DNA from: Mucilaginibacter celer
GTDB taxonomy: Bacteria; Bacteroidota; Bacteroidia; Sphingobacteriales; Sphingobacteriaceae
Length of the DNA: 64,000 bases
Assembly: GCF_003576455.2 (NCBI RefSeq)
Contig: NZ_CP032869.1
Location: 3,162,001-3,226,000 of the forward strand
Direction: 5' to 3'
The position numbers and the translations under genes were made by a program. The notes under the pieces were generated by a model. The model was not told where the DNA came from and did not search any database. It was given only the letters and a program-made list of their open reading frames with translations. This document shows, piece by piece, positions 1-64,000 of the stretch. Position 1 is the stretch's first letter. Each line of letters opens with the position of its first letter.

Positions 1-31
1 TCTTTGTTCTGTTAATATTTCAGAAGGAACT

Positions 32-1243
32 ATGAATATCCCAATTTATTTAGATAACAATGCAACCACCCCAATGGACCCGAGGGTTTTGGAGGCCATG
101 ATACCATATTTTACACAAAAATTTGGTAACGCGGCAAGCCGTAACCACGCTTTTGGCTGGGTTGCAGAGGAGGCAGTTGATTACGCACGCGAACAGGTAG
201 CCAAATTGATCGGCGCATCTGAAAAAGAGATCATCTTTACCTCTGGTGCTACAGAATCAGATAACCTTGCTATTAAAGGGGTATTTGAAATGTATAAAGA
301 TAAAGGTAACCACATTATAACCGCGGTAACCGAACATAAAGCTGTGCTCGATGCCTGCAAACACGTTGAAAAAATGGGCGGTAAGGTAACTTACCTTGCT
401 GTTAAAGAAGACGGTTTGGTTGACCTTGCCGAGCTTGAAGCAGCCATGACCCCAGAAACTATCCTGGTATCGATCATGTATGGCAACAACGAGATCGGTG
501 TTATTCAACCGGTTAAAGAAATTGCAGCCATCGCTCACAAACATGGCGCTTTATTCATGACCGATGCTACACAAGCTGTTGGTAAAATTCCGGTTGATGT
601 TAACGCCGATGGTATCGACCTTTTAGCATTATCTGCACATAAAATGTATGGACCTAAAGGTGTTGGCGCATTATACGTTCGCCGTAAAGGACCAAGGGTT
701 AAAGTTACCGCCCAGATGGACGGTGGTGGCCACGAGCGCGGCATGCGTTCAGGTACCCTTAACGTACCGGGCATTGTTGGCTTAGGTAAAGCCTGCGAAC
801 TTTGCATTGCAGAGATGGAAAGCGAAGCAAAACGCCTTTCAGCTTTACGCGATAAATTGCAATCAGCGTTAACCGTATTGGAAGAAAGCTATGTAAACGG
901 TAACGTTGAACACCGCTTACCACACGTAGCCAACATTTCATTTAAATATGTTGAAGGCGAAGGTTTGATGATGGCCATGAAAGATCTGGCTGTATCATCA
1001 GGTTCGGCCTGTACTTCGGCTTCGTTAGAGCCATCTTATGTATTGAAAAGCTTAGGCCTGTCTGATGACCTGGCACACTCTTCTATCCGTTTTGGTTTAG
1101 GCCGTTTCACTACCGAAGAGGAAGTTGATTACGCTGTTGAAGTAACCAAAAAAGCGGTTACCCACCTGCGCGAACTTTCACCACTTTGGGAAATGTTTAA
1201 AGAAGGTATCGACCTTAACTCAATTGAGTGGGCGGAACATTAA
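32..1243 (+). CDS. iscS: Cysteine desulfurase IscS
   Basis: This PLP enzyme takes sulfur from L-cysteine as a persulfide and passes it to the scaffold IscU for iron-sulfur cluster assembly in the cytosol. The 403-residue length is normal for IscS. The cofactor site is visible as TEH (His102) and SAHK (Lys204, the Schiff-base lysine). The catalytic cysteine is Cys327 in SSGSACTSA, on the long mobile loop of group I desulfurases, which separates it from the SufS type. The N-terminal YLDNNATTP motif is also typical. A purine-rich AGAAGGA lies just before the ATG. iscU and iscA follow on the same strand; an iscR-type regulator, if present, lies outside the window. Function is assigned from strong family motifs. 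Confidence 0.96.
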
Positions 1244-1353
1244 TTTGATTTCGGATTTGGGATTTTCGATTTCGGATTTACCACTTTCGAACTAATATAA
1301 AGGGTCTTTCAAAGACTCAGAACTTTTAACTTACTACTTAGCACTTTAAAAAA
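1244..1353 (+). repeat. Spacer with short direct repeat between iscS and iscU
   Basis: The spacer contains the phrase GATTTCGGATTT twice within about 30 bases, followed by AT-rich sequence. I see no terminator hairpin with a T tract, so co-transcription of iscS and iscU is still plausible. Confidence 0.4.
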
Positions 1354-1767
1354 ATGGCATATTCAGATAAAGTAATTGATCACTACACTAACCCCCGCAA
1401 TGTGGGCACTTTGGATAAAAGCAGCCACAAAGTAGGTACCGGCTTAGTTGGTGCACCCGAGTGCGGCGACGTTATGCGCCTGCAAATTCAGGTTGATGAT
1501 AATAACGTTATCACCGACGCAAAATTTAAAACTTTTGGTTGCGGTTCGGCAATCGCTTCTTCATCTTTAGCTACCGAGTGGCTTAAAGGCAAAAGCATCG
1601 ACGACGCGATGAAAATCGACAACATGGATATTGTAGAAGAGCTTGCTCTTCCTCCGGTAAAAATCCACTGCTCGGTATTAGCCGAAGACGCTATTAAAGC
1701 GGCCATCAACGATTACCGCGTTAAAAACGGCTTAGAGCCAATTGAAAGCGAAAAAGTACATCATTAA
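1354..1767 (+). CDS. iscU: Fe-S cluster scaffold protein IscU
   Basis: IscU receives sulfur from IscS and iron and builds a transient 2Fe-2S cluster. The three cluster cysteines are present: Cys37 in APECGD, Cys63 in FGCGSAIASSS and Cys106 in KIHC. Asp39, which helps cluster release, is also there. Residues 99-103 read LPPVK, the recognition peptide for the HscA chaperone in proteobacterial IscU, so an HscA/DnaK-type release step is likely even though no hscBA is in this window. The 137-residue length fits the short IscU form without the NifU C-terminal extension. It sits between iscS and iscA on the same strand. Confidence 0.96.
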   Translation: MAYSDKVIDHYTNPRNVGTLDKSSHKVGTGLVGAPECGDVMRLQIQVDDNNVITDAKFKTFGCGSAIASSSLATEWLKGKSIDDAMKIDNMDIVEELALPPVKIHCSVLAEDAIKAAINDYRVKNGLEPIESEKVHH

Positions 1768-1856
1768 TTGTTTGGTGAGTGGAGAGCAGAGAATGGTGAA
1801 TGGTTAAAAATTCGCTATAACTACGCACAACTCACCTTTCACTATTCACCAACAAC
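1768..1856. repeat. Word-built imperfect inverted repeat between iscU and iscA
   Basis: The left side carries TTTGGTGAGTGG and GGTGAATGG; the right side carries ACTCACC and TATTCACCAACA, which can pair back imperfectly. The repeat ends directly at the iscA start codon, so a folded RNA could affect iscA expression inside the operon. That effect is inferred. Confidence 0.5.
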
Positions 1857-2183
1857 ATGGTAACTGTAACTGATAAAGCAAAAAGCAAAATAGAACACCT
1901 GATGCAGGATGCAGGGCTTGATGCCTCGTATTTTCTGCGTGTATCTGTTCAGGGAGGTGGCTGCTCAGGTTTATCATACAACCTTGATTTTGATAACGAA
2001 GAGAAAAAAGGAGATCAGTTTTTTGAAGACCAGGGCGTTCGCATGGCGCTGGATATGAAATCGTTCCTTTACCTTGCCGGTACCGAACTTGATTTTTCTG
2101 ATGGATTGAACGGCAAAGGTTTTAACTTCCACAACCCTAACGCCACCCGCACCTGCGGCTGCGGCGAAAGTTTTTCGGTATAA
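1857..2183 (+). CDS. iscA: A-type Fe-S carrier protein (IscA/ErpA family)
   Basis: A-type carriers accept clusters from the scaffold and deliver them to apo-proteins. The family's three conserved cysteines are visible: Cys36 in GGGCSG and Cys100 and Cys102 in the C-terminal TCGCGESF. The 108-residue length is typical. It is the third gene of an iscS-iscU-iscA set and is followed directly by a strong terminator. IscA, ErpA and SufA are hard to separate by motif, so the name iscA rests on the neighbourhood. Confidence 0.92.
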   Translation: MVTVTDKAKSKIEHLMQDAGLDASYFLRVSVQGGGCSGLSYNLDFDNEEKKGDQFFEDQGVRMALDMKSFLYLAGTELDFSDGLNGKGFNFHNPNATRTCGCGESFSV

Positions 2184-2202
2184 TTTCAACCTTAAAATAT
2201 CA

Positions 2203-2237
2203 AACAAGAGGCGCGATGAGCGCCTCTTGTTGTTTTT
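2203..2237 (+). terminator. Rho-independent terminator after iscA
   Basis: A perfect 12-bp stem (AACAAGAGGCGC pairing with GCGCCTCTTGTT) with a five-base loop is followed by a T-rich run. It starts 20 bases after the iscA stop and closes the isc operon. Confidence 0.9.
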
Positions 2238-2282
2238 AGTAGTCTGCGGACGAAGTAATCTGCGCTAAGTTCACCCACAATT

Positions 2283-2343
2283 TGCCGCGGGTTTAGCGCA
2301 ACGTAACCCGTGGTAAACCATCCTTTCAGTCTCTGACTGAAAC
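2283..2343. repeat. REP-like double-hairpin element, copy 1
   Basis: The element starts GCCGCGGGTTTAGCG, has an inverted AACCCGTGG about 15 bases later, and ends in a second hairpin made by TTTCAGTC and GACTGAAA. A closely related copy lies at 8278-8331 and a left-end fragment near 18225. The two-hairpin layout resembles REP sequences mobilised by TnpA-REP/RAYT enzymes; no such transposase is in this window. Confidence 0.65.
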
Positions 2344-2359
2344 TCCAAAACCTGAACAC

Positions 2360-3184
2360 CTAAAACATATCCTCCACATTTACCCCATCCGGCACAACCT
2401 GCTCAACACTCCAATGTTCAGCAATTTGATGGTTAGCTATCCGGTATATCTCATAAAAAACAAAAACTTTCCCTAACCGATTAAACTGTGATTGTACCAT
2501 TACAAAATCGCCCTCGGCTATAAACCGGTGTAGTTTTACACCCCTATCCGGCGTAGATAAATAAGGTAGCAGCCCCGAACCACGTACCTCTGCATTATGC
2601 TCAGTGTAATCCGCCGCAATAAAATGCTTAGCATCCAGGCCTTTAAGTATCGCATCATAAAAAGCTACTATCACCTTCTTGCTATCATCAGCAGAAGCTT
2701 TTTTGTCTGCTTCGGCAATACCATCGGTAGCGGTTATTTCTTTTCCGCTTTCATCGGGCAATGAGTCTATCGCATCCCAATGCTCGGTAAGCATACCATC
2801 TTTAAGTTTAAACAGATCAATCACCGCCATATGTTTCCCCATAAACTGAACATCCAGGTGGGTTACAACAAAATCCCGTTCCTGTATAACCCTTACAATT
2901 GGCGATTTAACATTTTCGGGCGGAGGTGGTAAGGTTTTCATATAGTTAATCATCTCGGTTAAACCTGCCCTCCCCTGCTTAACCATAGGGTTATGCTGTT
3001 TATAATCTTCAACTACAAATTCGGGGATCAGCTCTGTTTTGCGCTGACCTATTATCTGTTTATAAAATGATAATACCTTTTGTTTATTGCTGATGGTATC
3101 CATATCAATATTTGCTTTTGCGGATGGGCTAATGCATGCCAATAGGCAGCCGAAAGCCCATGCCGTTGTTTGAGTAATTTTCAT
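2360..3184 (-). CDS. Secreted protein with two SnoaL-like domains
   Basis: The 274-residue product begins with a probable signal peptide ending near SAKA (residues 1-24). Two copies of the SnoaL/NTF2-like fold follow: the first runs from about residue 33 (KVLSFYKQIIGQ) to LTEHWDAID, the second from about 168 (KKVIVAFYDAIL) to AEHWSVEQVVP. Each has the family pattern of FYxxI, a DYxxHN-like segment and a terminal EHWD/EHWS. Family members include polyketide cyclases and many uncharacterised enzymes, so no reaction can be named. The gene stands alone between an REP-like element and a palindrome. The duplicated domain is the notable feature. Confidence 0.8.
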   Translation of the reverse strand: MKITQTTAWAFGCLLACISPSAKANIDMDTISNKQKVLSFYKQIIGQRKTELIPEFVVEDYKQHNPMVKQGRAGLTEMINYMKTLPPPPENVKSPIVRVIQERDFVVTHLDVQFMGKHMAVIDLFKLKDGMLTEHWDAIDSLPDESGKEITATDGIAEADKKASADDSKKVIVAFYDAILKGLDAKHFIAADYTEHNAEVRGSGLLPYLSTPDRGVKLHRFIAEGDFVMVQSQFNRLGKVFVFYEIYRIANHQIAEHWSVEQVVPDGVNVEDMF

Positions 3185-3347
3185 TACCGTTTTAATAAGT
3201 TAATTAGAAATTTTAGGCTAATACAAAACACCACCGCGATTGCAGTATGTTACCGAACCTGCACCGCAGGCCGGGCCCTAAGCGACCCTTGTTTGATATG
3301 GAGAGATAGTAATTATGGAGTGAAGATAAGGAAAGTTTGACAATGTT

Positions 3348-3380
3348 AGACTTACGAAGTTTTAAAAACTTCGTAAGTCT
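3348..3380. repeat. Perfect 33-bp palindrome
   Basis: Two perfect 16-base arms, AGACTTACGAAGTTTT and its complement, flank a single A. The palindrome lies 12 bases beyond the stop codon of the minus-strand SDR gene. It could act as a terminator for that gene, but the sequence just past it is not T-rich, so a dispersed repeat is an equal option. Confidence 0.75.
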
Positions 3381-3391
3381 GGTCGCGCATA

Positions 3392-3988
3392 TTAAAACAC
3401 CTTGATCACCTGCCCGGTTATCGCCCCCAAAACACTTTTAACATAGGCATTCACCACCCTATCCATAGCAACCGGTTCATGCCCCGGAAAATATTCAAAA
3501 TATCCCGGCGAATCTTCAACCACACCCGGGCTTACCGCGTTGATCCTTATGCCGTTTTCCAATTCGATAGCGGCACCAATTACAAAAGAGTTCAATCCCC
3601 CGTTAATAGCACCAAGATTTACGCCATACACCACCGGATCTTCAGAAAGTATGCCAGAGGTAAGCGTAAACGAACCTTTGGCATTAATATAATGCTGACC
3701 AATCAGCACCAGGTTAACCTGCCCCAGAAACTTGCTTTCAATCCCCTTTTTAAAATCGGCAGGCGTAGTGCTACCTAACGGGCCGAAGTGCCCTGAACCG
3801 GTTGTGCTCACCAAAGCATCAAACGGACCCACTCGCTTGTAAAACGCCTCGATAGAATCGGGCGAAGTAATATCCAATTGAAAAGCGCCGCTTTTTGAAC
3901 CGGCAGTAATGATTTCATGTTTGCCTTGCAGGGCTTCGGTAACTTTTTTACCTATGGTACCCGACGCCCCGATAATTATTATTTTCAT
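3392..3988 (-). CDS. Atypical short-chain dehydrogenase without YxxxK
   Basis: The 198-residue Rossmann-fold protein starts with the NAD(P)-binding signature GASGTIG at residues 7-13 and has a complete SDR core ending in ITGQVIKVF. Where classical SDRs have the catalytic Tyr-x-x-x-Lys, this one reads YGVNLGAINGGLNSF, so the Lys is missing. I recall the Lin1944-like SDR subfamily as having this pattern; that link is from memory. The NAINGG-type helix and NAVSPGVVEDSP are otherwise well preserved, so it is not a decayed gene. It may be a low-activity reductase or a nucleotide-binding sensor. Substrate unknown. Confidence 0.82.
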   Translation of the reverse strand: MKIIIIGASGTIGKKVTEALQGKHEIITAGSKSGAFQLDITSPDSIEAFYKRVGPFDALVSTTGSGHFGPLGSTTPADFKKGIESKFLGQVNLVLIGQHYINAKGSFTLTSGILSEDPVVYGVNLGAINGGLNSFVIGAAIELENGIRINAVSPGVVEDSPGYFEYFPGHEPVAMDRVVNAYVKSVLGAITGQVIKVF

Positions 3989-4111
3989 GGTTATGTATTT
4001 TGGTACAAGGTAACAAGTATCGCAGTAATTCGATATCGCCTATCCTAAAAGCATTGTCATTATTACAAAATGATGTTAAGCGGTTTAATATATTTGTATT
4101 ATAACCATATC

Positions 4112-4843
4112 ATGAAGTTTATCTTTTTTTCAATTTGCCTTATCGCTATAACTTCGAACCTATCAGGGCAAAATAAAATGCGCAGTACTGGAGAGTTAAC
4201 AGCCGATACCTCTGCGTGGCCACTTTTGCGACAGGAAATAACAGAAGCAAAAAACAAAGTAGAGATATTACCTGTGATTGCCGGGCAAAACAAAGAAGCT
4301 ATATATCAAGCCCAGGTTACAACCCATTCTTTTATGGGAGCTGTAATTTATTTCACCGGCGGAATATTGATTGATAACGGCTGGATAAGAATACTTGGAT
4401 CAGGGAGCGCTCGATTAAAAAGGAGTTTACCGGGCTTTAATAAAGGTAAGTCATTTAACGAATACGGCGAGCGGCCTCCTTTTTTATTGATAGCGGATGA
4501 TGCTATAGGCGGTTTCTTTGCCATAAATGGAGGCGAATTTGGCCAGGATTTGGGCCAAATTTATTACCTCGCTCCTGACCGTCTCGCCTGGGAAGCACTT
4601 CACGTCACCTATCAACAGTTTTTAAGCTTTTGTTTTGCCGGCGACCTTACCAAATTTTATAATGGCTTAAGATGGATAACATGGCAGGAAGATCTCAAAA
4701 ACCTTTCGGCCGACCAAGGCTTTAATTTCTATCCCTTTCTTTGGACAGAAGAAGGAAAAGATATCAATAAAGATTCGAGGAGCATGGTTCCTATTGAGGA
4801 ACTATACATTTTTTTGACGGAAAACATGAAACAGCGTAAATAA
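4112..4843 (+). CDS. DUF2625 family protein with signal peptide
   Basis: The product matches what I know of DUF2625: an N-terminal WPLLRQEITEAKNKVEILP segment, a core GWIRILGSGS, a PPFLLIADDAIGGFFAINGG stretch, and a C-terminal part with FYPFLW and RSMVPIEELY. The family is widespread and has no known function. I chose the ATG at 4112 because it gives a clean signal peptide (MKFIFFSICLIAITSNLSGQ); an upstream in-frame ATG at 4070 would bury that hydrophobic segment behind 14 residues. An exported DUF2625 protein is slightly unusual. It stands alone, divergent from the SDR gene. Confidence 0.8.
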   Translation: MKFIFFSICLIAITSNLSGQNKMRSTGELTADTSAWPLLRQEITEAKNKVEILPVIAGQNKEAIYQAQVTTHSFMGAVIYFTGGILIDNGWIRILGSGSARLKRSLPGFNKGKSFNEYGERPPFLLIADDAIGGFFAINGGEFGQDLGQIYYLAPDRLAWEALHVTYQQFLSFCFAGDLTKFYNGLRWITWQEDLKNLSADQGFNFYPFLWTEEGKDINKDSRSMVPIEELYIFLTENMKQRK

Positions 4844-4852
4844 TAATCGGCG

Positions 4853-4882
4853 TTGGTTTTTGTTGTTAAATAACTAAGTTTG
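4853..4882 (+). promoter_or_regulatory. Bacteroidota-type promoter for the acyl-CoA ligase gene
   Basis: TTG at 4853-4855 is followed after 19 bases by TAAGTTTG at 4875-4882, matching the TTTG / TAnnTTTG promoter of Bacteroidota. The start codon is 23 bases downstream of the -7 box. Confidence 0.6.
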
Positions 4883-4905
4883 CTTACAATATCCAATTAC
4901 AATCA

Positions 4906-6816
4906 ATGACCAACAATCCCGAACTTTCAACCGTTCCGAGTTTTATTCGTAATACCGTTGCCAATACCCATCCCTTAGATCATACCTTTCTGCTGCACAA
5001 AGTTAAAGACGAGTGGGTGGAGATAAGCTATGGCGAGGTGTTAGAAAAGGTTGATGCTATTTCGGCCTGGTTTCTGCATATCGGCATTAAAAAAGGCGAC
5101 AGGCTTTCGCTCATCATCGAAAACGGTCCGAATTATGTTTATTACGACCAGGCCCTGCAACAGATTGGTGCGGTTAATACCTCCATATACCCTACCCTTA
5201 CCGAAAACGAGATAGAGTATATCCTGAACGATTCGGGCGCGCGAACCATCATTTGCGGCAACCCTTTCCTGTTCCGTAAAGTGCTGAAGGTAGCCAACAA
5301 CTGCCCCGAACTGATCCGCCTGATCCCGGCCTTTGACGACTACGAAAAATTTAGCGATAAGGTAAACCTGAACGCCGGCGTAATCGGCTTTGACGAAGTA
5401 ATTGAAGAAGGCCGCAAACTGTTTGAGCAATATCGCCAGGCGATTAACGCGGCACGTGAAGCCATTTTAACTACAGATACTTCCTGCCTCATCTATACAT
5501 CAGGTACTACAGGCGTACCTAAAGGCGTGGTATTAACACACCATAACCTTACGCAAAACGCCATCAATAGCCTCATCCAGATTCCTTACGTTGAAAAAAC
5601 GGATAGGTTCCTGTCATTTCTGCCACTTTCGCACGTATTTGAGCGTACCATTTACCACATAGCCATTTATAAAGGATCGCAAATTGCGTTTGCTCAAAGC
5701 CTGGAATTATTGGCCAAAAACATGGCGGAGATTAAACCAACCATCCTTTGCTGCGTACCAAGGCTACTGGAGCGCATTCACGATAGAGCCATCAAAACCG
5801 GAACATCTGCAGGCGGCATTAAAACCAAAATTTTCCTTTGGGCTTTTGAGATTGGCAAAAAAGTACGCCTGGCACAGGAAGCCGGCAAAGCTCCGGGCGC
5901 AATCCTGAAAGCAAAACACAACATTGCCGAGAAACTGGTATTCAGCAAAATCAAAGAAAAAACCGGCGGAAGGTTAAAATTCATGGTATCGGGCGGTGGT
6001 GCCCTACCTAAAAATATCGGCGAATTTTTCGGCGATTTAGGTATTGTGATATTAGAAGGCTTCGGTTTAACTGAAACATCACCGGTGATGGCCGTTACTG
6101 AGCGCCACAGGGTAATTTATGGCACGGTTGGCCGTATTATTCCGGGTATTGAGGTGGCTATCCAAAACGTGGATACCAAACAGATCTACAGCATCCAAAC
6201 ACACGATAATTTTAAAGAAGATACCCTTACCGAAGAAGGCGAGATCGTTGTACGCGGCCACTGCGTAATGAAAGGCTACTGGAACAAACCCGAAGAAACT
6301 GCCAACGTTATTGACAGCGACGGCTGGTTCCACACCGGCGATATCGGCAGGTTCTTCCGCGGGAACCTGCAAATTACCGACAGGCTTAAAAACATGCTGG
6401 TAAATGCCTACGGTAAAAACATTTACCCTACCCCGGTTGAAAACACGTACCTCAAAAGCCCTAAAATTGAGCAGATATTTTTAGTGGGCGATAAACGCGA
6501 GTACATAGCCGCCATTGTAGTCCCCGCCAAAGAAACCCTGCAGGAAGCTTTCAACCTAAAAAATGAATTCTTCGAAAAACCGGAGCTTTTCATCAATGAA
6601 AAAGAAATTGTAGACTGGATAGGTGCCGACATCCGCAAATACAGTAACGAGCTGGCCAAATTTGAGCGCATCAAATCGTTTAAAGTAAAGCGTAACCTGT
6701 TCAGTATTGAAGAGGGCGAGCTTACCCCTACCATGAAGGCCAAGCGTAAAGTGATTGAGAAGAAATTTGCTGCGGATATTGATGAGATGTATGTGGGTGA
6801 AGCGGAGGAGGATTAA
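4906..6816 (+). CDS. Long-chain fatty-acid CoA ligase (AMP-forming)
   Basis: This enzyme activates fatty acids to acyl-CoA through an acyl-adenylate, feeding beta-oxidation or lipid synthesis at the inner face of the membrane. The 636-residue protein has the P-loop-like YTSGTTGVPKG at 197-207, GFGLTETSPV in the middle, and the hinge region DGWFHTGDIGRF followed by ITDRLKNMLVNAYGKNIYPTPVEN. The length and the missing short-chain features place it with FACL/FadD15-type long-chain ligases rather than acetyl-CoA synthetases. No beta-oxidation genes are adjacent. It has its own promoter just upstream. Confidence 0.92.
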   Translation: MTNNPELSTVPSFIRNTVANTHPLDHTFLLHKVKDEWVEISYGEVLEKVDAISAWFLHIGIKKGDRLSLIIENGPNYVYYDQALQQIGAVNTSIYPTLTENEIEYILNDSGARTIICGNPFLFRKVLKVANNCPELIRLIPAFDDYEKFSDKVNLNAGVIGFDEVIEEGRKLFEQYRQAINAAREAILTTDTSCLIYTSGTTGVPKGVVLTHHNLTQNAINSLIQIPYVEKTDRFLSFLPLSHVFERTIYHIAIYKGSQIAFAQSLELLAKNMAEIKPTILCCVPRLLERIHDRAIKTGTSAGGIKTKIFLWAFEIGKKVRLAQEAGKAPGAILKAKHNIAEKLVFSKIKEKTGGRLKFMVSGGGALPKNIGEFFGDLGIVILEGFGLTETSPVMAVTERHRVIYGTVGRIIPGIEVAIQNVDTKQIYSIQTHDNFKEDTLTEEGEIVVRGHCVMKGYWNKPEETANVIDSDGWFHTGDIGRFFRGNLQITDRLKNMLVNAYGKNIYPTPVENTYLKSPKIEQIFLVGDKREYIAAIVVPAKETLQEAFNLKNEFFEKPELFINEKEIVDWIGADIRKYSNELAKFERIKSFKVKRNLFSIEEGELTPTMKAKRKVIEKKFAADIDEMYVGEAEED

Positions 6817-7056
6817 CCGTTGATGGATTTTGATTACGCTGATTTCGCTGATGTCTGAACCGGGATTTGAGGAGATTTATTGGATTAGCACGATTTTTTT
6901 GTCTGAACCCGAATTTGGGGGAATTATTAGAATTTACAGAATGCTGAGCAAATTCTAATAATTCCTCAGAGAATCGGTGAAATCAAAAAAATCACTCTAA
7001 TCTCAAAAGAGAAAAAAATCAACGAAATCAGCGTAATCACCAAAATCAACGGTTAA
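6813..7056. repeat. Large imperfect inverted repeat with inner GTCTGAAC units
   Basis: Outer arms of about 40 bases (6813-6853 and 7016-7056) share TTAACCGTTGAT and TTACGCTGATTTCG in inverted order. Inside are two copies of GTCTGAACC followed by CGGGATTTG or CGAATTTGG, plus an inner TTATTAGAATTT / AAATTCTAATAA pair. The left arm overlaps the stop codon of the ligase gene and the right arm reaches the -7 box of the next gene. Confidence 0.75.
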
Positions 7057-7061
7057 CTTTG
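7054..7061 (+). promoter_or_regulatory. -7 promoter box just before the DUF763 gene
   Basis: TAACTTTG matches TAnnTTTG and ends only five bases before the ATG at 7067, so transcription would start at or next to the start codon, giving a leaderless or nearly leaderless mRNA. No clear TTTG is seen at -33. Confidence 0.5.
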
Positions 7062-7066
7062 TTAGC

Positions 7067-8269
7067 ATGAAGCGATCCGGTTCTGCTGACTTACCATTAC
7101 ATTACGGCTACGTACCGCAATGGCTTGCCGAGCGTATGGCAAAGCTTGGCCTTGCTGTGGTTGAAACCATTGTGATGGATTATGGTAAAGAGGAAGTATT
7201 GAGCCGCTTGAGCGATCCATTTTGGTTTCAAAGTCTTGGCGCGGTTATGGGGATGGACTGGCATTCGTCGGGTATTACAACTTCGGTGATGGGGGCTTTG
7301 AAAAAATCCATCAACCCGCATAGCAAAGAGTTGGGCATTTACATTTGCGGCGGCAAGGGCAAGCACTCTACCCAAACACCTGCCGAGCTACTTAAGGTTG
7401 GCGAAATCACCGGGCTTGATGCCGATTACCTGGTGAAATGCAGCAAGCTAAGCGCTAAGGTTGATAATACCGCCATTCAGGATGGCTTTCAGCTTTACAC
7501 CCACAATTTTATTTTAAGCGATACCGGCAAATGGGCCGTGGTGCAGCAAGGTATGAGCGATGCAAGTGGAACTGCCCGCCGTTACCATTGGCATTCGGAA
7601 CAATTGAAATCTTTTGTGGATGATCCGCACACATTTATTTATGGAAAAAATGGCGGTTATATCCTTAACATGACCGATAAGCAGGCAGATACCTCACGCG
7701 CCGGCGTAATGCAGATAGCAGCTGAAAAGCCGGGAACGATGATCAATGAGATCAATAAACTGGTTATGCCAGCCCATCACCAGGTACATGCTAAAGATGT
7801 TGATTTGAAGCGACTTGGCGCTGTACTCTGGTTGGCTCATGAAAAACAACCTAAAGATTTTGAAGAACTATTGTTGTTGCAAGGCTTAGGCCCTCGCACC
7901 TTACAATCGCTGGCCTTAGTGAGCGAGGTAATTCATGGTACACCATCACGTTTTAAAGACCCGGCGCGATTTTCATTTGCACATGGCGGTAAGGATGGCG
8001 CGCCTTTCCCGGTGCCTACTAAAGTTTATGATGAAACCCTTGGTGTTTTGCAAAGCGCCATTCAGAAAGCTAAGTTGGGCAATAGCGATAAAAATGAAGC
8101 CATAAAACGATTATCAAAAATCGCTGAGAATGCCGAAAAGGATTTTACGCCAAATGCCAACTTTGATAAAGTAATTGAGCAGGAACGCAACGATTCCTGG
8201 AAATACGGCGGGCGTACGGTGTTCGGTAAAGCAAAACCTCCGGTTGAACCGCAGTTGAAATTATTTTAA
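7067..8269 (+). CDS. DUF763 domain protein with a helix-hairpin-helix-like motif
   Basis: The 400-residue protein matches DUF763 from its first residues (KRSGSADLPLHYG) through GIYICGGKGKHSTQTP (about 90-105), YTHNFILSDTGKWAVVQQGM (144-163) and RRYHWHSE (171-178). The family occurs in bacteria and archaea and has no established function. Residues 268-289 read LLLLQGLGPRTLQSLALVSEVI, which has the GLGxxT core of a helix-hairpin-helix, as seen in non-specific DNA-binding proteins. This is followed by DPARFSFAHGGKDGAPFPVP (298-317). A nucleic-acid role is my inference. A UPF1-like helicase lies one gene away, but on a separate transcript. Confidence 0.85.
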   Translation: MKRSGSADLPLHYGYVPQWLAERMAKLGLAVVETIVMDYGKEEVLSRLSDPFWFQSLGAVMGMDWHSSGITTSVMGALKKSINPHSKELGIYICGGKGKHSTQTPAELLKVGEITGLDADYLVKCSKLSAKVDNTAIQDGFQLYTHNFILSDTGKWAVVQQGMSDASGTARRYHWHSEQLKSFVDDPHTFIYGKNGGYILNMTDKQADTSRAGVMQIAAEKPGTMINEINKLVMPAHHQVHAKDVDLKRLGAVLWLAHEKQPKDFEELLLLQGLGPRTLQSLALVSEVIHGTPSRFKDPARFSFAHGGKDGAPFPVPTKVYDETLGVLQSAIQKAKLGNSDKNEAIKRLSKIAENAEKDFTPNANFDKVIEQERNDSWKYGGRTVFGKAKPPVEPQLKLF

Positions 8270-8277
8270 AAGAAAAC

Positions 8278-8331
8278 TGCCGCGGGTTTACAACCCGTGG
8301 TTACCAATCATTTCAGTTTTCAACTGAAATT
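8278..8331. repeat. REP-like double-hairpin element, copy 2
   Basis: TGCCGCGGGTTTA, an inverted AACCCGTGG and then TTTCAGTT/AACTGAAA repeat the layout seen at 2283-2343. It sits between the converging 3' ends of the DUF763 and DUF4142 genes and may also end transcription. Confidence 0.65.
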
Positions 8332-8346
8332 CCTATTCCCAACTTT

Positions 8347-8880
8347 TTATTTCAGCGTTATACTGATCAACTTAGCTGTATCTAAATGTGCCTGCAAGCC
8401 TGGGAGCATTTTTTTGGCAAAATCAGCTACTTCCACATTTTTCTTATCTTCAATAACGTTTTTGTATAGTGCTATTTGGTCGGCATGGTCATCAATAACC
8501 ATCTGGATATAAGCTTTATCAAATACTTTTGCTTTTTTAACATCCAGATCTTTGATCTGTTGTTCGTGTATCGGCGTTATAGCAATCGAATCGGCTATCG
8601 AGTTATCTATTCTCAGCTTTTTAAAATCGTCGGCCAGCATGGTATAGTCATCTATCATGAGTTTCGCAAACTGGATCACCCTTTGATTTTTGGAGTTGGC
8701 AATAGCCAGGCCGGATGCTTTTACTGAGGCGATGCTTGATTCTTCGCCATTTTTAATAAAGTTTACCGCGTTATCATCGGCCTGTTTATTATTATAACTA
8801 TTGGCCTGGCGGTTGCTTTGGCAGGCTTGCAAGGCAGCCAGAAAGGCCAGGCAAATAAATAGATAAGTTGATCGGCTCAT
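8347..8880 (-). CDS. DUF4142 lipoprotein
   Basis: The 177-residue product has a lipoprotein signal peptide with lipobox LQAC and acylated Cys20. The body matches DUF4142, a ferritin-like four-helix domain: VNFIKNGEESSIASVKASGLAI, QRVIQFAKLMIDDYTMLADDFKKL and a last helix with VADFAKKMLPGLQAHLDTAKLI. DUF4142 proteins are common periplasmic proteins in Bacteroidota and Proteobacteria, sometimes noted as stress-related, but no biochemical role is established. The gene stands alone, tail to tail with DUF763. Confidence 0.87.
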   Translation of the reverse strand: MSRSTYLFICLAFLAALQACQSNRQANSYNNKQADDNAVNFIKNGEESSIASVKASGLAIANSKNQRVIQFAKLMIDDYTMLADDFKKLRIDNSIADSIAITPIHEQQIKDLDVKKAKVFDKAYIQMVIDDHADQIALYKNVIEDKKNVEVADFAKKMLPGLQAHLDTAKLISITLK

Positions 8881-8978
8881 GGTAGTGTATTATTAATATA
8901 CAAGTTAAACAAAAAAACGTAGTTGTAGTTTCGTTTGCCCTTTATCGGCATCTTTTACGCTAAGCCGCCGGGCAATGT

Positions 8979-8986
8979 TATCTTTG
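8979..8986 (+). promoter_or_regulatory. -7 promoter box just before the helicase gene
   Basis: TATCTTTG matches TAnnTTTG and ends four bases before the ATG at 8991, again predicting a leaderless or nearly leaderless transcript. Confidence 0.5.
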
Positions 8987-8990
8987 CAGG

Positions 8991-10901
8991 ATGGATTATT
9001 TTGAAAAGCTGCTCGCCCTGTTACAAACCGAACAGGACGAAGACAGGCAGGCCTACCTCAAACAAACAGAAACATCATCAAGCGCCGAACGCCGCGCGGC
9101 CGGATTAACATGGTACCCAATAGCAATAAGAGGTACAGAAATTGGCCGGGGTGATTATTTAACTGTAGAGGTTGAGCGCCCTTCGCACCAGGATGTTGCC
9201 CACCAATTCAGGTTCGGGGCGTCGGCAGCAATGTTTTCAAACCACGATCCAAAAACCGACCGCATTAACGGCACCATCGCCTACCAGGGCGGCGACCGCC
9301 TAAAACTTACCCTGAACACCGATGAACTCCCCGACTGGACCCGCCACGGAAAATTAGGCATCGACCTGCTATTTGACGATAACAGCTACGATGAAATGCG
9401 CAAAGCCCTCAAAGCCGCCGCTAAACTCATCGACGATCAAAAACAGGGGCATTTAGCACGGGTGCTTACAGGCGGGCAATCGCCGGTGTTTGCATCCCAC
9501 ATAAAACACTATCCCATAAATAACCTCAACGCATCACAACAGGAAGCCGTTAACAAGATCATCGACGCGCAGGAATTGGCCATAGTACACGGCCCTCCGG
9601 GAACCGGCAAAACCACCACATTGGTGCAGGCCATTAAAGCGCTTATTAAACAAAACGGGCGGCAAATCCTGGTAACAGCCCCAAGCAATACCGCGGTTGA
9701 TCTGCTAAGCGAAAAATTAAGCCTTGAAGGTTTAAATGTGCTCCGGATAGGCAATCCCGCAAGAGTATCCGAAAGGCTGATGGCTTTAACCTTAGACAGC
9801 AAGATAAGCACCCATGCCGATATGAAGGAGATCAAAAAGCTAAAAAAGCAAGCCTCCGAATACAAAAACATGGCGCATAAATACAAGCGCAACTTCGGCA
9901 AAGCTGAGCGCGATCAGCGCAAGGCCTTGTTCGACGCCGCACACCAGCTGATAAAAGAGGTTGATAAAACAGAACAATTTATTACCGATGATCTGCTGAG
10001 CAAAGCCCAGGTGGTTACAGCAACTTTAGTAGGTGCCAATCACTACACCATTCGCGACAGAAAATTTCATACCGCTATTATTGATGAGGCCGGTCAATCA
10101 CTCGAACCGGCCTGCTGGATCCCAATATTGAAGGCCGAAAAATTGATCTTGGCCGGTGACCATTTGCAACTTCCGCCTACCATCAAATCGCAACAAGCGG
10201 CTAAAGACGGATTGAGCACTACCCTACTTGAAAAATGCGCGGCACAGCATCCGGAAGCCGTTGTTTTATTGGAAGAGCAATACCGCATGAATGAAGCCAT
10301 CATGGGCTTTTCATCTAAGGAGTTTTATGAAGGTAAATTGAAAGCCAACGTATCTGTAGCAAGTAGATTGTTATTTCCGGGGGATGTGCCCGTTAGCTTT
10401 ATAGATACCGCGGGAAGTGGTTTTGACGAAAAGCAGGAAGGTACAAGCACTGCCAATCCCGAAGAAGCCGCATTTTTATTCAAGCATCTGCGTAAACTAA
10501 CCAGTGATTTGAAAGCCCATTATAATGAGCAGGATTTCCCGACAATCGCGGTCATCTCCCCTTATAAAGAACAGATCAGGATTATGAACCAGTTATTGCT
10601 TGATTCGCCGGAGCTGCAGCCTTATGCCGGAAAAATTTCTGTTAACACAATAGATAGCTTTCAGGGGCAAGAACGGGATGTTGTTTATATCAGTCTTACC
10701 CGAAGCAATAGCGATGGCGAGATAGGATTTTTAAGCGATGTCCGCCGCATGAACGTGGCCATGACCCGTGCACGTAAAAAGCTGGTGATTATTGGCGATA
10801 GCTCAACGCTGGCTTATTCATCTTTTTATGCGGATATGATAGCTTATGCAGAGCAGTTAAATGGTTATCAAAGTGTTTGGGACTATGCGGGAGATGATTA
10901 A
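8991..10901 (+). CDS. UPF1/IGHMBP2-like superfamily 1 helicase
   Basis: The 636-residue protein has all main SF1 helicase motifs: Walker A GPPGTGKT at 201-208, motif Ia TAPSNTAVD, motif II IIDEAGQ (Asp365, Glu366), motif III GDHLQLPPT, motif IV EEQYRMNEAIM, motif V TIDSFQGQERDVV and motif VI MNVAMTRARKKL. The order and the N-terminal barrel before motif I match IGHMBP2/UPF1-like enzymes, which unwind RNA or DNA 5' to 3'. The bacterial role is not defined. No nuclease domain is fused. The inserted helical segment between motifs Ia and II (about 275-330) corresponds to the stalk. Confidence 0.9.
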   Translation: MDYFEKLLALLQTEQDEDRQAYLKQTETSSSAERRAAGLTWYPIAIRGTEIGRGDYLTVEVERPSHQDVAHQFRFGASAAMFSNHDPKTDRINGTIAYQGGDRLKLTLNTDELPDWTRHGKLGIDLLFDDNSYDEMRKALKAAAKLIDDQKQGHLARVLTGGQSPVFASHIKHYPINNLNASQQEAVNKIIDAQELAIVHGPPGTGKTTTLVQAIKALIKQNGRQILVTAPSNTAVDLLSEKLSLEGLNVLRIGNPARVSERLMALTLDSKISTHADMKEIKKLKKQASEYKNMAHKYKRNFGKAERDQRKALFDAAHQLIKEVDKTEQFITDDLLSKAQVVTATLVGANHYTIRDRKFHTAIIDEAGQSLEPACWIPILKAEKLILAGDHLQLPPTIKSQQAAKDGLSTTLLEKCAAQHPEAVVLLEEQYRMNEAIMGFSSKEFYEGKLKANVSVASRLLFPGDVPVSFIDTAGSGFDEKQEGTSTANPEEAAFLFKHLRKLTSDLKAHYNEQDFPTIAVISPYKEQIRIMNQLLLDSPELQPYAGKISVNTIDSFQGQERDVVYISLTRSNSDGEIGFLSDVRRMNVAMTRARKKLVIIGDSSTLAYSSFYADMIAYAEQLNGYQSVWDYAGDD

Positions 10902-10954
10902 CTGCTGACGAAAAGTTGAACCCCTCTGGGGTTCTTAATTTCACTTAAAACGTT

Positions 10955-11068
10955 TTCTACAAACCTTTACCCCCTCTGGGAGATTTTTTTGGGTGAACTG
11001 AAGTCTTGTTCCCTTTTGGGATACTTTTGGCTGAATTGAAATCCCCCAGAGGGGGTAAAGGTTTGTAG
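10955..11068. repeat. Inverted repeat with CTACAAACCTTTACCCCC arms
   Basis: CTACAAACCTTTACCCCC at the left pairs with GGGGGTAAAGGTTTGTAG at the right, with CTCTGGG/CCCAGAG continuing the stem. Shorter pieces of the same type (CCCCTCTGGGG near 10920 and CCCCAGAGGGGC near 11092) flank it. The 10902-11276 gap holds nothing else that I can recognise apart from the promoter region of the GH20 gene. Confidence 0.75.
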
Positions 11069-11276
11069 CACTCATTCCATCAATGCATTTGCCCCAGAGG
11101 GGCAACACATCTACGAGGATAGGCTTTTAAGAGCCGAGTAATACAATGGGTATCAACTTGGCATTGAACTATAGACCTCAACCTGTCAATTATTTGTTAC
11201 ACAAGCTTTAATGCGCCGATGCCAAAGGATAATAATTAAATTTATCCTTTCACCTCTCATTACCATTAATGCTCTT

Positions 11277-13604
11277 ATGAACTTAAAAACATTAACCTTA
11301 CCCAAATGCTTTGCCGTCGCAGCCTTGTTATTTGCTACTTTTCAAACAGAAAAGGCATCTGCTCAAACAACAACCGATGATCCACACTTGGGTATCATTC
11401 CGGCCCCCGCATCTCTAACCAAAAACACTGGCAACTACACATTTAGCCAGTTGACACTAATCAAGGCCGACAACCCGAAAGATAAAGCAGTTTTATGGCT
11501 GAAGGATTATCTGCAAAATAACAGGCACCTCAATAATAAGGTCAGTAAATACAATTCAAAACTTAAAACGGCCAAAGGCACTGGTTTGATCCTGACCTCC
11601 AAAGGCGCTGATAAACTCCCCAAAGAAGGTTATAAGCTAACTATCACCGGCCACAACATCACCATCATTGGTAAAGATGCCGGGTTGTTTTACGGCATTC
11701 AAACCCTGCTACAGTTGTTCCCGGTTGAAACATCGGGCTCGTACAAACTGCCTTGCGTTGTTATTGAAGATTCGCCGAGGTTTGGTTACCGGGGGATGAT
11801 GCTGGATGTATCGCGCCACTTTTTCAGCATAGCCGAGGTTAAAAAGGTTATAGAACTTATCGCTTCGTATAAACTCAATACTTTCCACTGGCATTTGGTT
11901 GATGGCCAGGGTTGGCGCATCGAGATCAAAAAATATCCCAAGCTAACCCAGGTGGGCGCTTTCCGCCAGCAAACCATGTTTGGCAGCAACCGCGATTGGC
12001 CCGACTCATTAAGTTATGGCGGCTTTTATACCCAGGACCAAATTAAAGAAGTAGTAAAATTCGCGGCCGACAGGTATATCAACGTTATCCCCGAAATTGA
12101 AATGCCAGCCCATTCTGAAGCTGCCCTCCGCGCCTATCCGGAACTTAAATGCGATACCGTAGTTGGCCAGAAAGCTCCACGAGATATCAATAACCTGTAC
12201 TGCCCTACCGAGCAAACTTTTACTTTTTTGGAGGATGTGCTAACGGAAGTGATGGCGCTGTTCCCGAGCAAATACATCCATGTAGGTGGCGATGAGGCGG
12301 GTAAAGAACCATGGAAGCAATCGGCGTTTTGCCAGGCTTTGATGAAAGAAAAAGGATTGAAAGATGAAAAAGAGCTGCAAAGCTATTTCATCCAGAGGAT
12401 AGAAAAATTCATCAACTCCAAAGGCCGCAGCATTATTGGCTGGGATGAGATATTGGAAGGCGGCCTTGCCCCCAACGCCACGGTAATGAGCTGGCAGGGC
12501 GAAGAAGGCGGCATTAACGCGGCCCGCCAACACCACAACGTGATCATGACACCGCAAACCACAGGTAACTACTTCGATCATTACCAAAGCGGTTCGCCGC
12601 AGGAGCCTATATCATTTGGCAGGTACGCCACTCTGCAGGAAACATACAACTACGATCCCGTTTCAAAACAATTAACTACCGATGAGCAAAAATATGTAAT
12701 AGGTACGCAAGGTAATCTTTGGACGGAGTATGTGCCGACCGTAGCCAAACTGCAATATCAGATTATGCCGAGGGTATTCGCCCTCTCTGAAGTAGCCTGG
12801 AGTAAACCCGAAAACAAGAGCTACACCGATTTCTCGGAAGTGCGATTGGCCAAACATTTTGCAAGGCTGGATGCCATGAATTACAATTACCGTGTGCCTA
12901 CTGCGCTAACCACTATCGATACGATGGTTGTGGGCCCTCATTTTGTTTACACCTTAAAATCGGTGGTACCCGGCGCGAAGATCTACTATACTTTAAACGG
13001 TCGTGATCCGTTGGATACCGATCTGCAATATGATGGCCCTATCACTTTTGCCATCCCTCAAAATGAAAAACGTGAATTACGTACCCGCGTGATTACGCCG
13101 TCTGGCCGCCGGAGCATTGCTACACGTACTTTGATGTATAACAAAGCGCCGCTGCCGGCTGTTAGCCATACGGCCAATAAACAAGGCCTTAATTATAAAC
13201 TGGCCAAAAACACATTCACTTCGCCTGATCAGTTGAGTTATGTTACATTAACCGATTCGGCAACGGTAGCGAAAATTGATGCAGAGCCTCTTAAAAAAGA
13301 CTATCCTAACTTCGGTGTGGTTTATGACGGTTATCTGAACATTTTGGCCGATGGTACTTATAACTTCGCCCTTGCAAGTTATGCTGCCAGCCAGCTGTTT
13401 ATTGATGGCATACAGCTAACCGAAGCAGAATACGCGCTACCGCTGGCAAAGGGTTTTCATCAAATTAGGGTAAAGTATATATACAACGCGCCGCCTCCGG
13501 CAACAGGCCGGTACAGGCCCCGTGTAGCACCGCTTAAAGTATATGTTACCGCACCCGGAACTTTTGAAAAGAAAGAGTTGAACGCGGCCGATCTTTATAA
13601 TTAA
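11277..13604 (+). CDS. Secreted GH20 beta-N-acetylhexosaminidase
   Basis: GH20 enzymes remove terminal GlcNAc or GalNAc from glycans, chitobiose or peptidoglycan fragments by substrate-assisted catalysis. The protein has a signal peptide, the small GH20 N-terminal alpha/beta domain, and a TIM barrel with GYRGMMLDVSRHFF, FHWHLVDGQGWR and the catalytic pair in HVGGDEAGK (Asp339-Glu340 from this start). A chitobiase-like C-terminal domain (AKIYYTLNGRDPLDTDLQYDG) and a PA14-like segment (GVVYDGYLNILADGTYNFAL) follow. I chose the ATG at 11277 because it starts the signal peptide; an in-frame ATG at 11211 adds 22 residues. The next gene starts two bases after the stop. Confidence 0.93.
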   Translation: MNLKTLTLPKCFAVAALLFATFQTEKASAQTTTDDPHLGIIPAPASLTKNTGNYTFSQLTLIKADNPKDKAVLWLKDYLQNNRHLNNKVSKYNSKLKTAKGTGLILTSKGADKLPKEGYKLTITGHNITIIGKDAGLFYGIQTLLQLFPVETSGSYKLPCVVIEDSPRFGYRGMMLDVSRHFFSIAEVKKVIELIASYKLNTFHWHLVDGQGWRIEIKKYPKLTQVGAFRQQTMFGSNRDWPDSLSYGGFYTQDQIKEVVKFAADRYINVIPEIEMPAHSEAALRAYPELKCDTVVGQKAPRDINNLYCPTEQTFTFLEDVLTEVMALFPSKYIHVGGDEAGKEPWKQSAFCQALMKEKGLKDEKELQSYFIQRIEKFINSKGRSIIGWDEILEGGLAPNATVMSWQGEEGGINAARQHHNVIMTPQTTGNYFDHYQSGSPQEPISFGRYATLQETYNYDPVSKQLTTDEQKYVIGTQGNLWTEYVPTVAKLQYQIMPRVFALSEVAWSKPENKSYTDFSEVRLAKHFARLDAMNYNYRVPTALTTIDTMVVGPHFVYTLKSVVPGAKIYYTLNGRDPLDTDLQYDGPITFAIPQNEKRELRTRVITPSGRRSIATRTLMYNKAPLPAVSHTANKQGLNYKLAKNTFTSPDQLSYVTLTDSATVAKIDAEPLKKDYPNFGVVYDGYLNILADGTYNFALASYAASQLFIDGIQLTEAEYALPLAKGFHQIRVKYIYNAPPPATGRYRPRVAPLKVYVTAPGTFEKKELNAADLYN

Positions 13605-13606
13605 AA

Positions 13607-14644
13607 ATGGAATTAGGAATAAGCACCTTTGGTGAAGTACATCCCGACGGTACAAGCGGCAAAGCCGTAAACGCCCACAAACGGGTACAGGAATTATTGG
13701 AAGAAGTAAAGCTGGCCGATGAAGTGGGCCTGGATGTTTATGCCTTCGGCGAGCACCACCGGCCGGATTTTGTGATCTCTGCACCGGAAATCCTGATCTC
13801 GGCTGCGGCGGCTATCACCAAAAACATCCGTTTATCAAGCTCTGTAACGGTATTAAGCTCTGCCGATCCCGTACGCACTTTTCAAAACTTTGCTACGGCC
13901 GACCTGGTTTCGGGCGGGCGTGTGGAGATGATTGCCGGGCGTGGCTCATTTATCGAATCGTTCCCGTTATTCGGATTTGACCTGAATGATTACGATGCGC
14001 TGTTTACCGAAAAGCTGGAAATGTTTTTGCAGATCAATAAGCAGGAAATTGTTTCATGGAAAGGAAACTTCCGGGCACCTGTGCGTAACCAGGGCGTATA
14101 TCCGCGTCCGCTACAGCCGGAGATCCCGGTTTGGATAGGCGTTGGCGGTACACCTGCATCGGCAAAACGTGCGGGCGCTTTGGGCCTGCCCATGATCATA
14201 GCTATTTTAGGCAGCGCCCCAAAACATTTTGTAACCTTTGTTGAGCTTTACCGCGAATCGGCCGCCAAGGCAGGGCATGATTTGAGTAAGCTTCAACTGG
14301 GCATCAGCTCCCAATTTTATGTGGCCGAAAACTCACAGCAAGCTGCCGACGAGTTTTACCCGAGCTACGAAGCCCTCATGACCCGTGTTGGCCGCGACAG
14401 GGGCTGGTCGCCCATGACGAGGGATCAGTTTGAATACCTTCGTGATTTCGGTCCGCTGGTAGTGGGTGATCCGCAGCAGGCTATTGATAAGATCATGGCG
14501 CAGTACGAGCTTTTTGGCAATACGCGTTTTGTGGCGCAACTGGTTACAGGATTTACGCCGCATAAAGATATTTTGAAAGCTATTGAGATTTATGGCACTA
14601 AAATAGCGCCGGTTGTGCGGAGGGAGACTGCTTTGAAGGCTTAG
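13607..14644 (+). CDS. LLM-class flavin-dependent oxidoreductase
   Basis: The 345-residue protein is a luciferase-like monooxygenase of the FMN or F420 type: MELGISTFGE at the start, VYAFGEHHRPDF near 45-56, SSVTVLSSADPVRTFQNFATADLVSGGR around 85-112, and PVWIGVGGTPASAKRAGALGLPM near 183-205. Only two bases separate it from the upstream GH20 gene, so the two are probably co-transcribed and may be translationally coupled. A link between a hexosaminidase and an LLM oxidoreductase is not obvious and may be incidental. Substrate unknown. Confidence 0.87.
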   Translation: MELGISTFGEVHPDGTSGKAVNAHKRVQELLEEVKLADEVGLDVYAFGEHHRPDFVISAPEILISAAAAITKNIRLSSSVTVLSSADPVRTFQNFATADLVSGGRVEMIAGRGSFIESFPLFGFDLNDYDALFTEKLEMFLQINKQEIVSWKGNFRAPVRNQGVYPRPLQPEIPVWIGVGGTPASAKRAGALGLPMIIAILGSAPKHFVTFVELYRESAAKAGHDLSKLQLGISSQFYVAENSQQAADEFYPSYEALMTRVGRDRGWSPMTRDQFEYLRDFGPLVVGDPQQAIDKIMAQYELFGNTRFVAQLVTGFTPHKDILKAIEIYGTKIAPVVRRETALKA

Positions 14645-14659
14645 AAGCTATTTCCTATC

Positions 14660-14743
14660 ACGTCATTGCGAGGCACGAAGCAATCGCACGGAAGCAGGTC
14701 GGCTCTGCACAGTTCGCGATTGCTTCGTACCTCGCAATGACGT
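14660..14743. repeat. Dispersed palindromic repeat (GTCATTGCGAGG family), copy 1
   Basis: The arms ACGTCATTGCGAGG-C-ACGAAGCAATCGC and GCGATTGCTTCGT-A-CCTCGCAATGACGT are inverted copies with about 30 bases between. A second copy lies at 37491-37597 with its inner sequence in the opposite orientation. Confidence 0.85.
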
Positions 14744-14855
14744 TATCATAAACAATTGATTATCAAATATTATTCTCATACATCATCACGTTTTTTTTAG
14801 AGTTTCCCATGATAGTTACTCTCAATGATGTTTTTCGTTTTTAGGTTTTACTATC

Positions 14856-15641
14856 TTAAGCCTTTACCTCGGTTAAAAACCCTTCAATAATAGCTACCGC
14901 AGGATATTCCTTCTCTCCTACCATCTCATCAATATCGCCAATGTAATCGCCATGACCGGCAGGCAGTATGCAAAGTTGCGCATTGGGCAGCATCCGGTAT
15001 AATTCAAGCGAGTGCTCAGGCGAAATTACATCCTTATCCCCGGCTATCACCAGCGCCGGCATGTTAATAGAACGGATAGCATCGTCGTTCCAATCCTCAA
15101 AAATCAACATCCGGTCACGATCCCGGTTATACATTGTTTGTAAGGCTTCGGGATCGTTGTTTATAGCCAAAAAAGCATCCTTTAAAAACTGAGGCATGGT
15201 ATCAAGGCTCCCACTCTGCATAAAATCCCAAAAACCAGGAAAAAAGCCCGAGCGTTTATAAAACGAAGAGGCGATCACTATTTTATGCACCAGCTGCGGA
15301 TGCCTGATAGCCAACTGCATAGCGGTGTTACCGCCATTGCTAAAGCCCAAAACATCTGCTTGCTTTATATCGAGGCTTTTTAATAAGGCAGCTATGTCAT
15401 CAGCATCCTGCTCAAAAGAAGTAGGAGCGCCCCTGTCCGGTGTTCGGCCATGAGCTTGAAGATCTACTGCTATTACCTGGTGTTTTTGGGCAAACAAGTG
15501 TAGCACCCTGCCAAAAGTAACGTAGATATCCGAGCCACCTCCGTGGATGAGCACCAACGGAAAGCCCTCGCCATGAACTTCGTAATACATTTTAAGGCCG
15601 TTAACAACGGCGTAGTTTCCGGCATTATTGGTTAATGTCAT
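14856..15641 (-). CDS. Alpha/beta hydrolase
   Basis: The 261-residue protein has the alpha/beta hydrolase fold. LVLIHGGGSD near residue 30 gives the oxyanion hole, GFSNGG near residue 99 is the nucleophile elbow with the catalytic Ser, PALVIAGDKDVISPEHS carries the acid, and LPAGHGDYIG carries the His. No signal peptide is present, so it is cytosolic. Substrate cannot be predicted; the family includes esterases, lactonases and C-C hydrolases. The minus-strand upstream sequence contains TAAGTTTG, a fitting -7 box. A gap of about 200 bases with a palindromic repeat separates it from the convergent LLM gene. Confidence 0.88.
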   Translation of the reverse strand: MTLTNNAGNYAVVNGLKMYYEVHGEGFPLVLIHGGGSDIYVTFGRVLHLFAQKHQVIAVDLQAHGRTPDRGAPTSFEQDADDIAALLKSLDIKQADVLGFSNGGNTAMQLAIRHPQLVHKIVIASSFYKRSGFFPGFWDFMQSGSLDTMPQFLKDAFLAINNDPEALQTMYNRDRDRMLIFEDWNDDAIRSINMPALVIAGDKDVISPEHSLELYRMLPNAQLCILPAGHGDYIGDIDEMVGEKEYPAVAIIEGFLTEVKA

Positions 15642-15741
15642 AATCCATAGGTTTTATTTCTATACAAACTTAGCTGTATGAAGATAATGCACCGGGCGGT
15701 AATTACGACAATTTGAGGTATAAAAAATGCCAGCTTAATTG

Positions 15742-17502
15742 TTATTGCTGTGCCATTGCCGTAACGGCCAGCAAATACCATGCAGCGTGGGGCAGCCATT
15801 GTTCTGTCCAGCGCCATTCATTACCATCGTCCTTCATTTTAAAGTCGATGCCGCTGCCATCAGGGTTTTCTTTTTTTCCGGTGATGCCGTTAGAGATGCC
15901 CCCCTTGCCCGATCCATGACCGAAATTCGAACTCATGTACGGTACATTGTTTTTACCGTATTGATACATAAAGCACATCTGGTACGGATTGCAACCCAAA
16001 ACCCAGGCTATCTGGTGCGATGCATATCCGGCCAGTTCTTTCTTAACGCCCCAACCACCTTTTTCCGGATAAACCAATCTGCCTCCAACTAAAGCTGCCG
16101 TAGCTAAGGATCCCAGTCGGGCATTCTCACCCTGCCACCACCAGCCGGTTTCGTTTTCGTGTGGGATAAAGAAACCATCTTTTACAGCGCCTTTAAATTT
16201 GAACGACTGGCGGGCATAGCCAAAGGGGTTATCTACATTGGCGGTAACCTTCAGGTTATAGTCCAACGCTTTTTTTATGGTAGATAGTGCGGCTGCCCGT
16301 TCGTTGCTATCTTTCTCTTTATCGAGATAGCGGGATAAGGCCACAATGGGCATTCCGGCGTCTGATGCATGCCAGAAAGGCCTGTCGCCGTCATCGGCAA
16401 TAAAATACCCGGCAGGGCTCATTCTTTTGGTAAGATTTTGCGCGCGTTTACGGGCCTGGTCGCGGTAAAATGTGCTATCGGTGGCTATCCATAGCTCGGT
16501 GGCAGCCATCAGGGCACAATAATCGTCGATGATGTTTTCCTTGCCATCGTCATCATATTTGGTATTGTTCACCAATAGATGGGCAAAAGCCCGTTTGGCA
16601 GCGGCGAGATATTCGGCAGATTTAAAATCGCCATCTTTTTTTAATTTTGAGATGCGTGCCAGTGATGCTATAGCCATGCCACCGCCCTCGCGAAACGCTG
16701 CCTGGTATTCATCTGTGGTTACGCTGTTTGCTTTTAAACCTACTACGCGGCGGGCTTTAGGATCTTTATTAAAATAGCTGAATACGATCATGTAAAAATA
16801 ATCGTCTGTTGATAAGGCCCGCATCATATAATCGGCTCCCCAAAGTGCTTCGTTCACCATGCCATCATAAACCTGCAACTTATTCAGCAAGCCAGGCGCG
16901 GTTTGAACCGTATTGATCATAGACCAGGTAACCAGTGGAATTTGCTGCGGCGACATAAAATTGGCATAAGCCAGGTGCGAAAAATATTTACTTACATCGC
17001 CGGATGCATCGCACCAGCCGCCACGTAAATCAACTGTTTTATCGCTTCCGTACAGCCGTACCGCCGAATCGGCCTTCCATTCGGTTGGGGTGTTGGCGCG
17101 TTGCCTGTTATAGTAGCTTAGCACCGATGGAATGGTTGTAACGGCAAGGGCGTTCTCTTTGATCTCAAACCAGTCGGATACCGATTTGCCAATTGCTATC
17201 CTGTATTTGCCATCTGTTTTAAAAACCGAAAAATCGGCCTGGTAAAAGCTGGCACCTTTTGCCCATTCTTCAACATGTAATACTACGCTTAGCTTTCCTG
17301 TAAAAACCGCCTTACCTGCTGCGTTTTGCAATTGGAATGTTCTGCCGGGGTTAAACTTAGCATCGTTTCGAACAACAATAGTTTTGGCTCCGCGAGCATC
17401 AAAAGCTACCTGGTTCATGTAAAAAACAGGATCGGCTTTGCAAAGACAGCAAAACAGGGCAAAGAAAATTGAAAGGATAATTTGGCGTTTTAACAGGTTC
17501 AT
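15742..17502 (-). CDS. Secreted glycoside hydrolase family 9 enzyme
   Basis: GH9 enzymes are inverting endo- or exo-glucanases acting on cellulose, beta-glucans or related oligosaccharides. The 586-residue protein has a signal peptide (residues 1-23), an N-terminal Ig-like CelD_N domain (about 25-115: FYMNQVAFDARGAKTIVV), and an (alpha/alpha)6 catalytic domain. DLRGGWCDASGDVSKYF holds the catalytic Asp region, SHQIAWVLGCNPY the conserved Asn-Pro segment, and GNEWRWTEQWLPHAAWYL the C-terminal Glu signature. It lies among two GH20 and one GH43 genes but has no SusCD pair nearby. The exact substrate is open. Confidence 0.88.
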   Translation of the reverse strand: MNLLKRQIILSIFFALFCCLCKADPVFYMNQVAFDARGAKTIVVRNDAKFNPGRTFQLQNAAGKAVFTGKLSVVLHVEEWAKGASFYQADFSVFKTDGKYRIAIGKSVSDWFEIKENALAVTTIPSVLSYYNRQRANTPTEWKADSAVRLYGSDKTVDLRGGWCDASGDVSKYFSHLAYANFMSPQQIPLVTWSMINTVQTAPGLLNKLQVYDGMVNEALWGADYMMRALSTDDYFYMIVFSYFNKDPKARRVVGLKANSVTTDEYQAAFREGGGMAIASLARISKLKKDGDFKSAEYLAAAKRAFAHLLVNNTKYDDDGKENIIDDYCALMAATELWIATDSTFYRDQARKRAQNLTKRMSPAGYFIADDGDRPFWHASDAGMPIVALSRYLDKEKDSNERAAALSTIKKALDYNLKVTANVDNPFGYARQSFKFKGAVKDGFFIPHENETGWWWQGENARLGSLATAALVGGRLVYPEKGGWGVKKELAGYASHQIAWVLGCNPYQMCFMYQYGKNNVPYMSSNFGHGSGKGGISNGITGKKENPDGSGIDFKMKDDGNEWRWTEQWLPHAAWYLLAVTAMAQQ

Positions 17503-17708
17503 GTAAATACGGTTTAAATGGCAATGCCGAATGGGCGCAATTTACAGCATTTATAAACCCGGCGTTATTGGCGTGCTGAAAACCTGCCCCTAATTTACCA
17601 CTACAAAAGCTATTTGCCGCTGGTTACGCTGCATCAAACCTGCAGCAGTCGTATTTTGGGTATAAAACAATCTGAAACCACTTCTCTATTTTACCCGTTT
17701 TATTTAAG
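17503..17708. other. Spacer upstream of the GH9 gene with no gene seen
   Basis: This divergent spacer should hold the GH9 promoter. I see no ORF, repeat or RNA fold that I can name in it. Confidence 0.4.
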
Positions 17709-17716
17709 TAACTTTG
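17709..17716 (+). promoter_or_regulatory. -7 promoter box before a nine-codon ORF
   Basis: TAACTTTG matches TAnnTTTG. The ATG of a nine-codon ORF begins six bases later, so transcription would start at or beside that ATG. Confidence 0.5.
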
Positions 17717-17722
17717 AAACTC

Positions 17723-17752
17723 ATGAAAACCAGCCGCGGCTCGTCTTCATAA
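17723..17752 (+). CDS. Possible leader peptide, nine codons, serine-rich
   Basis: The ORF reads MKTSRGSSS and stops, with four serine codons of four kinds (AGC, TCG, TCT, TCA). It lies right after a -7 box and 52 bases before a strong hairpin, the layout of an attenuator leader. It is very short and could be chance; no experiment or homologue supports it here. Confidence 0.3.
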   Translation: MKTSRGSSS

Positions 17753-17770
17753 AACACAGTCGAAACATTT

Positions 17771-17845
17771 AAGGAGATTCATATCCTCCTGAACTTAATA
17801 ACCTAAAGGCCCTTGTATGAAACACTGCAAGGGCCTTTGCTTTTA
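17771..17845 (+). terminator. Two-hairpin terminator, possible attenuator
   Basis: A small hairpin (AGGAG / CTCCT, 17772-17790) is followed by a perfect 11-bp stem AAAGGCCCTTG / CAAGGGCCTTT (17805-17838) and then GCTTTT. It lies upstream of the 113-residue gene on the same strand, so it would end a transcript of about 120 nt from the -7 box at 17709 unless read through. It may be an attenuator or the end of a small RNA. Confidence 0.65.
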
Positions 17846-17856
17846 CAAAATAAATT

Positions 17857-18198
17857 ATGGACGAAAGAAGTTATTTAGCCACCTGGCAAAAGTATATGCC
17901 GGTTATCCGCCTGCACATTAAAAGGAGCCTTACAGAAGATCAACAGTTTAAGTTAAACATTACCGATTTTGAATCGGCGGGCGATAAAGGAAAATCAGGC
18001 TACATGTTTAATATCAATATCGAAGATGGCAAGGCAACCAACAAGATCAGTACATCGGCCGTTGCGCGCGATTTGTATGAGTTATTGAGAGCCGATGAAG
18101 TGATCAGGGGGCTTCTTAAAGATAAAAACGTAAAGATAAGCGTTGGCAAATCGTTCATCCTTAATATCAAAACCACGCATCTATCTTCGTACAGGTAG
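17857..18198 (+). CDS. Conserved-looking small protein of unknown function
   Basis: I do not recognise this 113-residue protein. It has no signal peptide or membrane segment. The composition is that of a folded soluble protein, with a charged N-terminal helix (SYLATWQKYMPVIRLHIKRSL), a central strand-rich part (FKLNITDF, GYMFNINIED) and a C-terminal strand (VKISVGKSFILNIKTTHL). Codon use resembles its neighbours. Its start lies 12 bases after a terminator-like hairpin, and a perfect bidirectional terminator follows, so it is a single-gene unit that may be controlled by attenuation. Confidence 0.7.
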   Translation: MDERSYLATWQKYMPVIRLHIKRSLTEDQQFKLNITDFESAGDKGKSGYMFNINIEDGKATNKISTSAVARDLYELLRADEVIRGLLKDKNVKISVGKSFILNIKTTHLSSYR

Positions 18199-18224
18199 GC
18201 ACTTGTAAACCACCTGCCGGCCTA

Positions 18225-18240
18225 TCTGCCGCGGGTTTAG
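18225..18240. repeat. REP-like element, left-end fragment
   Basis: CTGCCGCGGGTTTAGCG matches the start of the element at 2283-2343, but the inverted half and the second hairpin are missing. Confidence 0.45.
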
Positions 18241-18255
18241 CGAAGCCAGTGCTTT

Positions 18256-18303
18256 AAAAAGAAAAGGTCTGCTTTCCCTGGGGAAAGCAGACCTTTTCTT
18301 TTT
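18256..18303. terminator. Bidirectional terminator, 23-bp perfect stem
   Basis: A perfect 23-base stem (core GGTCTGCTTTCCC) with a two-base loop has A tracts on the left and T tracts on the right. It serves both the plus-strand small gene and the minus-strand GH20 gene. Confidence 0.92.
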
Positions 18304-18315
18304 TACAATAATGTG

Positions 18316-20106
18316 TTATCTTTTCTTTTTATGCGATGACTTGTGGCTTTTGCCTGAAGAAGAAGAAGATTTTTTTGAAGATGATGATTTTTTCGAAGAC
18401 GAATGTTTTGAAGATGAATGCTTCGACGAAGAATGGCTTTTTTTCGAAGATCTTCCATGCCTCCGCCTGCGGGGCCTGTCCTCATCACTGTAATCAACCG
18501 ATTCGGGCTTTGGCATCCTCCTGATCTTCGGACCGAAATCTATCGCCTCATCGTGAAAAAACTTATCAAACGGATTGAAATAGTAAATATTGGCTGCATC
18601 ATAAATTTTGATGCTTGCTTTTAAGCGGTTATCAAATGCCTCCTCATCTTTCAGTTCGGGTGCTGTCCAACCGGCTTCGGCTAAACCGGCAATACGCGGG
18701 AAGAGCATAAAATCCAAACGTTTTTCTGAACCGATCATTTCCGTCCAGATATTGGCCTGCACACCTATTATTTGTTTGGATTGCAAGTCTTCATTATTCT
18801 GCATTGATTTTTCGGGGAAACCATACACGCTGCCCACAGTATTGTAAACGCCCTTCCAGCGGCGGCCGGAGATATGATCGGCATCCTGCACAAAATCAAA
18901 ATACATGGGCAGGCGCGGACAAAGTACCACCTGGTAGCCTTTCTGTATCGCTAAATGCAACTGGCCGGGCAGGTTTTGCCTCCACCAAAAAATAATGGCC
19001 TTATCGGCAGGCAGGTTTGTACCGGTTGCTTCATCCCAGGCTAATACCTTAGCACCTGTGCTTAAAGCGGTATCGGCAACCCGCTTAAAAAAATAGCGCT
19101 CCAGCTCGCCAACATCAGCAAAATTATTTTTCTGCATAAAACCGGCGATAGATGGATTAAGCGACCAGGCTTTTACACCCAACGCCACCTCATCGCCACC
19201 AAGGTGCATCATTTTAGATGGGAAGAGCGCGGTAGTTTCTTTAATAATATCACCCAAAAACTGGTAAGTGCTATCGATTGAGGGATTGAAGGTAAAATTC
19301 TCGTACCCTTCAACGCTACCACCACTAAACTGCGGATAGGCCTTGTTGGCTGCCGTAGCATGGCCTGGCATATCAATTTCAGGAATAACCGTGATCGATC
19401 TGTCGGCCGCATAAGCGATGATCTCTTTAATTTGCGGTTGAGTATAATACTGAGGATCGGCAGTTGAATCGGTATGGTTGCCCCTGCCGCCAACCAGGGT
19501 TAACTTAGGGTATTTTTTAATCTCCAGACGCCAGCCCTGCGCATCAGTTAAATGCCAGTGAAATTTGTTAAGCTTATAGTAAGCCATCCAATCCAATATC
19601 TGCTTCACTTTTTCCATCCCGAAAAAATGGCGCGACTCATCCAGCATCAAACCCCGCCACTGGTAGCGCGGTACATCATTAATAGCAAGCGCCTGCAAAC
19701 TGATGGTTTCGCCCCGGGGCTGATCGCGAAGCAATTGCAGTAACGACATCGCTCCATAAAAAACACCATCCCGGTTTGATGACGATACCGTAATTTCTTC
19801 GGGTGATATTTTAAGCGAGTAAGCTCCGGGAGTTGGATCGCCGTTGGTTAACAGCAGGTGGATAGTGCTCCCTGCATCCTTGTTATCTACATTAAGCGTT
19901 AAACCGGTTGATTGATTTACCTGTTTCTGGAAATAACGTGCTACCGGCAATAAGGAAGCGTCATTTACGCCTACACTTGAATGGTTATTGAAAGTGAATT
20001 GCCCCGTGCCTGCGGTAACTAACTTAGGCTGAGGGATTATGTTGACATTTTGGGCCTTAACCGAGCCGCAAAACAAAAGAAATACAAGTACGAATTTAAT
20101 TTTCAT
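18316..20106 (-). CDS. Secreted GH20 beta-N-acetylhexosaminidase with Ser/Lys-rich tail
   Basis: The 596-residue enzyme has a signal peptide (1-19), the GH20 N-terminal domain, and a TIM barrel with RGLMLDESRHFF, FHWHLTDAQGWR, PEIDMPGHA and the catalytic HLGGDEVA (Asp305-Glu306). The barrel is intact and resembles the GH20 at 11.3 kb, but the chitobiase C-terminal and PA14-like parts are replaced by a low-complexity tail of 51 residues (546-596) made almost only of Ser, Lys, His and Arg, repeating SSSKH and SSSSKK. The basic tail could bind polyanions at the cell surface; this is inference. The coding DNA of the tail (18319-18471) is imperfectly repetitive. Confidence 0.92.
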   Translation of the reverse strand: MKIKFVLVFLLFCGSVKAQNVNIIPQPKLVTAGTGQFTFNNHSSVGVNDASLLPVARYFQKQVNQSTGLTLNVDNKDAGSTIHLLLTNGDPTPGAYSLKISPEEITVSSSNRDGVFYGAMSLLQLLRDQPRGETISLQALAINDVPRYQWRGLMLDESRHFFGMEKVKQILDWMAYYKLNKFHWHLTDAQGWRLEIKKYPKLTLVGGRGNHTDSTADPQYYTQPQIKEIIAYAADRSITVIPEIDMPGHATAANKAYPQFSGGSVEGYENFTFNPSIDSTYQFLGDIIKETTALFPSKMMHLGGDEVALGVKAWSLNPSIAGFMQKNNFADVGELERYFFKRVADTALSTGAKVLAWDEATGTNLPADKAIIFWWRQNLPGQLHLAIQKGYQVVLCPRLPMYFDFVQDADHISGRRWKGVYNTVGSVYGFPEKSMQNNEDLQSKQIIGVQANIWTEMIGSEKRLDFMLFPRIAGLAEAGWTAPELKDEEAFDNRLKASIKIYDAANIYYFNPFDKFFHDEAIDFGPKIRRMPKPESVDYSDEDRPRRRRHGRSSKKSHSSSKHSSSKHSSSKKSSSSKKSSSSSGKSHKSSHKKKR

Positions 20107-20354
20107 TAAAAGTCAGCTCAAATCATTTTGGGCCGCTATGATATGAATTTAATTTGAAATTATGTTTATTTTCTTTGTAACAAATTGCAAAACTGGTAAT
20201 AAATGGGCAGATAATTGCTTTGGGTTGATAATTATGAAATAGCACCTAATTTCATGTCACATTTTAATTGATAAATATCTGCATTAAGGGATTATTAACC
20301 TTTTTTTAATTGCGCAGATGTTATTTGCCGGCAAACCAAATTATTTGCTGCAAT

Positions 20355-21305
20355 ATGAAAAAAACATCTGCAAAGCTTTTTTATTTACTATCTATTCTTT
20401 TTTTATCAACGGCAAGCTATGCGCAAAACCCCATCGTAAGGGATATTTATACGGCCGATCCATCTGCCCATGTATGGAAAGACGGGCGATTATATGTTTA
20501 CCCCTCCCACGATATCGACCCGCCGCGGGGCTGCGATCTGATGGATAAATACCACGTATATTCTACCGATGACATGGTGCACTGGAAAGATCATGGCGAA
20601 ATACTGAACGCCACACAGGTACCCTGGGGGCGAAAAGAGGGCGGCTTTATGTGGGCCCCGGATTGCGCTTACAGAAACGGCAAATACTATTTCTACTTCC
20701 CGCACCCAAGCGGCAGCAACTGGGATACCACCTGGAAGGTTGGTATAGCTACCAGCAAACAACCGGCGGGTAATTTTAAAGTGCAGGGCTATCTTAACCT
20801 GGGCAGCGACAGCCGATCAATGATAGATCCATGTGTTTTTGTTGATGATGACGGCCAGGCTTATTTTTACTATGGCGGAGGAGGCCGCTGTGTTGGCACC
20901 AAACTAAAACCCAACATGACCGAAATAGCCGAACCCCTAAAACCAATGGAAGGCCTGAAGGATTTTCACGAGGCAACCTGGGTATTTAAACGCAATAACA
21001 TTTACTATTTAACCTACGCCGATAACCATACAGAAGATAAAAAAGGCGCCAACAGGTTAAACTATGCCACAAGCACCAGCCCCCTTGGCCCCTGGACGTA
21101 TGGAGGTGTTTACCTCGACCCTACCGGTTGCGATACCAGCCACGGTTCGGTTGTTGAATATAAAGGCAAATGGTATGCATTTTACCACAACAGCGTTCTT
21201 ACAGGCCGGGGCAACCTGCGTTCGATATGCGTTGATGAACTGCACTTTAATGCTGATGGATCGATACAGAAAGTGGTGCAAACCGGGTTGCTTAGTAAGC
21301 GATAA
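20355..21305 (+). CDS. Secreted glycoside hydrolase family 43 enzyme
   Basis: GH43 five-bladed propellers act mainly on arabinose-, xylose- or galactose-containing side chains. After a signal peptide (residues 1-24 from this start, ending SYAQ) the protein has the three expected acidic residues: Asp in TADPSAHVWKDGRLYVYPS, the pKa-modulating Asp in RSMIDPCVFVDDDGQAYFYYGG, and the acid Glu in DFHEATWVFKRNNIYYLTYAD. I chose the ATG at 20355 because it begins the signal peptide; an ATG at 20310 adds 15 residues. The exact glycan cannot be named. It is divergent from the GH20 gene. Confidence 0.9.
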   Translation: MKKTSAKLFYLLSILFLSTASYAQNPIVRDIYTADPSAHVWKDGRLYVYPSHDIDPPRGCDLMDKYHVYSTDDMVHWKDHGEILNATQVPWGRKEGGFMWAPDCAYRNGKYYFYFPHPSGSNWDTTWKVGIATSKQPAGNFKVQGYLNLGSDSRSMIDPCVFVDDDGQAYFYYGGGGRCVGTKLKPNMTEIAEPLKPMEGLKDFHEATWVFKRNNIYYLTYADNHTEDKKGANRLNYATSTSPLGPWTYGGVYLDPTGCDTSHGSVVEYKGKWYAFYHNSVLTGRGNLRSICVDELHFNADGSIQKVVQTGLLSKR

Positions 21306-21321
21306 ACGTTTTTTGATGCGC

Positions 21322-21360
21322 AAAAAAAAACGGCCCTGATTGCTCAGAGCCGTTTGTTGT
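21322..21360. terminator. Bidirectional terminator between GH43 and efflux operon
   Basis: A run of nine A, then ACGGCCCTGA / TCAGAGCCGT pairing with one mismatch, then a T-rich stretch. It lies between the converging 3' ends of the GH43 gene and the RND operon. Confidence 0.8.
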
Positions 21361-21380
21361 TTTCATAGGATAGAAGAAGA

Positions 21381-22793
21381 TTATTTCCAGCCGCCGCCTA
21401 ATGAGCGGTAAAGCTCGGCGTTGGCGCTAAGTTGTGCCATTTTTATCGAGGCCAGTTCTAACTCGCCCTGCAATACATTGCTTTGGGCGGTAATTACTTC
21501 AAGATAGTTTGCAAGGCCATTTTTAAATAACATGCTGGCGTTGGTAGTAGCCTGCTGCAAGGTTTTAACGCGGTTTGCTGCTATTGTTTGTTGTTCTTTT
21601 AATTTCTGCAACCTTACTAAAGCATCTGATACTTCGCCAACAGCATTCAAAACCGACTGGCGGAACTGGATCACCGATTTTTCACGATCAACTTTAGCCA
21701 CTTCGTATTGGGTACGCAGTTGTTTACGCTGAAATAAAGGCTGTGCAATACCACCCGCAACTGTACCAAACAGTGAAGCCGGAATGTTAAACCAGTTACT
21801 TGATTTAAAAGAGTTTAACCCGCCCTGGCCGGTGATGGTTAATGATGGGTAAAGCTGTGCTTTGGTAATACCCACCCTCGCGTTAGCAATATTTAAAGCC
21901 AGTTCAGAGCTGCGTACATCAGGCCTGCGGCTCACCATTGCCGATGGTATACCTGCCGAAAGTGCATCGGGGAAGGTAATATCATTAAGGGTTACATTAC
22001 GCTCAATAGCGTTAGGCAACCTCCCTGCCAAAATGCTCAAACCATTTTCCTGAACATTGATATCGCGCTCAAACTGCGGTACCAGCTGGGCAGCAGCCTC
22101 TAACTGGGCCTGAGCCTGTTGTACACCCAAAAGAGTTACCTGGCCGGCATCATACTGTAATTTGATGATGCGTAAAGTGCTATCGTTCAGTTTTACGTTC
22201 TTTTTGGCAATTTCCAGCTGCTCGTCAAGCATCAGCAGGTTATAGTAACCTTGCGATACGCTTGAAACAATGCTGGTTTGGATAGCCTTTTTTGCTTCGG
22301 TTGTTTGCAGATACTGGGCTAAAGCCTGGCGGTTTTGATTACGGATCTTTCCCCAGATATCAGCTTCCCATGAAAGGGCAAGGTTGGCATTGTAATCTTC
22401 AATATGTTTGGTACCAATGCCATATTGATTAATGCTTAACCCGTTGATGCTGTTATCAGACGGACGGTTAGTGCTTGCAGTAACATTTAAACCAACAGAG
22501 GGAGCGTAGTTCCATTTAACCTGTTTAAACTGTAATTCGGCAGCCTCAATATTTTTAACGGCCACCTGCATATCGTAGTTTTTAACAATAGCGCTGTCAA
22601 TCAATTTTTGAAGGGCGGCATCGGTAAAAAAGTTTTTCCATTGTAAGTCGGCAATGCTGCTGGTATCGCCGGTGGCAACCGCGTTCCTGAAGGTTTCAGG
22701 TTGCGCATCCGTTGGCGTAGCAACATCTTTCGAAACTTTACAGCCTGCCAGCACTACCAGCGCAATGGCCAAACTGCTTAATATATTTTTCAT
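21381..22793 (-). CDS. RND efflux outer-membrane lipoprotein (OprM/NodT family)
   Basis: The 470-residue protein is the outer-membrane channel of a tripartite drug-efflux pump. It has a lipoprotein signal peptide with lipobox LAGC (Cys18) and two repeated OEP domains with long coiled-coil helices, including LSWEADIWGKIRNQNRQALAQ, the NodT-type signature, and SAGIPSAMVSRRPDVRSSELAL. The final residues RSLGGGW are also typical of this family. It is the last gene of the operon after the adaptor and the pump, 64 bases from the pump's stop. Confidence 0.93.
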   Translation of the reverse strand: MKNILSSLAIALVVLAGCKVSKDVATPTDAQPETFRNAVATGDTSSIADLQWKNFFTDAALQKLIDSAIVKNYDMQVAVKNIEAAELQFKQVKWNYAPSVGLNVTASTNRPSDNSINGLSINQYGIGTKHIEDYNANLALSWEADIWGKIRNQNRQALAQYLQTTEAKKAIQTSIVSSVSQGYYNLLMLDEQLEIAKKNVKLNDSTLRIIKLQYDAGQVTLLGVQQAQAQLEAAAQLVPQFERDINVQENGLSILAGRLPNAIERNVTLNDITFPDALSAGIPSAMVSRRPDVRSSELALNIANARVGITKAQLYPSLTITGQGGLNSFKSSNWFNIPASLFGTVAGGIAQPLFQRKQLRTQYEVAKVDREKSVIQFRQSVLNAVGEVSDALVRLQKLKEQQTIAANRVKTLQQATTNASMLFKNGLANYLEVITAQSNVLQGELELASIKMAQLSANAELYRSLGGGWK

Positions 22794-22857
22794 TGTTGTA
22801 TCGTTTTTAAACTATCGCGGTGTTAAGCCGCGATAGTTTTAGTTGATATTTAATTGA

Positions 22858-25800
22858 TTAAGCTGAAACTTCGGTTTCCAATACAGCTGCATTTTCGCCA
22901 TGTGCATTGCCGTGGTTAACAGGTTGCGGTTTGCCGCTGATGCGTTCCTGCAAGGCCTGGAATATCACGTAAAGTACGGGGATAATGAACAAGCCCAACA
23001 ATACACCCGAAACCATCCCGCCGGCAGCACCGATACTGATAGAGTGGTTACCCTGTGCAGACGGACCGGTTGCTATACTCATCGGGAATAAACCGAATAC
23101 GAAGGCCATCGAGGTCATGATGATTGGACGGATACGGAGCTGTGCAGCTTCGATAGCCGATTGTACCAGTCCATGCCCCAGCCTGCGCCTTTGCACCGCG
23201 AACTCTACAATCAGAATCGCATTCTTCGCTAACAAACCGATAAGCATGATGAGCGCTACCTGTACGTAGATGTTGTTTTCGATACCGGTTAAGCCCAGTA
23301 CAATGAACACACCAAACAAACCTGTAGGGATTGAAAGGATTACCGCCAATGGCAGGATATAACTTTCATACTGTGCCGATAACAGGAAGTATACGAATAC
23401 CAAACACAACAGGAAGATGATGGTTGATTGTCCGCCTGAAGCAATCTCCTCGCGGGTTTGGCCGGTAAATTCGTAGGCAAAACCTTGTGGCAACTGTTCT
23501 TTAGCTGTTTCCTCAATAGCTTTAATGGCATCACCAGAGCTGTAGCCCGGTTTAGGGATAGCATTAATCTCGATAGAGTTGAACAGGTTATAACGTGAAG
23601 CAGTTTCTGAACCATACACGCGGGTTAATTTAACCAGGGTGTTGATAGGCACATTCTGACCTTGATTATTTTTAACAAATACGCGGTCGATAGCTGAAGG
23701 ATCAGTCCTGTCGGCAACATCCGCCTGAACAATTACACGGTAATATTTACCAAAGCGGTTAAAATCAGATGCCTGGGCTGTACCAAAATAAGCCTGCATG
23801 GTTGAAAGGATATCTTTCACGTTTACGCCCAATTGGTTAGCTTTTTCGTCATCAACTTCTAATTGCAACTGCGGATAATCGGCTTTGTATGATGTAAAGG
23901 CAAATGCCACAGCCGGTTTTTGCATCAGTTTGGCAATGAAGTTATTGGCAACACCGCTAAATTTATCTAAACGGCCGTTGGTTTTATCCTGCAGCATCAC
24001 GTCAAGCGCCTCTACGTTACTGAAACCAGGCACGGTTGGGAAGCTGAACACGAAGAAGGTACCGCCAGGAATACCGGCTAATTTACCTCTCACTATATTC
24101 TGAATAGCATCGATGTTTTTAACCTCGCCCCTTTCTTCGGTTGGTTTTAACAACAGGAAGATTACACCGGCAGACGGGCTGCTTGATTGGGTTAAGAAGT
24201 TGAAACCAGACAGTGCGGTAACAAACCTTGCCGACGGTAAAGTTTTTAACTGATCTTCGGCCTGTTTAAAGGTTTTGTTAGTACCTGCTAATGAAGTACC
24301 TGATGGAGTGTTAACCGCAATGGCTACGAAACCCTGGTCTTCAGTAGGAATAAAGCCTGTTTTTGTTTTGTTCACCATGTAAACGGTGGCAACAATTACC
24401 AGGGCCAAACCGGCCATGCTAATCCATTTATTGCGGATCAACACTTTCAGACCGCCAACATATTTGTTGGTCATGTAGTTAAAGCCGCCGTTAAAGCCTG
24501 CATAAAACTTCTCAACAAAGCTTTTCTTAGGCGCGTTATGGCCATCGGCATGTTTATTCTTTAAGAATAAGGCTGCCAGGGCAGGACTTAAGGTTAAAGC
24601 GTTAACAGCCGAAATAATGATAGAGATAGCCATGGTTAAGGCAAACTGGCGATAGAAGATGCCGGTTGAGCCAGTCATGAAGCTCACCGGTAAAAATACC
24701 GCCGCCATAACCAGGGTAATGGATATAATAGCACCTGTAATTTCGTGCATGGCCTCGGTAGTGGCTGCTTTAGGCGTAAGCGTTGGGTCATGCTCCATTT
24801 TGGCATGCACCGCCTCCACCACCACAATGGCATCATCCACCACAATACCAATGGCGAGTACCAATGCAAACAGCGTTAACAGGTTAACCGAGAATCCGAA
24901 CAGGTTCATGAAAAAGAAGGTACCGATAATAGCCACCGGAACCGCGATAGCAGGGATCAATGTAGAACGGAAATCCTGCAGGAAGATGAATACCACGATA
25001 AACACCAGCACGAAGGCCTCAACCAATGTATGCTCAACCTGGTTGATCGACTCGTCGAGGTCGGTTTTGGTACGATAAAACTGGTTGTATTTGATACCTA
25101 CCGGGAAATCTTTAGATAGTTTCACCATCAGGTTATCAATAGCAATCTGGATTTCGTTGGCGTTTGAGCCTGATAACTGGATGATACCGATAATGATACC
25201 GTCATGGCCGTTCAGGTTACTTACGCTGTTGTATGAGTATGCACCCAATTCAACGCGGGCAACGTCTTTAAGGCGCAATACCGAACCATCGGCATTTGCG
25301 CGGATGGCAATATTCTGGTATTCTTCAGGCTTGGTAAGTTTACCTTTATATTTAATTACGTATTCAAACGCTTCGTTACTGCGTTCACCAAATTTACCTG
25401 GTGCAGCCTCCAGGTTTTTGTCCTGGATTGCTGCGGTAACTTCGGCAGGGGTAACGTTGTGTGCTGCCATCTGGCTTGGGTTAAGCCAAACACGCATAGA
25501 GTAATCTTTAATACCACCAAAGATACTGGCCGAACCTACACCCGGAATACGTTTAATTTCGGGTACGATATTGATTTGCGCGTAGTTGGCAACAAATGTC
25601 TGATCGTATTTTTTAGGATCCTCAGAGTAAATGGCCATCGCACCGATAAAGCTGTTTTGCTGTTTGGTGGTGGTGATACCGTACTGCAAAACCTCGGCAG
25701 GTAACTGGCTTGAAGCCTGCGACACACGGTTTTGCACGTTTACCGCAGCCTGATCGGGGTTGGTACCTTGTTTAAAGTAAACGGTGATACCCAATGTACC

Positions 25801-26055
25801 GTCGTTACTGGCGGTAGATGTCATATAGGTCATATTTTCCACACCGTTAATAGCTTCTTCTAACGAAGGGGTTACGGAGCGCAAAATAGTTTCGGCATTA
25901 GCGCCGGGATATACTGCCGATACCAAAACTGCCGGAGGGGCAATGTTCGGGAACCTTTCGAGGGGCAGTTTGGTTAAACCAAGTACACCCACTATCACCA
26001 ACAGTATGGAGATAACAGTTGAGAGTACCGGTCTTTCTATGAATTTCTGAAACAT
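22858..26055 (-). CDS. HAE1-type RND multidrug efflux permease (AcrB family)
   Basis: This inner-membrane pump drives drug export with the proton gradient. The 1065-residue length and start (MFQKFIERPVLSTVISILLVIVG) match AcrB/MexB. The proton-relay motif in TM4 reads GIVVDDAIVVVEAV with paired Asp residues, the hallmark of the hydrophobe/amphiphile class rather than the metal class at 50.8 kb. The porter-domain segment ATVYPGANAETI-like sequence (AVYPGANAETILRSVTPSLEEAINGVENMTYM spans about 47-78) is well kept. It lies between adaptor and outer-membrane genes; the adaptor stop is 25 bases upstream. Substrates cannot be read from sequence. Confidence 0.95.
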   Translation of the reverse strand: MFQKFIERPVLSTVISILLVIVGVLGLTKLPLERFPNIAPPAVLVSAVYPGANAETILRSVTPSLEEAINGVENMTYMTSTASNDGTLGITVYFKQGTNPDQAAVNVQNRVSQASSQLPAEVLQYGITTTKQQNSFIGAMAIYSEDPKKYDQTFVANYAQINIVPEIKRIPGVGSASIFGGIKDYSMRVWLNPSQMAAHNVTPAEVTAAIQDKNLEAAPGKFGERSNEAFEYVIKYKGKLTKPEEYQNIAIRANADGSVLRLKDVARVELGAYSYNSVSNLNGHDGIIIGIIQLSGSNANEIQIAIDNLMVKLSKDFPVGIKYNQFYRTKTDLDESINQVEHTLVEAFVLVFIVVFIFLQDFRSTLIPAIAVPVAIIGTFFFMNLFGFSVNLLTLFALVLAIGIVVDDAIVVVEAVHAKMEHDPTLTPKAATTEAMHEITGAIISITLVMAAVFLPVSFMTGSTGIFYRQFALTMAISIIISAVNALTLSPALAALFLKNKHADGHNAPKKSFVEKFYAGFNGGFNYMTNKYVGGLKVLIRNKWISMAGLALVIVATVYMVNKTKTGFIPTEDQGFVAIAVNTPSGTSLAGTNKTFKQAEDQLKTLPSARFVTALSGFNFLTQSSSPSAGVIFLLLKPTEERGEVKNIDAIQNIVRGKLAGIPGGTFFVFSFPTVPGFSNVEALDVMLQDKTNGRLDKFSGVANNFIAKLMQKPAVAFAFTSYKADYPQLQLEVDDEKANQLGVNVKDILSTMQAYFGTAQASDFNRFGKYYRVIVQADVADRTDPSAIDRVFVKNNQGQNVPINTLVKLTRVYGSETASRYNLFNSIEINAIPKPGYSSGDAIKAIEETAKEQLPQGFAYEFTGQTREEIASGGQSTIIFLLCLVFVYFLLSAQYESYILPLAVILSIPTGLFGVFIVLGLTGIENNIYVQVALIMLIGLLAKNAILIVEFAVQRRRLGHGLVQSAIEAAQLRIRPIIMTSMAFVFGLFPMSIATGPSAQGNHSISIGAAGGMVSGVLLGLFIIPVLYVIFQALQERISGKPQPVNHGNAHGENAAVLETEVSA

Positions 26056-26080
26056 GACGTTTAAAGTTTAAGTGTATGTA

Positions 26081-27226
26081 TTAGTGTTTAACTACGGCAG
26101 CAACTTTATCAGCTTGCTTTTGCGGCTGAATTACCATGCCTTCCTGTAGTTTATCAATGCCTTCCAATACAAGCTGGTCGCCGGCTTTAATGGCCTCTTT
26201 ATCTTTAACCAGGTAATGATCGCCCGATTTGCCCACTATTTCGATAGGTTGTTTTTTCACTTTGCTGCTATCACCAACAATAAATACAAACACCTTATCC
26301 TGCATCTCAATAGTTGATGCCTCAGGAATGATCAAGGCGTCTTTGTGGCTCAGGCTTAAACGTACTTTGCCTGTATTACCCGAGCGCAGCAAGCCATCAG
26401 GATTAGCAAAATTTGCCCTTAAAGTGATAGCGCCGGTAGTTTTATCAAACTGGCCGTCAACAATATCAATTTTACCTTGTTTTGGATATTCGGTATTATC
26501 AGCCAGTAATAAGGATACTGAAGGAACATTTTTCAGTTTATCTTTCAGGCTGGCACCCGGATATTGTTCTTTAAAAGCTACGAAATCTTTCTCGCCCAAT
26601 GAGAAGTAAACGTGTACATCGTGCACATCAGATAGCTGAGTTAATGCAGCAACATCTGTCGGGCCAACCAAACTACCTTGTTTTTTTGCCAGCAGGCCGA
26701 TGTAACCGCTAACAGGAGCTTTAATTAAAGTATAACCCAGGTTGATTTGTGCAGTTGCAACATTTGCTTTAGCCGATTCGATATTGGCTTTTGCAACATC
26801 AGCTGCTGCTTTGGCTGTTTTTAACTGGTAGTCTGATACTACTTTGTTGGCAACAAGCGGGGTTAATTTTTCAACTTCCAGCTGTGCGTTTACCTGTGCA
26901 GCTTCGGCAGCATGTAAGCTGGCCAGCGCATTATTTAAGGCAGCGCGGTATGGTTGTTCGTTAATTTTAAAAATTGGTTGGCCGGCAGATACATAAGCAC
27001 CTTCGTCAACGAATACCTTATCTAAAGTACCGCTTACCTGTGGCCTGATCTCTACGTTAACAGTGCCCTGTATTGAAGCAGGATATTCCTGGAAGGTAGT
27101 TTCGGTACCTGAAGTAATAGTGGCTACCGGTAATGCCGGTGGCGGCGGCGCGGTTGGCGCCTGCGGTGCAGATGAACATCCATATAATGTTAAAGCTGCA
27201 ACTGCGGCTAATACGAGTGTTTTCAT
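26081..27226 (-). CDS. RND efflux periplasmic adaptor lipoprotein (AcrA/MexA family)
   Basis: The adaptor bridges pump and outer-membrane channel. From the start chosen here the protein opens with MKTLVLAAVAALTLYGCSS, a lipoprotein signal with lipobox LYGC. Lipoyl, alpha-hairpin, beta-barrel and membrane-proximal domains follow, recognised by NVEIRPQVSGTLDKVFVDEGAYVSAGQPIF and TLIKAPVSGYIGLLAKKQGSLV. An in-frame ATG at 27370 would place 48 residues before the signal peptide, so I reject it. The gene is first of the efflux operon and sits downstream of a cluster of palindromes that probably bind the TetR regulator. Confidence 0.93.
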   Translation of the reverse strand: MKTLVLAAVAALTLYGCSSAPQAPTAPPPPALPVATITSGTETTFQEYPASIQGTVNVEIRPQVSGTLDKVFVDEGAYVSAGQPIFKINEQPYRAALNNALASLHAAEAAQVNAQLEVEKLTPLVANKVVSDYQLKTAKAAADVAKANIESAKANVATAQINLGYTLIKAPVSGYIGLLAKKQGSLVGPTDVAALTQLSDVHDVHVYFSLGEKDFVAFKEQYPGASLKDKLKNVPSVSLLLADNTEYPKQGKIDIVDGQFDKTTGAITLRANFANPDGLLRSGNTGKVRLSLSHKDALIIPEASTIEMQDKVFVFIVGDSSKVKKQPIEIVGKSGDHYLVKDKEAIKAGDQLVLEGIDKLQEGMVIQPQKQADKVAAVVKH

Positions 27227-27419
27227 GAGTGGTGATTTTAAGAGTGATGAATGAACAGGATTGATATGAGCTGTTGGGCTCGTGTTATATGATGAATTGA
27301 TTGTTTTCATTTTTTTATTGACTGATATTTTCCAATTGAAGTGCCACTTATTTAACAAACTGTACATCAATTAGTTACTATACTATATACCGATTTAAAT
27401 TTGTTATATATCGTTATTA

Positions 27420-27436
27420 CACGATTTTTTATCGTG
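27420..27436. promoter_or_regulatory. Short inverted repeat upstream of the efflux operon
   Basis: CACGAT and ATCGTG flank a five-T spacer. It lies within the likely promoter or leader of the adaptor gene and might be a second operator or a small hairpin. Confidence 0.4.
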
Positions 27437-27465
27437 AGCTGAGCTAACGGCAGCAATTAGATGTT

Positions 27466-27496
27466 ACAACACCGTTAAATCGTTTAACACTGTTAA
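27466..27496. promoter_or_regulatory. Putative TetR operator pair upstream of the efflux operon
   Basis: The second site (27484-27496) is the perfect palindrome-type TTAACACTGTTAA. The first (27466-27478) is a partial match, ACAACACCGTTAA, exactly 18 bases before it. The same 13-mer, in complement, lies before the tetR gene at 28249-28261. Confidence 0.65.
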
Positions 27497-27570
27497 GTGC
27501 TGTTTGCAGGTTGTGAGTGAGCTTGTTCATTGTATTAGAGTGTTTGAGTTAAAATGTGCTTAATATTTAT

Positions 27571-27601
27571 TTAACACCGTTAGATATTTTAACAGCGTTA
27601 T
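27571..27601. promoter_or_regulatory. Second putative TetR operator pair near the tetR 3' end
   Basis: TTAACACCGTTAG (27571-27583) and TTAACAGCGTTAT (27589-27601) are near matches to TTAACASTGTTAA and are again spaced by 18 bases, like the first pair. Confidence 0.5.
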
Positions 27602-27620
27602 TTATAGGACACAATGAAAA

Positions 27621-28226
27621 TTAATCTTTCATTGATCTGATAATACCACCTATGGTATCTTTCAAAACCTGGCGGTTAACATCGTCAGAGAAACCTCTGC
27701 TTAGTAAGTTTATGGATACCAACCCGTGCACAACCGACCAAAAGGTGTAGTATTTGGTACAGATCATTTCGTCGTTGATATCTTCAATTTTCATGAGTTG
27801 TTTAATTGCCTCGCTAACCAATGTTGTTTGCATTTGAGCCTCGGGGAGCGACTTGATCATATCGCAACAACAGCAGTTCATTTGTACACCAAACATTACC
27901 TGGTAAAGTTCCTTGTTTGCAAAGGCGAAGTTCCAGTAGGCCAGCCACATGGCTTCCAGTTGGTCTTCAACACGGCTATGCTCGTTTTTAGCTGCCGTCA
28001 TGTCTTTACCTAAAATAGCATAGCCCTTACGGGTAAGCTCAATCAGGATAGCATCCTTATTGGCAAAGTATTCATATATAATGGGTGCGGTGTACTCAAT
28101 TACGTCGGCAATTTTGCGCATGCTCAAGGCTTGCCAGCCTTCATGCTTTACTATCTGTAGCGCGGCGTCCAGAATATTGATCCTGGTTTCCTCTTTTAAG
28201 CGCTGAATTCGTTCTTTACTTGCCAT
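27621..28226 (-). CDS. TetR/AcrR family transcriptional regulator
   Basis: The 201-residue protein has a TetR N-terminal helix-turn-helix: ILDAALQIVKHEGWQALSMRKIADVIEYTAPIIYEYFANKDAIL at about residues 18-61. The C-terminal ligand domain contains an unusual QMNCCCCDMIKS cluster of four adjacent cysteines at about 116-127, which might sense metal, thiols or oxidants. It lies upstream of the RND operon on the same strand, about 390 bases away, and palindromes of one sequence precede both it and the operon, so it probably represses both. The inducer is unknown. Confidence 0.92.
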   Translation of the reverse strand: MASKERIQRLKEETRINILDAALQIVKHEGWQALSMRKIADVIEYTAPIIYEYFANKDAILIELTRKGYAILGKDMTAAKNEHSRVEDQLEAMWLAYWNFAFANKELYQVMFGVQMNCCCCDMIKSLPEAQMQTTLVSEAIKQLMKIEDINDEMICTKYYTFWSVVHGLVSINLLSRGFSDDVNRQVLKDTIGGIIRSMKD

Positions 28227-28248
28227 TTTACTTACACCGATAAATCAT

Positions 28249-28261
28249 TTAACAGTGTTAA
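28249..28261. promoter_or_regulatory. Putative TetR autoregulatory operator
   Basis: TTAACAGTGTTAA is a 13-bp palindrome around a central S base, 22 bases before the tetR start codon. It is the reverse complement of the site at 27484-27496. Confidence 0.7.
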
Positions 28262-28368
28262 GCAAAAGTATAATGGTTTTTGGTTTTATTTACCATCGCT
28301 TTGTAAAAAACGTTTCATGCAATTGTCATGGATTAAACCTCTGGTGCTTAATCCCGTCGTGCAAACGC

Positions 28369-28884
28369 TTACTTTTTTACCAGGTAAACCAGTTGCCCAA
28401 TGTGGTATCCCTGGTGAATAGTTCTGTTAATCAGGATGTTTAATCTGTTACGATGAGGTTCTTTTTCAAAAGCATCTAAAGCAATGGCGCTGTGCGGTTT
28501 AAACCAGTCGTCTGGCTGCATGGCGTTCATTTTTTCGGTAAGTACCTCATTTACTTTAGTCCAGTACTCCTTTAGTTCGGCCAGCGAAGGTTTATCCAAA
28601 CCGGCATCTTCAGGATTTTTCAGAAATATATGATCGAGTTGGGGATAGAGCCTCTCACCCAAACCTAAGTAAGTGAACATTCCGTCGCTAACAGCGGTAA
28701 GGTGGCCCAGCAGGTAAACGCCGCTGTTGCGGCCTGGTGCTGTTTCTGTGGCCAGCTCTTCGTCGGTTAATTTATCAAGCAAACCGTTAACACGGCTGTT
28801 TTGCAGTTCCCAGTTAGAAACTACCATTTTGATAAATAACTCAGTTGACGGCTGAACGCTGATATCGGTAATGTTTGTGCTCAT
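28369..28884 (-). CDS. DinB-like four-helix protein
   Basis: The 171-residue protein fits the DinB/YfiT-like putative metalloenzyme superfamily: an early helix with NSRVNGLLDKLTDEELATETAPGRNS, GVYLLGHLTAVSDGM with a metal-type His, and the C-terminal NRTIHQGYHIGQLVYLV with two His. Family members use three His to bind a divalent metal and include thiol transferases such as bacillithiol S-transferases. The substrate here is unknown. It stands alone between tetR and the MFS gene on the same strand. Confidence 0.85.
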   Translation of the reverse strand: MSTNITDISVQPSTELFIKMVVSNWELQNSRVNGLLDKLTDEELATETAPGRNSGVYLLGHLTAVSDGMFTYLGLGERLYPQLDHIFLKNPEDAGLDKPSLAELKEYWTKVNEVLTEKMNAMQPDDWFKPHSAIALDAFEKEPHRNRLNILINRTIHQGYHIGQLVYLVKK

Positions 28885-28979
28885 TTTTTGTAGATGTTAT
28901 AACAAACCTGCAGATTTGATGTCACAATAATAAGCCAAAACCTTTTTGATGCAACCCGGAAGCGCCTTATTTGACAAAA

Positions 28980-30143
28980 CTATGATACCGCAGAGTGCTC
29001 ATCCTCAATTTTTGTCACCATCCAGATCATCATTGCAGCAAAACCTGCCACCACAAAAAAGGCTACCTGCAAATTAGCTGCCTGGGCTATAAACCCAACA
29101 AAGGGCGGTACAATAACAAAACCTAAGTAACCCACTGTAGATATGGCTGCCAAAGCCTGGCTGCTGTTCATGGTAGTTGATTTGCCGGCCATACTGAACA
29201 CAAGCGGTACAATACAGGAGACGCCTACCCCTACCATCCCATAGCCTAAATAAACAGTTAAAGTGAAAGGAAAAAACACAGCTACCAGTAAGCCTGCCAA
29301 TACCAGTATGGCACTATAATTTAAAACCTTTTTGATGCCGATGGCTGATACTACCCTGTCGCCCACAAAACGGCCAATGGTCATGGTAACCATGTAAACC
29401 ACAAAGCCGGCCTCGGCAAATGATTTGGTAGCGTGTACTACCTTTTCAAAGTAAACACCACTCCAATCGTACAAGGTATTTTCGCAGGCCATAGAGGCAA
29501 AAGAAATGAGTGCGAATTTAAGCAGGTGCTTATCGGGCATGGAGAATACCGATTTTCCCGGAGTTTCGGGCGGACGGTAATCATAAGTAGTAGGATAAAA
29601 TATAGCCGAGAGGATCATCAGCACAATACCTACACCTAATAAATGGTATGATGGAGCGATATTGAATAGCACCATCAGGTAACCGGTTGCAGCACCGCCA
29701 AACCCTGCCAGGCTCCAGATACCGTGAAAAGTTACCATGATAGATTTATCGTAAAGTTTTTGCAAGCCCACTGCCTGCGCATTCATTGATAAGCCTAAAA
29801 TATTACGGGTTGAACCAACAAAAAACAGCACCAGCATCAATTGCCACATATAGGCGGTAAAGCCGGGTAAACAAACCACCACGCAAAAGGCGATAGCACC
29901 GATCATCATCATACGGCGGCTGCTGAAATGTTTGATCATTTTAGCCGTTAGCGGCATGGTAAGCATTAAACCGATAGGCATGGCCAAAAGCACCAAACCC
30001 AGTTGGGCTTCATTTAAATTAAGCTGATGTTTAATGGATGGAATACGCGAGGCCCATGATGAGTATCCGAAGCCCGAAACAAAGAAGAATACACTGTTGG
30101 CGATCCGCATTTTTGACCTGCCCGCAGCCGATAACTGATCCAT
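28980..30143 (-). CDS. MFS transporter
   Basis: The 387-residue protein has about twelve hydrophobic segments in two halves, as in the major facilitator superfamily. The start of the first loop (SSWASRIPSIKHQLNLNEAQLGLVLLAMPIG) resembles the FucP/YbjJ-like MFS branch, and the loop after TM2 (LTAKMIKHFSSRRMMMIG) holds the conserved basic motif. YbjJ-like members are often annotated as sugar or efflux transporters, but the substrate is not known here. The gene is monocistronic by spacing. Confidence 0.9.
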   Translation of the reverse strand: MDQLSAAGRSKMRIANSVFFFVSGFGYSSWASRIPSIKHQLNLNEAQLGLVLLAMPIGLMLTMPLTAKMIKHFSSRRMMMIGAIAFCVVVCLPGFTAYMWQLMLVLFFVGSTRNILGLSMNAQAVGLQKLYDKSIMVTFHGIWSLAGFGGAATGYLMVLFNIAPSYHLLGVGIVLMILSAIFYPTTYDYRPPETPGKSVFSMPDKHLLKFALISFASMACENTLYDWSGVYFEKVVHATKSFAEAGFVVYMVTMTIGRFVGDRVVSAIGIKKVLNYSAILVLAGLLVAVFFPFTLTVYLGYGMVGVGVSCIVPLVFSMAGKSTTMNSSQALAAISTVGYLGFVIVPPFVGFIAQAANLQVAFFVVAGFAAMMIWMVTKIEDEHSAVS

Positions 30144-30203
30144 GCGGCGAATTTAGCTAATAAATTGCCCGGAAGGATGCGCTATCTGCAATTTGTTGGC
30201 TGC

Positions 30204-30374
30204 TTACATACAAGGCTGCAACTCGCCGCAAGGATTGTTTTTAGGTTGCGGTTTATGGAATACTTTATTAAAACCTTGTTGTACGTAGGTTAAACCTAAG
30301 TTTAAAAGCGCTGATACCTGCAAAGGCGTAGTATCTGGCAGTGTGAGTGATATGATGTGTGATAGAAGTTTCAT
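30204..30374 (-). CDS. Possible small protein of 56 residues
   Basis: An ATG-started ORF reads MKLLSHIISLTLPDTTPLQV at its N-terminus, then a short helix with LLNLGLTYVQQGFNKVF, and ends CGELQPCM with two Cys. I know no homologue. It is compositionally protein-like and fills an otherwise empty part of the spacer, but length alone gives weak support. Confidence 0.4.
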   Translation of the reverse strand: MKLLSHIISLTLPDTTPLQVSALLNLGLTYVQQGFNKVFHKPQPKNNPCGELQPCM

Positions 30375-30502
30375 GATTACATTATCGTTTCCGGCTGCAA
30401 AAGTGCTACAATCATTTCAAAAAATAATTGATGCAGATTAACAACTGACGTTGGGGAGATAATTGGGCGGAAGTATGATAAAGGTTTGACAATAAAGTGC
30501 GG

Positions 30503-30595
30503 GCCTCACCTAAATCCTCTCCAGAAGAGAGGACTTTAAAAATGCGTCTTTGATTTTTAAACCACTTTCCTCTGGAGAGGGGTTTGGGGTGAGGC
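30503..30595. repeat. Inverted repeat, GCCTCACC / GGTGAGGC ends
   Basis: GCCTCACCTAAATCCTCTCCAGA at the left pairs imperfectly with TCTGGAGAGGGGTTTGGGGTGAGGC at the right, with inner AAATGCG and TTTTAAACC. It is of the same general type as the element at 57321-57446 (CCCTCCC/GGGAGGG). Confidence 0.75.
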
Positions 30596-30627
30596 TGGTT
30601 CATCCAATTGCAATATTGAGGCCTTTG

Positions 30628-30659
30628 TTTGCTTGCCCGTTTATTTAACTTTACTTTTG
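30628..30659 (+). promoter_or_regulatory. Bacteroidota-type promoter for the DAC-like gene
   Basis: TTTG at 30628-30631 and TACTTTTG at 30652-30659 are separated by 20 bases, a good match to the TTTG / TAnnTTTG consensus. The start codon lies 14 bases after the -7 box. Confidence 0.7.
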
Positions 30660-30673
30660 AGATAAGTATTTAA

Positions 30674-31840
30674 ATGAAAGACACCACCAAAACTTTGAGT
30701 TCAGGACCTACATATAAAGCAGCCGGTAAAGTGGCAACCATTATTGAAAAGCATTTCAGGCATTTCCACGCCAAAGCCCTTGCTGATAATAATGAGATCG
30801 ACCTTGCCCCTACGCCAAGCTGCACCATTATCGAATCGCTTATCGATATTTCATTTTGGGCCAGTTTGCGCCGGGAAGAAGGTTTCTCACCCAAATTTAC
30901 GCTTGCATTTTTACCGCCCGAGGCTGCCGGACAGCCATTATTGTTTGGGAATAAGCTAAAGCTCGCACCTAATATCCTAACCAAATTCGCTTCGGCCGTG
31001 CAGGAACCGGGCATTCATTTAGGGGTATGGATTGAGAATGATGAGCTATATATATGGGGCACTACATTGGCTATCCCGGCCTACTGCTTTGTACTGGAAG
31101 TTATTGAACCGGGCCTGCTGGTCATCAAACACCGCCGCATTGAAGGTTTTGGCAAATTTGTAAACATCGCCATATTAAAAGGCGACGATATTAAAATAGT
31201 TGATGAACACGGCTCCAGCATTTCCGATTGCCCGAATGTGCTTTCGGCCATGCTTGATTTCACCTTGCCATCACTATGGAATGATCCGGTAAACGTACTG
31301 GTTCAACTGGCAACCTCCATGCAGGCGCACAAACGTGGCGGCATACTATTGGTTGTACCTTCAGGAAACGAAGAATGGCGCGAATCCATCATCACCCCAA
31401 TCTCCTACCCTGTCGATCCACCGTTTTCAGGCCTTACAGATCTGATGATCCACGAGGGTATCGACCGTTATCATACGTCATGGCAGGAAAAAATGCGCCG
31501 TGCGGTTGATACCATAGGCGGATTAACCTCTATTGATGGAGCTACCTTGATAAATGATAAACATGAGCTATTAGCTTTTGGTGCCAAAATAGGCCGATCG
31601 GCCAAAAGTTCACCTGTTGAAGAGATCGTAGTTACCGAACCCATAGTAGGCTGTTCAACCCGCGTTATCCACCCGGCCCAAAACGGCGGTACAAGGCATT
31701 TGGCAGCAGCGCAATTTGTTTATGACCAGAAGGATGCCTTAGCCCTTGTAGCCTCGCAGGATGGCAGGTTTACGGTGTTTGCATGGTCGCCAATGGTGGG
31801 GATGGTGCATGCGCATCAGATTGATATACTTTTATTGTAG
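30674..31840 (+). CDS. Putative DACNV sensor plus diadenylate cyclase-like domain protein
   Basis: The C-terminal part holds the two signatures of DisA_N/DAC diadenylate cyclases: DGA at residues 288-290 and GGTRHLAA at 338-345, followed by a DAC-like strand pattern (DALALVASQDGRFTVFAW). In known enzymes these bind ATP and metal to make c-di-AMP. The N-terminal half (about 10-200) resembles the sensor region I know as DACNV, with IDISFWASLRREEGF and GVWIENDELYIWGTT. No transmembrane segment or signal peptide is seen, so it should be cytosolic. No c-di-AMP phosphodiesterase is nearby. Activity and the DACNV label are inferred from motifs recalled, not from a search. Confidence 0.72.
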   Translation: MKDTTKTLSSGPTYKAAGKVATIIEKHFRHFHAKALADNNEIDLAPTPSCTIIESLIDISFWASLRREEGFSPKFTLAFLPPEAAGQPLLFGNKLKLAPNILTKFASAVQEPGIHLGVWIENDELYIWGTTLAIPAYCFVLEVIEPGLLVIKHRRIEGFGKFVNIAILKGDDIKIVDEHGSSISDCPNVLSAMLDFTLPSLWNDPVNVLVQLATSMQAHKRGGILLVVPSGNEEWRESIITPISYPVDPPFSGLTDLMIHEGIDRYHTSWQEKMRRAVDTIGGLTSIDGATLINDKHELLAFGAKIGRSAKSSPVEEIVVTEPIVGCSTRVIHPAQNGGTRHLAAAQFVYDQKDALALVASQDGRFTVFAWSPMVGMVHAHQIDILLL

Positions 31841-31841
31841 T

Positions 31842-31935
31842 CAGAATCAGAATTTACAGAATTTTAGAATTTTCAGAATAGAATGTACACATGCAAAAGC
31901 ATTCTGTTAATTCCAAAATTCTGTAAATTCTGATC
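31842..31935. repeat. Dispersed CAGAATTT inverted repeat, copy 1
   Basis: CAGAATCAGAATTTACAG at the left and CTGTAAATTCTGAT at the right form the ends, with TTTTCAGAAT and ATTCTGTTAA inside. Copies lie at 35453-35552 and 45675-45776. This copy begins one base after the stop of the DAC-like gene and overlaps the stop of the gene at 31934. Confidence 0.85.
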
Positions 31936-32206
31936 AATCGCAATTCAACAACAAATCGTAATATTTCTTCATCAGCACCGTATCGTAATTCACTAAGGAT
32001 TGATAGGCTTCTGATACCAGTTCGTTCAGGATGGATGAACCTAACTGACCGCCTCCGTTGGGGATGGAGTCGTAGTAAACAATAATTTCCTTAACCCTGA
32101 TAATTTCGTACAAAAGCTGCTGCACCAGATCGGTCGAGCCGGCCGACTGCATCCCGGGTGGGTTGCTGTTCAGAAAGTCTAAAGGATCGTTAGTAGCAGG
32201 GGTCAT
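31934..32206 (-). CDS. Small helical protein of unknown function
   Basis: The 90-residue product is not one I recognise. It begins with a low-complexity, proline- and serine-containing segment (residues 1-25), then two predicted helices (DLVQQLLYEIIRVKEIIVYYD and SSILNELVSEAYQSLVNYDTVLMKKYYDLLLNCD). There is no signal peptide. It lies tail to tail with the DAC-like gene, and its stop codon falls inside a dispersed repeat. It may share a transcript with nothing else, since pnp lies downstream on the same strand beyond a terminator. Confidence 0.65.
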   Translation of the reverse strand: MTPATNDPLDFLNSNPPGMQSAGSTDLVQQLLYEIIRVKEIIVYYDSIPNGGGQLGSSILNELVSEAYQSLVNYDTVLMKKYYDLLLNCD

Positions 32207-32320
32207 TTTATTATCAAACAGGATCGGATTTTTGGTTTTACCAACTATATCTTAACTGCTAATAAGTTTAAATATTCGGCTTTTGTTTTAAAAAAATAAA
32301 AATATTTCCAAACAAAACAG

Positions 32321-32345
32321 CAAAACCCTCGTGAAGAGGGTTTTG
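32321..32345 (-). terminator. Terminator after pnp
   Basis: CAAAACCCTC and GAGGGTTTTG form a perfect 10-bp stem with a five-base loop, placed 18 bases after the pnp stop on the minus strand with an AT-rich continuation. Confidence 0.85.
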
Positions 32346-32362
32346 CACTATCAATAAATTGA

Positions 32363-34504
32363 TTAATTATTTGGTTTTTGCTCCGGTTTTTCCGGTTTAG
32401 GCAATAATACTTTTCTTGAAAGCTTCAGTTTACCTTGCTTATCAATATCAAGTAATTTAACCCTTACCTCGTCACCAATCTGGAAGATACCATCCATAGT
32501 TTCGAACCTGCGGTGATCTATCTCAGAGATGTGTAACAAACCATCTTTACCTGGCATGATCTCAATGAAAGCACCGAAAGGCATGATCGATTTTACTTTA
32601 CCTTCGTAAATTTCGCCAACTTCTGGTTTAGAAGCGATAGCACGGATACGGCCTAAAGCTGCATCGATAGAAGCTTTGTTATCGGCAAATACCTGAACGA
32701 TACCCTGGTTGTCTTTCTCTTCGATAGAGATAGTCGCACCGGTTTCGCGTTGCATTTCCTGGATGATTTTACCACCGGGGCCAATAACCGCACCAATAAA
32801 TTCTTTATCGATTTTAATGGTAACGATACGTGGAGCGTGTGGTTTGTAATCCTCACGTGGCGCGGTAATGGTTTTAGCCATTTCGCCAAGGATATGTAAA
32901 CGACCGTCTTTAGCCTGGTTTAAAGCGTTGGTTAACACTTCGTACGATAGACCGTTAATTTTCAAGTCCATCTGTACAGCAACGATACCATTTTTAGTAC
33001 CGGTTACTTTAAAGTCCATATCACCTAAGTGATCCTCATCGCCAAGGATATCCGAAAGAATAGCATATTTAGTACCCATTTCGTTGGTGATCAAGCCCAT
33101 CGCGATACCCGATACCGGCTCTTTAATTTTAACACCTGCATCCATCAAAGCTAATGTACCCGCGCAAACGGTAGCCATTGATGATGAACCGTTTGATTCC
33201 AGGATATCAGAAACCACACGGATAGTGTATGGATTTTCGTCTTCAGAAGGCAATACTTGTTTCAACGAACGCATAGCCAGGTTACCGTGACCAATTTCGC
33301 GGCGACCAGCACCCCTGTTAGGCCTAACCTCGCCGGTTGAGAAACCCGGGAAGTTGTAGTGCAACAGGAATTTTTGGTAACCGTTGATGAAAGCACCATC
33401 AATCATTTGCTCATCATCTTTACCACCAAGGGTAACTGAAGTTAATGATTGGGTTTCGCCACGGGTAAATACCGCCGAACCGTGAGCAGATGGCAGGTAA
33501 CCAACTTCGCTCCATATCGGGCGGATCTGGGTAGTGGTACGACCGTCTAAACGTTTACCTTCGTCTAATACCAGGTTACGAATAGCATCATACTCAACAT
33601 CGTGGTAGTATTTTTTAGCAAGAGTTTTAGTGATATCGTCAATCTCGCCTAAAGTTTCGATAAAAGTGTCACGTACTTCTTTAAATTTAGCACCGCGCTC
33701 TTCTTTTGCCGAAGCAGCCGAAGCGATAGCGTAAACCTGGTCGTAAGTAGCAGCGTAGATGGCTTTTTTCAAATCCTCGTTGCTGTGCTCGTGGCTGTAA
33801 ACACGCTTTTCGGTTTTTCCAACTTCAATGGTTAGTTCTTTTTGAGCTAAACACTGAACTTTAATAGCAGCGTGGGCAAATTTGATGGCCTCAACCAATT
33901 CAGCTTCCTGAATTTCTTTCGATTCGCCTTCAACCATATTGATATCATGCTCGCTACCAGCTACAATAAATTCTAAAGTAGCGTTTTCAAGCTGGCTTAA
34001 GGTTGGGTTAATTACCAACTGACCGTCAATTTTAGCAACACGTACTTCAGAGATAGGGCCGTTAAAAGGAATATCAGATACAGATAAAGCCGCAGATGCT
34101 GCCAAACCGGCCAACGCATCAGGCATAATATCTTTATCGGCAGATATTAATGAGATCATCACTTGGGTATCAGCGTGATAATCTTCAGGGAACAAAGGAC
34201 GTAAAGCGCGGTCAACCAAACGAGAGATCAAAACCTCATAATCTGATAAACGGGCCTCACGGCGTAAAAAACCACCCGGGATACGGCCTGTTGCAGCGTA
34301 TTTTTCCTGGTAGTCAACAGATAATGGCAAAAAGTCAACGCCTTCTTTTGCTTCGGGCGATGATACCACGGTAGCCAATAACATGGTGTTACCCATTTTA
34401 ACTACTACCGAGCCATCAGCTTGTTTGGCCAGTTTACCTGTTTCAATTTCGATAGTGCGTCCGTCGCCCAGATCGATAACTTTTTTAATTACGTTTAAAC
34501 TCAT
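32363..34504 (-). CDS. pnp: Polynucleotide phosphorylase
   Basis: PNPase degrades RNA 3' to 5' using phosphate and is a core RNA-turnover enzyme. The 713-residue protein has two RNase PH domains (about 10-140 and 325-460, joined by a helical domain), with [29 protein letters not shown]-type active-site sequence in the first and [15 protein letters not shown] in the second. A KH domain ([19 protein letters not shown]) and an S1 domain ([28 protein letters not shown]) follow at the C-terminus. It lies directly downstream of rpsO, the order known from many bacteria. Confidence 0.97.
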
Positions 34505-34582
34505 CTTTTTTTGTTTGTGACACGCTTTTCATCTTCGGGAGCGCGTCGGGATTTTATGTGTGTAAATATATGTTTCAAAAGT

Positions 34583-34614
34583 AAAAAAGCCATCCTCAAA
34601 ACAGGATGGCTTTT
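34583..34614 (-). terminator. Terminator between rpsO and pnp
   Basis: AAAAGCCATCCT and AGGATGGCTTTT pair perfectly over 12 bases. On the minus strand it lies 19 bases after the rpsO stop, so pnp may be transcribed by read-through or from its own promoter. Confidence 0.82.
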
Positions 34615-34632
34615 AAATAAAAAAGGAGAGAA

Positions 34633-34911
34633 TTACTTAATGATATCCCTAAGCTGTAAAGCTTTAATGATAGCACGGTACCTTTCAATGTCTTTATTAT
34701 ACAGGTAAGCAAGTAACGCACGACGTTTACCTACTAATTTTTGCAGTGATAATTGAGTTGAAAAATCCTTTTTGTTTTTTTTCAAATGCCCTGTTAAGTG
34801 AGCAATACGAGTAGTAAACAAAGCTACCTGACCTTCGGCCGAACCTGTGTCAGCTGCTGATTTACCGTGTTTTGCAAAGATCTCTGCCTTTGCTTCTTTA
34901 CCTAAATACAT
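34633..34911 (-). CDS. rpsO: 30S ribosomal protein S15
   Basis: S15 binds 16S rRNA early in small-subunit assembly. The 92-residue product matches S15 throughout: EIFAKHGKSAADTGSAEGQVALFTTRIAHLTGHLKKNKKDF, the conserved SLQKLVGKRRALLAYL and the terminal ERYRAIIKALQLRD. In some bacteria S15 represses its own mRNA through a leader fold; I cannot point to one here. pnp follows on the same strand, as is usual. Confidence 0.97.
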   Translation of the reverse strand: MYLGKEAKAEIFAKHGKSAADTGSAEGQVALFTTRIAHLTGHLKKNKKDFSTQLSLQKLVGKRRALLAYLYNKDIERYRAIIKALQLRDIIK

Positions 34912-34957
34912 TACTTGAATAATATTAAAGCGTTAATTATTTTGTTATTTGTGGGTG

Positions 34958-34988
34958 CAAAGATAGTGATTAATTATGCAAATGCAAG
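34958..34988 (-). promoter_or_regulatory. Bacteroidota-type promoter for rpsO
   Basis: On the minus strand TTG is followed after 19 bases by TATCTTTG (34958-34965), matching the TTTG / TAnnTTTG consensus. It lies about 47 bases before the rpsO start. Confidence 0.6.
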
Positions 34989-34995
34989 GGGTGGG

Positions 34996-35045
34996 TGGAT
35001 TTTTGGGTGAGAGGTTGATTGGGTTGGATTAGGTGAGTGGTTGGG
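34996..35045. repeat. GGTGAGTGGTTG word repeat, copy 1
   Basis: The stretch combines GGTGAGAGGTTGATTGGG and AGGTGAGTGGTTGGGG. The reverse complement of the same wording occurs at 40530-40566 and a fragment at 37611-37623. Confidence 0.55.
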
Positions 35046-35052
35046 GTGATGA

Positions 35053-35274
35053 TTAGCTGTTATGATTGTTTCTTAAACGTTCGTTAGCCCATTGCTCCAT
35101 CAGTTCATTATTCCAGCCATTATTATTCCATAGCTTATCCATTTCCTTAGTTGCTGAGTTTGCGAAATATGAAGCCAAAATATCTTTTATTTCAAGCAAT
35201 TGACCATCTGCCAAATCGTAATTAAACAATTTAATAATTTCTAATTGCAGATTAGTTAATTTACTTTTGGTCAT
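35053..35274 (-). CDS. Small antitoxin-like protein without visible partner
   Basis: The 73-residue protein resembles a widespread small family I associate with type II antitoxins in cyanobacteria and Bacteroidota: LTNLQLEIIKLFNYDLADGQLLEIKDILASYFANSATKEMDKLW, ending with a WANERLR-type tail. Such proteins usually sit next to a PIN-type toxin gene. Neither side here has one: a ribosomal gene lies downstream and repeats lie upstream. It may be an orphan antitoxin or have another role. The start is supported by continuous family-like sequence from the first residues. Confidence 0.6.
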   Translation of the reverse strand: MTKSKLTNLQLEIIKLFNYDLADGQLLEIKDILASYFANSATKEMDKLWNNNGWNNELMEQWANERLRNNHNS

Positions 35275-35364
35275 TCTCTCTCAGTTGGACTATTAACAAA
35301 AATAATTAATATTTCCGTCTTATGTAAAAAGCCATTAAGGTTAGTTCTAACAAGAATAACTATG

Positions 35365-35445
35365 GCGTTACCTGCGGCCCGCGCTATCCGCTCATACTGC
35401 ACGGGCCTTAGCCACAAGGCCGGTATCCGCTACTATCGCTAACGC
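35365..35445. repeat. Structured GC-rich repeat, GCGTTA / TAACGC ends
   Basis: GCGTTA and TAACGC form the ends; inside, GGCCCG pairs with CGGGCC and GGCCTTAGCCACAAGGCC folds on itself. The GC-rich block stands out from its AT-rich surroundings. It looks like a dispersed repeat, but this is the only copy in the window. Confidence 0.55.
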
Positions 35446-35452
35446 AAATTTA

Positions 35453-35552
35453 GTCTGAATCAGAATTTTCAGAATTTGAAAATTTTCAGAATAATAAAGC
35501 GTTAACGTATAGATTCTGTTAATCATAAAATTCTGTAAATTCTGATTCAGAC
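35453..35552. repeat. Dispersed CAGAATTT inverted repeat, copy 2
   Basis: GTCTGAATCAGAATTTTCAG and CTGTAAATTCTGATTCAGAC form imperfect inverted ends. It lies 10 bases after the stop of the minus-strand M61 gene and matches the copies at 31842 and 45675. Confidence 0.88.
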
Positions 35553-35562
35553 AATAAAATAA

Positions 35563-37365
35563 TTACTTTCCCTCAGTCCAGTTTTTAAATATCTCAGCCT
35601 GCAATTTATCCGGATTGGGCAGCGGTGTTATCTTAAATGATTTCTCACGCTTTTTGCCCAGCGTTACATTGATATCCTTAGTAACACCGTCCTTTAAAAT
35701 CGTAAACTTCACAACATCACCCTCTTTACGATTATCGAGCGCCTTACCCAATGCTGCCGGTGTAGCAGCCTCGTCATCAATCTTTAAAACAATGCTGCGG
35801 CCACGGATGCCCACGTTCCAGGCAGGTGATTGGTAGCTTACGGTTGTAACCCGCATGGTATCGCGCACCTGGCGCATGTTTAATCCGGCCCAGGCGTTGG
35901 ATACCGTTTGGGTTGTGGTATCAACCGCAAGCCCACCATAAGCAAAGTATTTGGGATAATCGGGCGGTTTAACTGTCGAAGCATATTCAAATACTTCGGC
36001 TAATGGTGCACCGGCGATTTTTTCGCACTCATCCCTAAACTCCTGCTCGGTAAAGCCACGTTTTAATTTTTTGTAGTATTTGTAGTAAAGCAGGCGCATT
36101 ACATCATCAAGCGTTCTTTTGTTTTGAGTTGCGTTACGGATACTAAAATCGAGCATCAAACCTAAAATAGGGCCTTTATCATAGTACGAGATGGTTTTAT
36201 TAAAATCATCGCCCTGCCTGCCGTTTGGCCCATCGTCCCAAGTGTTATAGCTGGCTTGCGTGGCCGATTGGTATAAATGCCCCGGTTGGTTTTCGTAATT
36301 GCGCAGGTTGTTCTGAAAATCGCCGAACATATCTTCGTTGTTCATTAAACCGGCATGGCGGGTAACCATGTACTCGTAATAAACCGTAAACCCTTCCGAT
36401 ACCCAAAGCATATTGGTATGGTTCTCTTTAGAGTAATCAAACGGACCGAGCTCAACCGGTCTTATCCGTTTCACATTATAATGATGAAAATACTCGTGTG
36501 CTATAAAGTTATATAGTTTTTTACGGGCTTCGGGCGTATTGAAACCTTCGCCACCGCTAAAGCTTAATGAGGTTGAGTTTAAGTGTTCGATACCGCCGCC
36601 ACCTGCGCCTATGGATAAAAAAGTATAATGCGTGTAAGGGATCTCACCGATGATACCGCTGGCCGTAACTACAATCTTTTTCAGATCATCCATAAAGCCC
36701 TGCCTATCGAAAGACGGTAATTTGTACCCTATAAAATTGTGAGGTTTATTCTGAACATCAAAAGGAGGCAATACTTCCAGTTCTCCCATTAAAAAGGGGC
36801 TATCATAAAGCACATCAAAATCATCTGCTTTATAAACATGGTGTTGGCCTTTCAGTGTATCCAGCCCGGTTGCTACCAGACCCTTCCATTTGCTGTAAGG
36901 TTTCATTTTGATGGTAACCGGGTGGCGTAGTTCCTGATCGAGGTACATGAACAGGCCACCGGGAGTAACGTAACCACGAGTTTCATCAAGATACACGTTG
37001 CCAACAAACGGCACTACTGCTTTTACATCATAGCTTATCTTTACATCACCGGCTGTTGGGTTGGCAACCTTCCAGGTATCTTTATTGGGCTTGTCAAATT
37101 TGAGGGCAGCACCTTTGGCATCGGTTACGGTAAAATTTTGAACCGCTCCGGCAAAATCTATCAGTTGATAGTACCCCGGCGTCCAAACGCACATTTTAAA
37201 ACCGAGCGTTTTGAGGTGGGTTTTATTGGTAAGCTCAACATGGTACAAATTCCCGGCGGCATTTTCCATTGATACCGAATACTGCATATTAGCCGGCTGC
37301 TGCGCCCATGCACCAGCGCTTAAAAACATGGTGCAGGCAAACGTTAGCTTGTAAAGTATTTTCAT
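35563..37365 (-). CDS. M61-family metallopeptidase with PDZ domain
   Basis: M61 glycyl aminopeptidases are zinc enzymes exported to the periplasm. The 600-residue protein has a signal peptide (1-21, ending AWAQ), an N-terminal beta domain, the zinc motif HEYFH at 290-294 with the third ligand in WVSEGFTVYYE (about 325), and a C-terminal PDZ-like domain near 490-570 (IRGRSIVLKIDDEAATPAALGKAL). The length and GGIEHLNS before the zinc motif match the M61 family. It stands alone between two repeats. The natural substrate is unknown. Confidence 0.9.
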   Translation of the reverse strand: MKILYKLTFACTMFLSAGAWAQQPANMQYSVSMENAAGNLYHVELTNKTHLKTLGFKMCVWTPGYYQLIDFAGAVQNFTVTDAKGAALKFDKPNKDTWKVANPTAGDVKISYDVKAVVPFVGNVYLDETRGYVTPGGLFMYLDQELRHPVTIKMKPYSKWKGLVATGLDTLKGQHHVYKADDFDVLYDSPFLMGELEVLPPFDVQNKPHNFIGYKLPSFDRQGFMDDLKKIVVTASGIIGEIPYTHYTFLSIGAGGGGIEHLNSTSLSFSGGEGFNTPEARKKLYNFIAHEYFHHYNVKRIRPVELGPFDYSKENHTNMLWVSEGFTVYYEYMVTRHAGLMNNEDMFGDFQNNLRNYENQPGHLYQSATQASYNTWDDGPNGRQGDDFNKTISYYDKGPILGLMLDFSIRNATQNKRTLDDVMRLLYYKYYKKLKRGFTEQEFRDECEKIAGAPLAEVFEYASTVKPPDYPKYFAYGGLAVDTTTQTVSNAWAGLNMRQVRDTMRVTTVSYQSPAWNVGIRGRSIVLKIDDEAATPAALGKALDNRKEGDVVKFTILKDGVTKDINVTLGKKREKSFKITPLPNPDKLQAEIFKNWTEGK

Positions 37366-37490
37366 GCTATGAAAGGGTTTTGCCGAATATAATGAACCGG
37401 AATTTATTAAAATGGCTACTTACTGTAAATTAGCATGAAAGATGAGGAGAGTGATTTTAAAAGGATAAAATTCACAAGCACATAGCTTCA

Positions 37491-37597
37491 CCACCACGTC
37501 ATTGCGAGGAACGAAGCAATCGCGAACTATGCAGGGCAGACGTGCATATCCGCTCGGCTTCCGTGCGATTGCTTCGTTCCTCGCAATGACGTGGTGG
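37491..37597. repeat. Dispersed palindromic repeat (GTCATTGCGAGG family), copy 2
   Basis: CCACCACGTCATTGCGAGG and CCTCGCAATGACGTGGTGG form nearly perfect ends, with AACGAAGCAATCGC and GCGATTGCTTCGTT inside. The interior is the inverse of the copy at 14660-14743. Confidence 0.9.
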
Positions 37598-37623
37598 AAA
37601 AAAGTACAAGGTCAACCACTCAC

Positions 37624-39768
37624 CTACTTCTCAATCCCCTCCAAAGCAAATAAAAACGCGTAATTCAAAGCTTCATCCTTCAAATAATCAAACCTTCCGG
37701 ATGCACCGCCATGTCCAAAATCCATATTGGTGTGCAGCATCAGCACGTTGTTATCGGTTTTGGTTGCCCGTAGTTTGGCCACCCATTTGGCAGGCTCAAA
37801 GTACTGCACCTGGCTATCATGCAGACCGGTTACTACCAGCATATTCGGGTAAGCCTTCTTCTCCACGTTTTCATACGGCGAATAGCTTTTCATGTATTTG
37901 TAAGCATCTTCGTTTTTAGGATTGCCCCATTCGTCAAATTCGTTGGTGGTTAGCGGGATGCTTTCGTCGAGCATGGTGTTCACTACGTCAACAAACGGAA
38001 CTTCGGCAATGATGCCATGCCACAGGTCGGGAGCCATGTTGGCTACCGCGCCCATGAGCAGGCCGCCAGCGCTGCCGCCTTCGGCATAAAGATGTTCTTT
38101 GCTGGTGTATTTTTGATCTACGAGGTATTTGCCGCAGTCGATAAAATCGGTGAAAGTGTTTTTCTTTTTCATCAGCTTGCCATCCAGGTACCATTGGCGG
38201 CCCATCTCCTGCCCTCCGCGGATGCCGGCAATGGCAAACGCGAAGCCCCGGTTAAGCAGACTTAAGCGCGCACTTGAAAAATATACATCATCAGTATAAC
38301 CGTACGATCCGTAGCCGTAAAGCAACAAGGGGGCTTTACCATCTTTTTCAAAACCTTTTTTATACACCAGCGAGATCGGCACTTTAGTACCATCAGTAGC
38401 AGTGGCATAAAGGCGCTCGGTAACATAACCGTCCGCTTTGTAGCCGCCCAATACTTCCTGTTGCTTCATCAGCTTTGATTCTTTGGTTTCCATGTTGTAA
38501 TCAAAGGTTGATGACGGCGTAACGAGCGAGGTATAGCTATACCTTAAGGTTTTGCTACTGTAATCGGGATTGGCACCAACGTAAATAGCGTAAGCAGCTT
38601 CCTTAAAATCAACATAATGCTCGTTGCCCGATGCCAGGTTGCGCACCCTGAATTGGTTCAGTCCGTTTTTACGCTCGGTAATTACGATGAAATCTTTAAA
38701 CTCTTCAACGCCTTCCAATAACACATCCTTACGGTGAGGGATCACCTCCTTCCAGTTGCTGCTTTCAGTTTTGTCAAGCGGGCATTCCATCAGTTTAAAG
38801 TTGATAGCATCCTGATTGGTTGTTATCAAAAACTTATCGGCAAGGGCAGTAACGCTGTACAATACATCTTTAACGCGGGGCTGGAAAATTCCGAAAGCAT
38901 CGTTAGGTTTAGCTGCATCCAGGTACCTGATCTCGGATGAGAGCGTAGCCCTCGATTCAATAAAAATATAATCGCCCGATTTTGATTTATCTACACCGAT
39001 ATAGTTCGATTTATCTTTTTCTTCATAAACAACCGCATCAGCATCTTTAGCACCCAGTGTATGGCGTTTGATTTTTTCGGTTAGTAGTGTTTCTGGATTT
39101 TTAGCCGTGTAAAACAACGTTTTATTATCCTTTGCCCAAACAGAACCGCCGGATGTATTGATCAGTGCATCAGCATAAATCTCGCCGGTTTCGAGGTTTT
39201 TAATATGTATGATGTACTGGCGGCGCGAAACCATATCCACCCCATAAGCCAGCAATTTATTATCCGGACTAACATTAAACCCTGTGGCCGAATAATAGCT
39301 ATGCCCCTTGGCCAGTTCATCTACATCCAGCAAAACCTCTTCTTTAGCATCCAGGCTTCCTTTTTTACGGCAGTATTTGTAATACTGCGCCCCCTCATCA
39401 GTACGCGAATAGTAGTAGTAACCGTTTTTCAATACCGGTACCGACTCATCTTTCTCTTTGATCCGGCCTTTCATTTCATCAAACAGTTGTTTTTGAAACT
39501 GTTTGGTGCCACTCATCATGGTATCCAGGTAGGTATTTTCGGCTTTCAGGTAATCAACAGCTTTAGTACTATCGGGACCTTTTTTAAAGTAGTCGATCAT
39601 CCAATAGTAGTTATCAACAACTTTATCGTTGTGAATATCGCGGATATGCTGTTTAATTTCGGCAACGGGTGGTTTTACGTCGGGCCATTTATACATAGTA
39701 GTTTCTGTTTTTTGTTTGCACGAAGCGGCAAAGATCAAAATACTTACCGGGATAATGATTTTTTTCAT
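37624..39768 (-). CDS. ptrB: S9 oligopeptidase B-like serine peptidase, lipoprotein
   Basis: The 714-residue enzyme has a seven-bladed propeller followed by an alpha/beta hydrolase domain, as in the prolyl oligopeptidase family. The triad is visible as Ser566 in EGGSAGG, Asp651 in GLHDSQV and His686 in FGHGGASGR. The last motif and KSYSPYENV match oligopeptidase B, which cuts peptides after basic residues. Unlike the cytosolic enterobacterial enzyme, it starts with a lipoprotein signal (IFAASC, Cys17), so it should be anchored in the envelope. The gene is alone, with an AAAAGGTT/AACCTTTT inverted repeat just upstream of its start. Confidence 0.88.
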   Translation of the reverse strand: MKKIIIPVSILIFAASCKQKTETTMYKWPDVKPPVAEIKQHIRDIHNDKVVDNYYWMIDYFKKGPDSTKAVDYLKAENTYLDTMMSGTKQFQKQLFDEMKGRIKEKDESVPVLKNGYYYYSRTDEGAQYYKYCRKKGSLDAKEEVLLDVDELAKGHSYYSATGFNVSPDNKLLAYGVDMVSRRQYIIHIKNLETGEIYADALINTSGGSVWAKDNKTLFYTAKNPETLLTEKIKRHTLGAKDADAVVYEEKDKSNYIGVDKSKSGDYIFIESRATLSSEIRYLDAAKPNDAFGIFQPRVKDVLYSVTALADKFLITTNQDAINFKLMECPLDKTESSNWKEVIPHRKDVLLEGVEEFKDFIVITERKNGLNQFRVRNLASGNEHYVDFKEAAYAIYVGANPDYSSKTLRYSYTSLVTPSSTFDYNMETKESKLMKQQEVLGGYKADGYVTERLYATATDGTKVPISLVYKKGFEKDGKAPLLLYGYGSYGYTDDVYFSSARLSLLNRGFAFAIAGIRGGQEMGRQWYLDGKLMKKKNTFTDFIDCGKYLVDQKYTSKEHLYAEGGSAGGLLMGAVANMAPDLWHGIIAEVPFVDVVNTMLDESIPLTTNEFDEWGNPKNEDAYKYMKSYSPYENVEKKAYPNMLVVTGLHDSQVQYFEPAKWVAKLRATKTDNNVLMLHTNMDFGHGGASGRFDYLKDEALNYAFLFALEGIEK

Positions 39769-39774
39769 CGGATA

Positions 39775-39801
39775 AAAGGTTTAAAGTACTGAACCTTTTA
39801 A
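39775..39801. promoter_or_regulatory. Inverted repeat upstream of the S9 peptidase gene
   Basis: AAAAGGTTTAAAGTACTGAACCTTTT has eight-base arms around a 10-base centre, just before the start codon. It may be an operator or a leader hairpin. Confidence 0.35.
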
Positions 39802-39893
39802 AGTTAGGTTTAAGAAATGGGAAAGGCAATAGAAGCCGATCATTTCTATCGGAACTGTTTATCCATTCTACGGCTATCCGGTTCTAAACAGCT

Positions 39894-40260
39894 TTATGTT
39901 ATCCAACAAACATTGGCCCGCTCAATCGCCGCGGGGAGGCTTTGTTCTTTTTCTTGATAAAAAGAACCAAAACCGAGTAAAACGAGCTCATGAGTACCTT
40001 TAAAAAACAAATAATATAACGAATAAATCAAGTCACCAGGAAGGCTTCTTTGCGCTACGGTCCGCGCTCGCGCCCCATCCCTCAGCCTTTGCCCTGCAAA
40101 CCAGGCAGAACCACGGGCTGCTAAATTTTGCCCTACTGCGTTCGCTCCCACCCTGCGCTTCTGCAAAAAGTAGCTATGCCCCTCCCCACGCTCAAGGCCA
40201 CCATCGTTCTGCCCGCTTTCACCCGAAGCTTTCCTACTGACGGAAAAACATTTCCCTCCG
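39894..40260. repeat. Non-coding block resembling a dispersed Bacteroidota intergenic repeat
   Basis: About 370 bases contain TTCTTTTTCTTGATAAAAAG, which is a self-complementary phrase, then a GC-rich stretch. A minus-strand reading frame crosses it but its composition is unlike a real protein, so I treat it as non-coding. I recall similar blocks between genes in related genomes, but cannot check this. Confidence 0.4.
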
Positions 40261-40289
40261 AACAAACTATGTGGTATTAAAATAAAGCG

Positions 40290-40500
40290 CACAAAAAAAC
40301 CTTTGCGCCTTAGCCTCTTTGCGCACTTAAAACTCACCAACAATCCACAAACAATCTTTGCGTCTTCGCGCCTTTGCGTGCCTAAAACTAACCAGCAACC
40401 CACAAAAAACCTTTACGCCTTAACCTCTTTGCACACTTAAAACTCACCAACCATCCACAAAAAACTTTTGCGTCTTAGCGGCTTCGCGTGTCTGAAATCT
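40290..40500. repeat. Four tandem units of 55-56 bp
   Basis: Units begin at 40290, 40346, 40401 and 40456, each with CACAAA, then CTTTGCGCCTTAGC or CTTTGCGTCTTCGC variants, then CTTTGCGC/GCGTG and ACTCACCAACAATCC-like ends. The units differ from each other by several bases. Confidence 0.8.
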
Positions 40501-40529
40501 CAAACTTTCTACTCCGGAAAACCTATACA

Positions 40530-40566
40530 ACCACTCACCAAATCAACCCAATCAACCACTCACCAA
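40530..40566. repeat. GGTGAGTGGTTG word repeat, copy 2 (inverted)
   Basis: CAACCACTCACCAAATC and CAACCCAATCAACCACTCACC are the reverse complement of the wording at 34996-35045. Confidence 0.55.
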
Positions 40567-40572
40567 ATAAAA

Positions 40573-40600
40573 AAACCACCTGCTAATACTAACAGGTGGC
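40573..40600 (-). terminator. Terminator after ppc
   Basis: CCACCTG and CAGGTGG pair over seven bases with a 10-base loop, followed on the minus strand by a run of T. It lies about 30 bases past the ppc stop. Confidence 0.7.
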
Positions 40601-40630
40601 GGGAACATATAAAATTAAAACAATAAACTG

Positions 40631-43207
40631 CTAAGCCAGGTTACGGCCGGCATTTACTATACCGTAAACCGTACGGATCACAAGCTTGTTGTAAACATCA
40701 TTAAGCTCGGTGTCTTTTTCGTTATTTAAACATTGCAGGGCATAGTGCTGGATAATTACCAGCGGCAACACAATCTTCTCGCGGATGGCGATAGAACGGC
40801 GCTCAACCGGGTATTCTTCCATCAGTACGGTGCTGCCGGTTAGTTCGAGCAACATTTCGCGGGTAAGTACAAACTCGTCTTTCAGCGTTTTCCAGAACTC
40901 ACCGAATTTCTCGTCCTGCTCTAAGTATGCTGTTACGCGGAAATCAGATTTTGACATCGACATCATACAGTTATCCAGCATGGTTTTAAAGAAACCTGAT
41001 GTTTGATAAAGTTCTTTGATCTCGTCCCAACCGCCGCTTTCTTTTACACTTTTCAGCGCGGTACCTACACCGTAAAAACCGGGGATGCTTTGTTTCAACT
41101 GGCTCCATGAAGTTACAAAGCTGATAGCCCTTAAATCTTCCAGTTTCAGTTGCGCACCGGCGTTACGTTTAGTTGGACGGCTGCTGATATTGATTCTCGA
41201 TAATAATTTCAGCGGACTGAATTTTTCCAAATATTCTACAAACAGCGGATGCGCGCGCAGATCAACAAACAGCTTGTAGCTGATATCGGCCATTTGCTGA
41301 ATCAATTCTTTATGGCGGCTATCCAGCAAATCGTTACGGTTTGGATGCAGGGCTGATACCACGCCCGCGTTAATCAGCTGCTCCATGTTAAACCTTGCGG
41401 TTTCAACCGACCCGTATTGCGAGCTTACAGTTTGCCCCTGGATGGTTAACTGGATATGATCGTTAGCGATCTCATTACCCATCGATGCATAAAAACGGTG
41501 AGTTTTACCACCACCACGTGCCGGCGGACCACCCCTGCCATCAAAAAACGCCAGTTGGATACCATATTTACGGGCCATAGCGGTAAGCTCAACTTTAGCC
41601 TTGTAAATAGACCAGTTAGCCATTAAATAACCGCCATCTTTAGTACTATCCGAGAAACCAAGCATAATGGTTTGCTGGTTGCCGCGGTTTTTCAGGTGTT
41701 CGGCGTAAAACGGATGCGTGTATAACTGCTCCATAATACCGGCCGCATGTTCCAAATCGTTCACAGTTTCAAACAGCGGCATAAAATCAATGCTAAGGTT
41801 GTCTTTTTTCCAACCGCTCCATAAAAACAGGTCGATAAGCTGAAGGATATCAGATGCACGCTGGCAATTGCTGATAATAAAGCGCTGGCAAGCTTTTTCG
41901 CCATTGCCTTTCTGTATTTCCTTAACCAGCCTTATAGTATCCAGCGTATCGTGGATCATGGCGTCCTGCTCTTCTTCAGGGCAAACAAAATCAGCCTCTT
42001 TAAATATGATGGCCTTTATTTTCTCTACTTCGCTTAGTTCGCCGTAGCCTTCAGGTACTTCGGTATCAATATTTTTGGTACAGTATTCAAATACTTTGCG
42101 CAAAATGCGGCTATCCTGCCTGATATCCAGCGTTGCAAAATAGCATCCAAACAGGCGCACCTTCTGGATCATATCCTCAACAATATCAACAAACAAACCG
42201 TCGTGATCTTTCAGGATAACCTGTTTTATTGAAAGCAACAGTTCCAATATCTCGCCTTGCAAATCAACCGGGGTTAATTGCTCATTAGCATTCCGGTAAA
42301 ACAGGCTTTCCAGTTTGGCCATAGCCTGCTCCACACCGCGGAAAGTTATACGGCGTTTCAGCGTACGGAAATCGCGGTAGTAACACCTGAACAGACGCGT
42401 ACGCAGGTAAGCAGCTACTTCTTTAGTGGTTTGGGTGGTTACGTTAGGGTTACCATCACGGTCGCCGCCCGGCCAAAAGCCAAGCTCCAATATCTGGCGG
42501 CTCGCAGCGTCGATGTCAAACTCATCTTCAAGCTTAGCCTGAATGTCTGATATGGCATGGTAAAATATATTTTCCAAAAACCACGACAGGCTGATGGCTT
42601 CATCAACCGGCGTTGGCGATGTTTTATTAAAGAAAGGAGTTTTGCCCAATTGTTGCAACAACACATCGATATTGGTAATATCGTTGGTTTTTACGGCTTC
42701 AATCAGGTCGGTCATGATGCCTAATACCGTACCAGGATAAAACTGGGTTGGGTGTGCGGTAAGTACCAGGCGTAATGAAAAATCTTTCAGCTTTTCGCTA
42801 ATGTCCTGGCGGGCCTCATCGCTAATAGCAGCATGTTGCAAAAGGCTTTGCAGGGTACCACTATCATCAAACTTACCTATTTTATTAAATGACGAATCTT
42901 CAATGGCATCAAACAAAACTACCTGACGTTCAATATACTGAATAAACCTGAACATACGGTTGATCTGTTCCCGGTGATCGATATCCGGTACGTACTTTTC
43001 GAAAAACGATTCGATGATCTCGGTTGGCGAGCCATGGGTAATAGCACCCTTTTCGCAATGTGAACTGAAGAACGGCAATAAGATACCGGTATCTTTTACC
43101 TGGTAAAACGGTAGCGTTTGAAACAAACTGTTATATAACTCAAATCGGGTAACAACCTCGTTGTTAAAGGCTGCTTCTCTTTGGTTGAGTTTTAACGTTG
43201 GCGACAT
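40631..43207 (-). CDS. ppc: Phosphoenolpyruvate carboxylase
   Basis: PEPC adds bicarbonate to phosphoenolpyruvate to give oxaloacetate, refilling the TCA cycle. The 858-residue length is near the usual 880-930. The main active-site motifs are present: VLTAHPTQF with the catalytic His near residue 155, GFSDSTKDGGYLMANW with the PEP-binding Lys near 520, and FDGRGGPPARGGG with the bicarbonate loop near 555-570. The C-terminus ends NAGRNLA, with the terminal amidating-type sequence close to the usual NTG. It is monocistronic and divergent from the FUSC gene. Confidence 0.96.
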   Translation of the reverse strand: MSPTLKLNQREAAFNNEVVTRFELYNSLFQTLPFYQVKDTGILLPFFSSHCEKGAITHGSPTEIIESFFEKYVPDIDHREQINRMFRFIQYIERQVVLFDAIEDSSFNKIGKFDDSGTLQSLLQHAAISDEARQDISEKLKDFSLRLVLTAHPTQFYPGTVLGIMTDLIEAVKTNDITNIDVLLQQLGKTPFFNKTSPTPVDEAISLSWFLENIFYHAISDIQAKLEDEFDIDAASRQILELGFWPGGDRDGNPNVTTQTTKEVAAYLRTRLFRCYYRDFRTLKRRITFRGVEQAMAKLESLFYRNANEQLTPVDLQGEILELLLSIKQVILKDHDGLFVDIVEDMIQKVRLFGCYFATLDIRQDSRILRKVFEYCTKNIDTEVPEGYGELSEVEKIKAIIFKEADFVCPEEEQDAMIHDTLDTIRLVKEIQKGNGEKACQRFIISNCQRASDILQLIDLFLWSGWKKDNLSIDFMPLFETVNDLEHAAGIMEQLYTHPFYAEHLKNRGNQQTIMLGFSDSTKDGGYLMANWSIYKAKVELTAMARKYGIQLAFFDGRGGPPARGGGKTHRFYASMGNEIANDHIQLTIQGQTVSSQYGSVETARFNMEQLINAGVVSALHPNRNDLLDSRHKELIQQMADISYKLFVDLRAHPLFVEYLEKFSPLKLLSRINISSRPTKRNAGAQLKLEDLRAISFVTSWSQLKQSIPGFYGVGTALKSVKESGGWDEIKELYQTSGFFKTMLDNCMMSMSKSDFRVTAYLEQDEKFGEFWKTLKDEFVLTREMLLELTGSTVLMEEYPVERRSIAIREKIVLPLVIIQHYALQCLNNEKDTELNDVYNKLVIRTVYGIVNAGRNLA

Positions 43208-43485
43208 AGTAAAAAATTAAATTGAGGTAAAATTGATTGGTTTAGCCTGAGGCCTTTTTCCGGGGGGTGAATTTACTGATCTTTAATTTAATTTCATTAA
43301 AAAGTAAATATTTATTAACACGATTATGCAATTAATATGATTTTCATCAAAAAAATGACCATAAATTAAAATTATGTAAATTTACAACCGCATTTTTGGC
43401 CTGTAAATTATATTAATAAAAACAGCGCCGGGGCAAACAAATTTTCTTATAATAGTTGGGCTATTTACAACGTATACCTGTTACC

Positions 43486-45642
43486 ATGTCAATAAACAAA
43501 AGGGAAGTAAAAAGTTTCTTTTACAGTCAATATTTTTCAGATGGCATCAGGATCTGTATAGGCATTTTACTGCCTTCGTTGCTGTTAATGCAGTTTGGCA
43601 AGTTTGATCTGGGCCTAACCCTTTCGCTGGGCGCATTGTGTATTTGCGTAATTGACACACCCGGACCGGTGTCGCACAAGCGCAACGCCATGGCAGCGGG
43701 CAACCTGTGTTTGTTTTTGGTGGCGGTTATCACCGGCTTCGCACGTCTTAATGTATTTACGCTCGGTATCGAAATTACCTTTTTCGCCTTTTTGTTTTCC
43801 ATGTTTACGGTGTATGGCAACAGGGCGGCTTCGGTAGGTACCTGTTCATTGCTCATCATGATTTTCATGATGGATAAAGCGCTTGATGCACCCGAGGTTT
43901 TGGGTTACAGTGCCATCATTCTGGCCGGTGGCGTTTGGTATATGATATTCAGCCTGCTGTTTTTCGGCATCCGCCCCTATCGCGCAGCCCAGCAGGCCCT
44001 TGGCGAAAACGTAACCGATATAGCCCGCTTTTTACGCATTAAGGCCGATTTTTATTTGTCGGATACCGATATCGATGCCAATTATCACAAGCTGGTTTCC
44101 AAACAGATCCAGGTGAGCCAACACCAGGATGCCGTGCGCGAACTACTGTTTAAAAGCCGCATTATGGCCCGCGAATCTACCGCGCCGAGCAGGATACTGG
44201 TATTAACTTTTGTTGACCTGGTGGATATTTATGAGCAGATTATGGCTACGCATTATGATTATGGTCACATCCGCGAGCAGTTTAAAGATACCGGCATCCT
44301 GGCCGAAATAGCCCGCATTATCCACAGCATGGCCGACGAACTGGACGATATAGCATACATTGTGCTATCCAATACCCGCCGCCGCCACCTTACCGATTTT
44401 ACAACCGAGCTGGAGAAGCTAAAACTAAAAATTGATTCGATTGGCAAAAGCAAACACGAAACAAGCAACCTTGTACTTAAAAAAATCCTGATCAATCTGC
44501 GCTCGCTGAACGAGGGGATCAATAACATTTACAAATATTACAGCTCAAAAGCAGCCGAATCATTAAACGCGCCCAAGGGCGACGTGGAGTACACCGCCTT
44601 TGTATCCCACCAGGATTTTGCCCCGCATATCTTCTTTGATAACTTTACGCTGGCCTCCGGGGCGTTTAAACATGCCTTGCGGGTGGCGCTGGTTTGTTTG
44701 GTGGGCTTTATTACCGCCAAATTTGTATCGCTGGGACACCACAGTTACTGGGTGTTGCTTACCATTATTGTAATTTTAAAGCCAGGCTTCAGTCTCTCAA
44801 AACAGCGTAATTACCAACGTTTAATAGGCACCATTGGCGGCGGCGTTATCGGCATTGCCATATTAACCTTTATCCCCAATGTAACGGCACAATTCATTTT
44901 CCTGGTGATATTTATGCTGGGGGCTTACAGCTTTCAGCGCCTTAATTATGTAGTAAGCGTTATTTTCATGACGCCTTATGTGCTTATCCTGTTTAAGTTT
45001 TTAGGCGTAGGATTACTGGATGTAGCCCAGGAGCGCATCCTCGACACCATTATCGGCTCGAGCATAGCGCTTATTGCCAGCTACCTGATATTCCCCACCT
45101 GGGAGTTTGAACAGATCCAGGAGACCCTGCGCGAGGTTATTGTGGCCAATATCAACTACCTGGTTACCATTGCCGAAAGCATCTCGGGCAAAACCATCAG
45201 CGTAACAACTTATAAACTGGCCCGTAAAGAGGTTTACGTAAAATCCGCCAACCTCTCGGCCGCTTTCGAACGGATGACTTCCGAACCCAAAAGCAAACAG
45301 CGTAAAATAAAAGATGTACACAAGTTTGTGGTACTTAACCACATCCTCTCATCCTACATCGCCACCATAGCCTCGGCACAAAGCAAAAAAGAAATTCCCG
45401 TAGCCCATCCCGACGCCATGAGGCTGATTAAAAAAAGCATCACCGTACTTAATGATACCGGCAAAAAGCTGGAAGCTCAAAATATTGATTTCAATATCGG
45501 TAAAATCCCTGTTTTGGATCCGGAAACTGAAAAACCGGTACAACGGGCCGAAGATGTGCTGCTAAAAGAGCAGCTGGGTTTTATTAATAAGATCAGTTAT
45601 GATATTGCTAAGATTACGGATGGGATATTGTCTGAACCGTGA
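43486..45642 (+). CDS. FUSC-family inner-membrane protein (YccS-like)
   Basis: The protein has two groups of about six transmembrane segments (near 20-180 and 390-520 of the product) separated by a cytosolic helical domain, as in the YccS/YhfK and aromatic-acid exporter relatives of the FUSC superfamily. The first membrane group contains GLTLSLGALCICVIDTPGPVSHKRNAM and the second YWVLLTIIVILKPGFSLSKQRNYQRLIGTIGGGVIG, the typical FUSC signature. An exporter role is probable, but the substrate is unknown. I start at ATG 43486; an ATG at 43456 adds ten residues. The last codons (LSEP) lie in a dispersed repeat. Confidence 0.87.
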   Translation: MSINKREVKSFFYSQYFSDGIRICIGILLPSLLLMQFGKFDLGLTLSLGALCICVIDTPGPVSHKRNAMAAGNLCLFLVAVITGFARLNVFTLGIEITFFAFLFSMFTVYGNRAASVGTCSLLIMIFMMDKALDAPEVLGYSAIILAGGVWYMIFSLLFFGIRPYRAAQQALGENVTDIARFLRIKADFYLSDTDIDANYHKLVSKQIQVSQHQDAVRELLFKSRIMARESTAPSRILVLTFVDLVDIYEQIMATHYDYGHIREQFKDTGILAEIARIIHSMADELDDIAYIVLSNTRRRHLTDFTTELEKLKLKIDSIGKSKHETSNLVLKKILINLRSLNEGINNIYKYYSSKAAESLNAPKGDVEYTAFVSHQDFAPHIFFDNFTLASGAFKHALRVALVCLVGFITAKFVSLGHHSYWVLLTIIVILKPGFSLSKQRNYQRLIGTIGGGVIGIAILTFIPNVTAQFIFLVIFMLGAYSFQRLNYVVSVIFMTPYVLILFKFLGVGLLDVAQERILDTIIGSSIALIASYLIFPTWEFEQIQETLREVIVANINYLVTIAESISGKTISVTTYKLARKEVYVKSANLSAAFERMTSEPKSKQRKIKDVHKFVVLNHILSSYIATIASAQSKKEIPVAHPDAMRLIKKSITVLNDTGKKLEAQNIDFNIGKIPVLDPETEKPVQRAEDVLLKEQLGFINKISYDIAKITDGILSEP

Positions 45643-45660
45643 TTTTGGGGGATTGATAGG
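45630..45660. repeat. GTCTGAACC repeat fragment at the FUSC 3' end
   Basis: TTGTCTGAACCGTGATTTTG matches the left end of the elements at 6853 and 47973. It provides the last codons and the stop of the FUSC gene. Confidence 0.65.
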
Positions 45661-45674
45661 ATGGGCAGGATTTT

Positions 45675-45776
45675 GTCTGAATCAGAATTTACAGAATTTT
45701 AGGATTTTCAGAATTGCTTTGTTACGATCAGACTTGATTCTGTTAATTCTCAAATTCTGTAAATTCTGATTCAGAC
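45675..45776. repeat. Dispersed CAGAATTT inverted repeat, copy 3
   Basis: GTCTGAATCAGAATTTACAG and CTGTAAATTCTGATTCAGAC form the ends with TTTTCAGAATT and ATTCTGTTAATTC inside. It is 32 bases past the FUSC stop and closest in sequence to the copy at 35453. Confidence 0.9.
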
Positions 45777-45872
45777 AACTTGTTTAAACCTATAAATTAA
45801 ATTATTTCTAAATACAAAAATACCGGGTTACAAGGATAGGTTGCTAAGGTTTTTTCCCTACTTTAGCCATTG

Positions 45873-47018
45873 ATGATACCTGTTGTTTCAAAACTCCCCC
45901 AAACCGGAACTACGATTTTCACCGTGATGTCGGCCCTGGCCAACGAGCTGGGGGCTATCAACCTGTCGCAAGGTTTTCCAGATTATGATTGTTCGCCCGA
46001 GCTCATCGAGCTGGTTAATAAGGCCATGAAAGCCGGGCACAACCAGTACGCTCCAATGGCCGGGGTAATGGCCCTGCGTGAGCGTATTGCCGAAAAAACA
46101 GAGAAACTTTACGGCGCTGTTTACAATCCCGAAACGGAGATCACCATCACTGCCGGAGGCACGCAGGCCATATTTACGGCCATAAGTGCGGTGATCCACC
46201 CTAATGATGAGGTGATTATTTTTGAGCCTGCTTTTGATTGCTACGCCCCTGCCATTAAACTGATGGGCGGCGTGGTAAAATCCTTAGCGCTCGAACCGCC
46301 CGATTATCGCATTGCCTGGGATATGGTGAAACGACTCATCAACCAAAAAACAAAAATGATTATCCTTAACTCGCCGCATAACCCCACCGCTACCATTTTG
46401 CGTAAGGAGGATATAGACGAGCTAAGCGCACTGGTAAAAAACCAGGATATTTTGATTTTGAGCGATGAGGTTTACGAACACCTGATATATGATGGCGAAA
46501 CCCACCACAGCATGGCCCGCTACCCCGATCTGCAGCAACGCAGCTTCATCGTGGCATCGTTCGGCAAGCCTTTTCATGCCACCGGCTGGAAGGTTGGCTA
46601 TTGTATGGCACCGGCTTATTTGATGAATGAGTTCCGCAAAATTCACCAGTTTTTGGTGTTCGCCGTGAATACGCCTATCCAGTATGCCATTGCCGAACAT
46701 TTAAAAAATGAAGAAACTTACCTGGGCTTAACAGCATTTTTTACTGAGAAGCGCGACTACTTCCGCAAAGGCCTTGAGCAAACCCGTTTTGAGCTTTTAC
46801 CATGCTCCGGATCGTACTTTCAATCAGTAAGTTACCGTGGCCTTAGCGATGAAAAAGACACCGATTATTCTATCCGCATAGCCAAGGAATTTGGGGTGGC
46901 TACCATACCGGTTTCGGCCTTTTACAGCAAGGGGATAGATCATCATGTATTACGATTTTGTTTCGCCAAAAGGCAAGAAACTTTGGATAAAGCCGTTGAT
47001 AGGTTAATTCGTATTTAA
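45873..47018 (+). CDS. Methionine/glutamine-type aminotransferase (class I/II)
   Basis: The 381-residue PLP enzyme belongs to the kynurenine/glutamine transaminase-like branch (YbdL): NLSQGFPDYDCSPELIELV, ITAGGTQAIFTAISAVI, LNSPHNPTATILRKED, and the Schiff-base lysine in SFGKPFHATGWKVGYC (Lys232). These enzymes transaminate methionine, aromatic amino acids or glutamine, often rebuilding methionine from its keto acid. I start at ATG 45873; the codon before it is TTG. The sequence TACTTTAG, six bases before it, is a possible weak -7 box. The nitrilase-family gene downstream supports a glutamine-transaminase role. Confidence 0.9.
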   Translation: MIPVVSKLPQTGTTIFTVMSALANELGAINLSQGFPDYDCSPELIELVNKAMKAGHNQYAPMAGVMALRERIAEKTEKLYGAVYNPETEITITAGGTQAIFTAISAVIHPNDEVIIFEPAFDCYAPAIKLMGGVVKSLALEPPDYRIAWDMVKRLINQKTKMIILNSPHNPTATILRKEDIDELSALVKNQDILILSDEVYEHLIYDGETHHSMARYPDLQQRSFIVASFGKPFHATGWKVGYCMAPAYLMNEFRKIHQFLVFAVNTPIQYAIAEHLKNEETYLGLTAFFTEKRDYFRKGLEQTRFELLPCSGSYFQSVSYRGLSDEKDTDYSIRIAKEFGVATIPVSAFYSKGIDHHVLRFCFAKRQETLDKAVDRLIRI

Positions 47019-47025
47019 TTTTTTT

Positions 47026-47190
47026 GGTTCATGGTTCATAGTTGATGGATCATAGCCGAATCATTTAAGTTTGATTAGGTTCATGGATCACAGTTCATTG
47101 ATCATGGCCGAGTCGTTTAAGTTTTACCGGAATGGATTAGCCCCCCATGCATTTTTTGCCATGAACCATGATCCATCAACCATGAACTAC
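47026..47190. repeat. Word-built inverted and tandem repeat between the pair
   Basis: Left and right ends carry GGTTCATGGTTCATAGTTGATGG and CCATCAACCATGAAC, which pair. Between them two tandem copies of CATAGCCGAATCATTTAAG or CATGGCCGAGTCGTTTAAG occur about 60 bases apart. The right arm ends five bases before the nitrilase start. Confidence 0.75.
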
Positions 47191-47195
47191 TAACT

Positions 47196-47978
47196 ATGGA
47201 AAATTTAAAAATTACAGTTTTTCAAGGCTACCTTTTTTGGGAAAATACCGATAAAAATCTTCAGAATATCACGCTCCGCTTATCCGGTGGTATCCGCGAA
47301 AAAACAGACCTCATCATACTGCCCGAAATGTTCACAACCGGCTTCAGCATGAACGCCGCCGAACTGGCCGAGCCCATGAATGGCAAAACCATGCAATGGA
47401 TGGAAAAAACCGCCCAACAGTATGATTGCGTAATAACCGGTAGTTTAATCATTAAAGAGAACGGAAAATACTACAACCGCCTCATCTGGATGCGCCCCGA
47501 TGGCACTTATAATCATTACGATAAACGCCATCTTTTCGGCATGGGCAAAGAAGATGAAACCTACACCGCCGGTACCGAAAAGCTTTTTATTGAACTAAAC
47601 GGCTGGCGCATTTGCCCGGTAATCTGTTACGATCTTCGCTTCCCGGTATGGCTGCGTAACGTGGAGCAAAACCCTTACGATCTGCTCATCATCGTTGCCA
47701 ACTGGCCCGAGCGCCGCGCCGCTCACTGGCGCACCCTCATCCCCGCCCGCGCGGTTGAAAACCAGGCTTATGTAATTGCAGTTAACCGTGTTGGCCATGA
47801 TGGTAACGAAGTTTACCACAGCGGCGATTCAACCTGTATCGATCCTGCAGGCAATGTGGTTTATTATAAACGGGACGAAGAGGATCTTTACACTTTCAGC
47901 ATTATTGGCGATGAAGTGGCGAAAGTACGTAAGGCATTGCCTTTTTTGAAGGATGCGGATGAGTTTAGGATTGTCTGA
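47196..47978 (+). CDS. Nitrilase-superfamily omega-amidase
   Basis: The 260-residue protein has the Glu-Lys-Cys triad of C-N hydrolases: Glu44 in LPEMFTTGF, Lys110 in HYDKRHLFGMG and Cys144 in VICYDLRFPVW. Its size and the KRHLF motif match the YafV/Nit2-type omega-amidases, which hydrolyse alpha-ketoglutaramate (from glutamine transamination) to alpha-ketoglutarate and ammonia. The preceding aminotransferase could supply that substrate. Its stop codon lies at the start of a dispersed repeat. Confidence 0.9.
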   Translation: MENLKITVFQGYLFWENTDKNLQNITLRLSGGIREKTDLIILPEMFTTGFSMNAAELAEPMNGKTMQWMEKTAQQYDCVITGSLIIKENGKYYNRLIWMRPDGTYNHYDKRHLFGMGKEDETYTAGTEKLFIELNGWRICPVICYDLRFPVWLRNVEQNPYDLLIIVANWPERRAAHWRTLIPARAVENQAYVIAVNRVGHDGNEVYHSGDSTCIDPAGNVVYYKRDEEDLYTFSIIGDEVAKVRKALPFLKDADEFRIV

Positions 47979-48161
47979 ACCGGGATTTGGGGGGATTTTT
48001 TTGATTAATAGGATTTTCTTTTTGATTAGAGAAAATTCTGTTATACAAAAAGTCCCCTTAAAATAACTGTTCAAAATCCTGCCCATCCCATAAATCTACC
48101 CAAATCCCGGTTCAGACAAAATCCAACCCATCCCACACCCCACCCAAATCCCGGTTCAGAC
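47973..48161. repeat. Large GTCTGAACCGGGATTTGGGG inverted repeat with doubled right arm
   Basis: GTCTGAACCGGGATTTGG at the left pairs with CCAAATCCCGGTTCAGAC at the right. The right arm is followed after a short spacer by a second imperfect copy, so two right ends are present. The left end overlaps the nitrilase stop codon (GTC TGA). Confidence 0.85.
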
Positions 48162-48238
48162 AACCCTTAGTTTTCTTCCACTTCATACAAAATTCATAAC
48201 CAATTTGAATTTTTGTTCTGTTGAATTAGAAGAAGGAA

Positions 48239-49513
48239 ATGCGAACTATAAAATCCCTGCTATTTATATCCCCTTTGTTTTTTAGTTTATTATCACAAAA
48301 GGCCGATGCACAGACAGACACGTTAAAAATCAATTTTCAAGACGCTGAAAAACAGTTTATTGAAAATAACCTGAGCCTGCTTGCCCAAAAGTATAATGTT
48401 GATGCCTCAAAGGCACTCATACAACAAGCTAAACTGTGGGATAACCCTACCCTGAGCACCGATCAGAACATTCATGACGGTAGCACTAACAAATTTTTTA
48501 ACCACAGCAACGGCGGCGGACAAATTTTTGTTCAGCTGAGCCAGGTTTTTACCACGGCCGGTAAGCGCGGCAAACAGGTTAAAGTGGCCGAAGACGACTT
48601 GAAAGTTCAGGAAGCCGCTTTTAATGATTTGATGCGCAACCTGAAGTATAACCTGCAGCTTGATTTCAGCCAGCTGGCTACGCTTAACGCGCAGCAGATG
48701 GTTTACCAAAACGAGGTTAAATCGGCTACCGAGCTGGTTAACGCCATCCAAAAATCGTACGATGTGGGCAACACATCTATGAAGGATCTGATCCGACTGA
48801 AAGCTTTGTTATTTGGATTGCAAAACGACATGGTGGAAAACAACCGCCAGATCAACGATCTGCAAACCGAGCTTAAAACACTGCTGCAAACCAAAGAAAC
48901 CACGTTTATCCAACCGATTGTTAATGATAAACCGGCTGAAAACGTTGATCTCGACATCCAATCGTTAATTAGCCAGGCCATGGCCAACCGCCCGGATTAC
49001 CTTTCTAACCAGTACCAGTTAAGCTCGGCCACCCATAACCTCGCCTATCAAAAAGCTTTGGCCGTGCCCGATGTTACTGTTGGTGTAGCTTATGACCAGA
49101 ACAGCAGCTACGCGCCGCATTATTATGGCTTACAGATCGGTTTCCCTATCCCTTTGTTTAACCGCAACCAGGGCAATATCAAATCGGCCCAATACAATAT
49201 CAAAAGCCAGGAAAGCACTTTAAAGCAAAGCGAATTCCAGCTAAAAAATGATGTTGTAGCAGCAGTTAATCAATATAAATTAAATCAACAACTGTTTTCA
49301 ACCCAGCAGGTTGCCTTTAACGAGCAGTACGATAAACTGTTTGGCAGCATGCTGAAAAGCTTTCAGCAGCGCCAGATAAGCCTGGTTGAGTTTGTTGATT
49401 TTTTTGATACTTATAAAGATACCAAGCTCAAAATACTACAGCAGCAATACAACCTGCAAAAAGCCATTGCCGATTTAAACTTTGCTACCGGCACTACCAT
49501 AATTAAATCCTGA
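48239..49513 (+). CDS. TolC-family outer-membrane protein of the metal-efflux system (CusC/CzcC-like)
   Basis: The 424-residue protein has a signal peptide (1-24) and two OEP repeats with long helices (SLLAQKYNVDASKALIQQAKLW and FQLKNDVVAAVNQYKLNQQ). It lacks a lipobox, unlike the drug-efflux partner at 21.4 kb. It opens an operon with a periplasmic adaptor 20 bases downstream and then a CzcA-type pump, so it is the outer-membrane channel for metal export. LAVPDVTVGVAYDQNSSYAPHYYGLQIGFPIPLFNRNQG is typical of CzcC-like proteins. Confidence 0.9.
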   Translation: MRTIKSLLFISPLFFSLLSQKADAQTDTLKINFQDAEKQFIENNLSLLAQKYNVDASKALIQQAKLWDNPTLSTDQNIHDGSTNKFFNHSNGGGQIFVQLSQVFTTAGKRGKQVKVAEDDLKVQEAAFNDLMRNLKYNLQLDFSQLATLNAQQMVYQNEVKSATELVNAIQKSYDVGNTSMKDLIRLKALLFGLQNDMVENNRQINDLQTELKTLLQTKETTFIQPIVNDKPAENVDLDIQSLISQAMANRPDYLSNQYQLSSATHNLAYQKALAVPDVTVGVAYDQNSSYAPHYYGLQIGFPIPLFNRNQGNIKSAQYNIKSQESTLKQSEFQLKNDVVAAVNQYKLNQQLFSTQQVAFNEQYDKLFGSMLKSFQQRQISLVEFVDFFDTYKDTKLKILQQQYNLQKAIADLNFATGTTIIKS

Positions 49514-49533
49514 CAAATTTTTTAAAACTTACT

Positions 49534-50634
49534 ATGATGAAAAGAGAAACGCTGTTTTCCGGCATCTCAGCTTTACTATTGCTTGCCGCCTGCAAGGGCA
49601 AAACGCCTCCTGTGGTTGAAAACAAACAGGTTTGCGTATCCGATTCGATGGCTCGCATGATCACTATTGATACTGCCAAAACCACAACCATAAAAAATGA
49701 GCTGAGCCTCTCGGGCGAGGTATCATACGATGATAACGCCGTAGTGAAGGTATTCCCGTTTTCGGGCGGACAGGTGCTTGACGTTAAGGTATCCCTTGGC
49801 GATAAAGTTACCAAAGGCCAAACCCTGGCTATTGTACGCAGCGCCGATGTAGCCGGTAACTATACTGATCTCACCTCGTCGAAAGCCGATGTATCTATCG
49901 CCAAACGCCAGTTAGAACAAGCAGAATACCTGTACAAAAACGGCATCTCGAGCGAACGCGATTACACCGAGGCTAAAGAAAATTTCAACAAGGCCGAAGC
50001 TGCTTATAACAAAGTAAAAGAGCAAATAGCCATTAACGGCGGCGGCAACACAAGCGCCGGTGGCACCTTGGTTATCAAAGCGCCTGAAAGCGGTTTTGTG
50101 GTTGAGAAAAACATCACAGCAGGCAGCTTTATCCGCCCGGATAATAATAACGCCATGTTCACTATCTCCAACATGAAAGATGTTTGGATTTGGGCCAACG
50201 TTTTCGAATCAGACATTGCCAAGGTTAAAACCGGTTATACCGCAAGGGTTACTACCGTTGCTTACCCTGATAAAGTTTTTACTGGTAAGGTTGATGCCAT
50301 CAGTTCGGTGCTTGATCCGGATAATAAGGTAATGAAAATCAAAATCGTGCTGCCAAATGATGGCATGTTGTTAAAGCCAGAAATGTTTACCAATGTGGTG
50401 ATCAGCAATACAGATAAGGCACAATCGGTATCGGTACCCGCCAAAGCGGTAGTTTTTGATAACAGCAAAAACTTTGTAGTGATCTATAACAACAAATGCG
50501 ACCTAAAACTGCGCGAAGTAAGCGTAATTAAAACGGTTGAGGATACCAGCTATATCGCTTCGGGCTTAAAACCGGGCGACAGGGTGATTTCAAAAAACCA
50601 ATTGCTGTTGTACGATGCCCTTGCTGGTGACTAA
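49534..50634 (+). CDS. Metal-efflux RND adaptor lipoprotein (CusB/CzcB-like)
   Basis: The 366-residue adaptor has a lipoprotein signal (LLLAAC, Cys20), then lipoyl and hairpin domains (VFPFSGGQVLDVKVSLGDKVTKGQTLAIVRS), a barrel domain and a membrane-proximal domain (VSVPAKAVVFDNSKNFVVIYNN). KNGISSERDYTEAKENF and ITAGSFIRPDNNNAMFTISNMKDVWIWANVFESDIAKVKTG are typical of the CzcB family. No obvious His-rich metal-binding tail is seen. It sits between the channel and the pump genes. Confidence 0.91.
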   Translation: MMKRETLFSGISALLLLAACKGKTPPVVENKQVCVSDSMARMITIDTAKTTTIKNELSLSGEVSYDDNAVVKVFPFSGGQVLDVKVSLGDKVTKGQTLAIVRSADVAGNYTDLTSSKADVSIAKRQLEQAEYLYKNGISSERDYTEAKENFNKAEAAYNKVKEQIAINGGGNTSAGGTLVIKAPESGFVVEKNITAGSFIRPDNNNAMFTISNMKDVWIWANVFESDIAKVKTGYTARVTTVAYPDKVFTGKVDAISSVLDPDNKVMKIKIVLPNDGMLLKPEMFTNVVISNTDKAQSVSVPAKAVVFDNSKNFVVIYNNKCDLKLREVSVIKTVEDTSYIASGLKPGDRVISKNQLLLYDALAGD

Positions 50635-50639
50635 GTATT

Positions 50640-50735
50640 AAGTCGAAAGTCATTAGTCGCAAGTTAAAAGCCTTTTTGGCAAGTTGAAGAACTCCTTTTC
50701 TCGACTTAAAACTTAAGACTAACGACTATAAACTT
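50640..50735. repeat. Imperfect inverted repeat inside the metal-efflux operon
   Basis: AAGTCGAAAGTCATTAGTCG (50640-50659 and onward to 50670) pairs imperfectly over about 31 bases with CTTAAGACTAACGACTATAAACTT (ending 50735). It fills the gap between adaptor and pump and has no T tract, so it need not stop transcription. Confidence 0.7.
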
Positions 50736-50770
50736 AACAGCTTAACCTAAAACTCAATACCGATTTAACA

Positions 50771-53700
50771 ATGAACAAATTCATTAAAAATATAGTATAT
50801 TTCTCGCTAAGGCACCGCTACTTCGTGTTTTTCATGACACTGATTACGGCTGTAATTGGCGTTTGGAGCTATACCAACACCCCTATTGAAACATTTCCGG
50901 ATGTTACCAATACCCAGATCATTATTATAGCCCAGTGGCCGGGCCGCAGCGCCGAAGAAGTTGAAAAAATGATCACCATCCCCATGGAGACCGTTTTAAA
51001 CTCGGTACAAAAAAAGGCTAACCTCCGTACCACTTCGGCTTTCGGTTTATCATACGTGCGTATCATTTTTGATGATGATGTGGATGATGCCTTTGCCCGC
51101 CAGCAGGTACTAAGCCGCCTGGGCAATGCCGATTTACCCGACGGTGTAAAACCAGAAGTTGAGCCGCCATACGGCCCTACAGGCGAAATTTATCGCTATA
51201 CCTTAAAAAGCCGCACCAAGTCAATCCACGAGCTTACTGCTATACAGGATTGGGTGCTCGACCGCCAGTTTAAATCAGTACCCGGCGTTGCCGACGTGAA
51301 CAGCTTTGGCGGCGAGGAAAAAACTTACGAAGTGAGTGTTAACCCTGCCCTGCTGCGTAAATACGAGCTAACCTCCCTGGATGTGTACAATGCCATTAAC
51401 CGCAGTAATATTAACGTAGGCGGTGATGTGATTGAGAAAAACGACCAGGCTTATGTAGTACGCGGTATCGGTTTGATCAACAACATCGAAGAGATCCAGA
51501 ACATCATTATCAAAAATGTAAATAACGTGCCTATCCTGGCCCGCGATATTGCCGAGGTTAAGGAAGCCGGTTTGCCCCGCCTTGGCCAGGTAAGCCGCGA
51601 CAGGCAGAAAGACGTTATTGAGGGAATCATCGTAATGCGTAAAGGCGAAAACCCTGCCGAAGTTTTAGACAGGATCCGCGCCAAGGTTAAAGACCTGAAC
51701 GAAAACATTCTGCCTAAAGACGTTAAGATAGATACTTTTTACGACCGTACCAACCTGATGGACTTTTGTACCGAGACGGTGATCCACAACCTGTTGGAAG
51801 GTATTGTACTGGTAACCGTAATCGTACTCTTGTTTATGGCCGACTGGCGTACCACCCTTACCGTGGTGATCATCATCCCGCTGGCCTTGCTGTTTGCCTT
51901 TATATGTATGCGCATAAAGGGCATGAGCGCCAACCTGCTCTCGATGGGCGCGGTAGATTTCGGGATTATTATAGACGGCGCGGTGGTGATGGTTGAGGGC
52001 ATATTTGTGGCGCTTGATCATCGGGCCAAAGAAGTAGGCATGCAGAAGTTTAACGGCCTTGCCAAACTGGGTCTGTTTAAAAATGTAGGTGCCGAAATGG
52101 GCAAAGCCATCTTCTTTTCCAAACTCATCATCATTACCTGTTTGGTGCCCATCTTCGCTTTCCAGAAGGTAGAAGGTAAAATGTTTTCGCCGTTGGCTTA
52201 CACGCTTGGTTTCGCGTTGCTGGGTGCGTTGATATTTACGCTTACCCTGGTACCGGCGCTTTCAAGTATCTTACTAAGCAAAAACGTAAAAGAGAAACAC
52301 AACCCGGTTGTATTGTTTTTTGAAAACGGTATCCGCAAAATGTTTGGCTTTACCTATAAAAACCAAAAGCTGAGTTTAATTGTGGCTGTAGCCTTTATGG
52401 CGGTAACTTTCTTTTCTTTCAGATTTTTAGGATCGGAGTTTTTACCCGATTTGAATGAGGGCGCCCTTTGGGTTGAGGCCGAGCTGCCGATGAGCGTTTC
52501 GTTAAACGAGGCCGAAAGCATCAACCAGAAAATGATGCAGATCCTCGAAAAATTCCCCGAGGTAAAACAAACCCTTGCCCAGGTAGGCCGTACCAACGAT
52601 GGTACCGACCCCAAAGGATTTTTCAACGTACAGATCCAGGTGGATTTGAAAAATAAAAAGGAATGGCCTAAAGGTTTAACCGAGGATGCGCTGATAGCCC
52701 AGATGGATGCCCAGCTCACCAAAATACCGGGTGCGGTATTCAACTACTCGCAGCCTATCCGCGATAACGTGGACGAAGCCGTTGCGGGTGTAAACGCGTC
52801 GTTAGCGGTTAAAATTTTCGGCCCGGATTTCAATACGCTCGATCGTAAGGCTGATAGTGTGATGAGCATTTTAAAAGGCGTTCAGGGCGTTGAAGATTTG
52901 GGTGTATTACGTAACCTTGGCCAGCCCGAGTTCAGGATCGAGCTCGATCAGCGTAAGATGGCGTTGTACGGCGTATCAACCGCCGATGCCAACTCGGTAA
53001 TTGAAATGGCCATTGGCGGTAAAGCGGCTACCGAACTTTACGAGGGCGAACGCCATTTTGATGTACGGATCCGCTATCAAAAACAATTCAGGGATACACA
53101 GGATAAAATCGAAAACCTGATGGTACCTACACTTAACGGTTCGAAAATTGCCATTAAGGAGATTGCCTCTATTAAAACAACAACCGGTCCGGCGTTTATT
53201 TATCGTGATAACAACACCCGTTACATCGCGGTAAAATTCTCTATCCGCGGCCGCGATTTGGGCAGTACCATTGCCGAGGCGCAGCAGAAAGTTAACGCGC
53301 AGGTACACCTTGACCAGGGCTATTCATTTGCCTGGGCGGGCGAGTTTGAAAACCAGCAACGCGCTTCGGCTACCCTGGCGCACGTTGTGCCAATTTGTTT
53401 ACTGGTGATCTTCCTGATATTGTTCATCACTTTTGGTAATGTAAAAGACGCGTTTTTGGTTATCCTGAACGTACCGTTCGCATTAATTGGAGGTATTCTG
53501 GCCCTGCATATTACAGGTACAAACTTCAGTATCTCGGCTGGCATAGGTTTCATCGCCTTGTTTGGGGTTTGTATCCAGAATGGAGTGATCCTGATCTCGG
53601 TATTTAAGAAAAACCTTGAAGAACATATGCCTTTGGATACCGCCATTATGGAAGGTGTAATATCACGTGTACGCCCCGTAGTGATGACGGCGTTAATGGC

Positions 53701-53908
53701 GGCCATCGGTTTGATGCCGGCCGCGGTTTCAACAGGTATCGGTTCTGAAACGCAGAAACCTTTAGCTATTGTAGTTATCGGTGGTTTGGTGACTTCCACC
53801 ATCCTTACATTGCTGATATTACCTATTATTTACGCTATAGTTTACCGTTTAATTCACCGCAGGGAAAACCGCAAACTTTTGAAAAAAGTTGGGGTGATTA
53901 AGGGATAA
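50771..53908 (+). CDS. HME-type RND metal efflux pump (CusA/CzcA family)
   Basis: The 1045-residue inner-membrane pump expels heavy-metal ions with the proton gradient. The TM4 signature DFGIIIDGAVVMVE has the single-Asp pattern of the heavy-metal class, different from the DD pair of the drug pump at 22.9 kb. The start (NIVYFSLRHRYFVFFMTLITAVIGVWSYTNTPIETFPDVTN) and the porter motif are also typical of CzcA/CusA. Which metal it moves (Cu, Ag, Zn, Co, Cd, Ni) cannot be read safely. No metal sensor gene is next to the operon. Confidence 0.94.
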   Translation: MNKFIKNIVYFSLRHRYFVFFMTLITAVIGVWSYTNTPIETFPDVTNTQIIIIAQWPGRSAEEVEKMITIPMETVLNSVQKKANLRTTSAFGLSYVRIIFDDDVDDAFARQQVLSRLGNADLPDGVKPEVEPPYGPTGEIYRYTLKSRTKSIHELTAIQDWVLDRQFKSVPGVADVNSFGGEEKTYEVSVNPALLRKYELTSLDVYNAINRSNINVGGDVIEKNDQAYVVRGIGLINNIEEIQNIIIKNVNNVPILARDIAEVKEAGLPRLGQVSRDRQKDVIEGIIVMRKGENPAEVLDRIRAKVKDLNENILPKDVKIDTFYDRTNLMDFCTETVIHNLLEGIVLVTVIVLLFMADWRTTLTVVIIIPLALLFAFICMRIKGMSANLLSMGAVDFGIIIDGAVVMVEGIFVALDHRAKEVGMQKFNGLAKLGLFKNVGAEMGKAIFFSKLIIITCLVPIFAFQKVEGKMFSPLAYTLGFALLGALIFTLTLVPALSSILLSKNVKEKHNPVVLFFENGIRKMFGFTYKNQKLSLIVAVAFMAVTFFSFRFLGSEFLPDLNEGALWVEAELPMSVSLNEAESINQKMMQILEKFPEVKQTLAQVGRTNDGTDPKGFFNVQIQVDLKNKKEWPKGLTEDALIAQMDAQLTKIPGAVFNYSQPIRDNVDEAVAGVNASLAVKIFGPDFNTLDRKADSVMSILKGVQGVEDLGVLRNLGQPEFRIELDQRKMALYGVSTADANSVIEMAIGGKAATELYEGERHFDVRIRYQKQFRDTQDKIENLMVPTLNGSKIAIKEIASIKTTTGPAFIYRDNNTRYIAVKFSIRGRDLGSTIAEAQQKVNAQVHLDQGYSFAWAGEFENQQRASATLAHVVPICLLVIFLILFITFGNVKDAFLVILNVPFALIGGILALHITGTNFSISAGIGFIALFGVCIQNGVILISVFKKNLEEHMPLDTAIMEGVISRVRPVVMTALMAAIGLMPAAVSTGIGSETQKPLAIVVIGGLVTSTILTLLILPIIYAIVYRLIHRRENRKLLKKVGVIKG

Positions 53909-53928
53909 TTAAAAAAACGTAGAGACGC

Positions 53929-54017
53929 ATAATTGCGTCTCCGATAGGACAAGCAGCCTTGCAAAGTCGTTTTCCTTTCATGAATTGCATACGGGAGACG
54001 CAATTATGCGTCTCTAC
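53929..54017. repeat. Inverted repeat GTAGAGACGC / GCGTCTCTAC
   Basis: GTAGAGACGCATAATTGCG at the left and CGCAATTATGCGTCTCTAC at the right pair almost perfectly over about 24 bases, with 40 bases between. It lies 20 bases past the pump stop. Confidence 0.85.
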
Positions 54018-54026
54018 ATTAAAAAG

Positions 54027-54066
54027 AAAAAACAGCGATGAATCATGGATTCATCGCTGTTTTTTT
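54027..54066 (+). terminator. Rho-independent terminator after the metal-efflux operon
   Basis: ACAGCGATGAAT and ATTCATCGCTGT form a perfect 12-bp stem with a short loop, followed by a run of T. Confidence 0.88.
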
Positions 54067-54168
54067 ATATGCTATCATAACAATAAAATAGTAACCGTAA
54101 TGGTTAACAAATATTCATCGTAATTAATGTAATTTGTACCCATTCAAACAGAACTGGCCATAAACAAT

Positions 54169-57100
54169 ATGTCAATCATAAAACACGTATTTCGCTCATC
54201 TTTATCCATCGCCTTATTAACCGCCGTACCTTTCATCTCACCGGCACAAAAGAAAAAAGAAAAAGACAAGGATTACGCGCAACTGGTTGACCCGTTTATA
54301 GGTACCGGTGGGCATGGGCATACTTATCCCGGACCGGTCATGCCTTTCGGTATGGTGCAATTAAGTCCGGATACGAGATTGGAGGGTTGGGACGGCTGCT
54401 CCGGCTATCATTATACCGATAGTTTGGTTTACGGCTTCTCTCACACCCATTTAAGCGGAACCGGCGTACCTGATTATTGCGACGTACTGTTTATGCCCAC
54501 CACCGGCGATCCGAAGTTTAAAAACACTGAATACCGCTCGCACTTCAGTAAAAAAAATGAAAACGCCACGCCGGGTTACTATCATACCCTGCTTGATAAA
54601 TACAATATCGGCGTTGAACTAACAGCAACCACGCGGGTGGGTGTTCATCGCTATAGCTATCCATCAACAGATAAGGCCAATATTATTATCGATTTACAAC
54701 ATCGCGATGAGGTAGTGGATTCGTGGATGGAGGTAGTGAACGAACATGAAGTAAGGGGTTTCAGAATGTCGAAAGGATGGGCCGATAATCAGCCGGTATA
54801 TTTTTATGCCAAATTTTCTAAACCTTTTAAAACCTATGGTATAGCGTTAAATAATGTAGTGCAAACCGGGCAAAACAAAGTTCAGGGTAAAAATGTGAAA
54901 CTGTTTTTACAGTTTGATAACCCGGGCGAGGTGATCAGTAAAGTTGGGATTTCGGCAGTAAGCGCCGAAGGGGCTTTGAAAAACCTGGATGCCGAAGTGC
55001 CCGATTTCGACTTCAAAAAAATACAGAAAGATGCACGCATAGCCTGGAACCATGAGTTAAACAAGATTCAGGTAGAAGGCGGTGCTCCTGCCCCTGTTCC
55101 GCAAAGCCAGCCGGCGGCAGGTACAGGGCCATACAGCTACGCGCCTCCGGCCAAAAAAGTACCACAGGTTGACTATGCAAAAATAAAGCAAACCATATTT
55201 TACACCGCGCTTTATCACAGTATGATAGCGCCCAATATTTACAGCGATGTGGATGGGCAATACCGCGGCCTCGATCAGCAGGTACACACCGCCCAGGGCT
55301 TTGATTATTACACCGTATTTTCATTATGGGATACCTACCGCGCAGAAAACCCGCTGTTAACGCTGATTGACCGCAAACGCACGCTCGATTTTATTAAAAG
55401 CTTTATGGCGATGTACGAGCAGGGCGGTTTATTGCCGATATGGCCACTGGCTACTACCGAAACCTATTGTATGATAGGCAATCACTCCATCCCGGTTATA
55501 GTAGATGCCTACGCCAAAGGCATCCGCGATTTTGATGCCGAAAAAGCTTTCACCGCCATGAAAGCGGCGGTAAACCGCAACCAGTTTGGGCTGGATATTT
55601 ACCGCAAAAACGGCGCGGTACTATCAGATGTGGAAGATGCTTCGGTATCCAAAACATTAGAATATGCTTATGACGATTGGTGCATTGCTCAAATGGCCAA
55701 AATGCTGAATAAACCGCAGGATTATGCCGAATATATTCAGCGTGCCCAATACTGGAAAAACGTTTACAATAACCAAAACACCTTTATGCAGGCCCGCTTT
55801 AACGGCGGCTGGTTTGAACCATTCGACCCTACCGAGATTAACGGAAATTATACCGAGGGTAATTCATGGCAGTATTCATTCCTTGTGCCGCACGATGTTG
55901 AAAGCCTGATTGAAAAAGCGGGTGGGAAACAAGCTTTTGAAACAAAACTGGACGAGTTGTTCAGCACCCAATCAAAATTATCAGGCGCGGATATTCCGGA
56001 TGTAAGCGGGCTGATTGGCCAGTACGCGCATGGCAACGAGCCAAGCCATCATATAGCCTATTTGTACAACTTTACAGATTCGCCGGATAAAACACAGTTT
56101 TATGTAAGCCGCATTTTGCGCGAAGAATACAGCAATAAACCCGATGGTTTGGCAGGGAATGAAGATTGCGGGCAGATGTCGGCCTGGTACGTGATGAGTT
56201 CGTTGGGGATTTATAACATCGCTCCCGGTCAGCAGGATTTTCAGATCGGAATCCCCCAGTTTGACAAGGCAACTATCAACCTCGAAAACGGCAAAAAATT
56301 TAACATCATGAACCCCGGCGCCGGTATCACCCGCGCCAATATTTATCTGCAAGGCATGAACCTTGATAAAAAAGTGTACAGCAAACTTTTTATCAACTAT
56401 GATGATATAACCAAAGGGGGCGATTTTGAAGTGTTTACCGGCCGACTGGCCAACCGCATTTTTACGCAGGATTTGGAAAAACCAACCTCAAAAATTACCG
56501 ATAGCCTCATTGTTGCCAATCCTTACATCATAGCACCGGCCAAATCATTTAAACGTCCTTTCACCATCGAGGTTAAAAGCCAGGATGCTGATGCAAAGAT
56601 CTATTACACGCTGGATGGCTCGGCCCCTACCGCTGCATCTACATTGTACACCCAGCCCATCAGCATAAGCAATAATATCACCGTAAAAGCCATCGCAATA
56701 AAAAATAACAAAAGCAGTTTTGTTGACGAAGCCAGCTTTATCAAGCTTCGCGATGATATTAAACTAACCATCGTAAATAAATACCTGCCCAAATACGCCG
56801 CCAAAGGCGATGAGAGCCTGATTGACGGCCAGCACGGCACCACCAACTGGCGACTGGGCAACTGGCAGGGCTACCAGGGCAAGGATTTTATCGGCATTAT
56901 TGATATGGGCGCTGTTAAACCCGTTGCAGAGGTAGGACTGAACACGCTACAGGATAGCGACGCCTGGATTGTTTTCCCTAAATATGTTCAGTTCTGGATA
57001 TCAAACGACGGTAAAAACTACAAATTAGCAAGTACCGTTAATACCGAAATTGGTATTAAAGATACCGAAGTGCAAACGCAAAACTTTGCGGCTACGTTAA

Positions 57101-57216
57101 ATACCAGTACACGTTATATTAAAGTGATAGCCAAGCAGTATGGCCCGCTGCCTGATTGGCATGAGAATAAAGGAAGCCAATCATATATTTTTGCTGATGA
57201 GATAACGGTGAAGTAG
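54169..57216 (+). CDS. Secreted GH92 alpha-mannosidase with C-terminal binding domains
   Basis: GH92 enzymes are calcium-dependent exo-alpha-mannosidases that trim N-glycans or yeast mannan. The 1015-residue protein starts with a signal peptide (about 1-26) and then the classic VDPFIGTGGHGHTYPGPVMPFGMVQLSPDTR and WDGCSGYHYTDSLVYGFSHTHLSG. The catalytic domain ends with GNEDCGQMSAWYVMSSLG, holding the acid Glu. The C-terminal part adds a chitobiase-like segment (AKIYYTLDGSAPTAASTLYTQP) and an F5/8 discoidin-like domain (about 880-1015). The proline-rich insert near 305-330 is less usual. No SusCD pair is nearby. Confidence 0.93.
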   Translation: MSIIKHVFRSSLSIALLTAVPFISPAQKKKEKDKDYAQLVDPFIGTGGHGHTYPGPVMPFGMVQLSPDTRLEGWDGCSGYHYTDSLVYGFSHTHLSGTGVPDYCDVLFMPTTGDPKFKNTEYRSHFSKKNENATPGYYHTLLDKYNIGVELTATTRVGVHRYSYPSTDKANIIIDLQHRDEVVDSWMEVVNEHEVRGFRMSKGWADNQPVYFYAKFSKPFKTYGIALNNVVQTGQNKVQGKNVKLFLQFDNPGEVISKVGISAVSAEGALKNLDAEVPDFDFKKIQKDARIAWNHELNKIQVEGGAPAPVPQSQPAAGTGPYSYAPPAKKVPQVDYAKIKQTIFYTALYHSMIAPNIYSDVDGQYRGLDQQVHTAQGFDYYTVFSLWDTYRAENPLLTLIDRKRTLDFIKSFMAMYEQGGLLPIWPLATTETYCMIGNHSIPVIVDAYAKGIRDFDAEKAFTAMKAAVNRNQFGLDIYRKNGAVLSDVEDASVSKTLEYAYDDWCIAQMAKMLNKPQDYAEYIQRAQYWKNVYNNQNTFMQARFNGGWFEPFDPTEINGNYTEGNSWQYSFLVPHDVESLIEKAGGKQAFETKLDELFSTQSKLSGADIPDVSGLIGQYAHGNEPSHHIAYLYNFTDSPDKTQFYVSRILREEYSNKPDGLAGNEDCGQMSAWYVMSSLGIYNIAPGQQDFQIGIPQFDKATINLENGKKFNIMNPGAGITRANIYLQGMNLDKKVYSKLFINYDDITKGGDFEVFTGRLANRIFTQDLEKPTSKITDSLIVANPYIIAPAKSFKRPFTIEVKSQDADAKIYYTLDGSAPTAASTLYTQPISISNNITVKAIAIKNNKSSFVDEASFIKLRDDIKLTIVNKYLPKYAAKGDESLIDGQHGTTNWRLGNWQGYQGKDFIGIIDMGAVKPVAEVGLNTLQDSDAWIVFPKYVQFWISNDGKNYKLASTVNTEIGIKDTEVQTQNFAATLNTSTRYIKVIAKQYGPLPDWHENKGSQSYIFADEITVK

Positions 57217-57259
57217 GTGTGATTTGGTGATTGGAGGTTAGGGATTGGTTAAATAGTTT

Positions 57260-57590
57260 TCACTGCCGTCGTTGGTGTCGTCACCATAGCTGTTCGGAAG
57301 AAATAAAAGAGCGGGGAATTGTGCGATTCCCTCCCTTGGGAGGGTGTAGGGAGGGGTTTCTACACCCTGCATATTCGTCGGGCAAGGTGTAAAAACCCCT
57401 CCCTGCCACTGCGCAATCCATCACACCCCTCCCAAGAGGCGGAATCAAAAAATCTTCCGAACAGCCATGGTGTTGTCACCAACAACTTTTCGAGCCCCAA
57501 TGATTATAAACTTACGATAACCCGCGTTTCATGCATGGAGTAGAGCTGTTGGTGACAACACAACAGCGGCGGGGGACAACAGCAAGTAAT
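57260..57590. repeat. Nested inverted repeats in the GH92-PPK2 spacer
   Basis: AGCTGTTCGGAAGA (57290) pairs with TCTTCCGAACAGC (57452). Between them GATTCCCTCCC / GGGAGGG (57326-57446) forms a second pair. Further out, TGTTGTCACCAACA (about 57471) and TGTTGGTGACAACA (about 57550) are exact complements. No gene is seen in the 404-base gap; a short plus-strand frame within it is spurious. Confidence 0.75.
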
Positions 57591-57620
57591 TTCTGTGCAT
57601 CTTCCTCAATAACTGCACAA

Positions 57621-58499
57621 CTACTGTTTTTGCAATAGCTGCTTAGCTTCCTGTAGCTTGTCCAGTTCTTCTTTTAGCAATACGGGATATAGCAGTTTCA
57701 GCCCCTTTAATGTATCCCTGATAATGGTTGAGATCGCAATCCGTGTAAACCACTTTTTATCGGCCGGCACTACATACCAGGGGCAATCATTGGTGGATGT
57801 TTCTCCAATCGCTTTTTCATAAGCTTTCATATAATCATCCCAAAGTTCGCGCTCAGTAATATCGCCCATCTGAAATTTCCAGTTTTTTTCAGGATGATCT
57901 ATCCGTTTCAAAAAGCGTTCCTTTTGTTCCTCTTTGGATAGATTGAGAAAAAATTTAATCACAATGGTGCCGCTATGATGGATGTGCTTTTCAAAATTGC
58001 GGATGCTTTCATAACGCTGCTCCCAAAACTTCCTGCCTATATCCTTTACCTTTCTTATCTCCGGGTTATTTTCCTTCAAAACAAGTTCCGGGTGAACTTT
58101 AACAACCAGCACATTTTCGTAATGCGAGCGGTTGTGAATGCCAATCCTCCCACGCTCGGGCAGGGCTTTATAATGCCGCCATAAAAAATCGTGGTCATAA
58201 TCTTCAGGGCCTGGCTGCTTAAAACTATACACCTGGCAGCCCTGCGGGTTCAATCCCGACATGGTATGTGCTATCGCGCTATCTTTTCCTGCCGCATCCA
58301 TAGCCTGGAAAATAATAAGCAATGAATAACTGTTTGAAGCATAAAGTTGCTCCTGTAGTTTGAAAGTTTCGTCAATTAAGCCCTGTAATACCGTCGCGGC
58401 ATCTTCTTTTTTATAGCCATCACAAAACGCGGGGTCGTGATCTTTAAGCGAGAATCTGGAGCGGTTTTTTACTTTAAATTGGTCTGTAAAGTTTTTCAT
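57621..58499 (-). CDS. ppk2: PPK2-family polyphosphate kinase, class III-like
   Basis: PPK2 enzymes use polyphosphate to phosphorylate nucleotides, or the reverse. The protein has a Walker A motif AMDAAGKDS (about 66-74 from this start), NPQGCQVYSFKQPGPEDYDHDFLWRHYKALPERGRIGIHNRSHYENVLV with the lid and Walker B-like NRSHYE, which match class III enzymes that act on AMP and ADP rather than class I (typically with FDRSWYNR). I start at ATG 58499 (MKNFTDQ); an upstream ATG adds eight unconserved residues. Single gene. Confidence 0.87.
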   Translation of the reverse strand: MKNFTDQFKVKNRSRFSLKDHDPAFCDGYKKEDAATVLQGLIDETFKLQEQLYASNSYSLLIIFQAMDAAGKDSAIAHTMSGLNPQGCQVYSFKQPGPEDYDHDFLWRHYKALPERGRIGIHNRSHYENVLVVKVHPELVLKENNPEIRKVKDIGRKFWEQRYESIRNFEKHIHHSGTIVIKFFLNLSKEEQKERFLKRIDHPEKNWKFQMGDITERELWDDYMKAYEKAIGETSTNDCPWYVVPADKKWFTRIAISTIIRDTLKGLKLLYPVLLKEELDKLQEAKQLLQKQ

Positions 58500-58749
58500 A
58501 TAATAGATATTTTTACAAAGCACAAAAACTAATATAAAGTTTTAATCCCGCTACTTAAAACAACCGTTACCGGCACACAACAATTGGTTTTTAACCTCCA
58601 AATCACTTTTAATCTATTTATTATGTATTTTGCATACCATAAATATGTTATCAATCCAGTATCAACCTAAAATTTACCCTTGTTTTTGGCGTTGTTATTA
58701 TTTGTTAAACGGGCTATGATATAGTGCCATAATTTTTGATATTTACCCA

Positions 58750-61080
58750 ATGTTCAGACGCATACGCAACCGGTTTCTACGATACTTTGTCATCTTTATA
58801 TACTTTGTAATTATCTTTTTCTGTTCGATAGAACTTAACTTCCTCTGGCTTTTCGGATATTCTCCTGATATGCAGGATATTAAAAACCCCGTACTGTCAG
58901 TAGGCTCGGAAGTTTATACCGCCGATGGTAAGCTGATTGGCCAGTACTATAAGGAAAATCGTTCGCCAATTGAGTTTAAAGAGATCTCACCCAACCTGGT
59001 AAATGCGCTTGTAGCTACCGAAGATGCCCGTTTTTACAGTCACGGCGGTGTAGATTTTTATTCGTTTTTCAGCAGCATGCTGTCAACTGCTAAAGGCGAT
59101 AAACGCGGCGGCAGTACGGTAACCCAGCAACTGGCCAAAAACCTGTTCGAAACACGTAAAAAGAAGTCGCAAGGTATAATTAAACGCGTTCCTGTGCTGC
59201 GTACCATAGTTTACAAATGCAAAGAATGGCTTACTGCTTTTAAAATTGAACACGTTTACAGCAAACAGCAAATATTAACGCTTTATTTTAATACCGTACC
59301 TTTTGGCAATAACTCGTATGGTATAAAAACTGCGTCGCTAAAGTATTTTAATAAACAACCTGCTGCCTTAAACCCTGCCGAATCGGCCCTGCTTATCGGC
59401 ATGCTGAAGGCTACATCAAGCTATAACCCCATCCGTAACCCGCAACGCGCCACCGAAAGGCGAAATGTGGTTTTAGGGCAGATGGAAAAATATCATTACC
59501 TCACACCAGAGCAATATAAAGCTAACACAGCCCTCCCACTTAATCTCGACCTAAGCTATGTGGAGGATGATTCGCATGGCGACTCATACCTGCGCCGCGC
59601 CGTTGAAAAATGGCTGGACAAATGGTGCAAGGAAAACGACTATAACCTGTACGAAGACGGGCTGAAGATCTACACCACCATCGATTCGAAAATGCAGCAA
59701 TACGCCGAAGAGGCCGTTGCCGAAAAGATGAAAATGTTGCAAAAACGCTTTTATAACCTGTGGGGCAATAAAACGCCCTGGCGGGATTCGAAAGGTGTTG
59801 AGATTAAAGATTTTATCCTGAAAAATGAGCAGCGCCTGCCCATTTATAAACTGCTCGACAAAAAATACAAGGGCGATACCATCAAAATACAGGAGTATTT
59901 TAAAACCAAAAAACGGATGAAGGTATTTACCTGGAACGGCGAGCAGGATACTACTTTCTCTACTATCGATTCGATTAAATACTACGCCAAAATTCTCAAT
60001 ACCGGCATGATGACCCTCGAGCCATCTACCGGAAAAATAAAAGTATGGATAGGCGGTATCGATCACCGTTTCTTCAACTACGATCACGTAAACCAGGCCC
60101 GCAGGCAGGCAGGTTCAACATTTAAACCCTTCGCCTACCTAACCGCGCTTGATAATGGTTATAACCCCTGTGATAAATTTACCGATAAACCGGTATCCAT
60201 CAAATACAAAGACAACGGTAAAGACGAGGTTTGGGAACCCAACAATGCCGATTTTCACTTCTCATACCGCGAAATGTCCTTACGTTGGGCCATGGGTAAA
60301 TCCGTTAACTCCATTACCGCGCAGCTAACCGAAAAAGTGGGTTGGGATAAAATTGTAGAGTATGCGCACCGTTGCGGCATTGAAAGCCCGCTTAAATCGG
60401 TGCCATCGGTATCCTTAGGTTCAAACGACGTTTCAGTTTATGAAATGGTGCGTGCTTACAGCACTTTTTTAAACAAAGGCGAAAAGATAGACCCGCTACT
60501 GGTTACCAAAATTACCGATCAGCAGGGTAACGTGATACAGGAATTTAAGCTTAAAACCGAAAAGGTATTAAGCGAAGAAACAGCCTGGCTGATGCTTTAT
60601 ATGTTCCGCGGAGGTATGGAAGAGCCGGGCGGCACCTCGCAGGCGCTTTGGGAATACAACGGTTTATGGAAAAAGGATAACCAGATAGGCGGCAAAACCG
60701 GAACCTCGTCTGATTACGTGGATGGCTGGTATATGGGCATCACCAAAGATCTGGTTACCGGCATCTGGGTAGGTGCCGACGACCGCTCGGTACACTTTAC
60801 CACTTCCGAAACCGGTGAGGGTTCACATACCGCACTTCCTATCTTCGGCAGATTTATGGAAAAGGTTTATGCCGATCAGTCGTTAGGTTATACCTACGGC
60901 CCGTTCCCGAGACCGTGGACTAAGATCAGCAAAACCTATAACTGCCCGTCGCCGCATATTGAAGAGGATACCACATCAACCGATAGCTTAAGCAACCCTA
61001 TTGATACAACCGGCGTAACACCTGTACAGGAACCGGCACCGGAGAACCCGGAAAGCACGCCTCCTGCACAAAACAGGTAG
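58750..61080 (+). CDS. Class A penicillin-binding protein (PBP1A-like)
   Basis: This bifunctional enzyme polymerises and crosslinks peptidoglycan in the periplasm. One N-terminal membrane helix (about 10-36) is followed by a GT51 glycosyltransferase domain with Glu91 in ATEDARFYSHGG and RGGSTVTQQLAKNLF. The transpeptidase domain has Ser456-x-x-Lys459 in AGSTFKPF, the SxN motif in GKSVNSIT, and KTG in GGKTGTSSDYVDGWYMG. The C-terminal tail (about 740-776) is rich in Pro, Thr and Ser and looks disordered. The 776-residue length is normal. Single gene with the protease-propeller-barrel gene downstream on the same strand. Confidence 0.95.
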   Translation: MFRRIRNRFLRYFVIFIYFVIIFFCSIELNFLWLFGYSPDMQDIKNPVLSVGSEVYTADGKLIGQYYKENRSPIEFKEISPNLVNALVATEDARFYSHGGVDFYSFFSSMLSTAKGDKRGGSTVTQQLAKNLFETRKKKSQGIIKRVPVLRTIVYKCKEWLTAFKIEHVYSKQQILTLYFNTVPFGNNSYGIKTASLKYFNKQPAALNPAESALLIGMLKATSSYNPIRNPQRATERRNVVLGQMEKYHYLTPEQYKANTALPLNLDLSYVEDDSHGDSYLRRAVEKWLDKWCKENDYNLYEDGLKIYTTIDSKMQQYAEEAVAEKMKMLQKRFYNLWGNKTPWRDSKGVEIKDFILKNEQRLPIYKLLDKKYKGDTIKIQEYFKTKKRMKVFTWNGEQDTTFSTIDSIKYYAKILNTGMMTLEPSTGKIKVWIGGIDHRFFNYDHVNQARRQAGSTFKPFAYLTALDNGYNPCDKFTDKPVSIKYKDNGKDEVWEPNNADFHFSYREMSLRWAMGKSVNSITAQLTEKVGWDKIVEYAHRCGIESPLKSVPSVSLGSNDVSVYEMVRAYSTFLNKGEKIDPLLVTKITDQQGNVIQEFKLKTEKVLSEETAWLMLYMFRGGMEEPGGTSQALWEYNGLWKKDNQIGGKTGTSSDYVDGWYMGITKDLVTGIWVGADDRSVHFTTSETGEGSHTALPIFGRFMEKVYADQSLGYTYGPFPRPWTKISKTYNCPSPHIEEDTTSTDSLSNPIDTTGVTPVQEPAPENPESTPPAQNR

Positions 61081-61177
61081 TTATTATACTTTTGAAGATA
61101 AAATGAATAAGGTTGTTTTTTAATTAAAAGCAGCCTTATTTTGTTAAATTAGCCATATCTATTTACTTGAATAATAT

Positions 61178-64000
61178 ATGAATAAAGCTTACTCACTTTT
61201 CAATAGAGTTAAAAAGTATACCATCATATTTATTGCAGTTGTTGGCTCATTGTTGTTAAGCACCAATGCCAGGGCGCAGTATTTTGGCCAGAATAAAGTG
61301 AGGTATAAAAACCTGAAGTTTAACGTTTACAAAACCCCACACTTTGAGATTTATTACTACCTGAAAAATGATAGCATGGTAAAACGCTTCGCCCAGGAAA
61401 GCGAATTGTGGTACACCCTGCATCAACAGGTTTTCAGGGATACATTTAAACATGCCAACCCCATAATCCTATATGCCAACCACCCCGATTTTCAGCAAAC
61501 TACAGCTATCGACGGTGAGATTAGCGTAGGTACAGGCGGTGTTACCGAGGGCCTTAAAAACCGCGTGGTAATGCCGGTGATGGAAACCAACCAAACCACC
61601 CGCCACGTTATAGGCCACGAGTTGGTGCACGCCTTTCAATATCGTTTATTGCTGGGCCATGATTCAACCGAATATGAAAATATCAATAACATTCCCCTGT
61701 GGATGATTGAAGGGATGGCCGAGTACCTGTCGTTGGGTAAAAAAGATACTTATACGGCGATGTGGATGCGCGATGCCTATTTAAACCACGATATACCTAC
61801 CGTACGCGATTTGACGGAGAGCAGCAAGTATTTCCCTTACCGTTACGGAGAGGCGTTTTGGTCGTTCATTGGTTCAACTTATGGCGATACCGTGATTGTT
61901 CCGTTTTTTAAGAATGCTGCGCGATATGGCCTTGAATACGGCATTAGGCGCACTTTTGGTTATGACGATCGTACACTTTCGCGCCTCTGGAAAAACTCGA
62001 TCGAGGCTACCTACAAACCTTTTTTAAAAGATACCACCCAAACGCCCAAAGGCATTAAACTGGTTGATAGTAAAAATAGCGGCGACCTGGTGGTTGCACC
62101 TTCGGTTAGCCCCGATGGCAAATATGTAGCCTTCCTTTCGGCTAAAAGTTTATTCAGTATTGATCTTTACCTGGCCGATGCCAAAACCGGGCGGATCTTG
62201 CGAAAGCTCACGAGTAAGGTATCCAACACCCATATCGATGAGTTTAATTTTATCGAATCGGCCGGCGCATGGTCTCCGGATGGGAAGAAGTTTGCGTTCA
62301 GCGTGTTCAGCAAGGGGCGTAACCGGCTGGATGTGGTTGATTTGAAAAGCGGCGACGTGGTTGATGATATTTCGATGGAGCAGGTTGAGCAGTTTAGTAA
62401 CCTGTCGTGGTCGCCAAATGGTAAGGATATCGCCTTCCAGGGATTGGTTGAGGGACAGAGCGATTTGTACTCCTATAACTTCGATACCAAAAAGATTACC
62501 CGGCTTACCAACGATAAATATTCCGATTACCAGCCGAGTTATTCGCCCGATGGTAAAAAGATCATCTACTCGAGCGACAGGACAACTTATGATCAAAGCC
62601 TGGAGCAGGATATCCCTTTCAACCTCGCCGAGCTCGACCTGGAAACAGGTAAGATCACCGATCTGAAAATTTTTAACACGGCTAATAACCTCAACCCGCA
62701 ATACTCGGCCGATGGCAAACAGATCTATTTCCTGTCCAACCGCGATGGTTTCCGGAACCTGTACCGTTATACTATCGACGGCGGTAAGATTGAACAGATG
62801 ACCAACCTGTTCACCGGCATTTCGGGCATTACCGAATATTCGCCGGCTTTGAGTATTTCCAATCATGATGATGTGGTTTACTCCTACTACCGTGCACAAA
62901 AATATTCCATTTATAATGCTAAGGCTTCAGATTTTACACCAGTTGTAGTACAGGCAGGCGATGTAAATTTTGCGGCAGGCACCTTGCCGCCAAACCGCTC
63001 GGTAGGTGTTGATCTGATCAACTCCAACCTCAACAACTTTTTGGCCTATCGCAAAATCCCCACCGACTCGGTAAAGGCTATCCCCTTCCGCTCCAAATTT
63101 AAGCTGGATTACCTGGCGGGCAGCGGCATTGGTGTAGGGGTGAGTAACTTTTACGGTACCAGCCTTTCAAGCGGGATCCAGGGGGTATTCAGCGATATTT
63201 TGGGACGTAACCAGATCTTTGCGGCGGCATCGGTCAACGGGCAAATTTATGACTCGGGTGCAGCGGTTACTTATGTAAACCAAACCGGCAGATGGAACCT
63301 CGGTGTCGGCGTTTCGCACATCCCTTACCAGTTTGGTTTTAATACGGCTACCTACCCGGTAAAGAATGTTGGCGGTAAAAACCAAACGGTATATTCCGAC
63401 AATATTGATATCATCCGCAACTTTGAGGATGCGGGTAGGGTATTCACTTCCTACCCTTTCTCGCGTACTACACGCTTTGAAGTAAGTGGAGCAGCATCGC
63501 ACAATTATTACCGTGTCGACCGCTATGCCGATTACTATACTATCGATACTGCCATGGTTAACGGCAAACCTCAGATCAACATAGGAAACTATATCAATTC
63601 TGACAGGAAAAAAATCCCTAACGATGAGGAAACCGCCACCCTCAACCAAAACTACGGTTCAACTTATTTTTATAACCTGAAATCGTATTCCATACTTACG
63701 CTTTCAACCGCTTTAATTGGCGATAACTCTTACTTTGGCGTAACTGCTCCGCTTAATGGTTTCAGATACAGGCTGGAAGCCGGTTACAACTTTGGTACCT
63801 ATAAATTTTTCTCGCCTACAATTGATCTCAGGAAATATGTACGCGTTGCGCCGGTAACGTTTGCCGCCCGCTTTTTTGCAACAGGCCGCTTTGGCGAAGA
63901 CAAGGGTTTATACCCGCTTTTTGTGGGCTATCCGTTCTATATCCGCGGTTACGAGGGACAAACTTTTTACAACCGTAACCAAACTTCATCAAATGGTTTC
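61178..64000 (+). CDS. Gluzincin-type protease, TolB-like propeller and outer-membrane barrel fusion (5' part)
   Basis: The frame is open from ATG 61178 to the window end (941 codons, no stop), so the 3' end is missing. A signal peptide (about 1-34, ending ARAQ) is followed by a zinc-protease-like domain with HELVH at 147-151 and WMIEGMAEYLS near 175-185. Then come five or more PD40/WD40-like propeller repeats (SPDGKYVAFLS, SPDGKKFAFS, SPNGKDIAFQG, SPDGKKIIYSS, SADGKQIYFLS) at about 300-560. From about 640 the sequence is of alternating strands like an Omp85/surface-antigen beta-barrel (FKLDYLAGSGIGVGVSNFYG). It should be an outer-membrane protein with a periplasmic or surface protease domain. 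Function unknown. Confidence 0.83.
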   Translation, partial: MNKAYSLFNRVKKYTIIFIAVVGSLLLSTNARAQYFGQNKVRYKNLKFNVYKTPHFEIYYYLKNDSMVKRFAQESELWYTLHQQVFRDTFKHANPIILYANHPDFQQTTAIDGEISVGTGGVTEGLKNRVVMPVMETNQTTRHVIGHELVHAFQYRLLLGHDSTEYENINNIPLWMIEGMAEYLSLGKKDTYTAMWMRDAYLNHDIPTVRDLTESSKYFPYRYGEAFWSFIGSTYGDTVIVPFFKNAARYGLEYGIRRTFGYDDRTLSRLWKNSIEATYKPFLKDTTQTPKGIKLVDSKNSGDLVVAPSVSPDGKYVAFLSAKSLFSIDLYLADAKTGRILRKLTSKVSNTHIDEFNFIESAGAWSPDGKKFAFSVFSKGRNRLDVVDLKSGDVVDDISMEQVEQFSNLSWSPNGKDIAFQGLVEGQSDLYSYNFDTKKITRLTNDKYSDYQPSYSPDGKKIIYSSDRTTYDQSLEQDIPFNLAELDLETGKITDLKIFNTANNLNPQYSADGKQIYFLSNRDGFRNLYRYTIDGGKIEQMTNLFTGISGITEYSPALSISNHDDVVYSYYRAQKYSIYNAKASDFTPVVVQAGDVNFAAGTLPPNRSVGVDLINSNLNNFLAYRKIPTDSVKAIPFRSKFKLDYLAGSGIGVGVSNFYGTSLSSGIQGVFSDILGRNQIFAAASVNGQIYDSGAAVTYVNQTGRWNLGVGVSHIPYQFGFNTATYPVKNVGGKNQTVYSDNIDIIRNFEDAGRVFTSYPFSRTTRFEVSGAASHNYYRVDRYADYYTIDTAMVNGKPQINIGNYINSDRKKIPNDEETATLNQNYGSTYFYNLKSYSILTLSTALIGDNSYFGVTAPLNGFRYRLEAGYNFGTYKFFSPTIDLRKYVRVAPVTFAARFFATGRFGEDKGLYPLFVGYPFYIRGYEGQTFYNRNQTSSNGF

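Follow-up and report, generated by a model that had tools for sequence, protein, structure and literature searches.

What would a bacterium do with an outer-membrane barrel that carries a zinc protease and a propeller on the same polypeptide? This question is raised by a gene at the end of the window, by which we mean the whole 64,000-nucleotide stretch of DNA analysed here (G000:C1:3162001-3226000 in a 7.15-Mb Mucilaginibacter genome). Its frame opens with an ATG at 61178 on the plus strand and runs to the window end without a stop, so that the part inside the window (61178..64000, +) holds the 5' 941 codons. Following the frame into the genome sequence, as the initial annotation had recommended, adds 130 codons up to the equivalent position 64393, with the stop 393 bases past the window end and a total of 1071 amino acids, the last of which is Trp. 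Both this length and an active-site tetrad (H147/E148/H151/E178) shared without exception by 40 of 40 aligned members, at identities as low as 24%, led us to reject a chance or misread frame, and the co-occurrence of protease, propeller and barrel in one frame was confirmed. The closest named relatives, with best-segment identities of 93-96%, are those of M. oryzae, M. gossypii, M. gossypiicola, M. kameinonensis, M. endophyticus and Mucilaginibacter sp. SMC90. The answer we favour, to which we would give somewhat less than an even chance, is that this is a POTRA-less Omp85 outer-membrane protein with a putative role in assembly and quality control and a built-in periplasmic protease.

The signal peptide, the zinc-site motifs and the at least five propeller repeats listed by the initial annotation can all be read in the sequence. 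Residues 1-33 (61178..61276, +) look by eye like a Sec-type signal peptide, with the junction ...STNARA/QYFG (ARA/Q) and no lipobox Cys. Five SPDGK-type repeats (SPDGK at 311, 366 and 456, SPNGK at 412, SADGK at 510) lie in a propeller of about residues 291-592 (62048..62953, +), for which Pfam PD40 scores 96.7 bits against a cut-off of 20.9. Other models stay below their thresholds with this protein: Peptidase_MA_2 (PF13485) reaches 27.3 bits, under its curated cut-off of 32.4 (a relative, L137, scores 56.8 bits), Pfam Omp85 (PF01103) is not matched at E<=1, and the NCBIfam scan returned no model above cut-off, with the TolB model TIGR02800 at 126.8 bits versus 343.15. Pfam alone is misleading for the window protein, as the barrel is not visible to it there.

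Conservation was read from an alignment of 40 rows picked for diversity among the loci at hand, comprising the query (P0001), five rows from a HExxH-filtered listing (L013, L036, L038, L081 and L082) and 34 from a listing without that filter. Across these members, Pfam at E<=0.001 finds PD40 in 39, Peptidase_MA_2 in 26 and Omp85 (PF01103) in 8. Alignments of close relatives took in 42 of 48 loci, leaving out L068 and L080 as broken or truncated and L042, L048, L070 and L079 as probable near-copies. The AlphaFold2 models were built for the ortholog from M. oryzae, which is 96% identical in its best segment, and not for the window protein itself; the full-length one, based on 42 sequences, has a pTM of 0.52 and a mean pLDDT of 69, the latter being a point against the assembly reading.

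This full-length model consists of a helical N-terminal domain and six propeller blades (counted on the model strands), followed from residue 642 by about 16 long strands, with a linker of low model confidence at about residues 593-640 (62954..63097, +). Foldseek matches it to TolB (E 4.9e-15) and to BamA (E 2.2e-10). Structural alignment to TolB gives Z 25.7-25.8 over about 245 residues (3iax: Z 25.7 over 244 residues), in line with a six-bladed TolB-type propeller. The initial annotation had placed an Omp85-type barrel after about residue 640, and it is over residues 641-1070 that the model aligns to BamA of D. radiodurans (8xnb; Z 23.1, 313 residues) and TamA of E. coli (4c00; Z 22.6, 280 residues); BamA of F. 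johnsoniae follows with Z 21.7. The refuting condition named in that annotation, a structure lacking a barrel from there on, is therefore not borne out by the model. We place the barrel at about residues 641-1071 (63098..64000, +, its last 130 residues lying past the window). An IRGY motif (residues 922-925; 63941..63952, +) sits between model strands 11 and 12 (893-903 and 951-965), at what we take to be the site of the RG[FY] loop-6 motif in BamA, and an RG motif of this kind occurs within the last 260 residues of 39 of the 40 aligned members.

Furthermore, the barrel profile was compared with the eight PF01103 loci of the same genome, taking every frame of 200 aa or more per locus. The best probabilities were 90.4, 76.4, 74.9, 43.6, 30.5, 19.3, 14.3 and 4.5%, and those of reversed-alignment controls 0.1-0.8%. 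The top match, L154 (E 1.4e-6; control 0.7%), aligned its LRGF to IRGY. Profile evidence for Omp85 kinship is strong for some of these loci and weak for others. Because the fold match, the profile match to an own-genome Omp85 and the presence of PF01103 in 8 of the 40 members agree, an Omp85-type barrel of about 16 strands is supported as the predicted C-terminal domain.

POTRA is the domain by which known insertases receive their clients, and none was found in the window protein, either by Pfam or in the roughly 50 low-confidence residues that separate propeller and barrel in the model. So short a stretch is too small for a POTRA domain, and we regard the idea of one hidden in the linker as unsupported. 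The resulting order, a TolB-like propeller ahead of an Omp85 barrel without POTRA, is that of the WD40-Omp85 subfamily. The missing POTRA speaks against the assembly reading and in favour of its main rival, according to which the barrel serves mainly to anchor and regulate a periplasmic enzyme, and the envelope protein that the protease processes has nothing to do with the assembly of barrels. There is a precedent in PlpD, in which an N-terminal enzyme domain precedes an Omp85 barrel and stays periplasmic, as shown by experiment for its patatin domain (PMC11116518, available part). On the other hand, a plain anchor would not need the loop-6-type RG motif that 39 of the 40 members keep; we consider this rival a serious contender but on the doubtful side.

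The peptidase domain covers about residues 34-290 (61277..62047, +). Its HELVH (147-151; 61616..61630, +) presumably provides two zinc ligands and the catalytic Glu, and E178 within WMIEGMAEY (175-183; 61700..61726, +) the third ligand; besides these four, Y221 is invariant in the 40 diverse members. Modelled alone (M. oryzae ortholog, pLDDT 68.7), the domain finds its best counterparts in M9 collagenases (Z 15.9 over 221 residues; Foldseek E 3.7e-5) and M30 lugdulysin (Z 15.1), with M1 aminopeptidases behind at about Z 12. A HExxH with a downstream Glu on such a fold is what defines a gluzincin (MA(E)), and this assignment is supported, with M9 and M30 as the nearest solved folds by model. 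M1 aminopeptidases have HExxH-x18-E and GAMEN; in the window protein, 26 and not 18 residues separate H151 from E178, and no GAMEN was found in its sequence. Of the M1-like/gluzincin domain proposed initially, the gluzincin part thus stands while the M1 likeness gives way to M9 and M30, which are closer. The active-site residues are intact, and the protein is probably proteolytic.

This leads us to an important complication, namely that not all members of the family keep the active site. Ten genomes with weak or absent peptidase matches were searched again and nine gave a match, eight of them in the class to which the window belongs and the ninth (G283) in another part of the phylum; all nine are full-length by profile, eight as a single match and one split in two. 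A class-wide profile search matched 121 of 149 genomes (E<=1e-30). Active sites were then read in 39 proteins, being the nine re-search matches and 30 loci returned among the 121 matching genomes. Only seven have the intact tetrad, all in the window branch, while the remaining 32 are full-length proteins without HExxH, 31 of which belong to the same class as the window; among these 32, the Glu at the third-ligand position is kept in 10 and the RG motif in 31.

In a quick tree of 69 members, one branch (support 100) takes in 27 of 28 inactive rows, and the window branch (support 100) is separate from a short branch (support 100); of 79 rows, the tree omits 10, namely six loci of the window branch and the inactive L223, L224, L228 and L232 of one genus. 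The joining of window and short branches in FastTree may be a long-branch artefact. The one other inactive row, L203 from G283, has a long branch inside a further, sister branch; its placement is unsure, although FastTree has it in the same spot, and a second loss of catalysis is likely only if that placement holds. Elsewhere in the sister branch, HExxH is present in 20 of 20 further loci and a W..EG pattern in 19 of them.

Since 32 members lack HExxH, proteolysis is not essential to the architecture, and a branch with the architecture but without catalysis suggests that the scaffold function can be uncoupled from the protease function. These 32 proteins count against the assembly reading. They could also be taken to mean that even in the window branch the peptidase domain has no substrate to cleave and serves as a scaffold, the fold region having been kept elsewhere without its HExxH. 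We find this very unlikely: an invariant tetrad in 40 of 40 members at such low identity would be hard to explain otherwise, so that catalysis, or at least zinc binding, is favoured.

How widespread is this design? Matches to the whole protein occur in 272 of 395 sampled Bacteroidota genomes (E<=1e-10), some of them probably via the propeller only, and matches to the peptidase domain in 250 of 395 genomes and 145 of 170 genera, with inactive members counted in. Frame lengths among the matches listed are almost always about 940-1280 aa, with two of 1530. One genome of the window's own taxonomic family (G359) matched neither the whole protein nor the peptidase domain, and another taxonomic family (f4) had no peptidase-domain match in its sampled genomes. 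A single-sequence search of genome contigs matched Bacteroidota only, nearly all of them Mucilaginibacter. A 1062-aa PD40 protein of the same genome (L195, 4712-7900) was considered as a paralog and rejected, as the profile matched it at propeller parts only and it has neither HExxH nor an RG motif of the loop-6 kind. Given the phylum-wide spread of the peptidase domain and a classification of propeller plus Omp85 that dates from 2014, the initial view of an unusual design does not hold; that interpretation is partly supported, in that the three domains and the Omp85-type barrel stand, whereas the M1 likeness, the unusualness and the preference for surface clients need correcting.

Gene neighbourhood offers a different kind of clue. 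Directly upstream, 97 bases before the gene, lies a class A penicillin-binding protein (PBP1A-like, Transgly + Transpeptidase; 58750..61080, +). In the window's taxonomic family, PBP1A is upstream on the same strand in all 49 loci with over 8 kb, from four genera, with another called ORF in between in three of them. Among 16 other window-branch loci, PBP2 is divergent in seven, from seven taxonomic family codes, with RodA too in six (both identified by Pfam for L122 and by clustering for the others). These neighbours could indicate a wall-growth factor that couples peptidoglycan synthesis to the outer membrane, with the propeller binding a Pal- or OmpA-like lipoprotein as TolB does and with a wall enzyme, or the regulator of one, as the substrate of the protease. 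However, a terminator-like hairpin (61105..61141, +; -17.1 kcal/mol, z -4.5) divides PBP1A from the gene and makes their co-transcription, and PBP1A as an operon partner, doubtful; the consensus terminator scan listed none between them. PBP2, where present, is encoded on the other strand, which does not indicate co-transcription either, and nine of the 16 other loci show neither neighbour. We judge a role in wall growth unlikely.

A further pattern emerges in the sister branch, of which 33 loci were examined, 13 placed by the quick tree and 20 by FastTree; in FastTree, all 33 form one group with L203 (support 97). In 20 of the 33, from eight taxonomic family codes, tamB, the RNase R gene (rnr) and the gene of our protein family lie on the same strand, the last following its neighbour at a distance of -4 to 170 bases. 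The RNase R assignment comes from Pfam in one locus and from clustering elsewhere. The large gene is TamB by profile comparison with solved TamB (9xdc, E 5.7e-18); Pfam TamB is found in 4 of its 16 members (best 5.3e-31), and single-sequence Pfam scans of three members gave no TamB match. The frequency of the cluster depends on sampling, at 4 of 13 loci where the batch was picked for diversity versus 16 of 20 where it was taken from the top-ranked matches, and the former figure tells against the assembly reading. In eight genomes chosen for having the cluster, Pfam finds TamB in five, one each and always beside the gene of our family; in the other three, it misses even the cluster TamB. In the short branch, the directly downstream gene clusters with the BamB-like (PQQ_2) protein of L144 in all four loci.

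A plain anchor for a periplasmic enzyme would not need frequent linkage to tamB, and the two neighbourhoods, one often tamB-linked and the other linked to a BamB-like gene, suggest that these branches point to the same assembly pathway. Three observations weigh on the other side. The tamB and BamB links belong to the sister and short branches and not to the window branch. The TamB genes of the window's genome are distant from the window gene (C1:4442339 and C1:5292846), and one of them adjoins another Omp85. The eight cluster-bearing genomes carry 6-9 Omp85 matches each, genes of our family included, and other insertases therefore exist there.

Under the assembly reading, the barrel would sit in the outer membrane and handle or insert client envelope proteins, much as BamA and TamA do; the TolB/BamB-like propeller would dock partners or clients in the periplasm; and the fused gluzincin domain would cleave stalled or incoming clients, removing or maturing them as BepA does at BAM (PMC13067283). 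One chain would then unite jobs that in E. coli are split among BamA, BamB and BAM-bound BepA. Domains ahead of an Omp85 barrel face the periplasm. The N-terminal protease domain most likely does so as well, by analogy with the patatin domain of PlpD, and for this reason periplasmic clients are likelier than surface ones.

The opposite arrangement, in which substrates or the protein's own N-terminal domains travel through the barrel to the surface in a type Vb/Vd-like manner, to be processed there by the protease, follows an earlier suggestion of surface processing from the initial annotation, and TpsB members of the superfamily do translocate proteins (PMC4104836, available part). We nevertheless hold it to be quite unlikely, as the enzyme domain of PlpD stays on the periplasmic side (PMC11116518, available part) and a folded propeller and peptidase would be unlikely to cross a 16-strand barrel.

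If the assembly reading is correct, its implications extend beyond this locus. Well-studied Omp85 machines bear POTRA domains, and a POTRA-less, phylum-wide Omp85 with its own protease would represent another way to join insertion and quality control. The linkage to tamB offers a candidate answer to the question of TamB's partner where TamA is missing, and, as the family already divides naturally into branches with and without an active site, the role of the protease can be tested directly. A bolder version, which we put forward as a speculation that is more likely wrong than right, is a phylum-wide class of one-chain assembly machines (insertase barrel, docking propeller and quality-control protease). 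In some lineages, a member would be TamB's native outer-membrane partner in place of TamA, and an ancient sister branch, perhaps along with a second lineage, would have lost the protease activity and kept the protein as a scaffold or chaperone.

In the open-licence PMC literature, we found neither a description of the peptidase domain of WD40-Omp85-type proteins nor experiments on the activity, location or phenotype of the family. The available main text of the two Bacteroidota BAM structure papers holds no word beginning with "peptidase", and a 2024 paper, in its available part, names the metalloprotease, WD40-like and patatin-like subfamilies as examples of subfamilies that are not well characterised.

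Set against known systems, the window protein shares its barrel fold (Z 21-23) and the RG[YF] loop-6 motif with BamA and TamA, and has a peptidase and a propeller where these have POTRA domains. It shares its propeller with TolB (Z 25.8 at best), the NCBIfam TolB score being far under cut-off. BepA carries TPR repeats and is a separate M48 protein, whereas the window protease is a different gluzincin fused to its barrel. Common to both under our proposal would be a zinc metalloprotease at a barrel-assembly machine, BepA being described as BAM-bound (PMC13067283, available part). PlpD likewise has an enzyme domain ahead of an Omp85 barrel but is a lipase with POTRA and without a propeller (PMC11116518, available part). 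The TamL-TamB pair of Bacteroidota, as far as described, also joins an Omp85 to a TamB partner, a likeness to the sister branch here with its frequent genetic linkage to tamB; TamL is a lipoprotein, unlike the window protein with neither lipobox nor POTRA, and tamL and tamB are not in one operon, while tamB2-tamL2 may be (PMC12045153, available part). Omp85 lipoproteins are described as bearing three POTRA domains (PMC4104836, available part), and in B. thetaiotaomicron the propeller protein BamI is a chain of its own according to the available parts of the Bacteroidota BAM structure papers. The closest likeness is to WD40-Omp85, named in 2014 by Heinz and Lithgow and likened to a BamA-BamB fusion, with the same N-terminal TolB-like propeller and C-terminal Omp85 barrel without POTRA; the available description leaves a peptidase unmentioned, and the "Metallo" subfamily in it refers to another domain, PF00149 (PMC4104836). 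The propeller-barrel class is thus already known. What our analysis adds is that the residues for zinc binding and catalysis do not vary among the 40 aligned members, yet 32 other full-length members have no HExxH; that the sister branch lies in a tamB-RNase R gene cluster in 20 of 33 loci; and that the window branch lies beside PBP1A in its own taxonomic family and beside PBP2 in seven others, six of them with RodA.

Members of the family that lack the HExxH motif retain the same architecture, as seen in the 32 that were examined (loci L196-L204 and L212-L234), and the presumed third zinc ligand, a glutamate, is still present in 10 of them. Judged by their sequences, these members are a predicted pseudoprotease branch, drawn mostly from the window's own class. 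One inactive, long-branched member (L203, from genome G283), in which the active-site tetrad reads RERE versus HEHE in the window protein, is placed inside the sister branch and possibly represents a second loss of catalysis, its position in the tree being unsure.

Gene neighbourhoods were also examined. Among sister-branch loci, 20 of 33, across eight family codes, carry a cluster of tamB, RNase R and the family gene, in this order (L132, L134, L137, L148, L164-L171, L173-L176 and L178-L181). The four short-branch loci (L135, L136, L143 and L144), encoding proteins of ~940 aa, have a PTS enzyme I gene near the family gene and a BamB-like gene downstream of it. In three of these loci a clustered neighbour comes next, and its copy in L144 contains a PEGA domain. 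Between the PBP1A gene and the window gene lies a terminator-like element, a strong hairpin with a T-rich tract after it (window 61105-61141), which is not among the sites listed by a terminator consensus scan of the window.

A Pfam scan of the window's own genome returned eight PF01103 matches (L154-L161), seven of them above the cut-off; since the window gene is absent from these matches, this count of Omp85 proteins is too low. At C1:4442339-4446148 in this genome, a TamB gene (L182) adjoins one of the matched Omp85 genes (L154), and the two are possibly a TamB2-TamL2-like pair.
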